Positions 1 through 64,000 of a stretch of 64,000 bases of DNA are shown piece after piece (position 1 is the stretch's first letter; the number at the start of each line of letters is the position of its first letter). The stretch covers positions 4,154,001 to 4,218,000 of the forward strand of contig NC_021499.1 in assembly GCF_000412695.1 (NCBI RefSeq). The letters run 5' to 3'. A program made the translations under genes and the position numbers. This DNA is from Pseudomonas resinovorans NBRC 106553 (GTDB lineage Bacteria > Pseudomonadota > Gammaproteobacteria > Pseudomonadales > Pseudomonadaceae). The notes under the pieces are model-generated. The model worked only from the letters and a program-made list of their open reading frames with translations. It had not been told where the DNA came from and searched no databases.

Positions 1-64
1 CAAGGGAACCATCGTGGGCGGCCAGGTCGAGGCGGTCCAAGTGGCAGTGGGAGTCGATCAGCAT
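1..64 (-). CDS. TatD family hydrolase, N-terminal fragment cut by the window edge
   Basis: Only the first 21 codons lie inside the window, reading MLIDSHCHLDRLDL and onward from an ATG at position 64. The DSHCHLD stretch is the N-terminal metal-binding HxH motif of TatD-type metal-dependent DNases and amidohydrolase-fold hydrolases. It follows pilZ in the same direction, an order (pilZ then tatD) recalled from Pseudomonas genomes. The family call is good because of the motif, but which TatD paralogue this is cannot be decided from 21 residues. Confidence 0.75.
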   Translation of the reverse strand, partial: MLIDSHCHLDRLDLAAHDGSL

Positions 65-129
65 GGTTCAAGCTCCAGGCACAGGCGCCAGGCTTCAAGC
101 CTGTCGCTTGCAGCCCGGTCCGCTGCCGG

Positions 130-486
130 TTACATCGTGTGGGTGGGACGGTCCGACTTGAGGGCGCCGGCGAGGTAGGTCTCGATCTTGTTGCGAGCAC
201 CACTGTCGCCGTCGTTGAACTGGACACCAATACCTGCGGCGCGGTTGCCCTGGGCGCCCCTGGGGGTGATCCAGACGACTTTTCCGGCGACCGGGATCTT
301 TTCCTGCTCGTCCATCAGGTTGAGCAGCATGAAGACCTCGTCGCCGAGCTTGTAGGTCTTGTTGGTCGGAATGAACAGCCCGCCGTTCTTGATGAACGGC
401 ATGTAGGCGGCGTACAGCACGGACTTGTCCTTGATGGTCAAGGACAGAATCCCGTTACGCGGGCCGAGGTTCGGCGGCAGGCTCAT
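130..486 (-). CDS. pilZ: PilZ, type IV pilus biogenesis protein
   Basis: A 118-residue protein consisting of one PilZ domain. In Pseudomonas the founding PilZ protein is needed for type IV pilus assembly and twitching, acts in the cytoplasm with the assembly ATPase machinery, and does not itself bind c-di-GMP well because it lacks the usual RxxxR motif. No clear N-terminal RxxxR is visible here either. The protein contains the sequence GIGVQFNDGD near its C-terminus, as in PilZ. It lies 35 bp downstream of holB on the same strand, as in other pseudomonads, and is probably cotranscribed with tmk-holB. Confidence 0.92.
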   Translation of the reverse strand: MSLPPNLGPRNGILSLTIKDKSVLYAAYMPFIKNGGLFIPTNKTYKLGDEVFMLLNLMDEQEKIPVAGKVVWITPRGAQGNRAAGIGVQFNDGDSGARNKIETYLAGALKSDRPTHTM

Positions 487-521
487 GCGGTTTCCCTAGC
501 AAGCTGGTTCAGCCACCGATT

Positions 522-2142
<1,621 letters not shown>

Positions 2143-2146
2143 TTAT

Positions 2147-3184
2147 TCATTGCGGGGCCGGGCTCGAGCGGTAGTCGCTGCGGCGCTTCAACTGGAAGTC
2201 GCGCACGGCCTGGTTGTGCTCGCCCAGGGTCTCGGAGAATACATGGCTGCCGTCGCCGCGTGCGACGAAGTAGAGGCTCTTGCCCGACGCCGGATGCAAC
2301 GCGGCGCGGATCGCCTCACGCCCGGCAAGGGCAATGGGGGTCGGCGGCAGGCCGCTGATGACATAGGTGTTGTAGGGCGTCGGCTCGCGCAGGTGGTCGC
2401 GGGTCAGGTTGCCGGCGTAGCGCTCGCCCAGGCCATAGATCACGGTAGGGTCGGTCTGCAGCAGCATGCCGGTGCGCAGGCGCCGTACGAAGACGCCGGC
2501 GATCTCTTCGCGCTCGCTGGGCACGCCGGTTTCCTTCTCCACCAGGGAAGCCATGATCAGCGCCTGATACGGATCGTTGTAAGGCAACGGATCGGCGCGC
2601 CGCTCCCACTCCTCGGCCAGCACCTGGTCCAGGCGTTCGCGGGCCTGCTTGAGAATGTCGATGTCGCGCATTCCCCGCACAAATCGGTAGGTGTCGGGGA
2701 AGAAGCGGCCTTCCGGGTACTCGCCGGGACGCCCGATGCGCGCCATGAGTTCGGCGTCGCTGACGTCCGCCAGGGTCTGCTCCAGCTTGGCCTGCTTGGC
2801 CAGCGCCGCACGCACCTGACGGAAGTTCCAGCCCTCCACCAGGGTCACGCTGTACTGCACCACCTCGCCGCGCTGCCAGAGCCCCAGCAGGTCGGCGGCG
2901 CTCATGCCCGGCGTCATGCGGTATTCGCCGCTGTGCAGGGATGCGTTGGAGAGGTTGAAGCGCCAGTACTGGCGCAGCCAGAAGGCATTGTTCAGAACGC
3001 CCTCCTCCTCCAGCCGGTTCAGCAGGCCGCCGGGGGTGGCGCCAGCCGGTACGTCCAGCATCCTTTCGGAGGAGATGTTCAGGGGTTGCTCGAGGGTGAC
3101 GTGCTGCTGCCAGCCGGCAAAGGCCACCAGCAGGCCGGCGAGAAGCAGGCCTGCCTCCAGCATCAGCAGGAATTTGCGTATCAC
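2147..3184 (-). CDS. mltG: Endolytic murein transglycosylase MltG
   Basis: A 345-residue inner-membrane YceG-like protein. MltG cleaves nascent peptidoglycan strands and is thought to act as a terminator of glycan polymerisation. One N-terminal membrane helix (about residues 5-24) anchors the protein, and the rest is periplasmic. The catalytic glutamate is expected at E216 in the segment ASLVEKETG, corresponding to E218 of E. coli. The C-terminal YCEG-domain sequence GLPPTPIALAGREAIRAAL is intact. It lies between pabC (3 bp upstream) and tmk. Confidence 0.94.
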   Translation of the reverse strand: MIRKFLLMLEAGLLLAGLLVAFAGWQQHVTLEQPLNISSERMLDVPAGATPGGLLNRLEEEGVLNNAFWLRQYWRFNLSNASLHSGEYRMTPGMSAADLLGLWQRGEVVQYSVTLVEGWNFRQVRAALAKQAKLEQTLADVSDAELMARIGRPGEYPEGRFFPDTYRFVRGMRDIDILKQARERLDQVLAEEWERRADPLPYNDPYQALIMASLVEKETGVPSEREEIAGVFVRRLRTGMLLQTDPTVIYGLGERYAGNLTRDHLREPTPYNTYVISGLPPTPIALAGREAIRAALHPASGKSLYFVARGDGSHVFSETLGEHNQAVRDFQLKRRSDYRSSPAPQ

Positions 3185-3187
3185 GAA

Positions 3188-4002
3188 TCAGATGTCCAGT
3201 AGATCGCGGGCGATGGCCTGAAGTTTACGGGTCAGCGGCCCGACCGGCCAGTTTTGCTCTGTTACCGAACGCACTGGCCAGATACCGAAGAGGCTGTTGC
3301 AGAGAAAGACCTCGTCGGCCTGGAGGAGTTCGCCGTACGAGACATCGCGTACGTCGACCTCGATCCCCTGTGCGCGGGCACTGCCCAGAAGCGCCGCACG
3401 CATCACACCGGCGACGCCGCAGCGGGACAAATCGGGGGTGACCAGGCCGCCGTCGCGCACCAGGAACAGGTTGCTGAACACCGCCTCGATCACTCGCCCG
3501 GACTGATCACGCATCAATCCCTCGGCGAACTCGCCACCCTGCCATTCGGCTCGGGCGAGGACCTGTTCCAGGCGATTGAGATGCTTGAGGCCAGCCAGCA
3601 GCGGCTGCTCCGCGAGGCGGGTGGCGCAAGGGAAGAGCCGCACGCCCTGCTCGGCATTGGCCTCGGGGTAGGCCGGGAAAGCGCTGCTCTGCAGGATGCG
3701 TCGGGGCAACGCCACGGGTGGCGGAGCGTAGCCGCGCAAGCCTTCGCCGCGAGTGATCATCAGCTTGGCGACGCCCTCCCCCAACCCGGCCGAGAAGGCC
3801 AGCAGCTCGGTGCGCATCAGCGCAAGATCGAGGGCGATACCCAGGCGCCGACAGCCTTCGGCCAGGCGCGCCAGGTGGTACTCGAGAAGCGGGGGTCGAC
3901 CGGCGCGTACGGCGATGGTTTCGAACAATCCATCGCCGTAGGCCAGGCCGCGATCCTTGATGGACAGCGACTCGGCCGGATGGCCGTCGACCCAGCTCGG
4001 CA

Positions 4003-4003
<1 letters not shown>
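3188..4003 (-). CDS. pabC: Aminodeoxychorismate lyase
   Basis: A 271-residue PLP-dependent fold-type IV enzyme. It converts 4-amino-4-deoxychorismate to p-aminobenzoate plus pyruvate in folate synthesis. The N-terminal segment YGDGLFETIAV and the C-terminal SLFGIWPV region are typical of PabC. Its ATG overlaps the fabF stop codon by one base (TGATG), so the gene is probably translationally coupled to fabF. A D-amino-acid transaminase is a less likely alternative because of the fabF-pabC-mltG context. Confidence 0.92.
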
Positions 4004-5247
<1,244 letters not shown>

Positions 5248-5352
5248 AGCGCTCTCCTTCATCAATCTCTACACGGCGGTTGTTCGGGTTAACAGACTCT
5301 TGAAAAGCCCGGCAGCGGCGGTCGCCCACCGTGGATTTTCAACAATCGGCTT

Positions 5353-5391
5353 AAAGAAAAGCCGCACGCCCAGTCGGGTCGTGCGGCTTTT
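5353..5391 (-). terminator. Intrinsic terminator after acpP
   Basis: A 12-bp perfect stem (AAAAGCCGCACG pairing with CGTGCGGCTTTT) with an 11-nt loop. Read on the minus strand it is followed by a T-rich tail. It lies between acpP and fabF, so acpP is expected to be transcribed mainly as its own short mRNA, with fabF receiving read-through or its own promoter. Confidence 0.85.
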
Positions 5392-5416
5392 CCGCGTCGG
5401 GGAACCGACGACTACA

Positions 5417-5653
5417 TTACTGCGCGTGGGCGTTGATGTAGTCGATGGCTTCCTGAACGGTGGTGATCTTCTCGGCTTGTTCGTCCGGGATCTCGGTCTC
5501 GAATTCCTCTTCCAGAGCCATCACCAGCTCAACGGTGTCAAGGGAATCGGCGCCCAGGTCTTCAACGAAGGAAGCGCTGTTGGTTACTTCGTCTTCTTTG
5601 ACGCCCAGTTGCTCGGCGACGATTTTCTTGACGCGTTCTTCGATGGTGCTCAT
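5417..5653 (-). CDS. acpP: Acyl carrier protein
   Basis: A 78-residue acidic four-helix carrier protein for fatty-acid synthesis. Serine 37 in the DSL motif ([11 protein letters not shown]) is the 4'-phosphopantetheine attachment site. Its position between fabG and fabF is the canonical fabD-fabG-acpP-fabF order. The 191-bp gap upstream of it, compared with 15 bp between fabD and fabG, leaves room for a dedicated promoter, as expected for one of the most abundant proteins. I could not assign that promoter convincingly. Confidence 0.98.
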
Positions 5654-5844
5654 ACCGTGTTTTCACTCCTATGGAAAAATCCGTGCAGCTGGGGCTGCAG
5701 TGTATAGAAAGGGTTTTCCGCATTTCAAGCTGAACGCCTGAACCCCTTCGGGATCGCCGCAACGAAATGTCTATAACCCGGCTGCACGCTTATAGCGAAT
5801 TCTAGACAGCCCATATGACAGCTTCCTGAAGGGATTCGTCACAT

Positions 5845-6588
5845 TCAGCTCATGTACATGCCGCCGTTCACCGGAATGGTAGCTCCGGTGACGTATGCAG
5901 CGCCATCGGAGGCGAGGAATCCCACCACCTTGGCGATCTCTTCGGCCTGCCCCAGGCGGCCCAGCGGAATCTGGGTCAGCAGCGCGTCGCGCTGGGCTTC
6001 CGGCAGTTCGCGGGTCATGTCGGTGTCGATGAAACCGGGCGCCACCGCGTTGACGGTGATGGCGCGGGAGCCGACTTCACGCGCCAGGGCGCGGCTGAAG
6101 CCTTCCAGGCCGGCCTTGGCGGCGGCGTAGTTGGTCTGGCCGGCGTTGCCCATGGAGCCCACCACCGAACCGATGTTGATGATGCGACCCCAACGTGCCT
6201 TGGTCATGCCGCGCAGGACGGACTTGGACAGGCGGAACAGGCTGTTGAGGTTGGTGTTGATGACGTCGAACCACTCGTCGTCCTTCATGCGCAGCATGAG
6301 GTTGTCGCGGGTGATGCCGGCGTTGTTCACCAGGATCAGCGGCTGGCCCTGGTTCTTCTGGATCTGCTCCAGGGTGTTGGCAACCGACTCGTCGTTGCTG
6401 ACGTCCAGCACCAGGCCGGTACCTTCGATGCCGTTGCTCTTGAGGTACTCGGTGATGCGCTCGGCACCGGAAGCGGAGGTCGCGGTGCCAATCACCACGG
6501 CGCCCTGACGGCCCAGTTCGAGAGCGATAGCCTGGCCAATGCCGCGGCTCGCACCAGTGACCAATGCCACCTTACCTTGCAGACTCAT
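5845..6588 (-). CDS. fabG: 3-oxoacyl-ACP reductase
   Basis: A 247-residue short-chain dehydrogenase that reduces beta-ketoacyl-ACP with NADPH. The cofactor motif TGASRGIG is at residues 11-18, NNAG is at about 88-91, and the catalytic residues are S141, Y154 and K158 (YAAAK). A strong AAGGAG ribosome-binding site precedes the ATG. It lies 15 bp downstream of fabD. Confidence 0.97.
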   Translation of the reverse strand: MSLQGKVALVTGASRGIGQAIALELGRQGAVVIGTATSASGAERITEYLKSNGIEGTGLVLDVSNDESVANTLEQIQKNQGQPLILVNNAGITRDNLMLRMKDDEWFDVINTNLNSLFRLSKSVLRGMTKARWGRIINIGSVVGSMGNAGQTNYAAAKAGLEGFSRALAREVGSRAITVNAVAPGFIDTDMTRELPEAQRDALLTQIPLGRLGQAEEIAKVVGFLASDGAAYVTGATIPVNGGMYMS

Positions 6589-6603
6589 AGGTCTTCTCCT
6601 TGT

Positions 6604-7542
6604 TCAGGCCAGCGCAGCACGGGCGGCTGCGAAAGCATCAGGGGTATCCAGGTTGTGGGTGTTGACACCCTTCACGCAGCGCTTGTTCAGGCCGGACAGC
6701 ACCTTGCCCGGGCCGCACTCCACCAGGTCGGTCACGCCTTGTTCGGACAGGCTGACCATCGACTCCACCCAGCGTACCGGGCTGTAGAGCTGGGCCAGCA
6801 GGTCCGCCTTGAGCACGCCCAGGTCGGCCACCACGGCGGCGCTGACGTTCTGCACCAGCGGGATCTGCGGCGCCTGCCAGGCCAGCGCCTCGACGGACTC
6901 GGCGAAACGCTCGGCGGCCGGCTTCATCAGCGCGCAGTGGGATGGCACGCTCACCGGCAGCGCCATGGCGCGCTTGGCGCCACGGGCCTTGCAGGCCTCG
7001 ATGGCACGCTCGACCGCAGCCTTGCCACCGGCGATTACCACCTGGCCGGGGGCGTTGAAGTTGACGGCGCTGACCACATCACCCTGCGCCGCTTCGGCAC
7101 AGGCGGCGAGCACGTCGGCGTCTTCCAGGCCGAGGATCGCGGCCATGCCGCCCTGCCCGGCCGGAACGGCCTGCTGCATCAGCTGACCGCGACGCTCCAC
7201 CAGCTTCACCGCGTCGGCGAAGCCCAGGCTGCCGGCGGCCACCAGGGCGGAGTATTCGCCCAGGCTGTGACCAGCGACGAAAGCCGGACGAGCGCCACCT
7301 TCGGCCAGCCACAGACGCCACAGGGCGATGGAGGCGGTGAGGATCGCGGGCTGGGTCTTGTCGGTCTGGTTGAGCTGTTCTTCCGGACCCTGCTGGGTCA
7401 ATGCCCAGAGGTCGTAGCCGAGGGCCTCGGAGGCTTCAGCGAAAGTATCCAGGACCAGTTTGTTCTGGCCCCCCTGCTCGGCCAGCATGCCCAGAGACTG
7501 GGAGCCCTGACCGGGAAACACGAAAGCGAGGGATGCGGACAT
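6604..7542 (-). CDS. fabD: Malonyl-CoA:ACP transacylase
   Basis: A 312-residue transacylase that moves malonyl groups from CoA to ACP. The nucleophile is S93 in GHSLGE, with the early GQGSQ motif at residues 11-15 and the conserved VPSHCALM histidine segment. I started it at the ATG at 7542 (MSASLAFVFPGQGSQ) because the upstream in-frame extension of 20 residues is not part of the family. The gene lies downstream of plsX with a gap of about 100 bp and upstream of fabG. Confidence 0.95.
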   Translation of the reverse strand: MSASLAFVFPGQGSQSLGMLAEQGGQNKLVLDTFAEASEALGYDLWALTQQGPEEQLNQTDKTQPAILTASIALWRLWLAEGGARPAFVAGHSLGEYSALVAAGSLGFADAVKLVERRGQLMQQAVPAGQGGMAAILGLEDADVLAACAEAAQGDVVSAVNFNAPGQVVIAGGKAAVERAIEACKARGAKRAMALPVSVPSHCALMKPAAERFAESVEALAWQAPQIPLVQNVSAAVVADLGVLKADLLAQLYSPVRWVESMVSLSEQGVTDLVECGPGKVLSGLNKRCVKGVNTHNLDTPDAFAAARAALA

Positions 7543-7645
7543 TGAGTGAGGTCCCTTGTCTGGCGGTATAGGGAGAGGAGCGCCCGGCATAGCCAAGCGC
7601 ACGAAACTGACAGTTGGATGACAGGCTGCCGATAGCGGTCACATC

Positions 7646-8656
7646 CTACAGCAACAGATGTTCCAGCCGACCATGGAGCCGCTGCGGCAGATTCTCGCGA
7701 ACCTCCACGAGCGCCCGACGGATGGCGCTCTGGAAGCCTTCCGAACCGGCCGAGCCATGACTCTTGATGACGATGCCCTGCAGGCCCAGGAAGCTCGCGC
7801 CATTGTGGCGCGCGGGAGTCAGGTCGGTGCGCAGCCTGCGCAGCAGCGGCAAGGCCAGCGAACCCACCAGGCGCGCGCCCAGGCTCTCGGTGAAGAGCGC
7901 CTCCATGCGCGCGGAGATCATCGAGGCGAGACCCTCGCTGGACTTGAGCAGGATGTTGCCGACGAAACCGTCGCACACCACCACGTCCGCTTCGCCGCGA
8001 TACAAACCGTCGCCTTCGATGAAGCCGATGTAGTTGAGGCCTTCGGCCTGCTGCAACAGGTTCGCGGCCAGCTTGACCTGCTGGTTGCCCTTGATGTCCT
8101 CGGTACCCACGTTCAGCAGCGCCACGCGCGGATTGGCCGTACCCAGCGCTTCAGCCGCGACGGCCCCCATCACGGCGAACTGGTAGAGATGCTCGGCGCT
8201 GCAGTCGACGTTGGCGCCCAGGTCCAGCAGATGGCAATACCCGCGCGCGGTGGGAATGGCACTGACCATGGCGGGACGATCGATGCCCGGCAGGGTTTTC
8301 AATACATAGCGAGATAGCGCCATCAGCGCACCGGTGTTGCCGGCACTGACACAGGCCTGGGCACGACCGCTACGCACCAGGTCGAGGGCGACACGCATGG
8401 AGGCATCGGGCTTGCCGCGCAACGCTTGCGCAGGACGCTCGTCCATGGCGATCACTTCGCTGGCATGTTCGATTTGCAGGCGCTGGCGATCGACCGCGGG
8501 AACACGGGCGACTAATTCTTCAAGGAGGGGGGCTTGGCCGACGAGGACCAGGTGGAGCGAGGGGTGTTCAGCCAGGCAGGCGATGCTGGCTGGAACAATG
8601 CAGCGGGGACCGTAGTCCCCGCCCATTGCATCAATCGCGACGATCGAGGCAGCCAA
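7646..8656 (-). CDS. plsX: Phosphate acyltransferase PlsX
   Basis: A 336-residue enzyme that makes acyl-phosphate from acyl-ACP, the first step of the PlsX/PlsY route to lysophosphatidic acid. The N-terminal [10 protein letters not shown] motif and the internal [10 protein letters not shown] segment are diagnostic. The start must be a TTG at 8656: an in-frame TAA lies immediately upstream, and the next ATG would remove part of the conserved motif. It begins 3 bp after rpmF, so it is translated from the same message. Confidence 0.94.
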
Positions 8657-8659
8657 GGA

Positions 8660-8842
8660 TTACTCGGCGGCGCCCTTGTCGATCACTTTGCGACCGCGGT
8701 AGAAACCGTCCGGGGAAACGTGGTGGCGCAGGTGAACTTCACCGGTGCTTTTTTCAACGGACAGAGCGTTGGCATCGAGAGCGTCGTGGGAACGGCGCAT
8801 ATCGCGTGCCGAGCGGGATTTTTTGTTCTGCTGAACAGCCAT
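8660..8842 (-). CDS. rpmF: 50S ribosomal protein L32
   Basis: A 60-residue basic protein beginning [22 protein letters not shown], the standard L32 N-terminus. An alternative start two codons upstream exists, but the ATG chosen matches the family. The yceD-rpmF-plsX linkage is conserved across gammaproteobacteria and couples ribosome and membrane synthesis. Confidence 0.97.
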
Positions 8843-8855
8843 AATCAATTAACTC

Positions 8856-9383
8856 CTAAACGTTTGGGTCACGCTTTAACTGCGCCAGTACGCTGAACGG
8901 GTTGGACCGCGGAACCTCGTCCTCGCTCGGCGTGGGCTCGATGGCACCCGCCGGCTGCTGGCAATCTTCAGGGTCATGGGCCGGAACTATAGGCAGGGCG
9001 AGCAGAAGCTCGTCCTCGACCAGAGTCAGCAGATCCAGAGGATCTTCTCCCACTTCCAGCACGTCATAGCCCTTCGGCAGCGACTGACTGTCAGCCCCTT
9101 CTTTCACCACGGCGTAATCACATTCGCTGTGGATGTTCAGGGCGACCAGCTCTAGACAACGCTGGCAAACCATCTTGACCTCAACGTCGATCTTGCTGCG
9201 GATAACGACCAGGCGACGTTCTTCACGGCTGAACGACAGGCTTGCATGGATGCTGCCCGCGTTGTCCGCTAGGGGATCGCAGAGTCGCTCCAGGCTGGCA
9301 AGTGCGATCTCACCCTCTAGAGTGACTTCGCGGTCCGCCAGCTTGCGCGGATCTACATGAGGTGGAATCGGCCCATTCGACAT
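8856..9383 (-). CDS. yceD: YceD family (DUF177) protein, 23S rRNA accumulation factor
   Basis: A 175-residue cytoplasmic protein of the DUF177/YceD family. Members contain a CxxC pair, seen here as CQRC near residue 70 and a further cysteine in HSECDYA. In E. coli the homologue is linked to 23S rRNA accumulation; its molecular activity is not well defined. It is the first gene of the yceD-rpmF-plsX-fabD-fabG transcript. Its ATG lies only a few bases after the predicted transcription start. Confidence 0.9.
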   Translation of the reverse strand: MSNGPIPPHVDPRKLADREVTLEGEIALASLERLCDPLADNAGSIHASLSFSREERRLVVIRSKIDVEVKMVCQRCLELVALNIHSECDYAVVKEGADSQSLPKGYDVLEVGEDPLDLLTLVEDELLLALPIVPAHDPEDCQQPAGAIEPTPSEDEVPRSNPFSVLAQLKRDPNV

Positions 9384-9392
9384 AGGCGCGAC

Positions 9393-9421
9393 ATTCTAGG
9401 GATGGGTACCCGACCTGTCAA
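9393..9421 (-). promoter_or_regulatory. Near-consensus sigma70 promoter for yceD-rpmF-plsX
   Basis: On the minus strand TTGACA (9416-9421) is separated by 17 bp from TAGAAT (9393-9398). This is a perfect -35 and a five-of-six -10 at optimal spacing. The expected start point is about position 9386, so the yceD ATG (9381-9383) would have a leader of about 3 nt. Confidence 0.85.
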
Positions 9422-9434
9422 AAGAATTTCCGCA

Positions 9435-9462
9435 TTGTCCGTGGGTAAAAGGGCTCTATAGA
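9435..9462 (+). promoter_or_regulatory. Candidate sigma70 promoter for the maf-family gene
   Basis: TTGTCC (9435-9440), a 16-bp spacer and TATAGA (9457-9462) on the plus strand, about 30 bp before the ATG at 9493. It lies back to back with the yceD promoter. Confidence 0.6.
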
Positions 9463-9492
9463 ATTCACCGCCCCACAGCCCGGAGATCGCCA

Positions 9493-10071
9493 ATGCCACC
9501 CCTGGTGCTCGCATCCAGCTCACCCTACCGCCGCGAACTACTCGAACGCCTGCGCCTGCCCTTCAGCTGGAGCGCACCGGCCATCGATGAAAGCCGCCAG
9601 GCGCAAGAGCCCGCCGAAGCCCTGGTGCGCCGACTGGCCCTGGAAAAGGCCCGCGCCCTCGCCCACCAGCACCCCAACCACCTGATCATCGGTTCCGACC
9701 AGGTCGCCGTGCTCGGCGAGAGAATCCTCGGCAAGCCCCACGACTTCGAACGCGCCCGCGAGCAATTGCTGGCCGCCAGCGGCACCAGCGTCAGCTTCCT
9801 GACCGGCCTCGCACTGCTGAACAGTGCAACCGGCCAATTCCAGGTGGATTGCGTGCCCTTCACCGTGCACTTCCGCGACCTGGACGAAGCACGCATCGGT
9901 CGCTACCTGGAAGCGGAGCAGCCCTACGACTGCGCCGGCAGCTTCAAGGCCGAAGGCCTGGGCGTCAGCCTGTTCCGCGCCACCGAAGGCAGCGACGCCA
10001 CCAGCCTGGTGGGCCTGCCACTGATCCGCCTGGTGGACATGCTGCTGGCCGAAGGCGTGCAAGTACCCTGA
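9493..10071 (+). CDS. Maf family nucleotide pyrophosphatase (YceF-like)
   Basis: A 192-residue Maf/HAM1-superfamily protein. Maf proteins hydrolyse non-canonical or modified nucleoside triphosphates to monophosphates. The N-terminal ASSSPYRRELLERL and the internal IIGSDQVAV segments are the family signatures. The SDQVA wording and the linkage to yceD-rpmF-plsX suggest the YceF subgroup (7-methyl-GTP pyrophosphatase) rather than the dTTP/UTP pyrophosphatase YhdE; this subfamily call is inference. A GGAG ribosome-binding site precedes the ATG. Confidence 0.9.
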   Translation: MPPLVLASSSPYRRELLERLRLPFSWSAPAIDESRQAQEPAEALVRRLALEKARALAHQHPNHLIIGSDQVAVLGERILGKPHDFERAREQLLAASGTSVSFLTGLALLNSATGQFQVDCVPFTVHFRDLDEARIGRYLEAEQPYDCAGSFKAEGLGVSLFRATEGSDATSLVGLPLIRLVDMLLAEGVQVP

Positions 10072-10102
10072 CACCCAAGCAGTCCGCCCCCATATAAAAG
10101 GA

Positions 10103-10133
10103 AGAAAGCCCGGCATTGGCCGGGCTTTCTTTT
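10103..10133. terminator. Bidirectional intrinsic terminator between the maf gene and sppA
   Basis: An 11-bp stem (GAAAGCCCGGC with GCCGGGCTTTC), a 4-nt loop and T-runs on both strands. It sits between two convergent genes and can serve both. Confidence 0.85.
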
Positions 10134-10147
10134 CGCACGAGAGACGA

Positions 10148-11128
10148 TCAGCGCAGGCTGGGGCCCTGGAACCCCATCCACAGCGCCAGGCGCTCGGCGA
10201 CACTGGCGCCGAACTTCCGGGTGAAGCGGTCGAACGGCGACTCCTGCACGGTGTAGTCGACGATCTCCTCGGCACCGACCACCTCGCGGGCGACGAAGCT
10301 GGCGTTGCCGAGCTTGTCCACCAACCCCAACTCCAGGGCCTGCTCGCCGGACCACACCAGTCCACTGAAGAGCTCGGGATGATCATCGACCTTGAGCCGA
10401 TCACCACGCCCCTTCTTCACGCTTTCGATGAACTGCTGATGGGTGGTATCCAGCACGCTCTGCCAGAACTGGGTTTCTTCCTGCTTCTGCGGCTGGAAGG
10501 GATCGAGGAAGGCCTTGTGCTCGCCGGAGGTATAGACGCGACGCTCAACACCCAATTTGCTCATGGCATCGACGAAACCGAAGCTGGCCGCCGTGACACC
10601 AATGGAGCCCACCAGGCTGGCCTTGTCGGCATAGATCTCGTCGGCCGCACTGGCGATGTAATAGGCACCGGAGGCTCCGAGGTCGGAGATCACGGCATAG
10701 AGCTTGATGTCCTTGTGCTTGTCGCGCAGGCGGCGGATCTCGTCGAAGACATAGCCGGACTGCACCGGGCTGCCGCCCGGACTGTTGATGCGCAGTACCA
10801 CGCCCTTGGTGTTCGGATCCTCGAAGGCCGCACGCAGACTGGTGACGATATTGTCGGCGCTGGCCGCCTCCTGGTCGGCAATCATCCCCTGGACCTCCAC
10901 GAGGGCAGTGTGCTCCTGGCTGCGCGCCGCACTCTTGCGCAGATCCAGCGCCGGCGAGAACAGCGCCAGGATGCCCAGCAGATAAGCGAAGGTCAGCAGC
11001 TTGAAGAAAATCCCCCAGCGACGCGCCCGGCGCTGCTCCTGGACGCCAGCCAGCACGGCCTTCTCCAGCAGCTTCCAGCTCTTCTGTTCAGCCTTGTCGG
11101 CAGCCGATTCTTTCCATTCGTCAGACAT
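10148..11128 (-). CDS. sppA: Signal peptide peptidase SppA-like S49 serine protease
   Basis: A 326-residue short-form S49 peptidase, thought to degrade cleaved signal peptides at the inner membrane. One membrane helix lies at about residues 39-58. The catalytic serine is expected at S153 (LGASGAYY) and the general-base lysine at K204 (SGEHKAF), a Ser/Lys spacing like that of the Bacillus SppA. The INSPGGS motif is at about 114-120. It overlaps the HAD phosphatase gene by 8 bp, so both are probably cotranscribed with rluC. Confidence 0.92.
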   Translation of the reverse strand: MSDEWKESAADKAEQKSWKLLEKAVLAGVQEQRRARRWGIFFKLLTFAYLLGILALFSPALDLRKSAARSQEHTALVEVQGMIADQEAASADNIVTSLRAAFEDPNTKGVVLRINSPGGSPVQSGYVFDEIRRLRDKHKDIKLYAVISDLGASGAYYIASAADEIYADKASLVGSIGVTAASFGFVDAMSKLGVERRVYTSGEHKAFLDPFQPQKQEETQFWQSVLDTTHQQFIESVKKGRGDRLKVDDHPELFSGLVWSGEQALELGLVDKLGNASFVAREVVGAEEIVDYTVQESPFDRFTRKFGASVAERLALWMGFQGPSLR

Positions 11129-11813
11129 AGAGCTCCACCTCTCGGGATTGCCGATTCAGGTCACCATCCAGCCAGTGACGCAACTCGTCGAAACGTTCGA
11201 TCGCCAGCGTCGGCGACTCCTTGAGCAACTCAGCGAGCGACTGGGCGCCGTAGCCCACCGCAACACAATCCATGCCCGCCCGATGCGCCATGCGCAGATC
11301 GAAAGGCGAGTCCCCCACCATCACCGCCCGCTCGGCGGTCACGCCGCAATGGGCGAGGATTTCCTGCAACATCCGCGGATCGGGCTTGCTGGCGGTCTCG
11401 TCAGCGCAGCGCGTGACGTCGAAGTACTCCAGCCAGCCCCGCCCAGCCAATACGTGATCCAACCCACGCCGACTCTTGCCGGTGGCCACCGCCAAACGGT
11501 AGCCCTGCGAGCGGAAAGCCTCCAGCGCCTCGCCCACGCCCTCGAACAGCGGAGAAGGCTGACATTCGAGCGCGTTGTAATGCTCGCCATAGCGGCGCCG
11601 GAATGCATCGATGAGCCGAGCATCGTCGAGCTCCGGGTAGAGGGTGGCGATAGCCTCGGGCAGGCCGAGACCGATGATGCCTTTGATGGCGGCATCGTCT
11701 CGCCAGGGCAGCTCGGTCTGCTCCGCCGCCACACGCATGGATTCAACTATTCGGGCAATGGAATCCACCAGCGTGCCATCCCAATCGAAGATCAGCAGCT
11801 GGTAATCAGGCAC
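11121..11813 (-). CDS. HAD-superfamily hydrolase, phosphoglycolate phosphatase-like
   Basis: A 230-residue haloacid dehalogenase-fold phosphatase. Motif I is [10 protein letters not shown] near the N-terminus, motif II is in ATGKSRRG, and motif III/IV is in KPDPRMLQ and [16 protein letters not shown]. The start is a GTG at 11813 overlapping the rluC stop by 8 bp, with a GGAG sequence 8 nt before it. The substrate cannot be read from sequence. The position after rluC is conserved in pseudomonads. Confidence 0.87.
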
Positions 11814-12759
11814 CGAGACGCTCCAGGGTTTTCTGCCACATCTCGTCCACCGGCGCTTCCACCTTCAGCTCACCGCCGTCGGGCAGCGTGATGGCCAGCG
11901 AATGGGCGTGCAGGAACAACCGCTTGCCGCCCAGATCGCGAATTTCGCGAGTGAAATCCTCATCACCGTACTTGGGGTCGCCGGCAATGGAATGACCGGC
12001 ATGCTTGGCATGCACACGGATCTGGTGCGTGCGGCCGGTGATCGGACTCGCCTCCACCAGGGTGGCGAACTCACCGAAGCGGCGCACCACGCGAAACTCG
12101 GTCAGCGCCTCCTTGCCCTCGGGATTCACCTCGACCATGCGCTCACCCGAACGCAGGTTGTTCTTCAGCAAGGGCGCACTGACCTTCTTCTTCGAAGTCG
12201 GCCAGCTACCGCGCACCAACGCCAGGTAGCGCTTGTCGACACCGTCGCCGCGCAGCGCTTCGTGCAAGTGGCGCAGCATGCTGCGCTTCTTGGCGATCAT
12301 CAGCAGGCCGGAGGTATCCCGATCCAGGCGATGCACCAGTTCCAGGTCCTTCGACTCGGGGCGCAACTGACGGAAGGCCTCGATCACGCCGAAGCTGAGA
12401 CCGCTACCACCGTGCACGGCGATGCCCGCCGGCTTGTTCAGCACGATCAGGGCCTTGTCTTCGTAGACGATGGCGCTTTCCAGCCGCTCCAGCAGCCCCT
12501 GGGCGACCGGTGCCGGCTCGTCGGGCTCGGACAGGCGCAGCGGCGGAACACGGATGATATCGCCCGCCTGCAGCTTGTACTCAGGTTTGATCCGCCCCTT
12601 GTTCACGCGGACTTCGCCCTTGCGAAGGATGCGATAAATCAATGTCTTGGGCGCACCTTTCAACTGAGTGCGTAGGAAATTATCGATGCGTTGGCCGGCA
12701 TATTCCGGCGCAACCTCAAGCAGCTGGACGCTGGAGGCTGGAGAGGCGGGAGTATTCAT
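11806..12759 (-). CDS. rluC: 23S rRNA pseudouridine synthase RluC
   Basis: A 317-residue RsuA/RluD-family synthase that, in E. coli, modifies U955, U2504 and U2580 of 23S rRNA. An N-terminal S4 RNA-binding domain (about residues 20-80, [20 protein letters not shown]) is followed by the catalytic domain with [11 protein letters not shown], which contains the catalytic aspartate. I used the ATG at 12759 ([10 protein letters not shown]), dropping an implausible 24-residue extension. It is divergent from rne, the arrangement known in E. coli as well. Confidence 0.94.
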
Positions 12760-12787
12760 CTGCGTATCATAACAATTTTTTATGGAT

Positions 12788-12816
12788 TTGAAGCACTTAA
12801 TGATTACTGCTATAGT
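12788..12816 (+). promoter_or_regulatory. Extended -10 sigma70 promoter for rne
   Basis: TTGAAG (12788-12793), a 17-bp spacer and TATAGT (12811-12816), with a TG at 12808-12809 that gives an extended -10. The predicted start near 12823 leaves a leader of about 490 nt before the rne ATG at 13316. Confidence 0.8.
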
Positions 12817-12822
12817 CGCGAA

Positions 12823-13315
12823 CGCCGCCAAAAGCGGCCTGGTTTCGGGGCGTTCGCCAATTCTGCCGCCCTAACCGCTGCAACCCTTTCAGGACGTGAG
12901 GCCGTCCTACAGAAAATTCGCCGCAATGACCGCGATTTTTCCGAAACAAAAGCCTTGAGCCATGACGCGCGATCACCCTTTCAAATGGGCGATCGCGGTA
13001 AATGCAACCCGCTACGGATTCAGCGAGCGGCACCCGATTTTCAAGGGATAAGTGTAGGGTGGAGATGCACAATCGTCGGACTGCGTAGTTTCAAGACGCT
13101 TCATTTCGTCCGCTACCGACCATTGATTCCTCCTCCTGACAAAGTGCTTCTGTCACGACAGCAAGCAGGAGACGTAGTCGCGATCCTGGCCCCACTGGCT
13201 GGGGCTCGCTAGACACTGGGGTGGCCTGCCGCCCCTGACACGCACCTGACACCGACCGCGAGAGTCGTGTGCGCCAATCGCCGTTTCCGGAAGCCCGGAA
13301 ACCCATTGGTACCAC
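12823..13315 (+). promoter_or_regulatory. Long structured 5' leader of rne
   Basis: Gene-free stretch that should be transcribed as the rne 5' UTR. It contains several hairpins: GCCGC near 12825 pairing with GCGGC at 12834, AGGACG/CGTCCT at 12891-12908, and CGCGATC/GATCGCG at 12968-12997 with further pairing in the loop flanks. In E. coli RNase E autoregulates by cleaving its own long 5' UTR. An equivalent role here is inference from length and structure. Two tiny reading frames in the leader (10 and 29 codons) have no convincing support. Confidence 0.55.
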
Positions 13316-16300
13316 ATGAAAAGAATGCTGATTAACGCGACTCAGCCCGAAGAGTTGCGTGTTGCACTGGTCGACGGCCAACGCCTGTACGACCTGGACA
13401 TTGAATCGGGTGCCCGCGAGCAGAAGAAAGCCAACATCTACAAGGGCCGGATCACTCGCATCGAACCCAGCCTCGAAGCCGCATTCGTCGACTTTGGCGC
13501 CGAGCGCCATGGCTTCCTGCCCCTCAAGGAAATCTCCCGAGAATACTTCAAGAAGTCTCCTGAAGGTCGCATCAACATCAAGGAAGTGCTCAGCGAAGGC
13601 CAGGAAGTCATCGTCCAGGTCGAGAAAGAAGAGCGTGGCAACAAGGGCGCTGCCCTGACCACCTTCATCAGCCTCGCCGGCCGTTACCTGGTACTGATGC
13701 CGAACAACCCCCGCGCCGGTGGCATCTCCCGCCGCATCGAAGGCGAAGAGCGCAACGAACTGCGTGAAGCGCTGAACGGCCTCGACGCCCCGGCCGACAT
13801 GGGCCTGATCGTGCGCACCGCGGGCCTGGGCCGTTCCAGCGAAGAGCTGCAATGGGACCTGGACTACCTGCTGCAACTCTGGAGCGCCATCAAGGAAGCT
13901 TCCGGTGAGCGTGGCGCCCCCTTCCTGATCTACCAGGAAAGCAACGTCATCATCCGCGCCATCCGCGACTACCTGCGCCAGGACATCGGCGAAGTGCTGG
14001 TCGACAGCGTCGAAGCCCACGAAGAAGCCCTCAGCTTCATTCGCCAGGTGATGCCGCAGTACCAGAGCAAGATCAAGCTGTACCAGGACAGCGTTCCGCT
14101 GTTCAACCGCTTCCAGATCGAAAGCCAGATCGAAACCGCCTTCCAGCGTGAAGTGAAGCTGCCGTCCGGCGGCTCCATCGTCATCGACCCGACCGAAGCC
14201 CTGGTGTCCATCGACATCAACTCGGCTCGCGCGACCAAGGGTGGCGACATCGAGGAAACCGCACTGCAGACCAACCTGGAAGCGGCTGAGGAAATCGCCC
14301 GCCAGCTGCGCCTGCGTGACATCGGTGGCCTGATCGTCATCGACTTCATCGACATGACCCCGGCCAAGAACCAGCGCGCCGTGGAAGAGAAAGTCCGCGA
14401 AGCCCTGGAAGCCGACCGCGCCCGCGTGCAGATCGGTCGCATCTCCCGCTTCGGCCTGCTGGAAATGTCCCGTCAGCGCCTGCGTCCGTCCCTCGGCGAG
14501 ACCAGCGGCATCGTCTGCCCCCGTTGCGACGGCCAGGGCATCATCCGTGACGTCGAATCCCTCTCTCTGGCCATCCTGCGCCTGATCGAGGAAGAAGCCC
14601 TCAAGGACCGCACCGCCGAAGTTCGCGCCCAGGTACCGATCCCGGTTGCCGCCTTCCTGCTCAACGAGAAGCGCAACAGCATCACCAAGATCGAGCTGCG
14701 CACCCGTGCGCGCATCGTCATCCTGCCGAACGACCACCTGGAAACTCCGCACTTCGAAGTCCAGCGCCTGCGCGACGACAGCCCGGAAGTACAGAGCAGC
14801 CAGTCCAGCTACGAAATGACCCCGGCCGAAGCTGAAGAAATCCAGCCGGTCAGCTCCACCCGCACCCTGGTTCGCCAGGAAGCCGCGGTGAAGACCGTTT
14901 CTCCCGAGCGTCCCGTTCCGGCACCGGTTCCGGCCGCCCCGCTGGCACCGCCCACCCCGGCTCCGGAACCCAGCCTGTTCAAGGGCCTGGTGAAGTCCCT
15001 GGTAGGCCTGTTCGCCGGCAAGGAAGAACCCAAGGTCGAAGCCGAGAAGCCCGCTACCGAGCGCCAGCCGCGCGGTGAAGAGCGTCGCAACAGCCGCCAG
15101 CAGAACCGTCGCCGTGACGGCCGCGAAGGTCGTGAGGGCCGTGAAGGCCGCCGCGACGAAGAGCGCAAGCCGCGTGAAGAGCGCCAGCCGCGCGAAGCCC
15201 GCGAAGGCCAGGAAGGTCGTCGCGAGCGTCCGGCCCGTGAAGAACGCCAGCCGCGCGAAGAGCGTCAGCCCCGTGAGGAGCGCCAGCCGCGCGAACCGCG
15301 TGAAGAGCGCCAGCCGCGTGAGGAACGTCAGCCTCGCGAAGAGCGTCAGCCCCGTGAGGAGCGTCAGCCCCGTGAATCGCGCGAAGAGCGCCAGCCACGT
15401 GAAGAGCGCCAGCCGCGCGAAGCCCGTGAAGGCCAGGAAGGTCGTCGCGAGCGTGGCGAACGCGCTGAGCGTCCGGCCCGCGAAGAACGCCAGCCCCGTG
15501 AAGAGCGTCAGCCTCGCGAAGAACGCCAGCCACGTGCCGAAATGGCCGCGGCCGAGGTGGTCGACGAAGAGCTGCTGAACAACGAAGAGCTGCTGGACGA
15601 CGATCAGGAAGGCGCCGATGGCGAACGTCCTCGCCGCCGCTCCCGTGGCCAGCGCCGCCGCAGCAACCGCCGCGAGCGTCAGCGTGAAGCCAACGGCGAC
15701 GAGATCGTCGAAGGTCAGGAAGGCCAGGAAGAAGCCGAGCAGGCCTCTCCCGCTGAAGCCGTCCAGGTCGCTGCCGTAGCCGCTACTGCTGTAGTCGCCA
15801 CCGAAGTGCTGGCCGAATCGACCCAGGAAGCGCCGGCCCAGGCCGATTCCCAGGTTGTGGAAGCCGTGGTTGTCGAAACCGAGGTTGTCGAAGCTCAGGT
15901 TGCCGAAGCCGTCGTAGTTCCGGCCGAGGAAACCGCTCCGGTCGCCGAGCAGGCTCAAGTGGTCGAGCAGGCTCCGATCGAGTTCGACGCACCCCAGGTT
16001 GTCGAAGCCGCTCCGGTTGAAGCCGTGGTCGAAGCACCTGTTGCCGCTCCGGTAGTGGAAGCCCCGATCGCTGAAGTCGTCGCCGAATCGGCAGAAGTGG
16101 CTCCGGCCCCCGCTGTCGTCAGTGGCGGTCGCGCTGCCAACGACCCGCGTGAAGTGCGCCGTCGTCAGCGTGAAGCCGAGCGCCTGGCCAAGGAAGCCAA
16201 TGAGTCCGCTACCAAGGCCGTCGAAGCCGTAGCCGCCGCCGAGCCGGTCTCCGCTGCCGCCCACGCCATCGCCGGCGTGGAAGAGGAAGTGGTTGCCGCC

Positions 16301-16447
16301 GAGCAGCAGGTCGAAGCTGCCGTTGAACAGGTTGTCGAGGCTCCGGCCGAGCAAACCGAGCAAACCGAGCAACTGGCCGAAGCGACCGAGACCAAGGCCG
16401 AAGAAGAGAAGGACGAAGCCAAGGACGAGACCAAACCGGTCGTCTGA
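13316..16447 (+). CDS. rne: Ribonuclease E
   Basis: A 1043-residue endoribonuclease that initiates mRNA decay, processes rRNA and tRNA, and scaffolds the degradosome. The N-terminal catalytic half contains an S1 domain (about residues 35-120), the 5'-sensor/RNase H-like region, the DNase I-like segment with [15 protein letters not shown] and IVIDFIDM (catalytic aspartates), and the zinc link CPRC with cysteines at 401 and 404. The C-terminal half (from about residue 510) is low-complexity. It holds a strongly basic and acidic stretch with about 13 copies of EERQPR (roughly residues 595-745), then a Val/Ala/Glu-rich segment. Such tails are natively unstructured and bind RNA and partner proteins. 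Confidence 0.98.
15175..15540 (+). repeat. Coding repeats of EERQPR type in the RNase E tail
   Basis: The DNA encodes about 13 copies of the hexapeptide EERQPR, interspersed with PRE, SRE and [11 protein letters not shown] variants. The larger block ending in [11 protein letters not shown] occurs twice. Codon choice varies between copies (for example cgcgaagagcgt against cgtgaggaacgt), so the peptide is conserved more than the DNA. Confidence 0.9.
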
Positions 16448-16462
16448 AGCCTGTCCTGAATG

Positions 16463-16496
16463 AAAAAGGGGATGCCATTGGCATCCCCTTTTTTTT
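16463..16496 (+). terminator. Intrinsic terminator of rne, with T-tract forming the IS target site
   Basis: GGGGATGCC (16468-16476) pairs with GGCATCCCC (16480-16488), followed by exactly eight T (16489-16496). The insertion sequence begins at the next base. Confidence 0.92.
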
Positions 16497-17801
16497 GGTT
16501 CATCGCGCTTTCCCGGGGAAGGCGGCCTTGATTTTCAGGAAGAAGTAGGCCGAGTCGCGGAAGCCATAGGCCATGCGCTTGATCACTTTGATGCGGTTGT
16601 TCACCCCTTCCAGCTGGCTGGTGTGCAAGGGGAAACGGGCGCTGGCGAGGATGCCGCGCGCGTAACGCTTGAGGTTCCTGGCAAAGCGTTGGAGCGGCGC
16701 CAAGCCGCTGTCCCGGGCGTGCCGCAGCCAGGTTCGCCAGCGCCGCCAGCCGTCCTGCACACTGGGGGCGTACCAGATTTCCTTTAATGCATCCTTGAGC
16801 ACGTAGGCCGTGGCCAGTGGCTGGTTGGCCGCGAGCAATTCCTGCAACTGCACGGCCTGTCCGCCCTTGAGGTTTTCGCGATTGCGCAGCAGCAGCCAGC
16901 GGCTCTGCTTGACCACCTTGCGCGCCGGTTTGTCTTCGCGCAGGCGGTTGGCCTGGTCGACCCGGATCCGGTCGATCACGTCCCGGCCGTAGCGCGCCAC
17001 CACGTGGAACAGGTCGTACACCACCTCGGCCTGCGGGCAATGCCGTTTCACCTCGAGGTCGAAGGCGGTGTTCATGTCCATGGCCACCGCCTCGATCTGC
17101 CGGCAGTGCTCGCCGAGCAATTCGAAGAACGGACGGATCGCCTCACGGCTGTTGCCATGCCCGACCCACAGCACCCGCGTGCGCTCGGCATCCATGATCA
17201 CCGTGGCGTAACGATGCCCCTTGTGCAGGGCAAACTCGTCCATCACCAGCCGACGCACCTCGCCTGGCTCAAACGCGCCAACCGAGGCGTCCAGGCGGCG
17301 CTTGTCGAGCGTCTTGAGCGTGTGCCAATGCAGGCCAGTGAGGCGGCTGACGTGACTGATCGGCAGCAATTGCAGCAAACCCTCGAGCCAGACGCGCAAA
17401 CGCTGAGTCAGGCGTGACGCCGGCTCCAGCCAGTCGATCCGCTCGGTCACCCGCCCACAATCCAGGCAATCGACGCGACGCACCGGCAGTTGGAGCAGCA
17501 CGCGCTGATCCAGCAGGTCACGGTCACGCACCTGGCGGATTCGCCGCTCGTGGATCAGCGGGCAGTCTTGGTGACAGCGGCCACATTTGGGGAGGGAGCC
17601 GGCTTGAGGTTCGAGCTCAATCAGCAGGGTGTCGTGAGTGGCTTGGCGACAGGCGACGACCTCGTAGCCTGGCCAGAACTGGGCAAGATCAATAGGATTC
17701 ACGGCGGCAGCAGGGAGTGGGGGTTGGTTCGTTTGGCGACTGCCAATCTACCCACTTCCCTGACTGTCAACTCGCTCTTCCCCCTGAATCCGCGAAGAAC
17801 C
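16497..17801 (-). mobile_element. ISL3-family insertion sequence, complete, 1305 bp
   Basis: Inverted ends of about 25 bp: the left end reads GGTTCATCGCGCTTTC and the right end, inverted, reads GGTTCTTCGCGGATTC, with 20 matches in 25 positions. The element is flanked on both sides by TTTTTTTT (16489-16496 and 17802-17809), an 8-bp target duplication as expected for ISL3 elements. It carries a single transposase gene on the minus strand whose stop codon overlaps the left inverted repeat. Nothing looks truncated, so the element may be active. Confidence 0.92.
16500..17702 (-). CDS. ISL3 family transposase
   Basis: A 400-residue transposase. An N-terminal zinc-finger-like segment (CGRCHQDC, then CLDCG further on) precedes a helix-turn-helix region (LLPISHVSRLTGLHWHTLKTLDKRRL) and a DDE domain with VMDEFALHKGHRYATVIMD and MDMNTAFDLEVKRHCP. 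The C-terminus contains the usual LEGVNNRIKVIKRMAYGFRD motif of ISL3 transposases. The frame is open throughout, and the gene fills most of the element. It points toward rne, so the two genes converge on the shared terminator. Confidence 0.95.
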   Translation of the reverse strand: MNPIDLAQFWPGYEVVACRQATHDTLLIELEPQAGSLPKCGRCHQDCPLIHERRIRQVRDRDLLDQRVLLQLPVRRVDCLDCGRVTERIDWLEPASRLTQRLRVWLEGLLQLLPISHVSRLTGLHWHTLKTLDKRRLDASVGAFEPGEVRRLVMDEFALHKGHRYATVIMDAERTRVLWVGHGNSREAIRPFFELLGEHCRQIEAVAMDMNTAFDLEVKRHCPQAEVVYDLFHVVARYGRDVIDRIRVDQANRLREDKPARKVVKQSRWLLLRNRENLKGGQAVQLQELLAANQPLATAYVLKDALKEIWYAPSVQDGWRRWRTWLRHARDSGLAPLQRFARNLKRYARGILASARFPLHTSQLEGVNNRIKVIKRMAYGFRDSAYFFLKIKAAFPGKAR

Positions 17802-17809
17802 TTTTTTTT
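17802..17809. repeat. Right copy of the 8-bp target-site duplication (T8)
   Basis: Eight T bordered by the IS end (C at 17801) and an A at 17810. It is identical to 16489-16496. Confidence 0.88.
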
Positions 17810-17866
17810 ATTGCGCCTGAGGAAAGCGAGTAGGTTGTGGCAGTCCGGATGGGTCGTGCCAATGAG

Positions 17867-19648
17867 TTATTCCGCGCCCGCCTCTTCCCGACTACCGAAC
17901 TGCAGCTCGGCCAGCCGCGCGTAGAGCGGGCTGGTGGCCACCAGTTGCGCGTGACTGCCAACCGCCACCACCCTGCCCCGCTCCATCACCGCGATGCGGT
18001 CGGCGTTCTGCACCGTGGCCAGGCGGTGGGCGATCACCAGGGTGGTACGCCCGCTCATCAGCGCCGGCAGGGCCTGCTGGATCAGGTGTTCGCTTTCCGC
18101 ATCCAGGGCGCTGGTGGCCTCGTCCAGTAGCAGGATGGGCGCGTCCACCAGCAACGCGCGGGCAATCGCCAGGCGCTGCCGCTGGCCGCCGGAGAGGCCG
18201 ATGCCGCCCTCCCCCAGGTGCGTCCGGTAGCCCTGTGGCAGAAGGGCGATGAACTCATGGGCATGGGCCGCGCGGGCCGCGGCTTCCACCTCGGCATCGC
18301 TGGCGCCGGGACGGCCATAGCGGATGTTGTCCTCGACGCTGCCATAGAACAGGGCGGGGTTCTGGGACACCAGGGCGAAGCAGCGACGCAGGTCCGCCGG
18401 GTCGAGCTGCCTGAGCTCCACGCCTTCCACCCGAATAGTGCCCGCCTGGGGATCGAAGAAGCGCAGCAACAGCTCGAAGACCGTCGACTTGCCGGCTCCG
18501 GAAGGCCCCACCAGCGCCAGGGTTTCGCCAGGGCGCACGGTCAGGCTGACATCGTCCAGCGCGTTCACTTCGGGCCGACCGGGATAGGCGAAGCGCACGG
18601 CGTCCATCTCGATACGCCCGCTTACCCGCGCCGGCAGTGTCACCCGCCCGTCCTCGGGGCCGTGGATCAGATTGCGTGCCTGCAGCAGTTCGGCGATACG
18701 CTCCGCGGCGCCGGCCGCACTCTGCAGCTCGCCGATCACTTCGCTGATGGCGCCAAAGGCTGCGCCCACGATCAGGCTGTAGAACACAAAGGCAGCCAGG
18801 TCGCCGGGGGATATGCGCCCGGCTATCACATCCGTCCCACCCACCCAGAGCATCACGCCCACCGCCCCCAGCACCAGCACGATCACCAGGGTGATCAGCC
18901 AGGCGCGCTGGGCGATGCGCTGCCGCGCCGTGTCGAACGCCCCTTCCACCGTGCGCGCGAAACGCTGGCGGTCCTGGGGTTGATGGTTGTAGGCCTGCAC
19001 CGTCTTGATCTGCCCCAGGGTCTCGCCGACATAGACGCCGACATCGGCGACCCGGTCCTGGCTCTGCCGCGACAGGCGCCGCACCCGCCGGCCGAAAACG
19101 AGGATCGGCGCCAGTACCAGCGGCAACGCCAGCAGCACGATCCCGGTGAGCTTGGGGTTGGTCACGAACAAGAGGCCGATGCCACCCACCAGCATGATGC
19201 CGTTGCGCAACGCCATGGACAGCGACGAACCGATGACCGATTGCAGCAAGGTGGTATCGGCGGTCAGCCGCGACTGGATCTCCGAGGCGCGGTTGCTCTC
19301 GTAGAAACCGGGATGCAGCTGGATCAGGTGGTCGAACACGCGCTTGCGGATATCCGCGACAAAACGCTCGCCTATCCAGGACACCAGATAGAAACGGGTA
19401 AAGGTACCCAGCGCCAGGGCCAGCACCAGGCCGAAGAACAGCATGATCGAATGCCGCAGCGCCGCCTCCGACTGGGTCGCCAGGCCCTGGTCCACCAGCA
19501 GGCGGATACCCTGCCCCATGGACAGGGTGATGCCGGCGGTGAACAGCAAGGCCAGCAGTGCGCCCAGCACACGCCAGCGATAGGGCGCGACGAAACGCCC
19601 GGCCATGCGCAGCGCATCGCGCCGCCGTGAAGTGAGCAGGTCGGTCAT
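17867..19648 (-). CDS. ABC transporter, fused permease/ATPase (subfamily B exporter)
   Basis: A 593-residue half-transporter, probably a homodimeric inner-membrane exporter. Six membrane helices occupy about residues 20-320. The nucleotide-binding domain follows, with Walker A GPSGAGKST, signature LSGGQRQRLAIARAL, Walker B ILLLDEATSALD and the H-loop in VIAHRLATV. Such proteins include MsbA-type lipid exporters and peptide/drug exporters. The substrate is not readable from this sequence, and MsbA itself is usually linked to lpxK, which is absent here. It is the last gene of a same-strand run with the DCC protein, phosphatase and porin. Confidence 0.9.
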   Translation of the reverse strand: MTDLLTSRRRDALRMAGRFVAPYRWRVLGALLALLFTAGITLSMGQGIRLLVDQGLATQSEAALRHSIMLFFGLVLALALGTFTRFYLVSWIGERFVADIRKRVFDHLIQLHPGFYESNRASEIQSRLTADTTLLQSVIGSSLSMALRNGIMLVGGIGLLFVTNPKLTGIVLLALPLVLAPILVFGRRVRRLSRQSQDRVADVGVYVGETLGQIKTVQAYNHQPQDRQRFARTVEGAFDTARQRIAQRAWLITLVIVLVLGAVGVMLWVGGTDVIAGRISPGDLAAFVFYSLIVGAAFGAISEVIGELQSAAGAAERIAELLQARNLIHGPEDGRVTLPARVSGRIEMDAVRFAYPGRPEVNALDDVSLTVRPGETLALVGPSGAGKSTVFELLLRFFDPQAGTIRVEGVELRQLDPADLRRCFALVSQNPALFYGSVEDNIRYGRPGASDAEVEAAARAAHAHEFIALLPQGYRTHLGEGGIGLSGGQRQRLAIARALLVDAPILLLDEATSALDAESEHLIQQALPALMSGRTTLVIAHRLATVQNADRIAVMERGRVVAVGSHAQLVATSPLYARLAELQFGSREEAGAE

Positions 19649-19690
19649 TGGGGACTCGATGGATGGGTGCGGAAAAACGGTCGGAAGCGC

Positions 19691-20131
19691 TCAGCGATCG
19701 GCATCGAGGAAGCGCCCCTCGTGGTCGGGGGACGGCAACAGGCAGACGTCATATCGGCCGAACAGGCGGTAGCGGTTCAGCGCGACGCGGTCGTAGCACC
19801 AGTCGCGCAGGCCCAGAGGCAGGAAGCGGAACACCGCCAGCGCCGGCCAGGGTGCCGGCAGCTGGCGCAGAATGCTGGTGATGGCATCGGAGCGGACGAA
19901 CAGCTGGCGGCCTTCGACATAGAGCAGGGTGGCGAAGCTGTCGGTGGGCAGGCCGAACCAGCGCAGGATCGCCTGGCCTTCCGGGGACTGCACCGAAGCC
20001 AGCTTGAACACACGGGCCCGATCATGGCGGATGAGGAACCTCGCCCAGCCGTTGCACAGCTTGCAGACTCCGTCGAAGAGCACGACGCGCTCGCCAGGAC
20101 GGATATGGGGCGGGTACTGCTCGGCAGCCAT
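19691..20131 (-). CDS. DCC-family thiol-disulfide oxidoreductase-like protein (DUF393)
   Basis: A 146-residue protein with the family-defining DxxCxxC arrangement FDGVCKLC near the N-terminus and WCYDRVALNRYRLFGR near the C-terminus. DUF393 proteins are annotated as predicted thiol-disulfide oxidoreductases, and their real substrates are unknown. I preferred the second in-frame ATG (20131) because AGGAG lies 7 nt upstream of it. It is 42 bp before the ABC transporter gene. Confidence 0.85.
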   Translation of the reverse strand: MAAEQYPPHIRPGERVVLFDGVCKLCNGWARFLIRHDRARVFKLASVQSPEGQAILRWFGLPTDSFATLLYVEGRQLFVRSDAITSILRQLPAPWPALAVFRFLPLGLRDWCYDRVALNRYRLFGRYDVCLLPSPDHEGRFLDADR

Positions 20132-20186
20132 CGCGGGCTCCTGCATCCACGGAAAAGTGCCTCGATGTTAACCGATCCGCACCCGC

Positions 20187-20978
20187 TCAGTGCGCCAGGG
20201 CGTCCACCTCCCCGGCACAGTCGCGAAGGGGCTGGACGCCCTCGGCACGAAGCCGCGCCATCTCGCCCGCGGCGGCGCGCATGTCGGCGCGAAACAGCGG
20301 GTCGGCCTGTAACCGCGCAAAGGTGGCCGCGCCTATCTCGCGGCCGGCCCTGACATCGCTGTGCCAGTGCACGCCGCACACCAGCCGGCTCTCGCCGAAG
20401 GCCCGGCCCCGCGCCATCAGCGCGTCGCCCCGCTCCGGCGCCAGCTGGCTGAGCAGCAGCGCCCAGGTCCAGCCGATGGCGCTGTGCCCCGAGGGGTAGG
20501 CGCCATCCACAGCCAGCTTGGCCTCGTCCTCCGGGGTGCAGGACACCCGCTTCAGTACGGCAAAGGGGCGCCCCCTGGCGTAGCGGTTCTTGGCGCCATA
20601 GGTTGCCAGCCCCGCATCGGCCAGGGTACGCCGGAGCACTCGATAGAGACTGGGCGTGCGCTGCTCGTCGATGGGCGCCTGCAAGGCACAGGAGAACGCC
20701 TCAGCCGCCTCGGGGAAACGCAACCGCGCGTCTGCGATCGCCACCTGCCAGCGCGGGGTATCGCGCAGGGCCTGCTGGCGCTCCGCCACGGCCAGGTCCA
20801 GCGCATGCTCGGCGGTGCCCGGCGCCGGTGGCGGCGGCACCAGCAGCAGGCTGTCCGGCCGCGCCTGCGCTTCCAGGTAGCCCGCCAGGAAGCCCGGACG
20901 GATTTCCGCCACGGGCTGCTGAGCCGAGGCAGTGTGCGCGAGCACCAGGGCCAGAAGCAGGATTGTACTGAGACGCAT
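20187..20978 (-). CDS. Periplasmic class A-like acid phosphatase (PAP2 superfamily)
   Basis: A 263-residue secreted phosphatase. The start at 20978 gives a signal peptide (MRLSTILLLALVLAHTASAQ) and has a GGGAGGG ribosome-binding site. The three-part PAP2 signature is visible: a basic KR segment before CTPEDE, YPSGHSAIGW, and SRLVCGVHWHSDV. This fits nonspecific acid phosphatases of the PhoN/class A type, which release phosphate from organic esters in the periplasm. The gene begins 29 bp after an OprD-type porin gene on the same strand, which suggests a joint role in nutrient uptake (inference). Confidence 0.88.
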   Translation of the reverse strand: MRLSTILLLALVLAHTASAQQPVAEIRPGFLAGYLEAQARPDSLLLVPPPPAPGTAEHALDLAVAERQQALRDTPRWQVAIADARLRFPEAAEAFSCALQAPIDEQRTPSLYRVLRRTLADAGLATYGAKNRYARGRPFAVLKRVSCTPEDEAKLAVDGAYPSGHSAIGWTWALLLSQLAPERGDALMARGRAFGESRLVCGVHWHSDVRAGREIGAATFARLQADPLFRADMRAAAGEMARLRAEGVQPLRDCAGEVDALAH

Positions 20979-21007
20979 GGGGAACCCTCCCGTAGTGAAG
21001 ACCGACA

Positions 21008-22240
21008 TCACCAGATGGCTCGCGTATAGCCGATCTGCAGGCGGACCTCGTCGGTATCCCGCACGTAATCCCCCCGCAGGTGGGCGAAGCGCAGCCGCAC
21101 GCTCAGGTCCTTGAGCGGCCCCTGCCGTGGCTGATACCTGAACTCGATGTCCCGCTCCCGGGCGTGATGAGTGCCGGCCAGCCCCGGTATCCGCGCGCCC
21201 TCGCTGGAAACTCGGCGAATCAGGGCACTGAATCCCGGCAGGCCCAACGCCGTGAAGTCATGGTCGTAACGCCACTGCCAGGAGCGCTCGCCGGCATTGC
21301 CGAAGTCGTTGATCTGGGAAAGGTTGAGCAATGCGGGGTCCGCGCCCAGCAGGTAGGGAAAGCCGTTGGCTCCCCCCACCTGCTGGCGTGCCAGAAGCAA
21401 TCGATGGGGTCCCAGGCCGTAGGCGAGAAATCCGTGGACGGTGCGGTTGTCCAGTTCGCCGGCCCTGGCGGCACCGGTTTCCTCGGCCTGGCTCAGACGC
21501 AACTCGCCACGCAGCTGCCCACGCCCCAGGACCTGGCTGAAGGCACCGGCGATGTGGTGCTGCAGATAGACCTCGTCCAGCCTGGCCAGTTGGTAGCCGA
21601 GCCAGTGCCCGGGATCCGGGCGCCAGAACAGCCCGAGCATGTCGTAGTGCGGAGCCTCCACCCGCGGGAAGCGCCGGTACGGATTGGCCAGGGCCGGGTC
21701 TTGCGCGCCACTGGCGTTACGCTGGTGGACGCGGGTCAGGCGGCCGGCATCGAGTTCCAACCCGTCGAGTTCGCGCAGCTCGAACCAGGCGCCCTCGTAG
21801 GTCTGCGGCAGGATACGTCCGTCGTTCGGCCGCAGTGCCGGAGAGCTGGGCGGCTCCAGATGCCCAATCCGCAGCTGGCTGCGCGAAGCCTGCATCTTGC
21901 CGGTGAAGCTGGCCCAGGAAAATTCGTCCCGCGAGCGCCCGTCACTGCCTACCGGCAGCATTCCACTACCGCTACGCGCCGGGCTGGAATCCAGCTTGAG
22001 GCCCAGCATCGCCACCGCATCCAGGCCGAAGCCGATGCTGCCCTCGGTGTGCCCCGAAGCCAGCCGCAGCACCAGCCCCTGCCCCCACTCCTCGCGCCTG
22101 GACTGGCCGACGCCTTCACGAAAATCTCGGTTGAGGTAGACGTTGCGGGCCTCGAGGCTGGCGCTCCCTTCCTCGAAGGATGACCAGGCGGGCGACAGGC
22201 TAGGCAGGAACAGCCAGAGCAGATGGCGGCAGGCAGGCAT
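21008..22240 (-). CDS. OprD-family outer membrane porin
   Basis: A 410-residue outer-membrane channel protein. The N-terminal signal sequence is MPACRHLLWLFLPSLSPAWS. The mature protein carries the OprD-family features ARNVYLNRDFREG near the N-terminus and the C-terminal RLRFAHLRGDY segment, ending in an aromatic residue (W). OprD/OccD/OccK channels take up basic amino acids or carboxylates; the specificity is not predictable here. The ATG at 22240 has an AGGGGAAG ribosome-binding site and removes an implausible extension. Confidence 0.88.
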   Translation of the reverse strand: MPACRHLLWLFLPSLSPAWSSFEEGSASLEARNVYLNRDFREGVGQSRREEWGQGLVLRLASGHTEGSIGFGLDAVAMLGLKLDSSPARSGSGMLPVGSDGRSRDEFSWASFTGKMQASRSQLRIGHLEPPSSPALRPNDGRILPQTYEGAWFELRELDGLELDAGRLTRVHQRNASGAQDPALANPYRRFPRVEAPHYDMLGLFWRPDPGHWLGYQLARLDEVYLQHHIAGAFSQVLGRGQLRGELRLSQAEETGAARAGELDNRTVHGFLAYGLGPHRLLLARQQVGGANGFPYLLGADPALLNLSQINDFGNAGERSWQWRYDHDFTALGLPGFSALIRRVSSEGARIPGLAGTHHARERDIEFRYQPRQGPLKDLSVRLRFAHLRGDYVRDTDEVRLQIGYTRAIW

Positions 22241-22420
22241 CGCGACTTCCCCTTGTGTTGTTCTTGTCGAGCCGGGCGGCTCTGGGAGGACAAGCACACG
22301 CTAGGGGCACACAGCCCTGGGACTCCATAACCCGTAATCCGAAAGCCCAAGGGGAAAAAAGCGGCCATCTCCGGCGATATTCCGCACTCTGGAATAGAAA
22401 GCGGGAAACCCTGGGCAGGA

Positions 22421-23539
22421 TCAGTCCCACCCCACTGGATAGAGCAGCTCCTCCTTGTAGCCGGCCCAGACCCGAATCGCGTCGGGGAAGGCCGCATCCA
22501 GCTCGGGATCGCCGCTGTCCACCAGCAACGGGCGGCCTGCGAGGGTGCCGAGCTTGCGCTTGGTGGCCACTACCCGCAGGTGCTCCAGGCCGATCGCACG
22601 CAGCACGCGCGGACTGATCTGCTGGTTGCCACGACCGATGATGTGGCCCTGGCCGCCGATGGCGGTGACCAACAGGCGCGCCGGGTGGTCGGCCACCAGC
22701 GCGAACAGTTGCGCTTCGGTCACATCGCGGGCGATCACCGCGCCATCCTCGATCACGTCGACCCCCAGCAGCGTGGTCTCCAGCCCCAGGTTGGCGGCCA
22801 GGCCGTGCAGGGTCGAGCCGGGGCCGAGGACATAGCGCACGCCCTCCTCCCAGCTGTCGTTCAACCAATCGGCGAGGTCCACCAGCACCAGCTCTTCCGA
22901 CTCCATGCCCGCCTGTTTGACGTGCTGCATGAAGTGCCCCTCTTCCGGCACCGTCAGCTCGCCGTACCAGCGTGCGGCCACCTTGCCGTCGCGCAGGGCG
23001 GCCTCGTCCAGGTCACGCACTTCGCCGCTGGCCAGGCGCACCAGGTCACCCTCCACCAGACGCCGGGCCAGCTCCCCGGCGGCGCGCGGGCTGATGGCAT
23101 AGACCCCGGAGTGGATCTTCACCCCGGCGGGAATACCCAGTACCGGCTGCCCTTCGCGCACCGCGGCGCTGACATCCCGCGCCGTACCATCGCCACCGGC
23201 GAAGAGGATCAGCGCGGCGCCGGCCTCCTGCAGGGCCTCGACCGCCTTTTGCGTGTCGGCGGCACTGGTGCTCGGCCCGTCGAGGTGGCCCAGCACCCGA
23301 TGGGCGAAGCCCATCTCCGCCAGCAGGTCGGCCCCCATGGGGCCGGGAAAGGTCAGGAAACCGATTCGGCCGACGAGCGGCAACAGGCATTCCAGGGCCA
23401 GCCGGGTGCGCGCCGCCGCACGGGGCTCGGCGCCTCTGGCAAGGGCCTCGGCGGCGACACTGTCGCTGCCCTTGAGCGCAGCCGGGCCACCCAGACCGGC
23501 CAGGGGATTGATGATCAGGCCCATATGGAACGTGGACAT
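22421..23539 (-). CDS. ATP-NAD kinase-like protein
   Basis: A 372-residue protein of the ATP-NAD/diacylglycerol kinase fold. The GGDGT motif occurs in LILFAGGDGTARDVSAAV, and the N-terminus reads MGLIINPLAGLGG. It is longer than the housekeeping NadK (about 295 aa) and resembles the separate 'ATP-NAD kinase family' group found next to other metabolic genes. NAD phosphorylation is plausible but unproven for this group. I chose the ATG at 23539 (MSTFHMGLIINP), which is preceded by GAGGT. Confidence 0.82.
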   Translation of the reverse strand: MSTFHMGLIINPLAGLGGPAALKGSDSVAAEALARGAEPRAAARTRLALECLLPLVGRIGFLTFPGPMGADLLAEMGFAHRVLGHLDGPSTSAADTQKAVEALQEAGAALILFAGGDGTARDVSAAVREGQPVLGIPAGVKIHSGVYAISPRAAGELARRLVEGDLVRLASGEVRDLDEAALRDGKVAARWYGELTVPEEGHFMQHVKQAGMESEELVLVDLADWLNDSWEEGVRYVLGPGSTLHGLAANLGLETTLLGVDVIEDGAVIARDVTEAQLFALVADHPARLLVTAIGGQGHIIGRGNQQISPRVLRAIGLEHLRVVATKRKLGTLAGRPLLVDSGDPELDAAFPDAIRVWAGYKEELLYPVGWD

Positions 23540-23728
23540 GCTTACCTCGATCTGAACTCTGGCCCCGCACAGGGGGTCCATCCACCAGGACCAGGTACTC
23601 CCAGCCGGCACAAAGGCTGCTAGAGTCTCCTGGTCTTTCGTTTTCCGGCGCATTGCCTACGCCGGCTGTCACAGCGCATTCATCTAGGCTGCCTAGACTG
23701 CGCGCATTACCTGAAGAGGAGACAGGTC

Positions 23729-23905
23729 ATGAGCTTGAACGACAGCACTTCCAATCATCGCGTTATCCCGCTGCAGCAACGGCGCCCCGTTGGCGGCGCC
23801 ATCATCGATGCGCAGGGCCGCGAAATTCCGATTACCGAAAACATGATCCAGCGCGCCTGCCAGGAACTGCACAAGCAGCTGTGCAGCGAGCTGAAACAAG
23901 CCTGA
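23729..23905 (+). CDS. Small conserved hypothetical protein, 58 residues
   Basis: A short gene reading MSLNDSTSNHRVIPLQQRR at the start and ending HKQLCSELKQA. An AGGAG ribosome-binding site lies 9 nt before the ATG, and the gene fits exactly between the divergent ATP-NAD kinase-like gene and convergent pdxB. I recall a small unnamed gene beside pdxB in P. aeruginosa, which supports its being real. No function is known; the C-terminal half is predicted helical. Confidence 0.72.
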   Translation: MSLNDSTSNHRVIPLQQRRPVGGAIIDAQGREIPITENMIQRACQELHKQLCSELKQA

Positions 23906-23912
23906 CCGCATC

Positions 23913-23935
23913 AGGCCCGGGGCAATCCCGGGCCT
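23913..23935. terminator. Perfect hairpin between the small gene and pdxB
   Basis: AGGCCCGGG (23913-23921) and CCCGGGCCT (23927-23935) form a 9-bp GC-only stem apart from the end pair, with a 5-nt loop. There is no T-tract, so it is a candidate terminator for both convergent genes or a transcript-end stabiliser. Confidence 0.55.
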
Positions 23936-23939
23936 GCCG

Positions 23940-25070
23940 CTACACCAGCTCGGCCCCGAGCGCCCGCACCAGTTCCGCCAGTCTCGGCGCATCCCCCTTC
24001 AACGCCACCCTTAGCCCGTCGATCTCCCGACGCACCGGATAGTGCTTGCGCAACCCGTCGAAGGCCGCGCGGCGCTGGGCATCGTCACCCACCAGGCTGC
24101 GGCGGAAATCCGCATCATCCCGGCGCGGGTCGTACACCGCCCGGCACAGGGTCGCCAATGCCCAGTCGGGGTCGCAGCTGGCATCCAGGGCCAGCTCGGG
24201 CAACCAGGTCGCGGGCAACAGTTCACCCAGGCTGACGCTTTCCGCCTGCCCGCTCACCCGGCACCAGGCCTGGTAGATCTGCGCGGTGCCGCGCAACTTG
24301 CCGTCCAGGCTGTAGCCGGCGATATGCGGCGTGGCGATGCGGCACAGCTGCGCCAGCGCCGCGTCCGCCTGGGGCTCGCCCTCCCAGACATCCAGCACGA
24401 CGCGCAAATCGTCGCGCCGGCCGAGCAGTTCGCGCAGGGCCTGGTTGTCCACCACCGCGCCGCGGCTGGCATTGATCAGCCAGGCACCGGGGCGCAGTTG
24501 GGCCAGGCGCTGGGCGTCCAGCAGGTGATGGGTGCCCTGATCCAGCGGCGTGTGCAGGCTGATGGCATCGCATTCGCGAAGGATGGTCGCGAGGTCCACA
24601 TAGTCGCCGCCTTCGGCGGCCTGGCGCGGCGGATCGCACACCAGCACCCGCCAGCCGAGGCCGCGCAGCACGTCCACCAGGCGCCCGCCCACCTGGCCGG
24701 CCCCCACCACGCCGAAAGTGCGCGAGGCAAGGTCGACGCCTGCATCTTCGGCCAGCACCAGCAGGCTGCCCAGTACGTAGTCCACCACGCCACGCGCGTT
24801 GCAGCCGGGGGCGCTGGACCAGGCGATGCCCGCCTCGGCGAAGTAATCGAGGTCGAGGTGATCGGTGCCGATCGTGCAGGTGCCGACGAAGCGCACCGGG
24901 CTGCCGGCCAGCAGGGCGCGGTCGACGCGGGTCACCGAGCGCACCAGCAGCAGGTCGGCGTCGGCCAGGGCGGCCGCGTCGATGGCGCGGCCGGGAAGAC
25001 GGCGGATCTCGCCCAGGTCGCCGAAGAAGGCCTCGACCAGGGGGATATTTTCGTCGGCAACAATTCGCAT
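23940..25070 (-). CDS. pdxB: 4-phosphoerythronate dehydrogenase
   Basis: A 376-residue D-2-hydroxyacid dehydrogenase that oxidises 4-phospho-D-erythronate in the DXP-dependent pyridoxal phosphate pathway. The start is [20 protein letters not shown], which is characteristic of PdxB. The Rossmann motif lies in [17 protein letters not shown], and substrate/catalytic residues are in [18 protein letters not shown] and [10 protein letters not shown]-terminal dimerisation domain follows. The ATG at 25070 has a GGAG ribosome-binding site and avoids a 62-residue false extension. Confidence 0.95.
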
Positions 25071-25238
25071 GGCAGGCTCCAGCAGAGAGAGCGTCATTCT
25101 ACGCAATCCCCTCGCCAGGCGCCCGTGCCGCAAACGCCCCTTTCCTGACCCATCCGTCAGGGCGTAAACTGGACGCCCCTCAGCCTCCACATCCCGTTCC
25201 GCCGGCAGCTTCTGCTGCAAAGGCTGGGATAGTGCACC

Positions 25239-25257
25239 GTTGCGAGCCCGTCGCAAC
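25239..25257. other. Perfect 7-bp palindrome upstream of the MATE gene
   Basis: GTTGCGA (25239-25245) and TCGCAAC (25251-25257) with a 5-nt loop, about 70 bp before the pump gene and 170 bp before pdxB. It could be a regulator site or an RNA hairpin; no family is recognised. Confidence 0.4.
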
Positions 25258-25324
25258 CAGGCAGCGTCCCTCAGCCACCTCTAGCATGGACACCACCGGC
25301 ACGCCCGGAGGATGCCTTATTGAT

Positions 25325-26707
25325 ATGGAACTCTCATTGAACCCCGCTCAAACCCGTTTCCGTCGCGCCGCCACGGAGCTGCGTGCGCTGCTCAAGCTGG
25401 CCGCGCCGATCATGGTCGCCCAGCTGTCCAACACCGCCATGGGCTTCGTCGATGCGGTGATGGCCGGCCGCGTCAGCCCCCGCGACCTGGCCGCCGTGGC
25501 ACTGGGCAACTCCATCTGGATTCCGGTATTCCTGCTGATGACCGGCATCCTCCTGGCCACCACCGCCAAGGTCGCCGAACGCTTCGGCGCCGGCCGCCAG
25601 GAGGAGATCGGCCCGCTGGTGCGCCAGGCCCTCTGGCTGGCCCTGGTCGTCGGCCTGTGTGGCGCCCTGCTGCTGATCAACGCCCGCCCGGTGCTGGCAC
25701 TGATGGGCGTGGACCCGGAACTGATCGACCCGGCCATGGGCTACCTGCACGGCATCGCCTTCGGCTTCCCCGCCGTGGCCCTCTACTACGTGCTGCGCTG
25801 CTTCAGCGACGGCCTCGGCCGCACCCGCCCGAGCATGATGGTGGGCATGGGCGGCCTGCTGCTGAACATCCCGCTGAACTACGTGCTGATCTACGGCCAC
25901 CTGGGCATGCCGGCCATGGGCGGCGTGGGCTGCGGCTGGGCCAGCGGCACGGTGATGTGGTTCATGCTGCTGGCCATGCTCGGCTGGGTCAGCCGCGCCC
26001 CGGTGTACAAGCCGAGCGGCCTGTTCGAGCGTTTCGACACACCGCAACTGCCGGTGATCAAGCGCCTGTTCTCCATTGGCGGGCCGATCGGCATCGCGGT
26101 GTTCGCCGAGTCCAGCATCTTCGCCGTGATTGCCCTGCTGATCGGCGGCCTGGGCGCCACAGTGGTCGCCGGCCACCAGATCGCGCTGAACTTCAGCGCC
26201 CTGGTGTTCATGATCCCCTACGCCCTGGCCATGGCCGTCACCGTGCGGGTCGGCCAGGCCCTGGGCCGGGGCGAGCCGCGCGAGGCGCGCTTCGCCGCCG
26301 GGATCGGGATAGGCGCGGCGCTGGCCTATGCCTGCCTGTCCGCCAGCCTGATGCTGCTGTGTCGCGAACTGATCGCGAAGATGTATTCACCCGACCCCGA
26401 GGTGATCGCGGTGGCGGCGATGCTGATCGTCTACTCGGCGCTGTTCCAGTTCTCCGACGCCATCCAGGTGGCCGCCGCCGGCGCCCTGCGCGGCTATCAG
26501 GACACCCGCGCGACCATGGTCATCACCCTCTTCGCCTACTGGGGCATCGGCCTGCCGGTGGGCTACGCCCTCGGCCTGTCCCACTGGCTGGGCGAACCCA
26601 GCGGTCCCAAGGGCCTCTGGCAAGGGCTGGTGGTGGGGCTTACCTGCGCTGCGCTGCTGCTCAGCCTGAGGCTGGCACGCAGTGCGCGGGCACGGATCCG
26701 CCACTGA
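25325..26707 (+). CDS. pmpM: MATE-family multidrug efflux transporter, PmpM-like
   Basis: A 460-residue transporter with 12 predicted membrane helices in two MatE repeats. It closely resembles PmpM of P. aeruginosa, an H+-coupled efflux pump for fluoroquinolones, dyes and quaternary ammonium compounds, sharing stretches such as AMGFVDAVMAGR, RTRPSM, AVFAESSIF and YWGIGLPVGY. The start ATG at 25325 is 13 bp after a GGAGG; a rare ATT start at 25319 would have better spacing, so the exact start is uncertain. The symbol is by resemblance, not proven orthology. Confidence 0.85.
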   Translation: MELSLNPAQTRFRRAATELRALLKLAAPIMVAQLSNTAMGFVDAVMAGRVSPRDLAAVALGNSIWIPVFLLMTGILLATTAKVAERFGAGRQEEIGPLVRQALWLALVVGLCGALLLINARPVLALMGVDPELIDPAMGYLHGIAFGFPAVALYYVLRCFSDGLGRTRPSMMVGMGGLLLNIPLNYVLIYGHLGMPAMGGVGCGWASGTVMWFMLLAMLGWVSRAPVYKPSGLFERFDTPQLPVIKRLFSIGGPIGIAVFAESSIFAVIALLIGGLGATVVAGHQIALNFSALVFMIPYALAMAVTVRVGQALGRGEPREARFAAGIGIGAALAYACLSASLMLLCRELIAKMYSPDPEVIAVAAMLIVYSALFQFSDAIQVAAAGALRGYQDTRATMVITLFAYWGIGLPVGYALGLSHWLGEPSGPKGLWQGLVVGLTCAALLLSLRLARSARARIRH

Positions 26708-26709
26708 CG

Positions 26710-26738
26710 AAAAAGGGCCGCTTCGAGCGGCCCTTTTT
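26710..26738. terminator. Strong bidirectional terminator between the MATE gene and tusA
   Basis: AAAAAGGGCCGC (26710-26721) pairs perfectly with GCGGCCCTTTTT (26727-26738) around a TTCGA loop. It has T-runs in both directions and serves two convergent genes. Confidence 0.92.
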
Positions 26739-26759
26739 CATGGTGTCAGGACAAGGCCT

Positions 26760-26999
26760 TCAGTCGGCCTTCTTGCGAATCCAGTACAGGTAGGTCCCCG
26801 CCTCTTCCGACTGGTCCAGCAGCTCATGGCCGAGGAAGACACAGAACTTGGGGATGTCGCGGCGCGTGGAGGGGTCGGTGGCGATCACCTTGAGCAGGCC
26901 ACCGGCCGGCAGGTCGCGCACCTTGTTGTGCAACATCATCACCGGCTCGGGGCAGTTGAGGCCGGTGGCGTCGAGAATGGCATCGGGCTGTTGGGACAT
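26760..26999 (-). CDS. tusA: Sulfurtransferase TusA
   Basis: A 79-residue SirA/TusA-fold protein. TusA relays persulfide sulfur from IscS-type desulfurases to tRNA 2-thiouridylation and other acceptors. The active-site cysteine is C16 in the CPEP motif ([10 protein letters not shown]). The ATG at 26999 is preceded by GGAG. Confidence 0.94.
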
Positions 27000-27111
27000 G
27001 GGGCACTCCAAAAACTGGCCGCTATTGTGGCGCAAAGCCGGCTGCCCGCCCAGCGTCTCTCGCCAGCCGGCGGAAGGCGGCGCAGCATGGGACTTTCCCC
27101 GGAGGCCGGCG

Positions 27112-27282
27112 ATGGCGCACGACGACGGGCATGACTGGTGCGTCAAGCGACTGGACGACAACGGCAACGAGTTCGTCCTGCGCGCCGGGCTGACCCGCGA
27201 GGAAGCTGAGCGCCTGGCGGCCGAATACCAGGCGCGGGGGCACAAGCAGAGCTATTGGGTGCAGCGAATGGCGCCCAGGTAG
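27112..27282 (+). CDS. Small hypothetical protein, 56 residues
   Basis: Reads [20 protein letters not shown] at the start and ends [10 protein letters not shown], with the helical segment [18 protein letters not shown] between. A GGAGG ribosome-binding site lies 7 nt upstream, in the gap between divergent tusA and convergent rlmM. The overall pattern (short strand, acidic helix, YWV strand) resembles small SPOR-like or cytosolic accessory proteins, but no family is assigned. Its stop codon lies inside an intergenic repeat arm. Confidence 0.65.
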
Positions 27283-27362
27283 GTTGTGGCTGAGCTACGC
27301 GAAGCCCAACATCGCCGCCCCACATACCTCCGTTGGGCCGCGCTGCGCTTGGCCCAACCTAC
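27279..27362. repeat. Intergenic palindromic repeat with GTAGGTTG / CAACCTAC ends
   Basis: GTAGGTTG (27279-27286) and CAACCTAC (27355-27362) border inner segments containing GCCCAAC and GTTGGGC. This type of GTTGGGC-rich inverted repeat is common between Pseudomonas genes and can act as a transcript end. Confidence 0.7.
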
Positions 27363-27380
27363 AGGGTCCTGATTCCGCTC

Positions 27381-28430
27381 CTAGAGCTTGCGCAGGTAGC
27401 AGGTCACTTCCTCGCGGTCGTGATAGAGCTGCTTGCAGCCGATGGAGACTTTCAGACCCCGCCCCTTCAGCCCGTCGTCGATGCGCGCCAGCAGCTTGCG
27501 CACCTCGGCGTAGCGCTGCTTCATCGGCAGCTTGAGGTTGACCACCGCCTCCTGGCACCAGCCCTCGCCGAGCCAGGTCTCGATCAGCGCGGCGGTGCGT
27601 GCCGGTTTCTCGACAATGTCGCAGACCATCCAGTTGACCGGCCGCCGTGGCTTGAAGGTGAAGCCGTCGGCGCGCTGGTGCTCGACGAAGCCGGAATACA
27701 TCAGGTCTTCCGCCATGGGGCCGTTGTCCACCGCGATGACCTTGATCTCCCGCTGCACCAGCTGCCAGGTCCAGCCGCCGGGTGCCGCGCCCAGGTCAAC
27801 GGCGGTCATGCCCGGTGCCAGGCGTGCATCCCACTGGTTGCGCGGGATGAAGTGGTGCCAGGCCTCCTCCAGCTTGAGGGTGGAGCGGCTCGGTGCCTCG
27901 CGGGGGAACTTCAGGCGCGGGATGCCCATGGGCCAGAGCGCCGAATTGTTCGACTCGGCCAGGCCGACGAAGGCCTCGCGGCCACTGCGGAAGGTCAGCA
28001 GCAGGCGCGGCAACTGCGGGTCGTCCTTGAGCCGGCCGGCTTTCACCAGGGCACTGCGCAAAGGCTTCTCGAACTTGCGGCAGAAGGTCGACAGCTCCTT
28101 GCCGTCGTTGGTGTCCAGCACCTCCAGCCAGAGGCTGCCGCACACCGGGTAGTCGGCCAGGGCCGCCAGCAGGACGCCGATACGGTCGGTCTCCGGCAAG
28201 GGCACGTACTCGCCGCGCGCCCACTGGCGGGGAAAGATCAGTTGGCTGAAACGCAGCTTGCGCATCAGGTACTCGGCACCGCCGGGTTCGCTGCAGACGA
28301 ACTCGGCGCAGGCGCTCTGGGGCTTGGCCTTGGAATAGCCAGCCACTTCGAGGCGGGCGGCGTGTTCGGATATCTCGGCACAGACCTCAGCCTCGAAACC
28401 GGGGCGGCAGTGCAACAGCAAGGTGTTCAT
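27381..28430 (-). CDS. rlmM: 23S rRNA 2'-O-ribose C2498 methyltransferase RlmM
   Basis: A 349-residue SAM-dependent methyltransferase. An N-terminal THUMP-like region is followed by a Rossmann-fold RrmJ/FtsJ domain. The SAM-binding motif is AVDLGAAPGGWTWQLV, and the acidic and lysine residues in VNWMVCDIVEKP and VVNLKLPMKQRY fit the K-D-K-E catalytic set. A GGAGGAG ribosome-binding site precedes the ATG. Length is close to the E. coli protein (366 aa). Confidence 0.94.
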   Translation of the reverse strand: MNTLLLHCRPGFEAEVCAEISEHAARLEVAGYSKAKPQSACAEFVCSEPGGAEYLMRKLRFSQLIFPRQWARGEYVPLPETDRIGVLLAALADYPVCGSLWLEVLDTNDGKELSTFCRKFEKPLRSALVKAGRLKDDPQLPRLLLTFRSGREAFVGLAESNNSALWPMGIPRLKFPREAPSRSTLKLEEAWHHFIPRNQWDARLAPGMTAVDLGAAPGGWTWQLVQREIKVIAVDNGPMAEDLMYSGFVEHQRADGFTFKPRRPVNWMVCDIVEKPARTAALIETWLGEGWCQEAVVNLKLPMKQRYAEVRKLLARIDDGLKGRGLKVSIGCKQLYHDREEVTCYLRKL

Positions 28431-28594
28431 CGGGGGGCTCCTCCTGGGCGCGCACTATAGTTGCGCGACGAGCGTTTTCACACAGGACAACAAGGAATTT
28501 CCTACAGCCGGATACCTGCCCCATGGGAACGCCCGTACCACCCTGCCGGTCGGCGGACATGGCAGGACCGGCCAAGCGGAGCTAGCTTTCAAGG

Positions 28595-28735
28595 TCTTGT
28601 ACGAAAAGTCGTCGAGCGAAGGTCAGGCAAGGCGAAATCGGCCGAAGAAGCGCAGTTTGCGTGTTGCAAATGAGCATTCTGAGGCCGATTTCAACGCAGC
28701 ATCACCGAGCGCAGGCAGTTTTCGTACAGAACCTA
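28595..28735. repeat. MITE-like palindromic element upstream of acnA
   Basis: The 357-bp gap between rlmM and acnA has no gene. It contains inverted ends TGTACGAAAA (around 28599-28608) and TTTTCGTACA (around 28719-28728), with a second inner inverted pair CGAAATCGGCC / GGCCGATTTC. The arrangement looks like a non-autonomous element or an old IS remnant of about 140 bp. The acnA promoter must lie in or just after it. Confidence 0.6.
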
Positions 28736-28787
28736 GGTCCGAGCGAGAAACCGGCCCATGCCTTGTGGGCCTCAAGGAGAAAGCCCG

Positions 28788-31478
<2,691 letters not shown>

Positions 31479-31490
31479 GTCGCCACGCCA

Positions 31491-31548
31491 GGCCCCGGAT
31501 GCAATCCGGGAAGAACCCACCACCGCTCCCGGATTTCATCCGGGCTAC
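31491..31548. repeat. Intergenic repeat, CCCGGAT palindrome, copy 1
   Basis: CCCGGATGCAATCCGGG followed after about 15 bp by CCCGGATTTCATCCGGG and CTACG. A second, very similar copy lies at 53681-53740, including the shared middle ACCACCGCT. Confidence 0.85.
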
Positions 31549-31554
31549 GACTCC

Positions 31555-31639
31555 GTAGGGTGGATGGCGCTTTTCCATCCACCAGCGGTGCCAAGACGGA
31601 CCACCGATGGTGGACCGGTGAAGCGTGGTCCACCCTACG
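31555..31639. repeat. Intergenic palindromic repeat with GTAGGGTGGA / TCCACCCTAC ends
   Basis: Starts GTAGGGTGGATGG and ends GGTCCACCCTACG, with inner CCATCCACC and GGTGGACC arms. It lies directly after the CCCGGAT repeat between convergent acnA and algA and may end both transcripts. Confidence 0.75.
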
Positions 31640-31651
31640 ACTGTGCCCTGG

Positions 31652-33097
31652 CTAACCCCGCACCACGCCCAGGTCCTGCACGTTGCGCCCGTAGACATCC
31701 TCCAGCCGCTCGATATCGTCCTCGCCCAGGTAGCTGCCGGACTGCACCTCGATGATCTCCAGGGGAATCTTGCCGGGGTTCGCCAGGCGGTGGACCGAGG
31801 CGATGGGGATGTAGGTGGACTGGTTCTCGGTGAGCAGGAAAGTCTTGTCGTCGCAGGTCACCCGCGCGGTGCCGGACACCACTATCCAGTGCTCGGCGCG
31901 GTGGTGGTGCATCTGCAGGGAGAGCTGGGCGCCGGGCTTCACGGTGATGTGCTTGACCTGGTGACGGGTCCCCGAGTCCACCGAGTCATAGCCGCCCCAA
32001 GGGCGATAGACCTGGCAATGGCTCTGGGTTTCCGAGCGGCCACTGGCATCCAGGGTGCCCACCAGCTTCTTCACGTCCTGCACCTTGTCCTTGTGGGCGA
32101 TCATCACCGCGTCGCGGGTTTCCACCACCACCACATCCTCCATGCCCAGCAGGGTCACCAGCTTGGAGCTGCCGTGGACGTAGCAATTGTGGCTGTCATG
32201 GGACAGCACATCGCCCTTGAGCACGTTGCCGTCGCCGTCCTTGGCATTGACCTCCCAGAGCGACGACCAGCTGCCCACGTCGTTCCAGCCGGCGGAAAGC
32301 GGCACAACGCAGGCACGGGCGGTCTTTTCCATCACCGCGTAGTCGATGGAGTTGTCCGGGCAGCACTCGAAGGTGCCCGGGTCGATGCGCAGTACCTCGC
32401 GCTCGCCTTTGCTGCGCTCCAGCGCAAGCACACAGGTGTCGTAGATGTCCGGCTCATGGCTGCGCAACTCGTCCAGGTAGCGGCTGGCCCGGAACAGGAA
32501 CATGCCGCTGTTCCAGTAGTAACCACCACTGCGCACGAATTCCGTGGCACGAACGCTGTCCGGCTTCTCGACGAACTGTTCGACCCGCAGGGCGCCGGGC
32601 GCCAGCGCCGCGCCGTCGCCCTCCCGCGCCGCCTTGATGTAGCCGAAGCCGGTTTCCGGACGCTCGGCGGGAATGCCGAACAGCACCATCTCGCCCTCCT
32701 CCGCCGCCGCCCGGCCGATCTCCAGGGCCTGGCGCAGGCCGCTTTCGTTGCTGATCACATGGTCGGCGGGCAGCACCAGCAGCAGCTCGTCACGGCCCTC
32801 GGCGAGCACCCGCAGGGCGGCGATGGCCACCGCCGGCGCGGTGTTGCGGCCGAAGGGTTCCAGCAACACCGCCTGGGCCGCCAGGCCGATGCCGGCCAAC
32901 TGCTCGTTGACGATGAAGCGGTGCTCCTGGTTGCACACCACCATGGGCCGCTCGATGCCGTCGAAGCCCAGGCGCTGCAGGGTCTGCTGGAACAGCGTGC
33001 GCTCCCCGGCCAGGGCCAGGAACTGCTTGGGATAGAGCTTGCGCGACAGGGGCCAGAGCCGCGAACCACTGCCGCCGGACAGAATCACTGGAATCAT
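31652..33097 (-). CDS. algA: Mannose-1-phosphate guanylyltransferase / mannose-6-phosphate isomerase AlgA
   Basis: A 481-residue bifunctional enzyme. It makes mannose-6-phosphate from fructose-6-phosphate and later converts mannose-1-phosphate to GDP-mannose, the alginate precursor oxidised by AlgD. The N-terminal pyrophosphorylase motif is GGSGSRLWPLSRK, with FVEKPD further on. The C-terminal type II isomerase cupin contains QMHHHRAEHW. The ATG at 33097 follows an AGGAG sequence. It is the last gene of the alginate operon, separated from algL by 107 bp where algIJF would normally be. Confidence 0.96.
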   Translation of the reverse strand: MIPVILSGGSGSRLWPLSRKLYPKQFLALAGERTLFQQTLQRLGFDGIERPMVVCNQEHRFIVNEQLAGIGLAAQAVLLEPFGRNTAPAVAIAALRVLAEGRDELLLVLPADHVISNESGLRQALEIGRAAAEEGEMVLFGIPAERPETGFGYIKAAREGDGAALAPGALRVEQFVEKPDSVRATEFVRSGGYYWNSGMFLFRASRYLDELRSHEPDIYDTCVLALERSKGEREVLRIDPGTFECCPDNSIDYAVMEKTARACVVPLSAGWNDVGSWSSLWEVNAKDGDGNVLKGDVLSHDSHNCYVHGSSKLVTLLGMEDVVVVETRDAVMIAHKDKVQDVKKLVGTLDASGRSETQSHCQVYRPWGGYDSVDSGTRHQVKHITVKPGAQLSLQMHHHRAEHWIVVSGTARVTCDDKTFLLTENQSTYIPIASVHRLANPGKIPLEIIEVQSGSYLGEDDIERLEDVYGRNVQDLGVVRG

Positions 33098-33172
33098 GCT
33101 TGCCTCTCCTCTCAACCCGCGAATCCAACAGGGGCCGTGCCGTCTTCCCGACGACCCGGCCGGATCAAGCCT

Positions 33173-33191
33173 CCGGCACTCCCTGTGCCGG
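33173..33191. other. Hairpin in the algL-algA junction
   Basis: CCGGCAC (33173-33179) and GTGCCGG (33185-33191) with a TCCCT loop, in the 107 bp between algL and algA. There is no T-tract on the minus strand, so it is more likely a processing or stability element than a terminator. Confidence 0.45.
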
Positions 33192-33204
33192 GCAAACGCA
33201 TGTC

Positions 33205-34296
33205 TCAGTCACGCCCGCCGACCTGGGTCGGCGCGGCGAACAGCTGGGTGATGTCGCCACCCAGCCGGTAGGTCTTCAGCGGCTCGATGGAACGGCGCCA
33301 GGCCTCGGTGCTGGCGGCGCAGCGATAAAGCGCGCAATAGGGCTCCAGCCAGGCGAACTTGCCGTCCTCCTGGAGATCCTCCAGCTCCTGCTTGAAGCCG
33401 GTCTTGTCAGCGAACCGCTGCGGGTCCTCGATGCCCTGCTCCACCCGCGTGGCCAGGCGCTGGATGGCGCGGTGGTTGGCCTCGCGCAGGTCGATGCCGT
33501 TGGCCTGGGCGAAGGCCAGCATCATCAGCAGCGGCCCCATGCTGTAGTTGTGGTACGCCAGGGCACGGGTCTCGCGGTGCAGCTCGTTGGGCAGGTAGCC
33601 TTCGGCGTCCACCTGGGAAATACCGATCCGCAGTTGCGCCACGGACCACTCGAAGAGGTCACGGCGATCGACCACCACCGACGCGGCCATCACCGCCCAG
33701 GCGGCCCAGTACTGGTGGTTGTTCAGGCGCTCCAGAGGCTGGTCGCGCCAATCGTCCACCACCTGCTCGCCGAGACGGGCGATCCAGGCCTCGATGGGCC
33801 GGGTCTGCGCTTCGCGCCCGAGCAGGGGCTGGGAGCGGGAAAACTTCAACCGCAGGTAGGCCGAGGAAATACTGCCCAACGCCCACTTGCGCATGGACTT
33901 GCCGGTATGGGTGAACTCCCGGCTCAGCAGCGCCTCGGCCGCCGCCCACTGGCCCAGCCATTCCAGGGCGCAGTCCAGGTGCCCTTCGCGGCCCAGCCGC
34001 AGCCAGGCGGCCACCTGCTTGTTGACGGTCTTTTCCAGCACGCGGATCTGCTCGGCGCGGGCCTGGTAGCGCGCATTGGAATCGACGTTCAACTGGTCGC
34101 GGGCCGGGCCCGAGCCTTCGTACTTGCTGGGAATGTTCAGGTCGCCGACGTAAGGCCTGGCCACCACCGGGCACGTTTCCGCCGTGCCCTTCTTCAGCGT
34201 CGCCGGCAGGTAATAGCCGCCAGGCGGTACCAGCTCGGTGGCCATCCCCATTGCCGGCAGCACCAGCAACGCCAGCAACGCACCGACGCGGTTCAC
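33205..34296 (-). CDS. algL: Alginate lyase AlgL
   Basis: A 363-residue periplasmic poly(beta-D-mannuronate) lyase. It degrades alginate that strays into the periplasm during export. The start is a GTG at 34296 overlapping the algX stop (GTGA), giving a signal peptide (NRVGALLALLVLPAMGMA). The conserved NNHQYWAAW motif of the (alpha/alpha)-barrel PL5 lyases is present, as is HNYSMGPLLMM with the catalytic tyrosine region. Length matches P. aeruginosa AlgL (about 367 aa). Confidence 0.95.
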   Translation of the reverse strand: MNRVGALLALLVLPAMGMATELVPPGGYYLPATLKKGTAETCPVVARPYVGDLNIPSKYEGSGPARDQLNVDSNARYQARAEQIRVLEKTVNKQVAAWLRLGREGHLDCALEWLGQWAAAEALLSREFTHTGKSMRKWALGSISSAYLRLKFSRSQPLLGREAQTRPIEAWIARLGEQVVDDWRDQPLERLNNHQYWAAWAVMAASVVVDRRDLFEWSVAQLRIGISQVDAEGYLPNELHRETRALAYHNYSMGPLLMMLAFAQANGIDLREANHRAIQRLATRVEQGIEDPQRFADKTGFKQELEDLQEDGKFAWLEPYCALYRCAASTEAWRRSIEPLKTYRLGGDITQLFAAPTQVGGRD

Positions 34297-35681
34297 GACC
34301 CGGCTCCGGCCTGGGCGGTGCGCAGCTCGGGCCGCGCCTGGTCGCTGCGCGCCTTGCACAGCCGCGCGCTGAGCTCGCCCTGGCTGCCGCCCGGCATGGC
34401 CTGGACACTGAGGGCGAGGAAGGTCAGGTCGTCCCAGTCGGCATCCTCACGCAGTTCCAGCAGGAAGCGTCCCGGCCCGGTGCCGCGCTCGAACAGCAGG
34501 TTCTCCTGGCGGCCGTTCATGAAGGTCAGGGTGGCGCCCAGTTGCTGCACGTCCGGGGCTTCCAGTTGCAGCTCGATGCGGTAGTCGCTGCCACGGATCG
34601 GCAGCACCCCGTCGGCGCCGTTGAACAGCACCTGGCGGCTACCGCCGGCGAGGCCGGTACGCCCCTGGAGCAGCGCGGGCTGGCCGCTGCAGCCATCGCC
34701 CACGGCGGCGATCGCTTGCCGATAGAAGTTGCGTTGCATGAGGCTGTCGGCATCGTCCAGTTCCCAGACCAGCAGCTTGGGCGATTTCTTCCGGTAGTCG
34801 GCGCTCATCAGGTACTGCATCAGCGCGCTGGTGTGGCCGCCGCTGGCGAGGCTGGCATTGCGCACCGGCGTGCCCAGGTACTGCTCGAGGAAGCCGGCGA
34901 AGTTGAAGGCGTCGGCGCTGTTGCTGCTGCCCACCAGCACCACGTCGGCCTCCACCGCCGCCTCGGGCTCCAGGGGCCGGGTCACATAGCCCTGGACGAA
35001 CTGCCGTGGGTAGCCGGTACCGCAGGCCATCTGGGCGGCCTTCTGCAGCGAACCGCTGCGGCCCACCAACCCCGCCGGCTGGCTGGCGTATGCCCCGTGG
35101 GGCAGCTGCGCCAGCGCCGGGATGCCCCGCGCCGTCTCGGCCACCAGGCGCGCGGTGCGTTCGGCGCCCTGGGGCGTCCAGTGCTGGTCGCCCTTGAAGT
35201 AGTAATCCGGGGTTCCGGCCTGGGCCTCCAGGAGGCTCGCCAGGTCAGGCACCCAGATATCCAGCTTGCGCAGGCGCGCCAGGGTCGCGCGGTAGTTCTC
35301 CCGCGCCTGGGCCTGGTCGAAGCGGGCGCGATCGGCCGGCTGCAGCTTGTCGCCGTGAATCAGCCCGCGACTGGGCGGGTAGACCACCAGCAACTCTGTG
35401 CCGTTGTGCTTCAGGGCATTGCGCAGGCGCTCCAGCTGCTTGTAGCTGTAGTCGTCCAGGCCGAACTGGCTGCGCAGGTCCTGGGCACGGCTGAACAGCC
35501 AGCCGTCGCGGGCCTCGACCAGGCCACCCAGGCCCGCCAGGCCGGGCAGGCTCGGATCGAGGCTGGCCGCCGCCGGGCACAGGCTGCAGCAGGCCTCGGC
35601 CTGGTAGGTCGGCGGCGCGGCGCGCAAGTCGCTGGCGGCCACCAGCAGAGTGGCCGCGATCAGGTAGGTAGCTCGGTTCAT
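34293..35681 (-). CDS. algX: Alginate O-acetyltransferase / export scaffold AlgX
   Basis: A 462-residue periplasmic protein with an N-terminal SGNH-like acetyltransferase domain and a C-terminal carbohydrate-binding module. In P. aeruginosa it transfers acetyl groups to mannuronate using donors supplied through AlgI/AlgJ, and is also needed for secretion. The expected catalytic residues are kept: D165 and H167 in KGDQHWTP and S253 in VGSSNSAD. It is preceded by AAGGAG overlapping the end of algG. The partners algI, algJ and algF are missing from this operon. Confidence 0.94.
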   Translation of the reverse strand: MNRATYLIAATLLVAASDLRAAPPTYQAEACCSLCPAAASLDPSLPGLAGLGGLVEARDGWLFSRAQDLRSQFGLDDYSYKQLERLRNALKHNGTELLVVYPPSRGLIHGDKLQPADRARFDQAQARENYRATLARLRKLDIWVPDLASLLEAQAGTPDYYFKGDQHWTPQGAERTARLVAETARGIPALAQLPHGAYASQPAGLVGRSGSLQKAAQMACGTGYPRQFVQGYVTRPLEPEAAVEADVVLVGSSNSADAFNFAGFLEQYLGTPVRNASLASGGHTSALMQYLMSADYRKKSPKLLVWELDDADSLMQRNFYRQAIAAVGDGCSGQPALLQGRTGLAGGSRQVLFNGADGVLPIRGSDYRIELQLEAPDVQQLGATLTFMNGRQENLLFERGTGPGRFLLELREDADWDDLTFLALSVQAMPGGSQGELSARLCKARSDQARPELRTAQAGAGS

Positions 35682-35685
35682 CGCC

Positions 35686-37206
35686 TCACTCCTTGCTGGC
35701 CAGGCTGCCGGCGGGCTCGATCAGCACCGCCCGCTGCTGGCGCAGCAGAATGTCCATGATTTCGCCCTGGTGTTCGCCCAGCAGGCCGCTGAAGGAAATG
35801 CCCGAGGATTTCTGCGGCGCGAGGATGTTCAAGCGGTACAGCTCGAGCCGGGTCGGCGAGTGCACCGAAATCGGACTGGAGCCGTTGCCCACCAGTTGGT
35901 CGCCGACGATGCGCAGCGACACCCTGGGATCGAAGGGGTCTTCCTCCAGGTCACGGTGGGTGCCACGCAGGTCCTTGATGTGGCCGTAGATGCCGGTGAG
36001 CTTGTTGGCCGCCAGGAGGTTGCCGTAGAGGCTCACGTCCAGGCTGTTGCGCACCCGGATGCCGTGCCGCTCGTTGTTCGTGCTGCGGTTCTGCCAGAGC
36101 AGGTTGTGCGGGCTTTCGTAGAGGGTGATGCCGTCGGACAGGTTCTTGTAGGTTTCGTTGAAGGCCACGACGTTGTTGACGCTGCTGCGGTCCAGGACGA
36201 TGCCCGAGAGCTGGTTGTGGTGGGAGCGGTTGTTGATGATCCAGCTGTCGTTGACCTCGCGGGAAATGATGATGCCGTGTTTCTTGCGGGTCCCGAAGGC
36301 TTCGTTCTCGGCAATGATCAGCCGCCGCGAGCGGTCGTGGGGGTCGATGCCGTAGACGATGTTGTGCTCGTAGGTGTTGCCGCGTATCACCACGTCGTCG
36401 GCCTCGTAGCAGTAGAAGCCGTACCACATGTCGATGAAGCGCGAGTTCAGCAGCCAGCCGGTGGGCCGCGCGCGCCTCATCTTCGGCGCCATGCTCGGGC
36501 TGTACTGGGAGATGGAGAAGCCGTAGGCCTTGCTGGCGTCGTAGCCGAAGCTCTGGATCACGCTGTCGACCACATAGGTTTCGGTGCCGCCCCAGGCCAG
36601 GAAATACGGGCGGAACTCCTTGCCGTCGCGCCAGAACGCCGGGGTGCCCTCCTTCTCGCGCCAGGCGGTCACCCGGGTTCCGGTGATGAACATCCTCCCG
36701 TCGTTGACCAGGAAGGCACCGGCCTCCTGGGACAGGCGCAGCTCGCGGGTAGCGCGGTCGATATGCAGGGTGGCGCCAGGCCGCACGATGATCGGCAGAC
36801 GCGCCAGGTAGACGCCGGGCTCGGTCTCGGCGAAGAGATTGTCTGGCAGCTGCCTGGCCAACTCGGCGGTGTTCAGGTAACCGTTCTCGATGAAGATCGC
36901 CTGGGGCATGCGCTTCTGCCGCACCACCCATTCCTTGAGGCGTTCGTCGCCGCCGATGAACTCGTCCAGGGCGTCCTCATGGAGCATGTCCTTGACCACC
37001 ACCCGGCCCGCCGGCGGACGCTGGATCTTCGCTTCGACGGCGGCGGCGGTGTAGCCGGAAAGATCCGGCAGCGCGGGCGGGGCCATGTCCAGGGTCTCCC
37101 CGGGTTCCGCGCTGAGGCGGTAGCCGTCGGCAAGCATGTCGGCGCTGGCCAGGGTGCAGGCCAGCCAGCCGGCCAGCGCGAGTCCCACCTTGATCGTCCG
37201 TTGCAT
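35686..37206 (-). CDS. algG: Mannuronan C5-epimerase AlgG
   Basis: A 506-residue periplasmic right-handed beta-helix enzyme that converts mannuronate to guluronate in the polymer. With the ATG at 37206 the signal peptide is MQRTIKVGLALAGWLACTLA, and the catalytic DPHD motif is at residues 288-291 (GIDPHDRSRR). An in-frame TTG six codons upstream is less likely because GGAGA precedes the ATG at good spacing. It starts 14 bp after algE. Confidence 0.95.
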   Translation of the reverse strand: MQRTIKVGLALAGWLACTLASADMLADGYRLSAEPGETLDMAPPALPDLSGYTAAAVEAKIQRPPAGRVVVKDMLHEDALDEFIGGDERLKEWVVRQKRMPQAIFIENGYLNTAELARQLPDNLFAETEPGVYLARLPIIVRPGATLHIDRATRELRLSQEAGAFLVNDGRMFITGTRVTAWREKEGTPAFWRDGKEFRPYFLAWGGTETYVVDSVIQSFGYDASKAYGFSISQYSPSMAPKMRRARPTGWLLNSRFIDMWYGFYCYEADDVVIRGNTYEHNIVYGIDPHDRSRRLIIAENEAFGTRKKHGIIISREVNDSWIINNRSHHNQLSGIVLDRSSVNNVVAFNETYKNLSDGITLYESPHNLLWQNRSTNNERHGIRVRNSLDVSLYGNLLAANKLTGIYGHIKDLRGTHRDLEEDPFDPRVSLRIVGDQLVGNGSSPISVHSPTRLELYRLNILAPQKSSGISFSGLLGEHQGEIMDILLRQQRAVLIEPAGSLASKE

Positions 37207-37220
37207 CGTCCCGTTCTCCG

Positions 37221-38669
37221 TCAAATGCGCCAGATGAAGTCGACAAAGGCGCGGTGCATGGTGGAATCCGCGTCATCGCCGTAGGCGTCGCCGGGGAAGA
37301 ACAACCCCAGGCGCATGCGCACCAGCGCCGAGGGTTCGTCGACCCAATCCAGTCCCGGCGGCACCAGGCCGCCCTTGATGTAGTAGGTGGCGACCAGGTC
37401 GAGTTCCTGGCCGAGGTCCTTGTCGCCGTCCACCAGGTTGGCGCTGAGGCCGGAATCGCCGGTGGGCTGGTCGTCGTCCAGGCGCCAGAAGCGGTGGTAG
37501 ACCAGGCTGGCGTCGTAGTCCTCGCGCGCCGCCAGAGAGCCATAGAGGGTGGCCACCTGGATGTTGGTCAGCTCGCCGCGAAACGCCTCGCCGAAGCGGT
37601 GCACGCGGGTGCGGGTGCCGGTGAAGCTGGAGCGGTTGCTTTCCAGGCCCGGCTGCACGAACTGCTCGGAGTCCCGGCCGTTGGAGTCGACGCCGCCGCT
37701 GCCACGGGCGTAGGCGCCGCCCAGCCGCCACTGGTCGTCGATATTCCAGCGCAAGCCCAGGTCCAGCGCCCAGGCATCCAGGTCGCCGCTGCGGCTGCCG
37801 GTGACCAGGGGCAGGCCGGAGGTGCTGCTCTGGGTGACGCTGTCCTGGTCGCCGGTGAGCCAGATGGCCTGGGCCCAGTAGTTGAACGGCAGCGTGGTGC
37901 GCGGGTTGAAGTAGTCGCCGTCGGCCTGCAGCCCCAGCCAGGTGAGGTCGCCGGTCTGGGTCTTGGACAGCGAGTCCAGCTCTTCGCCGACCCGCGCCAG
38001 GTGGCCGTCGTCGCGGCTGTGGTGGAGCTTGGCGCCGACGCTGTGGCCCGGCGCCCACTGGGTGGAAATACCCGCGAAGTAGTGCCGGCGGTCTTCGTCC
38101 TCGGGCGCCAGGTCGTCGATGTCGGTGCGGTATTCGCTGAAGCGCTCGGCCACGCCCAGGTTGGCCTTGAGCAAGGTGGTGTCGAACACCCAGTGCAGGG
38201 CTTCGATATTGGTGTCCCACCAGGTGCCTTCGTCGCTGCGTACCCGTTGCCGGCCAAAGCGCAGATGCTCGCCGGGGTAGGCGGTGAAGCCGCCGTAGTC
38301 GACCCAGAACTCGCGCATTGCCAGGTAGCTCTTGTCGGCTTCGCGGGCGTCGTCATCGTCCTCGCTGTCGGCCACTATGCTGTCCGACTCCAGGGTATCG
38401 GTCTCGATCACGTCGGTGGCGGCTACGCCCTGCCCCATGGTGTAGGCGCTCCAGTCGCCCCACTGGCCGTAGAGCCAGGGCCGCACATCCAGGCCGATGC
38501 CCTCGACATCGCCACCGGAGCGGGTGCCCAGGTCGCGGTCGTCCTCGGACTGGCCGGTGACCTTGATGTCCAGGCCGAAGTTGCGTGGTGCCTCCAGGGT
38601 TGCCGCCGCAACCTGGCCGCAGAGCAGCGAACCACCCAGGATGCCCCCCATCCAGCCCGTCACTTTCAT
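37221..38669 (-). CDS. algE: Alginate export porin AlgE
   Basis: A 482-residue outer-membrane 18-stranded beta-barrel that exports alginate. It has an N-terminal signal peptide ([22 protein letters not shown]). Many Asp/Arg-rich strands and loops follow, including a very acidic segment [16 protein letters not shown], and the C-terminal strand ends [11 protein letters not shown]. It overlaps the algK stop by the ATGA arrangement. Confidence 0.95.
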
Positions 38670-40048
38670 AGCAGGTCCACTCCGTTCTGCAGCGGTTGAA
38701 TACGGGCCAGGCGTACCGGGTCGACCACCTGCCGCGTGCCCTGTTCTTCCTCGAGGAGCTGCGCGGCGCGTTGTCGCTCGGCGGCACTCATGGCCGGTTC
38801 CAGGGTGGCCAGCAACCGGGTCGCCTCGGGTTGCGCCCGGCTCGCCGCCATACGCGCGAAGACGTAGGCGTTCACCCGATCCACCTTGACCCCGAGGGAC
38901 TCGCTGAACATCTGCGCCAGGGCCAGGTCGGCCGTCGAATGGCCCGCGCGGGCCGCCAGCAGCAGGCGGTCCAGCGCGTCCTGGGGGCGTACCTCGCCCA
39001 GCAGGCCACGGCGATAGAGCTGCCCCAGGTAGTAGTTGGCCGCCGGCTGCTCGGCCGCGGCCCTGAGCAAATGGGCTTCGGCGAGATGCGGGTCCATCGG
39101 CAGCAGGCGCCCGTCGTAGTAGAGGCGTCCGGTGAGCAGCTCGGCGCGGCTGTCTCCCGCCCCACGGCCACGCTCCAGGTCGCCGAGCATTTCCTCAGTG
39201 CCGCCGAGGGCTGGGTAGTCGTAGAGCAGCTTGGCCAGGGACGCCCAGGCACCGGGGTAAGCCGGTGCGATCTCGTCCAGCAAGGCCTTGGCCAGGCTCA
39301 ACTCGGCCGGCGCCGGGATACTCGGATCGGCGAGGGCCAGCGCCACCGATTCCACCCGCGTGGGCGGCACCAGGCTGGCCGCGTAGGCGCCGCGCAGGCG
39401 GGTCAGCAACTGCTCCATGGCCTCGGGCTGCTGGCGCAGGCGGTAGACGGTGGCCAACTCCAGGTAGCAGACATCCTGCAGGGCCAACTGCGCCTGGCAC
39501 TTGGCCTCGATTTCGGCCAGGTGCGCGGTGTAGCTGCCCTGGCTGCGGTAGATGAGGATCTGCGCCAGCTCGGCTTCGCCGATCCCCTGGGCCCGCCAGC
39601 CATCCACCAGTTGCTGCGGGTCCAGGGCCGGCGACAGCTGCGGGTAGTTCAGGTAGAGCGTGGTCAGGGGCACCACGGCGCTGTACTCGCCCTGGGCGAT
39701 GGCCTGGTTCAGCAGGCTTTCGGCCTCCTTGAGCTGGTCGTCGCTGGCGCCGCCCTGGCGCGACAGCAGCCGGCCGAGGCGCGACTGCGCACGCACCGAG
39801 CTGGGCGCAGCCTGGCGATACAGGCTTTCGGCCTCGGCCACCCGGCTGGGGTCGCGGCTGCCGGCCGCCATGTCGCCCAGGGCGGTCTGCGCATCGGCGT
39901 AGCCCTTGCCGGCCAGGGCCTCGTAGTTCTGCCGGGCGGTCTCGCTGTCACCGCGCGCCATGGCTTCGCGCGCAAGTTGCTGGTCGGGCAAGCCGGCGCA
40001 GCCCAGGAGCAGGCCGCAGCCCATCAAGGGCAGCAGGAGGGCCTTCAT
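38666..40048 (-). CDS. algK: Alginate biosynthesis lipoprotein AlgK
   Basis: A 460-residue outer-membrane lipoprotein made of Sel1/TPR-like repeats. It helps place AlgE in the outer membrane and links the periplasmic assembly. The lipobox is LLLGC with the lipidated cysteine at residue 17. The repeats run from about residue 30 to the C-terminus (for example [13 protein letters not shown] and [13 protein letters not shown]). The ATG at 40048 overlaps the alg44 stop as ATGA and removes a long false extension. Confidence 0.94.
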
Positions 40049-41223
40049 TTGCCGGCCGCCATGACCTTGTCCAGCAGCAGGTTGCCGGGCAGGCCGTCGA
40101 TGGTCACTTCCGCCGGGCGCCCGGCCATCTCGGTGGCCAGGGGTTCGCTGGTGAGGATGGACACCCGCAGGTCCGAGGCCAGGCCGCCCTGCTGCAGGGT
40201 CACGGAGCTGATGTGACCCACGCGCGGGACGCTCTCGCCGGCCACCTGGACGTTCACTTCGGCCCCTGGCTGCACCTTGGCGAAGGTCTTGTAGGGGAAG
40301 CGCGCCTCGATGGTGGCCTGGCCTTCCAGCGGCAGCAGCTCGAACACCGGTGCGCCCTTGGCGGCCGGCTGGCCGTCGCCCACCAGCTGCGCCACCACGC
40401 GGCAATCGCAGGGGCTGGTGAGGGTGCCCTGCAGCGACTTGCTGAACAGGCGCTCGATGTTGTCCGGGGTCATCTGCCCTTCCGGCAGGTTGTTCTTCAG
40501 CACATCGAGCATGGTGGCGCTGAAGGTGGCCAGCGGCGCGCCCTTGGCCACTTCGCCGCCCACCTTCACCAGTGCCGCCTGCACCACGCCCTCGCGCGGC
40601 ATGCTGACCACCTGGCTGGGCAGGTTGACCATGGCCGAGTCGGCATGGGTCACGAAATACAGCTGGTAGAGCTGGTTAAGGATGTAGGTGAAGGCGCCGA
40701 CGCCCACCAGGAAGATCGCCAGGCTGAAGGTCAGGGCCCGCAGGCGCCCGAAGAAGCCCATGCCGCCGCCGGCGCCCTTGCCCTTGCGCGCCTTGGCGAA
40801 GTTGTCGCGCTGCAGGGTGTTGAGCATGTCGCCCATGGTCACCATCTCGCCGCTGGTGTAGGCGGTGATCAGGTAGCGCAGGGCCGCCACTTCACGGGGG
40901 CGCAGGTTGTGGAACTCGCAGCCCACGCGCTTGCCCTCGCCCTGCACCGAGCGAACCTGGAACTCGACGTCGATGGCCATGCCCAGGCCATCCACCTGGA
41001 ACACCAGCTTGCCCTTGTGGTGCGAGCCCTCCTTCAGCGCGTGGGCGCTATTGGCAAAGCTGAAGCCGCCAGCGGAGAGATCCAGCAGCTCGCTCTCCAG
41101 TGTCTCGCGGTTGGGGCCGAGGAATCGCACCTTGGCCGGCATCTTGAGGCGCGCGTACTGACGCTGGGCCTCGGACTCGTGGACGATGTTCGAATTGCTG
41201 GCAACACCCGTGGCTGTGCTCAT
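40045..41223 (-). CDS. alg44: Alginate polymerase co-factor Alg44, PilZ-domain protein
   Basis: A 392-residue inner-membrane protein required with Alg8 for mannuronan polymerisation. The N-terminal PilZ domain (about residues 20-120) keeps the c-di-GMP-binding features: QRQYARLKMP with the RxxxR arginines and DLSAGGFSF. A membrane helix follows at about residues 165-185. The periplasmic part then resembles HlyD-type adaptor proteins. C-di-GMP control of alginate synthesis is therefore expected here as in P. aeruginosa. Confidence 0.95.
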   Translation of the reverse strand: MSTATGVASNSNIVHESEAQRQYARLKMPAKVRFLGPNRETLESELLDLSAGGFSFANSAHALKEGSHHKGKLVFQVDGLGMAIDVEFQVRSVQGEGKRVGCEFHNLRPREVAALRYLITAYTSGEMVTMGDMLNTLQRDNFAKARKGKGAGGGMGFFGRLRALTFSLAIFLVGVGAFTYILNQLYQLYFVTHADSAMVNLPSQVVSMPREGVVQAALVKVGGEVAKGAPLATFSATMLDVLKNNLPEGQMTPDNIERLFSKSLQGTLTSPCDCRVVAQLVGDGQPAAKGAPVFELLPLEGQATIEARFPYKTFAKVQPGAEVNVQVAGESVPRVGHISSVTLQQGGLASDLRVSILTSEPLATEMAGRPAEVTIDGLPGNLLLDKVMAAGK

Positions 41224-41289
41224 TGTTCCATTCCTTCCCGACTCGGATTTGTCCCCTGCCGGGCCGACCGCTCCGTCGGCCCCGCCCCC

Positions 41290-42771
41290 TTACACAACAC
41301 TCACAAGCACGGCCAGGAATACGCTGACCGCGGAAAACGTCATGGCCCGTGACGACCAGGCGTTGAACCAGCTCTGGAAGGTCGCCAGGCCCCGTTCCAG
41401 CCTGGTGTTCTGCCGCGTCCAGGACTGCCGGTCGAGACGGAAGAACACGTAGACCTTCACCATGGCGCCGAGCACCTGGTTGTAATAGAGAATCAGCGGA
41501 TAGGCCGGCCCGACCGGGTGCCCGGACGCCACCAGCAGCAGCGTCAGCGCCAGGCGCGTCATGCCGATCCAGAGCAGGTAGATCAGCAGGAACTGGATGC
41601 CGTACTTGAGGCTGGCGATGATCGCCACGGCCGGGCCCAGCAGGCTGGTCCACATGGCCACGCGCTGGTCCGCCAGCACCAGGCAGGTGAACCAGCCGAG
41701 ACGGCGCGGCCCGAGGCTCAGGGCGCGGGAGTTCTGCCGCAGGTTGTTGCCGTACCAGCGGAACATCAGCTTGCGGCTGGCCTTGAGGAAGCTCTTCTCC
41801 GGCGGGTGCTCCACCGTGTTGATCGCCGCGTCCGGCACGTAGAAGGTGTCGTAGCCCAGGCGCATCAGGCTGTACCAACTGGACTTGTCGTCGCCGGTGA
41901 GGAACTGGAAGCGGCCCAGGCGCCAGTGGTCCAGGTGATCGCTCTCGACGTCGGCGATGAAGCCGGGGTTGGTCACCACCTGGGCGCGAAACACCGACAT
42001 CCGCCCGGTCAGGGTCAGCACCCGGTGCGACAGGGCCATGGAGCACATGTTGATGTGGCGCTGGGCGAAGCGCAGCTTGTGCCACTCGCTCATGACGTAG
42101 CCGCCGCGCACCTCGCAGAACTCGTTGGTGGTGAGCCCGCCGACCTTGGGCAGCAGCCGGAAATACGGCACCGTCCGACGGATCACGCCCGGGGTCAGCA
42201 CGGTGTCGCCATCCACCACCGCCACCACCGCGTCGTCATCCGGCAGGTGCCGGGAAATGGCACGAAAGCCGTAGGCCAGGCCGTCGCGCTTGCCGGTCCC
42301 GGCGATGCGCACGAAGTCCAGGCTGACATGGGCCGGTGGATCGAGCTTGCGCCACAGGCTTTTGACCAGCAGCTCATCGGACATCTCCACCAGGGAGCAG
42401 ACCACCGTGGCCGGATAGCCGCAGGCGATGGCTTCCTCGATCACCGAGCGGTAGACCTCGGCGGTGGTGAGCGCATCGATGCGAAAGCTCGTCACCAGCA
42501 GGAAAACGTGGGACGGATCGGCCGCCTCCCCCAGCTTGCGCGCCTGACGCCGATACCAGGGGAACACCAGGTAGAGAAACAGCAAGCCGCGCAGGTAGTG
42601 GATGGCGCCCATGGAGTAGCGCCAGATGCCCACCGCCCCCAGCAACAGCAGGAAATCCCGGGACTCCGGGTCGAACACCGATTGCGGCATGGCCAGGGCC
42701 AGCAGCATCAGTGCGGTGCAAAACACCATCCAGCCGGCGCCTTCGCGCAGGCCGCGTGCCAAAGCTTCCAT
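41290..42771 (-). CDS. alg8: Mannuronan synthase Alg8
   Basis: A 493-residue inner-membrane GT2 glycosyltransferase that polymerises GDP-mannuronate. Conserved catalytic motifs include VDGDT (nucleotide/metal binding) and the acidic and basic motifs [22 protein letters not shown] and NLRQNSRAL. Membrane helices flank the catalytic domain at both ends. I used the ATG at 42771, 9 nt after GGAGG. It gives a protein one residue shorter than P. aeruginosa Alg8 (494 aa). Confidence 0.95.
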
Positions 42772-42847
42772 CCCCATCGCCCTCCAGAAAGGGGCCAGGC
42801 CCCTGCCCGGCCACGCCGGAATCAGGGGCTGGCGCCCGGGCATTTCC

Positions 42848-44158
42848 CTACCAGCAGATGCCTTCCATGCCGGCGCAGCTGCGCTCTTTCATGAAGCCCA
42901 CCAGGTCGACCACCGTCTTGCCCGGCGCCACCTTCTCCACCAGGCTGGCGAAGTGCGGATCGCCGTTGCCGAGGACGATGACGTCGGCCCGCGCCACCAC
43001 CTCGTCCAGGTCGGACCGCAGCAGCGAGGAGACGTGGGGAATCTTCGATTCGATGTAGTCCTTGTTGGCGCCGTGGACGCGGGCGTACTCGACGTTGCGA
43101 TCGAAGATGTGCAGGTCGAAGCCCTTGCCGATGAGCATCTCGGCCAGCTCCACCAGGGGGCTCTCGCGCAGATCGTCCGTGCCGGCCTTGAAGGACAGAC
43201 CGAGCAGGCCGATGCGGCGTTTGTCGTGGCTGGCGATCAGGTCGAAGGCGCGCTCCACCTGGACCCGATTGCTGCGCATGATCGAGTGCAGCAACGGATG
43301 CTCGATATCCAGTTGGCCGGCGCGATAGGTCAGCGCCCGCACATCCTTGGGCAGGCAGGAGCCGCCGAAGGCGAAGCCGGGACGCATGTAGTACTTGGAG
43401 AGGTTGAGCTTGTGATCCTGGCAGATCACCTCCATCACCTCACGGCCATCGACACCGACCGCCTTGGCGATATTGCCGATCTCGTTGGCGAAGGTGACCT
43501 TGGTGGCGTGCCAGACGTTGCAGGTGTACTTGATCATCTCCGCGACTTCGATGCCCTTGCGGATGATCGGGGCGTCCAGTTCCTGGTAGATGGCCTGCAG
43601 CAGGTCGCCGGAGGTCTGGTCCAGCTCGCCTATCACCGTCATGGCGGGATAGTCGTAGTCCTTGATGGCGGTGCTTTCACGGAGAAACTCCGGGTTGACC
43701 GCCACACCGAAATCGATGCCGGCCTTCATCCCCGAGCAGCGCTCGAGCATGGGCACCACTACGTTCATCACCGTGCCCGGCAGCACGGTGCTGCGCACCA
43801 CCACCGTGTGGCGCGAGCCCTTCTCCGGCAGCACGCTGCTGATCTGCTCGCAGACCTGGGCGATGTAGGACACGTCCAGGTCTCCATTCTTCTTGCTCGG
43901 CGTCGGTGCGGCGATAAAGGAAATATCGGTGGCCAGCACCGCTTCGCGCACATCCAGCGTGCCGCGCAGCCTGCCGCTGGCCACGCCCTGCTGGAGCAAC
44001 TCCTCCAGGCCAGGCTCGACGATGGGCGATTTGCCCTGGTTGATCATGTCGATCTTCACCGCGGCGATGTCCACCCCGACTATGTCGTGGCCCCGCGCCG
44101 ACAGGCACCCCGCGCAAACCGCCCCCACATACCCCAATCCGAAAATACTGATGCGCAT
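42848..44158 (-). CDS. algD: GDP-mannose 6-dehydrogenase AlgD
   Basis: A 436-residue NAD-dependent dehydrogenase, the committed step of alginate synthesis, oxidising GDP-mannose to GDP-mannuronate. The Rossmann motif [11 protein letters not shown] opens the protein. The catalytic cysteine lies in [15 protein letters not shown]. Length equals P. aeruginosa AlgD. The ATG at 44158 follows AGGGGG. It is the first gene of the operon, so its upstream region should hold the main promoter. Confidence 0.96.
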
Positions 44159-44783
44159 TGCACGACCCCCTGGGCTAATGGCCAATCCGGACCTCGCCGC
44201 AAAGGTGCGAGCATCCAACTCGTACATGACTCGAAGGCACGGCAGGATTCTTGGCGGGGAGCTGCAAGGCAAACCTCACCGCAACTTGAAAGCACAACAG
44301 CCGTAAAGCGGAAGACAACTTGCACAGAGCAAATCGAGTGCCACACAGGCACACAGATAAACACCTGAAGATTTCAAAATTAATAATCAATATAAAACAG
44401 TCAATTAACCTGAAACCCATCAACCACAGGCTTTTGACGCCAAAATAATCGGCACCAAAAGCTGGCACAAACCAACTTGAGGCCTGTTTAGAGTGCAAAC
44501 CAAGAGGAGTTATTGATTAACCAAAAGAGCAACCAGAATTGCGCCATATATCTGCCGGCATTTTTCCGACACAACTCAAACAGCCAAACTACGGGAAGCA
44601 TTTAGATATCGCCGCATAAACAGCGCCAAAAAACAAAGCGGATATTCAGGAGGGAAAGGAAAGGCGGCAAGGCACGCGCGGACAGCAGCTTCGGTGGGAA
44701 CCAAGTAGACTGCGCGCGAAAGAAAAGGCTCAACCTTAGCGCCTGGATGCCGATAGAAGCTGTAAGCCTTGCGGATGGACACC
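44159..44783. promoter_or_regulatory. algD-aer divergent intergenic region, partly AT-rich
   Basis: A 625-bp gap without a convincing gene. The stretch around 44330-44600 is markedly richer in A and T than its surroundings. It should contain the algD promoter (minus strand) and the aer promoter (plus strand). I searched for an AlgU-type GAACTT/TCtga promoter and for the known AlgR core sequence near algD and did not find a clear match to either. The algD regulatory region in P. aeruginosa is likewise several hundred bp long. Confidence 0.5.
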
Positions 44784-46349
44784 ATGAGAAACAACCAACC
44801 TGTTACCCAGCGGGAACGTAGCTTCCCCGCCCAGCAACGCCTGATTTCCACCACGGACAGCAAGGGCGTCATCACTTACTGCAACGAAGCCTTCGTCGAC
44901 ATCAGCGGCTACAGCCGCGACGAGCTGATCCACTCGCCGCACAACCTCGTGCGCCATCCGGACGTGCCATCGGCCGTGTTCGCCCACATGTGGTCGACCC
45001 TGAAGAAGGGCCGCCCCTGGATGGGCGTGGTGAAGAACCGCTGCAAGAACGGCGACTACTACTGGGTCAACGCCTACGTCACGCCGATCTTCGACGGCAG
45101 CCAGGTCACCGGCTACGAGTCGGTGCGGATCAAGCCGACCGCCGAACAAGTGCGCCGCGCGGAAAACCTCTACCAGCGCCTGAACGCCGGCAAGGCCGCC
45201 ATCCCCGGCCGCGACAAATGGCTGCCGGTGCTGCAGGACTGGCTGCCCTTCATCCTGATCAGCCAGATCGGCTTCCTCATCGGCGCCTGGCTGAACTCCC
45301 ACTGGGGCTTCCTGCTCGCCGCGCTGCTCTCGGTGCCGCTGGGCCTGGTCGGCCTGATGTGGCAGAACCGCGGCCTCAAGCGCCTACTGCGCCTGGCCGA
45401 GCAGACCACCTCCGACCCGCTGATCGCGCAGATGTACACCGACAGCCGTGGCGCCCAGGCGCGCCTGGAAATGGCCATGCTCAGCCAGGAAGCCCGCCTG
45501 AAGACCTGCCTGACACGCCTGCAGGACACCGCCGAGCACCTCACCCAGCAAGCCCGCCAGGCCGATACCCTGGCCCACAACAGCTCCGAGGGCTTGGAAC
45601 GCCAGCGGGTGGAAACCGAGCAGGTGGCCACCGCGGTCAACCAGATGGCCGCCACCACCCAGGAAGTGGCCACGAATGTGCAGCGCACCGCCGACGCGAC
45701 CCAGCAGGCCAATCGCCTGACCAGCGAGGGCCGCAACATCGCCGCCGAAACCCGCGAGGCCATCCAGCGCCTGTCGCAGTCGGTGGGCGAAACCGGCGAA
45801 ACCGTTACCCGCCTGGCCCAGGACAGCAATGAAATCGGCGGTGTGGTGGATGTGATCAAGGGCATCGCCGACCAGACCAACCTGCTGGCGCTCAACGCCG
45901 CCATCGAAGCGGCCCGCGCCGGCGAGATGGGTCGCGGCTTCGCCGTGGTGGCCGATGAAGTGCGCCAGCTGGCGCAACGCACGGCGGAGTCCACCGGGCA
46001 GATCCACCAGTTGATCGCCCAGCTGCAGAAGACCGCCGAGGAAGCCGTGCACACCATGGAAAACGGTCGTCGCCAGGCGGACGAAGGTGTCGAGCGCGTA
46101 CTCCAGGCCGACCAGGCGCTGGTGGGCATCAGCGAAGCGGTGGCCAACATCGCCGACATGGCCGACCAGATCGCCGCCGCCACCGAGGAACAGAGCGCGG
46201 TGGCCGAGCAGATCAACCAGAGCATCAGCAGCATCGCCCACCTGGCCGACCAGACTTCGGACGAAGCCCAGCGCACCGCGCTGCTCAGCGAGGAACTGAC
46301 CCATACCGCCCAGGGGCAGTACTCCCTGGTGGACCGGTTCAATCGCTGA
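44784..46349 (+). CDS. aer: Aerotaxis receptor Aer (PAS-containing methyl-accepting chemotaxis protein)
   Basis: A 521-residue chemoreceptor. The N-terminal PAS domain (about residues 10-115, [18 protein letters not shown]) is expected to bind FAD and sense redox or oxygen. Two membrane helices lie around residues 155-205. The cytoplasmic signalling domain contains the conserved hairpin tip ([19 protein letters not shown]). The start [11 protein letters not shown] matches P. aeruginosa Aer, and the gene is the expected neighbour of acnA there. In P. aeruginosa aer is ANR-regulated; no clear ANR box was seen here. Confidence 0.93.
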
Positions 46350-46362
46350 ACCGGCAATAGCA

Positions 46363-46388
46363 AAAGGGCGCCGTGAGGCGCCCTTTCT
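46363..46388 (+). terminator. Intrinsic terminator after aer
   Basis: AAAGGGCGCC (46363-46372) and GGCGCCCTTT (46377-46386) with a GTGA loop, continuing into CT. Confidence 0.88.
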
Positions 46389-46481
46389 CATTGGCTCGTT
46401 GCGGAGTTCCGGGGAAGGGCTGTTCAGGCTGGATTGGCGATTTTGTGTGAGTGCCCAAACTGGCTCCCAGCTGCCGGATAC

Positions 46482-46520
46482 CACCCTCTCCCCCGCCCCT
46501 CTCCCGAAGGGCGAGGGGTG
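46482..46520. repeat. Short CCCTCTCCC-type intergenic palindrome
   Basis: A C-rich arm (CCCTCTCCCCCGCCCCTC) followed by a G-rich arm (GGGCGAGGGGTG). This is a widespread Pseudomonas intergenic sequence type. Confidence 0.6.
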
Positions 46521-46594
46521 ACTCGCGCCGGCGAGGCACAAACCAACCTGATGCGAACTGCAGCCTGAAACGAAGCAGAGAAGATGACGCCGCG

Positions 46595-46890
46595 CCAAAC
46601 GCCCCTTCAGGAGGCCGAGCGGAATCGTTGCGTAGGGGGATGAGCGGCATGGATGCCGCGAGAGGCGTGTGGGGCCATGGATGGCCCCTCACGCCGTGCC
46701 CCCGGAGCGACGATGTAGCGAGGGAACCCGGCGCAGCCGGGCCGGATGTCGGGGCAAGCCCTTTGCTTCCTTTGGGGTGGGCGGCACTCCGTCGACTGCC
46801 AAAGGGAGTCGCCCGGGAAGGCGAAACAGAAACCCGCAGCCCGCTCGGAAAGCAGCTGGGCAAAAGCCCGAAGCACCGGATTGCCCCCGC
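46595..46890. repeat. Degenerate multi-palindrome intergenic repeat element
   Basis: The spacer from 46389 to 46962 has no gene. This part contains a chain of palindromes: GGCATGGATGCC, GGGCCATGGATGGCCC, CCCGGCGCAGCCGGG, and CCTTTGG (46769-46775) opposite CCAAAGG (46799-46805). The same word order (GCGGCATGGATGCCGC, then GCCATGGATGGC, then GGATGTCGGGGC) is familiar from repeated intergenic elements in Pseudomonas and related genomes, recalled rather than checked. Confidence 0.6.
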
Positions 46891-46962
46891 GCCTTGTTGT
46901 AATCGACTTGTTGAACCAGAATTTTTTCGACTTCAGGCCGTAGCCCATTCAGGAACTCGTCG

Positions 46963-48294
46963 ATGCTGAACTCGCGCCTTGCCGTTCTGCTATGCGGACT
47001 GCTCATCAGCGCCGCAACCCTGGCCCAGGATGTGGACCCGGCCAGCTACGGCTTCCCGCTGGAGAACCCCTTCGAGGCGACCATAGTGACCAGCCCGCCC
47101 CGGCTGCGCCCCGAACTGCCGTCGAGACGGACGATCACCCAGTCCGACTACCGCCTGGACGAGCAAACGACGCGGGAGTTCACGCCGCAGTCGAACTTCT
47201 GGGCGGTGAACCGCCTCAGCTACCGCCTGGCCCGGCAGCCCCATGCCGCGCCCCTGGTGTTCGTCATCGCCGGCACCGGCGCCAACTACTCCGGCCGGAC
47301 CCCGGAGTTCCTGAAGCGGCTGTTCTATGGCGATGGCTATCACGTCGTGCAGCTTTCTTCGCCCACCAGCTACGACTTCATGGTTGCCGCATCGCGCAAC
47401 GCCACCCCGGGGATTTCCAGCGCCGATGCCGAGGACCTGTACCAGGTGATGCGCGCCATTCGCGCCCAGCACCCCGACCTGCCCGTCACCGAGTTCCATA
47501 TGGTGGGCTACAGCCTGGGCGGGTTGAACGCGGCCTTCATCAGCCACCTCGACGAAAGCCGGCGCGCGTTCAACTTCAAGAAGGTCCTGCTGATCAACCC
47601 GCCGGTGAACCTCTACACCTCGATCAGCAACCTGGACCTGCTGGTCCAGGCCAAGGTCAACGGCCTCAAGGACAGCACCTTCTTCGACATGCTGCTGACC
47701 CGCCTGGCCACCTTCTTCAAGGAGCAGGGCTACATCGACCTCAACGACGCACTGATCTACGACTTCCAGCGCTCCGACCAGCGCCTTTCGGATGAAGAGA
47801 TGGCAATGCTGATCGGCTCGGTATTCCGCTTGTCGGTCACCAACCTGGTGTTCACCTCCGACGCGCTCAACCACAGGGGCCTGGTAACCCCGGCGAACCT
47901 GCAGATCAACCAGGGCACCAGCCTCACGCCCTTCATGAAGCTCGCCCTGCAATGCAATTTCGACTGCTACCTGCACCAGCAGGTGCTGCCGTTCTGGCGC
48001 GCCCGATTCAGGAATGGCGCCCAGCCGCGCGACGACGATGTGGAGCAATTGAACCAGCAGGTCAGCCTCTATGCCCTGGAAAGCTACCTGCGCGACAACC
48101 GCAAGCTCGGCGTGATGCACAACACCGACGACTTCATCCTCGGCCCCGGCGACCTGGGTTTCCTGCGGCGCACCTTCGGCGACCGCCTGACCCTCTACCC
48201 CCGTGGCGGACACTGCGGCAACCTCAATTACCGGGACAATAGTGCCGCCATCCTGGCGTTCTTCCGCGACCAACCGCCCCTGGCGCAACGCTGA
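46963..48294 (+). CDS. Secreted alpha/beta hydrolase of unknown substrate
   Basis: A 443-residue protein with an N-terminal signal peptide (MLNSRLAVLLCGLLISAATLAQ). The nucleophile elbow is GYSLGG with S184, preceded by the oxyanion-type VFVIAGTGANYS. A possible catalytic histidine lies in PRGGHCGNLNY near the C-terminus. It is longer than simple esterases and has a long insert between strand 5 and the acid residue. AGGA precedes the ATG. Hydrolysis of a periplasmic ester or lipid is the likely class of reaction, but the substrate is unknown. Confidence 0.8.
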   Translation: MLNSRLAVLLCGLLISAATLAQDVDPASYGFPLENPFEATIVTSPPRLRPELPSRRTITQSDYRLDEQTTREFTPQSNFWAVNRLSYRLARQPHAAPLVFVIAGTGANYSGRTPEFLKRLFYGDGYHVVQLSSPTSYDFMVAASRNATPGISSADAEDLYQVMRAIRAQHPDLPVTEFHMVGYSLGGLNAAFISHLDESRRAFNFKKVLLINPPVNLYTSISNLDLLVQAKVNGLKDSTFFDMLLTRLATFFKEQGYIDLNDALIYDFQRSDQRLSDEEMAMLIGSVFRLSVTNLVFTSDALNHRGLVTPANLQINQGTSLTPFMKLALQCNFDCYLHQQVLPFWRARFRNGAQPRDDDVEQLNQQVSLYALESYLRDNRKLGVMHNTDDFILGPGDLGFLRRTFGDRLTLYPRGGHCGNLNYRDNSAAILAFFRDQPPLAQR

Positions 48295-48307
48295 TCGCGG
48301 AACGCCG

Positions 48308-49717
48308 TCAGGCCTCCTGCGCCTGGGCCGAAACGGCCTGGGCATTGCCCCGGAAGTACAGGCGGTAGGACAAGGCCAGCAACGCCAGGAAGGGCACGCC
48401 GAACACCAGGGTCATGCGGAAGGCCGGCACGAAGGCCGTGGTCAGCAGGATCGCCACCATCAGCGCCAGGCCCAGCAGGGTCAGCCCCGGGAAGCCCCAC
48501 ATGCGGAACGCCAACCGTCCCCCGCCGTTGCGCTCGTTGTAGCGGCGGAAGCGGTAGTGGGTGAAGAAGATCATCATCCAGGCGAACAGGGCACCGAAGA
48601 TCGAGAGCGCGATCATCAGCATGAAGGACTGTTCGGGGAACGCCAGATGAACCAGGGTGGCCAGGGCCACGCCGCTGCAGGACAGCGCCAGGGCGTTCAG
48701 CGGCACACCGGCTGAGCTGAGTCGGCCCATGGCCTTGGGTGCATAGCCGGCACGGGAAAGGCTGAACATCATCCGTGTGGTGGTGTAGAGCTGGCTGTTC
48801 ATCGCCGAGAGCGCCGCCACCAGGATCACGAAGTTGATCAGGCCGGTGGCGCCGGGAATACCCACCTGCTGCATCACGCTGACGAAGGGGCTCTGGCCGC
48901 CCTGCCCCGCCTGGTTCCAGGGCACCATGGCGAGAATCAGCGTCAGGGTCAGCAGGTAGAACACCACCAGCCGCACCATGGTCACGCGGAACGCCTGCTT
49001 CACCGCCTTCTCAGGCTCCTCCGCCTCGCCGGCGGCCACCGCGATCATCTCGATGCTGAGGTAGCTGAAGATGGCGATGATCACCGCGATCCATACGCCG
49101 GACAGGCCGTTGGGCAGGAAGCCGCCATGCTCGACGTAGTGCTGGAAGCCGTATTCCGGGTGGGAGCCGCCGAACACCAGCCAGGCACCCAGCAGGATGA
49201 AGGCGAGGATGGCGCTGATCTTGATCGCCGAGAACCAGTACTCGAAATGGCCGAACGCCTTGACGCTGATGGCGTTGCTGAGGATCAGCGCGGCGGAGAA
49301 CAGGAGGATCCAGATCCACCCCGCCACGTCCGGGAACCAGTACTTCATGTACAGCGCGATGGCGGTCACCTCGGTGCCCACCGCCAGGACGATGGCGGCC
49401 CAATAGGCGTAGCGCACCAGGAAGCCGGCCAGCGGGCCGACGTAGTACTCGGCGTAGGCGCCGAAGGAGCCGGAGGTGGGATGGGCCACGGTCATCTCGG
49501 CCAGGCAGCCCATCAGCAGCAGCGCGATGAGCGCGCCGATGGCGTAGCTGATCAGCACGCCCGGCCCGGCGAAGCCGATGGCGAAGCTGCTGCCCATGAA
49601 GAGCCCGGTGCCGATGGCGCCACCGATGGCGATCATGCTCATCTGCGCCGAGGTGAGCTGGCGCTTGAGGCCCTGCTCGCGAGCCGCGATAGCGGCGAAT
49701 CCAGTCTTGTTGGTCAT
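48308..49717 (-). CDS. Amino acid permease (APC superfamily, AAT family)
   Basis: A 469-residue inner-membrane transporter with 12 predicted helices. The AAT-family N-terminus QLTSAQMSMIAIGGAIGTGLF is conserved, as is PTSGSFGAYAEYYVGP. A permease of this type lies next to kynU in P. aeruginosa, which makes tryptophan, kynurenine or a related compound a reasonable substrate (inference). It is the last gene of the minus-strand kyn cluster. Confidence 0.88.
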   Translation of the reverse strand: MTNKTGFAAIAAREQGLKRQLTSAQMSMIAIGGAIGTGLFMGSSFAIGFAGPGVLISYAIGALIALLLMGCLAEMTVAHPTSGSFGAYAEYYVGPLAGFLVRYAYWAAIVLAVGTEVTAIALYMKYWFPDVAGWIWILLFSAALILSNAISVKAFGHFEYWFSAIKISAILAFILLGAWLVFGGSHPEYGFQHYVEHGGFLPNGLSGVWIAVIIAIFSYLSIEMIAVAAGEAEEPEKAVKQAFRVTMVRLVVFYLLTLTLILAMVPWNQAGQGGQSPFVSVMQQVGIPGATGLINFVILVAALSAMNSQLYTTTRMMFSLSRAGYAPKAMGRLSSAGVPLNALALSCSGVALATLVHLAFPEQSFMLMIALSIFGALFAWMMIFFTHYRFRRYNERNGGGRLAFRMWGFPGLTLLGLALMVAILLTTAFVPAFRMTLVFGVPFLALLALSYRLYFRGNAQAVSAQAQEA

Positions 49718-49750
49718 CTCGTGCCTCGAATCTTGTCGTTATGGAAGGCG

Positions 49751-51067
49751 TCAGAGGAGCTGCAGCGGGTAATCGATTATCACCCTCAGCTCGTTGTTGT
49801 CGGCGGTGTCGGCGCGGGCCACCTCGGCGCTTGAGCGGATGCTGGCCTGGCGCAGGCGCACGGAGAGGTCCCTGGCCGGCCCGGACTGCACCAGGTAGCG
49901 CAGCTCGACATCCCGCTCCCAGCGCTTGCCGTCTTCGCCGTAACGGCCGTAGGCGCCGTTGGGCCCACCCTGGTAGCGGCTGTCGTCGATGTGGTCGCCG
50001 CTGACGTAGCGGCTCATGAAGCTCAGGCCGGGGACGCCGAAGGCGGCCAGGTCGAGGTCGTAGCGCACCTGCCAGGAGCGCTCGTTGGGGCCGTTGAAGT
50101 CCAGCACCTGTACCGAGTTGGCGAGGAAGATCGACGCACCGCTCTGGCGGTCGAAGCCCAGGTAGTCGAAGGGCTCGTCGCCATGTACGCGCTGGTGCGC
50201 CAGGCTCAGGGCGTGCGGGCCCTGGGCGTAGCGGACGGTGGCGGACCAGGCGGTGTTGTCGATCTCGCCCGCCAGCTGCCGCCCCTGGTCCTCGGTGCGG
50301 TAGAGGTTGAAGTCGAAACTCAGCGCTCGCCCGGCGTCCAGTTGCAGGCGCCGGCTGGCGTTGAAGTAGTACTGGTGCCAGATGTCGTCGAAGCGCGACC
50401 CATAGGCCGAGAGGCTGGTGCCGTTGTCCGGCGCCCACAGCAGGCCGGCGTAGTCGACCCGCCGGGTTTCCACCTGGGCATAGAGGGCCTTGAGGGCGCC
50501 GTCGCTGTTGGTGGAGTTGCCGTCGTTGCCGGCGGTGAAGTGGCCGGCGTCCAGCAGCAGGTCATCGAACTCCCGGCTGTTGAGGGAGAAGCCTATGGCC
50601 ATGGGGGTGAACAGGCGCGCATTGCCGGTGCCGAACACCGGGTTCAGCGGCGCCAGGCTGCCGTACTTGAGCTCAGTGCGCGACAGGCGCAGCTTCACCG
50701 CGCTGCCCAGTTCGGAATACTCGTCCTCGGGACGGCCGCTGGAGTCCACCGGCAGCAGGTCGGTACCGGTGCGCCCACGGCCGCTGTCGAGCTTCAGGCC
50801 GAGGTTGGCGTAGGCGTCGATGCCGAAACCCACGGTGCCTTGGGTATAGCCGGACACATAGTCCAGCGACATGCCGTGGGCCCATTCCTCTCGGTAGTTC
50901 TGGCCGCCCGGGTTGTTCAGGTAGTTGCGATGGAAATAGAAATTGCGCTGGTTCAGGACCAGCTGGCTGTCCTCGAGGAAACCCGCCTCGGCCGCCCCGG
51001 CCGACAGGTGGGGACCGAGGGCGCCGAGCAACAGTAATGGGCACGCGGACAAGGGATACAGCTTCAT
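49751..51067 (-). CDS. OprD-family outer membrane porin in the kynurenine cluster
   Basis: A 438-residue channel with a signal peptide (MKLYPLSACPLLLLGALGPHLSAGA). The OprD-type N-terminus of the mature protein (LVLNQRNFYFHRNY) is followed by EEWAHGMSLDYVSGYTQGTVGFG. The C-terminus ends VIIDYPLQLL, a hydrophobic barrel strand. It lies between kynU and the permease, all on one strand, so it may bring kynurenine-related or other aromatic compounds across the outer membrane (inference). It is distinct from the porin at 21008-22240. Confidence 0.88.
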   Translation of the reverse strand: MKLYPLSACPLLLLGALGPHLSAGAAEAGFLEDSQLVLNQRNFYFHRNYLNNPGGQNYREEWAHGMSLDYVSGYTQGTVGFGIDAYANLGLKLDSGRGRTGTDLLPVDSSGRPEDEYSELGSAVKLRLSRTELKYGSLAPLNPVFGTGNARLFTPMAIGFSLNSREFDDLLLDAGHFTAGNDGNSTNSDGALKALYAQVETRRVDYAGLLWAPDNGTSLSAYGSRFDDIWHQYYFNASRRLQLDAGRALSFDFNLYRTEDQGRQLAGEIDNTAWSATVRYAQGPHALSLAHQRVHGDEPFDYLGFDRQSGASIFLANSVQVLDFNGPNERSWQVRYDLDLAAFGVPGLSFMSRYVSGDHIDDSRYQGGPNGAYGRYGEDGKRWERDVELRYLVQSGPARDLSVRLRQASIRSSAEVARADTADNNELRVIIDYPLQLL

Positions 51068-51153
51068 GGATCGGACCTCTTATTGTGCTTATCGGGTCGA
51101 GGCTGGGCGCCTTCCCTGGGGATGGCGCCCGGGCAAGGGCTTGTCGATCGGGT

Positions 51154-52404
51154 TCAGGTCACTTGCTTGCGGGTCATGAAGCGCTCCTCGCGCCAGGCAC
51201 CGCTGTCGAGGATGTCGCCGAGGATCTCCGCGGCGTCCCAGACGTCGGTCAGGCGGGTATAGAGGGGGGTGAAGCCGAAGCGCATGATGCGCGGCTCACG
51301 GTAGTCGCCGATGACGCCCCGCTCGATCAGGGCCTGGATCACGGCGTAGCCCTCGGGATGCTCGAAGCTCACGTGGCTACCACGGCGGGCGTGCTCCAGG
51401 GGGGTCACCAGGGTCAGCGGATGAGCGCCGCAGCGCGCCTTCACGCGGGCGATGAACAGGTCGGTCAGTGCCAGGGATTTTTCCCGCAGGGCCTGCATGT
51501 CGGTCTTGGCGAAGGTATCCAGGCCACACTCCACCAACGCCAGGGAGGTGATGGGCTGGGTCCCGCAGAGGTAGCGGCCGATGCCCGGCGCCGGCTCGTA
51601 GCGGGGCTCCATGCCGAACTGCCGGGCGTGCCCCCACCAGCCGGACAGCGGCTGCCAGACCAGCTCGCGCAGGGCCGGGGCGACCCAGACGAAGGCCGGC
51701 GAGCCCGGGCCGCCGTTCAGGTACTTGTAGGTGCAGCCGATGGCGTAGTCGGCGCCGGCGCCCTTGAGGTCCACCGGAACGGCCCCCACGGAGTGGCACA
51801 GGTCCCAGATGGTCAGGGCGCCGCACTCGTGGGCCAGGGCGGTGAGCGCGGCCATGTCGTGGAGGTAGCCGGTCTTGTAGTTGACCTGGGTGATCATCAC
51901 CACGGCGGTGTCGGAGCCGATGGCGGCCGGCAGGTCTTCGGGCCGGTCCACCAGGCGCAGGCTGTAGCCCTGCTGGAGCATGTCGGCCAGGCCTTCGACC
52001 ATGTAGATGTCGGTGGGGAAGTTGCTGGCCTCGGTGACTATCACCTTGCGCGACGGATCACGGTCGGCCTGCACGCGCAGGGCCGCCACCAGCACCTTGA
52101 AGAGGTTGATGGAGGTGGTGTCGGTGACCACCACCTCATCCTCGCCGGCACCGATCAGCCGGGCCAGCTGGTTACCCAGGCGCTCGGGCAGGCCACGCCA
52201 GCCGGCGCTGTTCCAGCTGCCGATGAGACCTTCGCCCCACTCCTCGGCCAGCACCTGGCGGGCCCGTTCCACGGCGGCCTTCGGGCGTGCGCCGAGGGAG
52301 TTGCCGTCCAGGTAGATCACCTCTTCGGGCAGGCTGAACGCCTCCCGCAGCTCGGCCAGGGGGTCACAGGCGTCGAGCGCCAGGCAGTCTTCTCTTGTCA
52401 TCAT
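51154..52404 (-). CDS. kynU: Kynureninase
   Basis: A 416-residue PLP enzyme of aminotransferase fold type I that cleaves kynurenine to anthranilate and alanine. The PLP-lysine is in [14 protein letters not shown]. The N-terminal [12 protein letters not shown] and the internal [13 protein letters not shown] are family signatures. Translation could start at either of two adjacent ATG codons. It follows kynB by 9 bp. In Pseudomonas the anthranilate can feed PQS synthesis or catabolism. Confidence 0.96.
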
Positions 52405-52413
52405 GTTCGGATC

Positions 52414-53055
52414 CTAAACAGGCAGGCGACGCAGCACGGCGCGGACCGGGCTGGCGTCGAGGTGGGTGAATTTCAGCGGGAGGGCGATCAGCTCGTAGTC
52501 GCCGGGCGGCACCTCATCGAGCAGCAGGCCTTCGAGGATGGCCATGCGCTGGCGCGCCACCGCGTGGTGGGCGTCGAGGCACTTGCTGTCCTGGGGGTCC
52601 AGCGAGGGCGTATCGGTGCCCACCAGGCACACGCCATGGCGGGCCAGCAGCTCGATGCTCTCGGGGGCGATCGCGGCAAACTCACTCGGCCAGGCATCCA
52701 GCGGCGCGCGCCTCCAGGTGCGGATCAGCACCCGGGGCGGCACCCCGTCGAGATGCGCGGCCAGGTGCTGCGGACGGACGCAATCGCCCGCCTCCAGGCA
52801 GTGGATGACACGGCAGGGGCCGAGATAAGGCGCGAGGTCCACGGCGCCTATGGCGGCGCCATTGTCGTCGTAGTGCAACGGTGCGTCGGCATGGGCCCCG
52901 GTATGGGGTGAGAGGATGATGCGTCCGACGTTGACCGGGCAGTGTTCGTCGATCCGCCAGCAGCGTTCCTCCTGGAACGGCGTATCGCCCGGCCAGGTCG
53001 GGGTACCACTGTCCAGTGGTGGGCTGATATCCCACAGGTGCTCGTCGTCGCGCAT
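52414..53055 (-). CDS. kynB: Kynurenine formamidase
   Basis: A 213-residue cyclase-fold metal-dependent hydrolase that converts N-formylkynurenine to kynurenine. The start [20 protein letters not shown] at 53055 has a GAGGAG ribosome-binding site. The metal-binding motif of the family is [12 protein letters not shown]. No kynA (tryptophan 2,3-dioxygenase) is present in the window. It is divergent from kynR. Confidence 0.95.
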
Positions 53056-53112
53056 GATCTTCTCCTCGGAAAGCGGGAAAATCATGCGTCAGGTGCGATC
53101 GAATTTTCGTGC

Positions 53113-53148
53113 TATCTGTGCGACGCTAGCGCCAGCTTTTCGCAGATA
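53113..53148. promoter_or_regulatory. Candidate operator in the kynB-kynR intergenic region
   Basis: An inverted repeat TATCTG (53113-53118) and CAGATA (53143-53148), with GCGA / TCGC bases continuing inward, in the 130 bp between the divergent genes. Lrp/AsnC regulators bind such degenerate palindromes. That KynR binds here is inference. Confidence 0.45.
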
Positions 53149-53185
53149 ATTTCAATCAGAAGGCTATTCGGAGAATATTCCTCAA

Positions 53186-53662
53186 TTGACCCTGGACAGC
53201 ACCGACCTGCGTATCCTGCTCTGCCTGCAGCAGAACGGGCGCATCAGCAATCAGGAACTGGCGGAGAAGGTCGCACTGTCGCCGTCGGCTTGCCTGCGCC
53301 GCCTGCGCATCCTGGAGGACGACGGCATCATCCGTGGCTACCGCCCCCTGCTGAACGCCGAGCGCCTGGGCATCGAGCTGGAAGCCCTGGTGCACGTCTC
53401 CATGCGCCAGGACGAGGAAGGCTGGCACGAGCGCTTCGTCCAGCAGGTGCAGGGCTGGCCCGAGGTGGTCAGCGCCTACATAGTCACCGGCCACAGCAAC
53501 TACGTGTTGCGGGTGCAGGCACGCAACCTCAAGCAGTTCTCCGACTTCATCGTCAACCGCCTCAACCGCGCCAACGGGGTCACCGACATCCGCTCGGAGA
53601 TCATCCTGCAAGCCATCAAGGAAGGCGGCGGCGTGCTCGACCTGCTGGCGGCGCGCAAGTAG
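53186..53662 (+). CDS. kynR: Lrp/AsnC-family regulator of kynurenine catabolism KynR
   Basis: A 158-residue transcription factor. An N-terminal winged helix-turn-helix (DLRILLCLQQNGRISNQELAEKVALSPSACLRRL) precedes an AsnC ligand-binding domain (about residues 65-145). In P. aeruginosa KynR activates the kyn genes in response to kynurenine. The start is a TTG at 53186, 12 nt after GGAG; a rare ATT at 53177 is in frame and closer to it. It is divergent from kynB. Confidence 0.92.
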   Translation: MTLDSTDLRILLCLQQNGRISNQELAEKVALSPSACLRRLRILEDDGIIRGYRPLLNAERLGIELEALVHVSMRQDEEGWHERFVQQVQGWPEVVSAYIVTGHSNYVLRVQARNLKQFSDFIVNRLNRANGVTDIRSEIILQAIKEGGGVLDLLAARK

Positions 53663-53680
53663 GGCGGCGGGGGTCAGTCC

Positions 53681-53740
53681 GTAGCCCGGATGCAATCCGG
53701 GGAATTCCGCACCACCGCTCCCGGATTTCATCCGGGCTAC
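53681..53740. repeat. Intergenic repeat, CCCGGAT palindrome, copy 2
   Basis: GTAGCCCGGATGCAATCCGG, then ACCACCGCT, then CCCGGATTTCATCCGGGCTAC. Same element as at 31491-31548. Its right edge abuts, and appears to cut off, the 3' end of the rhuM-like pseudogene. Confidence 0.85.
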
Positions 53741-54214
53741 CGGGCTGGCCTGGTCGATCAGGTTCTCGCGGAACAGTGTCAGCGTCTTCTGCAGCTGGTC
53801 GATGCGCTCCCGCTGCGCCTCCAGGCGCCTGCGATTGAGGCTGTAGCCCTGGAGCAGGTGCTCCTTGAGCACGCCGTTGGCCCAGATGCGGAAGCGGGTG
53901 CCTTACCGGGAGTTGACCCGATACCCGACCGAAATGATCGCGTCCAGGTTGTAGTGCCTGATCCGGCGGGCAACCTGCCGCGGCCCTTCCTGGCGAACTA
54001 CCGAGTAATCCTCGGTAGTTGCGGACTCCGCCAGCTCTCCAGAGTCATAGATGTTCTTCAGGTGAAGGCCGATGTTGTCGGAGCTGGTATCGAACAACTC
54101 CCCCATCTGCCGCTGGGTCAACCAGACGGTCTCCCCGTCGAGACGAACCTCGGTGACGCTTTCTCCTTCTCGCTGGTAGATGAGTACTGGCAGTTTGTCC
54201 TGTGTGGTGTCCAT
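53741..54214 (-). pseudogene. RhuM-like gene, broken by an in-frame stop and truncated
   Basis: The N-terminal 103 codons (MDTTQDKLPVLIYQREGESV onward) match the RhuM ('virulence protein') family, with YNLDAIISVGYRVNSR as the conserved core. An in-frame TAA at 53903-53905 interrupts exactly where the family normally continues QGTRFRIWA. The same frame then resumes GTRFRIWANGVLKEHLLQGY and continues to ENLIDQ before running into the intergenic repeat. A single CAA-to-TAA change would explain the stop. About 150 codons remain of a family usually over 300, so it is a decayed gene. RhuM genes often travel on genomic islands. Confidence 0.82.
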
Positions 54215-54279
54215 GGCGTCCTTCCCTGAGGATGGTCGGACGCCACAGTCTGTTGGCCCCAGGGCTGGGACGGGGCTGG

Positions 54280-54897
54280 TCAGGCTGTCAGGAACTTCGC
54301 GATTTCATCGGCCGCATTCGCCAGGTGCTGCTCATGGGTCAGGCCCGAGGCTTTCAGCGGCTTGAGGTCGTGATCGGCCGCCGCCAGCCAGTGCACGCGG
54401 ATGGCATCGGACAACGAGTAGCCCGCCACGGTCAGGCGGTCGCCCATGGGGTCGCGCTCGCCCTGGACGATCAGGGCCGGGGTCTTCAGGTCCGCCAGGT
54501 GGGCGACCCGGGGCTTGTCGGCCTTGCCCACGGCATGGAAGGGGTAGCCCAGGCACACCAGTGCGTCAGCGCCCAGTTCATCGGCCAGCAGGCTGGCCAT
54601 GCGCCCGCCCATGGACTTGCCGCCGATGGCCAGAGGGCCTGTGACCTGCTGTCGCACCAGGGCATGCACTTCCCGCCAGCAGGCCAGCAATTGCGCCAGG
54701 GGATTCGGTGGCCGGCGCCGGCCATCCTCCCGTCGCGCGGCCATGTAGGGGAACTCGAAACGAACCACGGCAACGCCACGGGCGGCGAGCCTTTGCGCCA
54801 TGTCCTCCATGAACGGACTGTCCATCGGCGCCCCCGCGCCATGGGCCAGGATGAGGGTGCATGACACCTGGCCGTCAGGCCTGTTCCACACGAGCAT
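54280..54897 (-). CDS. Alpha/beta hydrolase family protein (KANL3/Tex30-like)
   Basis: A 205-residue cytoplasmic hydrolase-fold protein without a signal peptide. It contains LILAHGAGAPMDSPFM (oxyanion region), GGKSMGGRMAS (nucleophile elbow) and a possible acid/histidine pair in QGERDPMG and AAADHDLKP. The compact form and these motifs match the Tex30/KANL3-like hydrolase family, whose substrates are unknown. GGAG lies 8 nt before the ATG. It is divergent from the ccoN operon, with an ANR box between them. Confidence 0.82.
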   Translation of the reverse strand: MLVWNRPDGQVSCTLILAHGAGAPMDSPFMEDMAQRLAARGVAVVRFEFPYMAARREDGRRRPPNPLAQLLACWREVHALVRQQVTGPLAIGGKSMGGRMASLLADELGADALVCLGYPFHAVGKADKPRVAHLADLKTPALIVQGERDPMGDRLTVAGYSLSDAIRVHWLAAADHDLKPLKASGLTHEQHLANAADEIAKFLTA

Positions 54898-54924
54898 TCA
54901 GACTTCTCCATCAATTGTGGGCGA

Positions 54925-54938
54925 TTGATCCAGATCAA
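54925..54938. promoter_or_regulatory. Perfect FNR/ANR box upstream of the first ccoN
   Basis: TTGAT-N4-ATCAA (TTGATccagATCAA), an exact match to the FNR/ANR consensus, 67 bp before the ccoN ATG at 55006. ANR activates target genes at low oxygen. Confidence 0.93.
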
Positions 54939-55005
54939 TAGTCGCCCAATGGGCTTTCACCATGCTTGCCGCGCTATCTAAAAACCGTGGACGGAAGCCC
55001 ATAAA

Positions 55006-56430
55006 ATGAGCACAGCAAGCAGTACCGCCTATAACTACAAGGTGGTCCGCCAGTTCGCCATCATGACCGTGGTATGGGGAATAGTCGGGATGGGGCTCGG
55101 CGTTCTTATCGCGGCCCAGCTGGCCTGGCCGGACTTCAACTTCAACCTGCCCTGGACGAGCTTCGGCCGCCTGCGGCCCCTGCACACCAACGCGGTGATC
55201 TTCGCCTTCGGCGGATGCGCCCTGTTCGCCACGTCCTACTACGCGGTGCAGCGCACCTGCCAGGCGCGCCTGTTCGGCGGTCCCCTGGTGGCCTTCACCT
55301 TCTGGGGCTGGCAGCTGGTGATAGTGCTCGCCGCCATCAGCCTGCCGCTGGGCTGGACCAGCTCGAAAGAATACGCCGAACTGGAATGGCCGATCGACAT
55401 CCTGATCACCATCGTCTGGGTCAGCTACGCCATCGTCTTCTTCGGCACCGTGGCCACGCGCAAGACCAAGCACATCTACGTCGGCAACTGGTTCTTCGGC
55501 GCGTTCATCCTCACCGTGGCCCTTCTGCATGTGGTCAACAACCTGGAGATCCCGGTCACCCTGACCAAGTCCTACTCGCTGTACTCGGGCGCTACCGACG
55601 CCATGATCCAGTGGTGGTACGGGCACAACGCCGTGGGCTTCTTCCTCACCGCCGGCTTCCTCGGGATGATGTATTACTTCGTGCCCAAGCAGGCCGAGCG
55701 CCCGGTGTATTCCTACCGGCTGTCCATCGTGCATTTCTGGGCGCTGATCACCCTGTACATCTGGGCCGGCCCCCACCACCTGCACTACACCGCCCTGCCC
55801 GACTGGGCGCAGTCCCTCGGCATGGTGATGTCCCTGGTGCTGCTGGCGCCCTCCTGGGGCGGCATGATCAACGGCATGATGACCCTCTCCGGGGCCTGGC
55901 ATAAGCTGCGCGACGACCCGATCCTGCGCTTCCTCGTGGTGTCCCTGGCCTTCTACGGCATGTCCACCTTCGAAGGCCCGATGATGGCCATCAAGACCGT
56001 CAACGCGCTGTCCCACTACACCGACTGGACCATCGGCCACGTACACGCCGGGGCGCTGGGCTGGGTAGCGATGGTGTCCATCGGTTCCCTGTACCACCTG
56101 ATCCCGAAGATCTTCGGCCGCGAGCAGATGTACAGCCTCGGCCTGATCAACTCGCACTTCTGGCTCGCCACCATCGGCACCGTGCTCTACATCGCCTCGA
56201 TGTGGGTCAACGGCATCACCCAGGGCCTGATGTGGCGTGCGATCAACGAGGACGGCACCCTCACCTACTCCTTCGTCGAGGCACTGGAAGCCAGCCACGC
56301 CGGCTTCGTGGTGCGGGTGATCGGCGGCGCCATCTTCCTCAGCGGCATGTTCCTCATGGCCTGGAACACCTGGCGCACCGCGCGCGCCTCCAAGCCGGCC
56401 GAATACGACGCCATCGCCCAGATCGCCTGA
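55006..56430 (+). CDS. ccoN2: cbb3-type cytochrome c oxidase subunit I, ANR-controlled copy
   Basis: A 474-residue heme-copper oxidase subunit with 12 membrane helices. It holds the low-spin heme b, high-spin heme b3 and CuB, and reduces O2 with high affinity. Conserved histidines are seen in [37 protein letters not shown] and [13 protein letters not shown] call it copy 2 by analogy with P. aeruginosa, where the upstream, ANR-dependent operon is cco-2. It is followed by ccoO, ccoQ and ccoP at very short distances. Confidence 0.95.
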
Positions 56431-56441
56431 GGAGCCGATAG

Positions 56442-57053
56442 ATGAAAAAGCATGAAATCATCGAGAAAAACGTCGGCCTGATGGCGCTGTTCATGGTGCT
56501 GGCCGTGAGCATCGGCGGCCTGGTGCAGATCGTGCCGCTGTTCTTCCAGGACGTGGTCAACACCCCGGTGGAGGGCATGAAGCCCTACACCGCCCTGCAA
56601 CTGGAAGGCCGCGACATCTACATCCGCGAGGGCTGCGTGGGCTGCCACTCGCAGATGATCCGCCCGTTCCGCGCCGAGACCGAACGCTACGGCCACTACT
56701 CGGTGGCCGGCGAGAGCGTCTGGGACCACCCCTTCCTCTGGGGCTCCAAGCGCACCGGCCCGGATCTCGCCCGCGTCGGCGGCCGCTACTCCGACGACTG
56801 GCACCGCGCGCACCTCTACAACCCGCGCAACGTGGTGCCGGAGTCGAAGATGCCGGCCTACCCCTGGCTGGTGGAGAACACCCTGGACGGCAAGCACACC
56901 GCCGCCAAGCTGCGCGCCATGCAGACCCTCGGCGTGCCCTACAGCGACGAGGACGTCGCCGGGGCCCAGGCCGCCGTCAAGGGCAAGACCGAGATGGACG
57001 CCGTGGTCGCCTACCTGCAAGTGCTGGGCACCAGCCTGAAGAACAAGAGGTAA
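56442..57053 (+). CDS. ccoO2: cbb3-type cytochrome c oxidase subunit II, copy 2
   Basis: A 203-residue membrane-anchored monoheme cytochrome c. One N-terminal helix (about residues 12-32) is followed by a periplasmic domain with the heme motif CVGCH and a methionine ligand in ESKMPAYPW. An AGGAG ribosome-binding site precedes the ATG. It passes electrons from CcoP to CcoN. Confidence 0.96.
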
Positions 57054-57057
57054 GGCC

Positions 57058-57225
57058 ATGGATATCGGAACCCTGCGTGGCCTCGGCACCCTGCTGGTGC
57101 TGATCGCCACCCTCGGCGTGATCTGCTGGGCCTATAGCGGCAAGCGCAAGGGCGCCTTCGACGAGGCCGCCAACCTGCCCTTTGCCGATGAAGACCGGAA
57201 CGACCCAAGGAGCCCCCGCGCATGA
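57058..57225 (+). CDS. ccoQ2: cbb3-type oxidase subunit CcoQ, copy 2
   Basis: A 55-residue single-helix membrane protein beginning [20 protein letters not shown] and containing [21 protein letters not shown]. CcoQ stabilises the oxidase, particularly the CcoP interaction. Its stop overlaps the ccoP start (ATGA). Confidence 0.92.
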
Positions 57226-58157
57226 CCACTTTCTGGAGCTGGTACGTCTCCCTGCTCACAAGCTTCACCCTGCTGGCCCTGCTCTGGCTGATCTTCGCCA
57301 CCCGCAAGGGCGAGTCCCAGGGCACCACTGACAAGACCATGGGCCACGCCTTCGACGGCATCGAGGAATACGACAACCCGCTGCCCAAATGGTGGTTCCT
57401 GTTGTTCGTCGGCACCCTGCTGTTCGCCGCCGGCTACCTGGTGCTCTATCCGGGCCTGGGCAACTGGAAAGGCGTGCTCCCCGGCTATGACGACGGCTGG
57501 ACCCAGGTAGGCCAATGGCAACGCGAAGTGCACAAGGCCGAGCAAGAGTACGGGCCGATCTTCGCCCGCTACTCCGCCATGTCCATCGAGGACGTGGCCA
57601 AGGACCCGCAGGCCCTGAAGATGGGCGGCCGCCTCTTCGCCACCTATTGCTCCATCTGCCATGGCTCGGACGCCAAGGGCGCCATGGGCTTCCCCAACCT
57701 CACCGACAGCAACTGGCGCTGGGGCGGCGAACCGGAAACCATCAAGGCCTCGATCCTCCATGGCCGCATGGCCGCCATGCCCGCCTGGGGCGAAATGCTC
57801 GGTGATGAAGGCGTGAAGAACGTCGCGGCCTACGTGCGCCAGGACCTGGCCGGCCTGAAGCTGCCGGAAGGCACCCAGGCCGACCTGGAAGCCGGCAAGA
57901 CCCTGTTCGCCAGCACCTGCGTCGCCTGCCATGGCGCCACGGGCACCGGCACCGCGCTGATGGGCGCGCCGGACCTGACCCACCCCGCCGGCTGGATCTA
58001 CGGCTCGAGCCTGGCCCAGCTGCAGCAGACCATCCGCTACGGCCGCAACGGCCAGATGCCCGCGCAGCAGGAGTACCTGGGCCAGGACAAGGTCCATGTA
58101 CTGGCCGCGTACATCTACAGCCTGTCCAACAAGGAACAGAAGCTGGCGGCCAAGTAG
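57222..58157 (+). CDS. ccoP2: cbb3-type cytochrome c oxidase subunit III, copy 2
   Basis: A 311-residue diheme cytochrome c with two N-terminal membrane helices. The heme-binding motifs are CSICHGSD and CVACHGAT, with methionine ligands in [11 protein letters not shown] and [15 protein letters not shown] ribosome-binding site lies inside the end of ccoQ. Compared with the second copy it lacks about 13 residues in the linker before the first heme domain. Confidence 0.96.
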
Positions 58158-58170
58158 CTAAGAAACGGGA

Positions 58171-58190
58171 GCGACGCAGGGACGCGTCGC
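58171..58190 (+). terminator. GC-rich hairpin after ccoP2
   Basis: GCGACGC (58171-58177) and GCGTCGC (58184-58190), extended by G/C pairs outside. There is no T-tract, so termination is uncertain. Confidence 0.45.
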
Positions 58191-60034
<1,844 letters not shown>

Positions 60035-60035
<1 letters not shown>

Positions 60036-60646
60036 TGAAGCAACACGAATTAGTCGAGAAGAACATCGGCCTGCTCGCCCTGTTCATGGTGATTGCCGTG
60101 AGCATCGGCGGCCTCGTGCAGATCGTGCCGCTGTTCTTCCAGGACGTGGTCAACACCCCGGTTGAAGGCATGAAGCCGCGCACCGCCCTGGAACTCGAAG
60201 GCCGCGACATCTACATCCGCGAAGGCTGCGTAGGCTGCCACTCGCAGATGGTCCGTCCGTTCCGTGCCGAAACCGAGCGTTACGGCCACTACTCCGTCGC
60301 CGGCGAAAGCGTCTGGGACCACCCCTTCCTGTGGGGCTCCAAGCGTACCGGTCCGGACCTGGCCCGCGTTGGCGGTCGTTACTCCGACGACTGGCACCGT
60401 GCTCACCTGTACAACCCGCGCAACGTAGTGCCCGAGTCCAAGATGCCCTCCTACCCCTGGCTGGTGGAGAACAAACTGGACGGCAAGCACACCGCGGCCA
60501 AGATGGAAGTCCTGCGCGGCATGGGCGTGCCCTACACCGACGAAGACATCGCCGGCGCGAAGGAAGCTGTCAAAGGCAAGACCGAGATGGACGCGCTCGT
60601 CGCGTTCCTGCAAGGCCTGGGCACCTCTATCAAGAACAAACGGTAA
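60035..60646 (+). CDS. ccoO1: cbb3-type cytochrome c oxidase subunit II, second copy
   Basis: A 203-residue monoheme subunit, very close to CcoO2, with CVGCH and ESKMPSYPW. Its ATG overlaps the ccoN1 stop by one base (TAATG), and AGGAG lies upstream. The N-terminal helix anchors it in the inner membrane. Confidence 0.96.
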
Positions 60647-60652
60647 CGCACG

Positions 60653-60841
60653 ATGGATATCGGGACTCTCCGCGGCATAGGTACTTTCGTAGTTTTCGTG
60701 GCCTTCATCGGCCTCGTGCTCTGGGCCTATAGCAGCAAGCGCAAGAAGAGCTTCGACGAAGCTGCCAACCTGCCCTTCGCGGATGAGCCGCCCAAGTCCT
60801 CCGAGCGCGACGAGCAAGCTTCTAGGAGTAACAAAGAATGA
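60653..60841 (+). CDS. ccoQ1: cbb3-type oxidase subunit CcoQ, second copy
   Basis: A 62-residue membrane protein ([20 protein letters not shown]) with [21 protein letters not shown]. Its C-terminal tail is longer and more charged than in copy 2. The stop overlaps the ccoP1 start (ATGA). Confidence 0.93.
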
Positions 60842-61812
60842 CTTCGTTCTGGAGTTGGTATATCACCCTGCTCACCAGCGCCACGCTGATCGCGCTGACC
60901 TGGCTGATCTTCGCCACCCGCCGTGGCCAGCGTCAGGAGAGCACCGAGGAAACCGTCGGCCACGCCTTCGACGGCATCGAGGAATACGACAACCCGCTGC
61001 CCAAGTGGTGGTTCATGTTGTTCGTCGCCACCCTGATCTTCGCCGTCGGCTACCTGATCATGTATCCGGGCATGGGCAAATGGCGCGGCATGTTCCCGGG
61101 CTACACCGAAGTAGCCGAGGGCAAGCCCTTCGCCAACGGCGAACCCGGCTGGACCGGTGTGCACCAGTGGGAAAAGGAGATGGACAAGGCTGACCACGAG
61201 TACGGCCCGATCTTCGCCAAGTACGCTGCCATGCCCATCGAGGAAGTGGCCAAGGACCCGCAAGCACTGAAGATGGGTGGCCGCATGTTCGCCTCCTACT
61301 GCTCCGTGTGCCACGGTTCCGACGCCAAGGGTTCCTACGGCTTCCCGAACCTGACCGACAATGACTGGCGCTGGGGTGGTGACACCGCCACCATCAAGAC
61401 CACCATCATGGGCGGTCGCCACGGCATCATGCCGGCCTGGGGCGAAGTCATCGGCGACCAGGGCGTCAGCGACGTTGCCGCCTTCCTGCGCGTGACCCTG
61501 CACGGTCGCGACCTGCCGAAGGACACCAAGGCCGATCCGGAAGCTGGCAAGGCGATCTTCGCCGCCAACTGCGTGGCTTGCCACGGTCCGGAAGGCAAGG
61601 GCACCCCGGCAATGGGCGCACCGAACCTGACCCACCCGAATGCCTTTATCTACGGCAGCAGCTACGCTCAGCTGCAACAGACCATCCGCTATGGTCGCCA
61701 AGGCACCATGCCTGCCCAGGAAAACATCCTCGGCAATGACAAGGTGCACCTGCTGGCTGCCTATGTCTTCAGCCTGTCGCAGAAACCTGCGGCCGAAGCC
61801 GAAGCCAAGTAA
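60838..61812 (+). CDS. ccoP1: cbb3-type cytochrome c oxidase subunit III, second copy
   Basis: A 324-residue diheme subunit with heme motifs CSVCHGSD and CVACHGPE. Relative to copy 2 it has an insertion ([13 protein letters not shown] region) between the membrane anchor and the first heme domain. AGGAG precedes the ATG. It is the last gene of the second oxidase operon. Confidence 0.96.
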
Positions 61813-61818
61813 GACCCA

Positions 61819-61855
61819 GCCTGCCATGCGCGACGCACTGTCGCACATGGCAGGC
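61819..61855 (+). terminator. Strong hairpin after ccoP1
   Basis: GCCTGCCATG (61819-61828) pairs with CATGGCAGGC (61846-61855), with partial further pairing inside. There is no T-run. It separates the oxidase operon from ccoG and may terminate or protect the transcript. Confidence 0.6.
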
Positions 61856-61946
61856 CGCTATCAGGCGTACCATATGCGGCAGGCAACATGACTCCGACCG
61901 GCAAAGTACTGGTCAGGGCGCCGACAACCGCCGTGGTATGAGAACG

Positions 61947-63362
61947 ATGAGCGAACAGATCCCCGTCAAGAACATCTCCCCTCCTCCGGCCAAGGGCGGT
62001 GCCTCCACCGACCTCTACGCCAGTCGCGAAAAAATCTACACCCGAGCCTTCACCGGGCTGTTCCGCAACCTGCGGATGGCCGGCGGCGCCTTCCTCTTCC
62101 TGCTCTACTTCGGCACCGTCTGGCTCAACTGGAACGAGCGCCAGGCCGTCTGGTGGAACCTGCCCGAGCGCAAGTTCTACATCTTCGGCGCCACCTTCTG
62201 GCCCCAGGACTTCATCCTGCTGTCGGGCCTGCTGATCATCTGCGCCTTCGGGCTGTTCTTCATCACCGTGTTCGCCGGCCGCGTCTGGTGCGGCTACACC
62301 TGCCCGCAGAGCGTCTGGACCTGGATCTTCATGTGGTGCGAGAAGATCACCGAAGGTGACCGCAACCAGCGCATGAAGCTCGACAAGGCTCCCATGAGCG
62401 GCCAGAAATTCGCGCGCCGGTTCGCCAAGCACAGCCTCTGGCTGCTGATCGGCTTCGCCACCGGCATGACCTTCGTCGGCTACTTCACCCCCATCCGCGA
62501 ACTGGTCTTCGAATTCTTCACAGGCGCCGCCAGCGGCTGGGCCTACTTCTGGGTCGCCTTCTTCACCCTCGCCACCTACGGCAACGCCGGCTGGCTGCGT
62601 GAGCAGGTGTGCATCTACATGTGCCCCTACGCGCGCTTCCAGAGCGTGATGTTCGACAAGGACACCCTGATCGTCTCCTACGATCCCCGTCGCGGCGAAT
62701 CCCGTGGTCCGCGCAAGAAAGGCGTCGACTACAAGGCCCAGGGCCTGGGCGACTGCATCGACTGCACCATGTGCGTCCAGGTCTGCCCCACCGGCATCGA
62801 CATCCGCGACGGCCTGCAGATCGAATGCATCGGCTGCGCCGCCTGCATCGACGCCTGCGACAGCATCATGGAGAAGATGAACTATCCCAAGGGGTTGATC
62901 AGCTACACCACTGAACACAACCTGAACGGTCAGACGACTCACCTGCTCCGTCCGCGCCTGATCGGTTACGCTATCGCCCTTGTCGCCATGATCGGCTTCT
63001 TCTTCTACGCCGTGGCCAGCCGTTCCCTGGTGGAACTGGACGTGATCAAGGACCGCGTGCTGTTCCGCGAGAACGAGCAAGGGCGAATCGAGAACGTCTA
63101 CACCCTGAAGATCATGAACAAGGCACAGGTCGACCAGACCTTCGTCATCGAAGCCGAAGGCCTCGACGGCCTGATCTACGAAGGCAAGCGCGAAGTCCGC
63201 GCCGACGCCGGCGAAGTCCTCTCGGTACCGGTGGAACTGTCCATCGAGCCGGACCAGCTGCCGTCCAGCGCCAACAAGATCCTCTTCCGCGTCCACAGCG
63301 CGGACGATCCCAGCATCAAGACCGACGCCGACAGCCGCTTCATCGGCCCCAGCGTCCGCTAG
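61947..63362 (+). CDS. ccoG: cbb3 oxidase assembly protein CcoG (FixG/RdxA-like ferredoxin)
   Basis: A 471-residue membrane protein with about five helices and a cytoplasmic double 4Fe-4S ferredoxin domain (CIDCTMCVQVCP and CIGCAACIDACD). CcoG proteins act in copper reduction/delivery during cbb3 assembly. The C-terminal periplasmic part is an Ig-like FixG domain. I preferred the second ATG (61947, MSEQIPVKN) because it matches P. aeruginosa CcoG. An ATG three codons upstream is also possible. Confidence 0.94.
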   Translation: MSEQIPVKNISPPPAKGGASTDLYASREKIYTRAFTGLFRNLRMAGGAFLFLLYFGTVWLNWNERQAVWWNLPERKFYIFGATFWPQDFILLSGLLIICAFGLFFITVFAGRVWCGYTCPQSVWTWIFMWCEKITEGDRNQRMKLDKAPMSGQKFARRFAKHSLWLLIGFATGMTFVGYFTPIRELVFEFFTGAASGWAYFWVAFFTLATYGNAGWLREQVCIYMCPYARFQSVMFDKDTLIVSYDPRRGESRGPRKKGVDYKAQGLGDCIDCTMCVQVCPTGIDIRDGLQIECIGCAACIDACDSIMEKMNYPKGLISYTTEHNLNGQTTHLLRPRLIGYAIALVAMIGFFFYAVASRSLVELDVIKDRVLFRENEQGRIENVYTLKIMNKAQVDQTFVIEAEGLDGLIYEGKREVRADAGEVLSVPVELSIEPDQLPSSANKILFRVHSADDPSIKTDADSRFIGPSVR

Positions 63363-63377
63363 CAGAACGGAATACCC

Positions 63378-63878
63378 ATGCAGTCCGAATCGCCCACGAG
63401 CACCTGGTACAAGCAACCCTGGCCCTGGTTCATCCTCGCCATCCTCGGCACCTCCGTGGTGCTGGGCAGCAGCTTGCTGGTGATCGCCAGCAAGAACCCG
63501 CCGAGCCTGGTGGCCGACAACTATTACGAAGTCGGCAAAGGCATCAACACTTCCCTGGAACGCGAGAACCTGGCCAAGAAGCTGGGCATGCGCGCCGACC
63601 TGCAGATGGACCAGGCCAGTGGCAGCATCGACCTGCAACTGCAGGGTGAAAGCCGTCCGCAGCAACTGGTGCTGAGCCTGATCTCCCCCACCCAGCCGGA
63701 GAAGGACCGCCGCGTCGTGCTCCAGCCCCAGGCCGACGGTCACTACCGTGGCCAGGTGGAAGACAGCGTCAGCGGCCGTCGCTTCGTCGAGCTGATCGGC
63801 CAGGAGCAAGGCCAGGACTGGCGCCTGTTCGAAGAGGAAACCCTGACCCAGGGCAGCGCCATTCGCCTCGGCGAATAA
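63378..63878 (+). CDS. ccoH: cbb3 oxidase assembly protein CcoH (FixH)
   Basis: A 166-residue inner-membrane protein with one N-terminal helix (about residues 13-35, [20 protein letters not shown]) and a periplasmic FixH domain. CcoH is required for stable cbb3 assembly. It lies 15 bp after ccoG and 6 bp before the next gene. Confidence 0.94.
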
Positions 63879-63884
63879 GCGCCG

Positions 63885-64000
63885 ATGAGCGCACCGCAAC
63901 CCTGCTACCACTGCGGCCTGCCGGTACCCAAAGGCAGCCGCTTCGAGGCCCGCGTGCTGGGAGAGACGCGGGCCATGTGCTGTCCGGGGTGCCAGGCGGT
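63885..64000 (+). CDS. ccoI: Copper-transporting P-type ATPase CcoI, N-terminal fragment
   Basis: Only the first 38 codons are in the window (MSAPQPCYHCGLPVPKGSRF and onward). The CYHCGLPVP and MCCPGCQAV segments are the N-terminal metal-binding region typical of CcoI/FixI ATPases, which deliver copper for cbb3 oxidase. The ccoG-ccoH-ccoI order supports the call. Confidence 0.9.
   Translation, partial: MSAPQPCYHCGLPVPKGSRFEARVLGETRAMCCPGCQA

Follow-up and report, generated by a model that had tools for sequence, protein, structure and literature searches.

An alginate operon without algI, algJ and algF beside a complete one in Pseudomonas resinovorans, and its lineage in other pseudomonads

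Two alginate operons on one chromosome

Nine alginate genes stand intact in the window, the 64,000-nucleotide stretch of the P. resinovorans NBRC 106553 chromosome analysed here, and the acetylation genes algI, algJ and algF are missing from the place between algL and algA where canonical operons carry them. The locus raises the question of whether the organism has lost alginate acetylation, whether the genes lie elsewhere, and what an operon of this kind would make. As the earlier note had described, the algL-algA interval is exactly 107 bp in the window sequence, bordered by the ATG start codon of algA, which ends at 33097, and by the stop of the algL open reading frame at 33205; the nine genes are all open, on the minus strand and in the order algD-8-44-K-E-G-X-L-A. 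Gene names were based on Pfam and on similarity to the canonical operon of the same genome, with NCBIfam equivalogs above cut-off as further grounds in the case of AlgG and AlgL:

42848..44158, minus strand: algD, GDP-mannose dehydrogenase (Pfam UDPG_MGDP_dh domains; similarity to the same-genome canonical AlgD)
41290..42843, minus strand: alg8, polymannuronate synthase (Pfam Glyco_tranf_2_3; similarity to canonical Alg8; no NCBIfam match)
40045..41223, minus strand: alg44, PilZ c-di-GMP receptor with an HlyD-like domain (Pfam PilZ and HlyD_3)
38666..40405 (open reading frame as listed), minus strand: algK (similarity to canonical AlgK over 424 residues)
37221..38669, minus strand: algE, outer membrane exporter (Pfam Alginate_exp)
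35686..37224, minus strand: algG, mannuronan C-5 epimerase (NCBIfam epimerase_AlgG above cut-off; similarity to canonical AlgG)
34293..35681, minus strand: algX (Pfam ALGX and CBM_26; alignment to 4knc; residue counts)
33205..34359, minus strand: algL, periplasmic alginate lyase (Pfam Alginate_lyase; NCBIfam mannuronate-specific alginate lyase above cut-off)
33098..33204, no strand: algL-algA interval, the place of algI-algJ-algF in canonical operons (sequence; canonical order)
31652..33097, minus strand: algA, mannose-6-phosphate isomerase / GDP-mannose pyrophosphorylase (Pfam NTP_transferase and MannoseP_isomer)

The listed frame of algK overlaps alg44, and its real start probably lies near 40050; that of algL likely lies near 34297, within the listed frame. 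By Pfam and motifs the components of alginate synthesis are present, namely Alg8 with a PilZ-containing Alg44, and algD with algA, together with the export and modification set AlgK, AlgE, AlgG, AlgX and AlgL, in which AlgK matches the NCBIfam AlgK_TPR_lipo equivalog at 548 bits, below its cut-off of 700. Whole-genome family searches found no AlgF, MBOAT or ALGX match in the window operon besides algX itself, in agreement with the claim that the proteins supplying the acetyl donor are not encoded there. A collapse of the interval during assembly was rejected, since the same arrangement without algIJF was found in 14 further loci.

The same searches located AlgF, AlgJ and an MBOAT protein elsewhere on this chromosome (6,285,863 bases, in a genome of 6,484,828 bases), at roughly 1.258-1.261 Mb, which puts them some 2.9 Mb away from the operon of the window. 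This distant region is a complete canonical operon of 12 genes, D-8-44-K-E-G-X-L-I-J-F-A, in which AlgI has an open frame of 510 codons, AlgJ, which retains its DxH and GTS motifs, one of 386, and AlgF one of 326, including an upstream extension. Protein identity between the two operons is 75% for A, 52% for L, 42% for X, 63% for G, 67% for E, 51% for K, 54% for Alg44 and 77% for both Alg8 and D. P. resinovorans, a soil bacterium, thus has two alginate operons, and only the one in the window lacks the acetylation genes. Of the alternatives in the earlier note, that the genes lie elsewhere holds for the organism, and a loss of acetylation genes by it was rejected on account of the full algIJF block, a finding that the note itself had named as a refutation; acetylated alginate, we propose, would come from the separate complete operon.

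Distribution, chromosomal sites and ancestry

Nine-gene alginate operons without algIJF were grouped as class II, comprising the window and L010-L014, L029, L034 and L088-L094, that is, 15 loci in 15 genomes, 14 of them distinct (L091 and L092 share identical AlgX and AlgG). All 15 have the order D-8-44-K-E-G-X-L-A and lack algI, algJ and algF, the genes by which a canonical acetylating operon is recognised, and a search for AlgI, AlgJ and AlgF in the 14 loci other than the window (E <= 1e-5) gave a cross-match between AlgJ and AlgX as its sole hit. A pattern-based scan of named genomes gave five relatives of the window AlgX at 51-79% identity, in P. resinovorans DSM 21078, Pseudomonas sp. CC6-YY-74, P. 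insulae, Pseudomonas sp. R5(2019) and P. fluorescens PS691. AlgX more than 50% identical to that of the window was present in at least 5 of 398 family genomes, its own included, and class II AlgX in at least 10 of 398 genomes from the group of G274, a set that overlaps the family one. Every class II genome (15 of 15) encodes AlgF elsewhere. The complete canonical operon was mapped gene by gene in eight of them (the window's own, G127, G070, G307, G274, P. insulae, R5 and G815) and in a ninth, PS691, except for algD, which fell outside the fetched stretch; in the remaining six it is represented by AlgF only.

The window operon lies between two genes:

28758..31478, plus strand: acnA, aconitase, on the algA side (Pfam; site comparison)
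44769..46349, plus strand: chemoreceptor gene with PAS and MCP domains, on the algD side (Pfam; NCBIfam chemoreceptor matches)

Among the NCBIfam matches of the chemoreceptor only the PAS domain exceeded its cut-off, and the gene is called aer-like here after the gene order of P. aeruginosa. In six loci (window, L010, L029, L011, L012 and L094) acnA and the chemoreceptor gene flank the class II operon on either side, and eight others tested (L092 being left out) show neither flank. In 18 genomes of the genus, the window's own among them, acnA adjoins the chemoreceptor gene with no operon in between in 12, is followed by a class II algA in three, and has neither within 1.5 kb in the other three. 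Away from the acnA site, L034, L088, L089 and L090 have upstream and some downstream open reading frames in common; among the longer flanking frames listed, L013, L014, L091 and L093 have none in common.

For the phylogeny, eight proteins, AlgX excluded, were analysed in 49 rows, 14 of them class II, under LG+G4 without mixture and rooted on class IV. This tree supersedes an earlier one of 39 rows that included AlgX. L092 was omitted as identical to L091 in AlgX and AlgG, and the trees do not include L066 and L067, outgroups from outside Pseudomonadaceae whose divergence prevented mapping them in full. Relatives were represented by tblastn fragments with uncurated starts and with internal stops written as X. 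Class II formed a single clade with support of 100/100, and class II together with L053, which is long-branched, fell outside the canonical group with moderate support (94/83 and 90/89). By this placement the window operon is a member of an old lineage separate from the host's canonical operon, and a loss from the usual 12-gene operon of P. resinovorans is not what the tree indicates.

Compared with the canonical Pseudomonas operon, class II matches the order and direction of its nine genes and occupies a different chromosomal site as a separate clade. A rival reading is a partial, recent and decaying duplicate of the canonical operon, and the legend of S5 Fig in PMC7112194 (2020), which carries the label '136', describes in P. 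resinovorans a partial duplication of the alginate operon with loss of the acetylation machinery; a passage of its text mentions more clusters for alg44 and algX. Going by that legend, species and missing machinery match, so that this duplication is very probably the operon of the window, and the absence of acetylation genes from it is already partly known. We nevertheless regard recent duplication as hardly credible: the pairing with the P. resinovorans canonical operon that it predicts was not seen in the tree, where class II is one clade and not the sister of that operon; identity between the two is only 42-77%; all nine frames are open, with dN/dS far under 1; and class II divergence between species follows that of the canonical operons (r = 0.84 over 36 non-independent pairs of nine species). 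The exceptions to this correlation suggest some transfer. Thus CC6-YY-74 (L011) and G815 (L094) show an identity of 0.91 for class II and 0.75 for the canonical operon, so that an exchange of one operon or the other is probable. Whereas the legend of PMC7112194 deals with a duplication event in one species, the present comparison concerns a clade spread over 15 genomes, its AlgX site damaged; in the open-access literature searched, no paper was found on a clade of acetylation-free alginate operons with an inactive AlgX.

Other second alginate operons were also observed. A passage of PMC3587930 mentions two alginate clusters in P. alcaliphila, giving no detail. L033 and L046 are reordered operons beside a canonical one, with Alg8 about 54% like that of the window and the order D-A-8-44-K-E-I-J-F-X-L-G in L033 (algG of L046 is not in the stretch); like class II they are second operons, but unlike class II they keep algIJF and the full AlgX active site, and they are possibly the rearranged clade of PMC7112194. 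L043 (G136:C157:7000-26900), likewise a second operon, has fragmentary algI and algJ at about 2850-4400, with algF and an intact AlgX site remaining, and its close relative L042 has a complete operon, so that L043 apparently lost acetylation genes independently and more recently. L038 (G401:C89:145500-151812), from Pseudomonas sp. R5(2019), seems to be an extra algI-algJ-algF-algA block near a contig end, and this strain perhaps has three alginate operons, counting the canonical and class II ones.

The AlgX active site and the putative product

According to the earlier note, the window AlgX keeps its acetyltransferase residues. This stands for D165, H167 and S253, which align with D174, H176 and S269 of P. 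aeruginosa AlgX, residues described in a passage of PMC4148444 as required for acetylation in vivo, but not for the active site as a whole, and two other positions differ. Y328, placed by the same source at the oxyanion hole, aligns with D312 of the window in the alignment to 4knc, with no gaps nearby; the class II residue there is D in 13 loci, T in L011 and A in L094. The second position is W400 in the carbohydrate-binding module. All 15 class II proteins have T there (T386 in the window); of the 68 others, 66 have W and two have Y. This Trp is important for alginate binding. The full set D-H-S-Y is complete in 68/68 distinct other AlgX and in 0/15 of class II, the 68 being a compared subset, reached after removal of five duplicate rows, of the AlgX matched in 253 of 398 family genomes and 354 of 398 genomes of the G274 group. 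Of the 15 class II triads, nine read D-N-S, two D-Y-G and one D-H-G, which makes 12 broken ones; the three that still read D-H-S belong to the window, L011 and L094. On the tree the state of the triad changed at least three times, a count that carries no direction.

The motifs DPHD of AlgG, NNHxxW of AlgL, RxxxR and DxSxxG of Alg44 and DGD of Alg8, as kept in the canonical operon, are found in 15/15 class II loci (the AlgG control gave one deviant row, DLQD, in 53). Class II retains a fraction of 0.81 of the near-invariant columns of AlgX, the lowest value, and 0.89-0.99 of those of the other eight proteins, figures that predate removal of the five duplicates and exclude L033 and L046. The dN/dS of class II AlgX was 0.149 in CA10 (the host genome), 0.238 in G127 and 0.155 in G070, and that of canonical AlgX 0.238, 0.134 and 0.186, respectively. 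Class II AlgX is under selection in these three species, even with the triad broken in two of the three copies, and relaxed selection across the whole protein was not seen in them. On residue patterns of this kind, the window AlgX is probably a scaffold with little or no transferase activity, and the AlgX of the window, L011 and L094 may have residual activity with AlgI, AlgJ and AlgF supplied in trans.

Acetylation governs how strongly alginate binds water, how viscous it is, how well it withstands lyases and how it is epimerised. According to PMC9734138, AlgX activity is necessary for acetylation and dispensable for secretion, deletion of AlgX impairs secretion, and deletion of AlgI, AlgJ or AlgF leaves secretion unharmed and the polymer unacetylated; a passage of PMC10641220 places AlgF as the link joining AlgJ and AlgX. 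We consider it probable that the class II operon synthesises, epimerises and exports alginate without acetylating it, AlgX being kept as an export scaffold; an AlgX that is retained with a decayed site in the absence of algIJF fits such a line. Alg8 and Alg44 would polymerise mannuronate under the control of c-di-GMP, AlgG would epimerise the polymer, AlgK, AlgX and AlgE would export it, and AlgL would clear the periplasm; AlgX would have been retained for export as its acetyltransferase site decayed, the Tyr being gone throughout and His or Ser lost in several. From these patterns we infer the absence of acetylation, the scaffold role and the order of the losses. Since acetylation shields alginate from epimerisation, as PMC4444821 states, and AlgG is retained, the product may plausibly be richer in guluronate.

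The non-acetylated product that the earlier note had suggested is thus favoured for the window operon by the Asp at the oxyanion position, the Thr in the binding module and the loss of His or Ser in 12 of 15 loci, and does not extend to the organism, which retains algIJF. As AlgF is encoded elsewhere in 15/15 class II genomes and D-H-S is kept by the window, L011 and L094, class II AlgX might instead be served in trans by the AlgI, AlgJ and AlgF of the complete operon, its polymer being acetylated and the missing genes merely shared; given the triad broken in 12/15, and the oxyanion Tyr replaced and Thr found at the Trp position in all 15, this is unlikely. If both operons were co-expressed, a mixed complex could also form in which canonical AlgX takes the place of its class II counterpart.

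How the operon came to lack the cassette is a separate matter. The position of algIJF varies: canonical operons carry it downstream of algL and class IV between algE and algX, and in L053 (G014:C28:275000-294900; order X-I-J-F-L-A), which is closest to class II in the tree but on a long branch, it separates algX from algL. PMC4444821 also cites a work whose title speaks of evidence that algI and algJ were transferred laterally. The class II ancestor might then never have had algIJF, the cassette having joined other lineages later, and the product would still be non-acetylated. We hold this origin to be quite unlikely, as class IV, L053 and canonical operons all have the full AlgX active site, for which an acetylating ancestor with decay in class II is the simplest explanation.

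Upstream regions and putative regulation

Two elements were located upstream of the window algD:

44329..44343, minus strand: sigma-54-like -24/-12 promoter TGGCAC-N5-TTGC (sole exact match in the window; aligned in relatives)
44452..44467, minus strand: upstream element [TC]GC-N7-TGGTGC (13 of 15 class II and 0 of 31 other algD upstream regions)

The first lies 185 bp upstream of algD, and TGGCAC-N5-TTGC at 9 or 10 of 10 positions, 160-240 bp upstream, was found in 8/15 class II loci and 0/31 others. Matches with one mismatch number 3 in the window, fewer than the chance mean of 7.2, so that weight is given to the exact, aligned site only. In the alignment, L034 and L088-L090 show a degraded -12 part, and the match is weak in L011, L091 and L092. 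The second element, which stands in a differing sequence context in L012, is a possible activator site. In addition, TTTGGTGC occurs in 14/15 class II loci and 0/31 others, against a highest count of 5 for any 8-mer across 100 shuffled sets, but class II rows are kin, so that shared upstream elements are non-independent and kinship alone inflates such counts.

In CA10, G127, G070 and G094 canonical algD is preceded, at a distance of about 480 bp, by the AlgU (sigma-22) motif GAACTT-N17-TCTGA, and an AlgR-like box is present as well. Unlike the canonical operon, none of the 15 class II loci carries the AlgU motif upstream of algD, a weak criterion as the strict motif occurs in just 5 of the 31 other upstream regions. 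NtrC found no support as the activator acting at the upstream element: against an NtrC consensus, class II scored no better than the other operons, and scores above shuffles occurred in few rows only and at another place. Pfam found no sigma-54 activator gene among 20 window open reading frames outside the operon, drawn from the 190 of at least 100 aa listed in the whole window, and no conserved activator gene was identified beside the class II operon. Class II may be under sigma-54 control, and the canonical and class II operons probably answer to separate signals, AlgU in the first case and sigma-54 with an activator in the second.

Taken further, and with only slightly better than even confidence, we propose that some pseudomonads run an AlgU-controlled, acetylated alginate system and an old sigma-54-controlled, permanently acetylation-free one in which AlgX is a catalytically dead export scaffold. 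If so, the second alginate would serve other circumstances, with an acetyl content, and perhaps a guluronate content, unlike that of the first. Repeated catalytic loss in an AlgX under selection would separate the acetyltransferase and scaffold roles in evolution, in parallel with the deletion work in P. aeruginosa, and one cell might then have a choice of two alginates.
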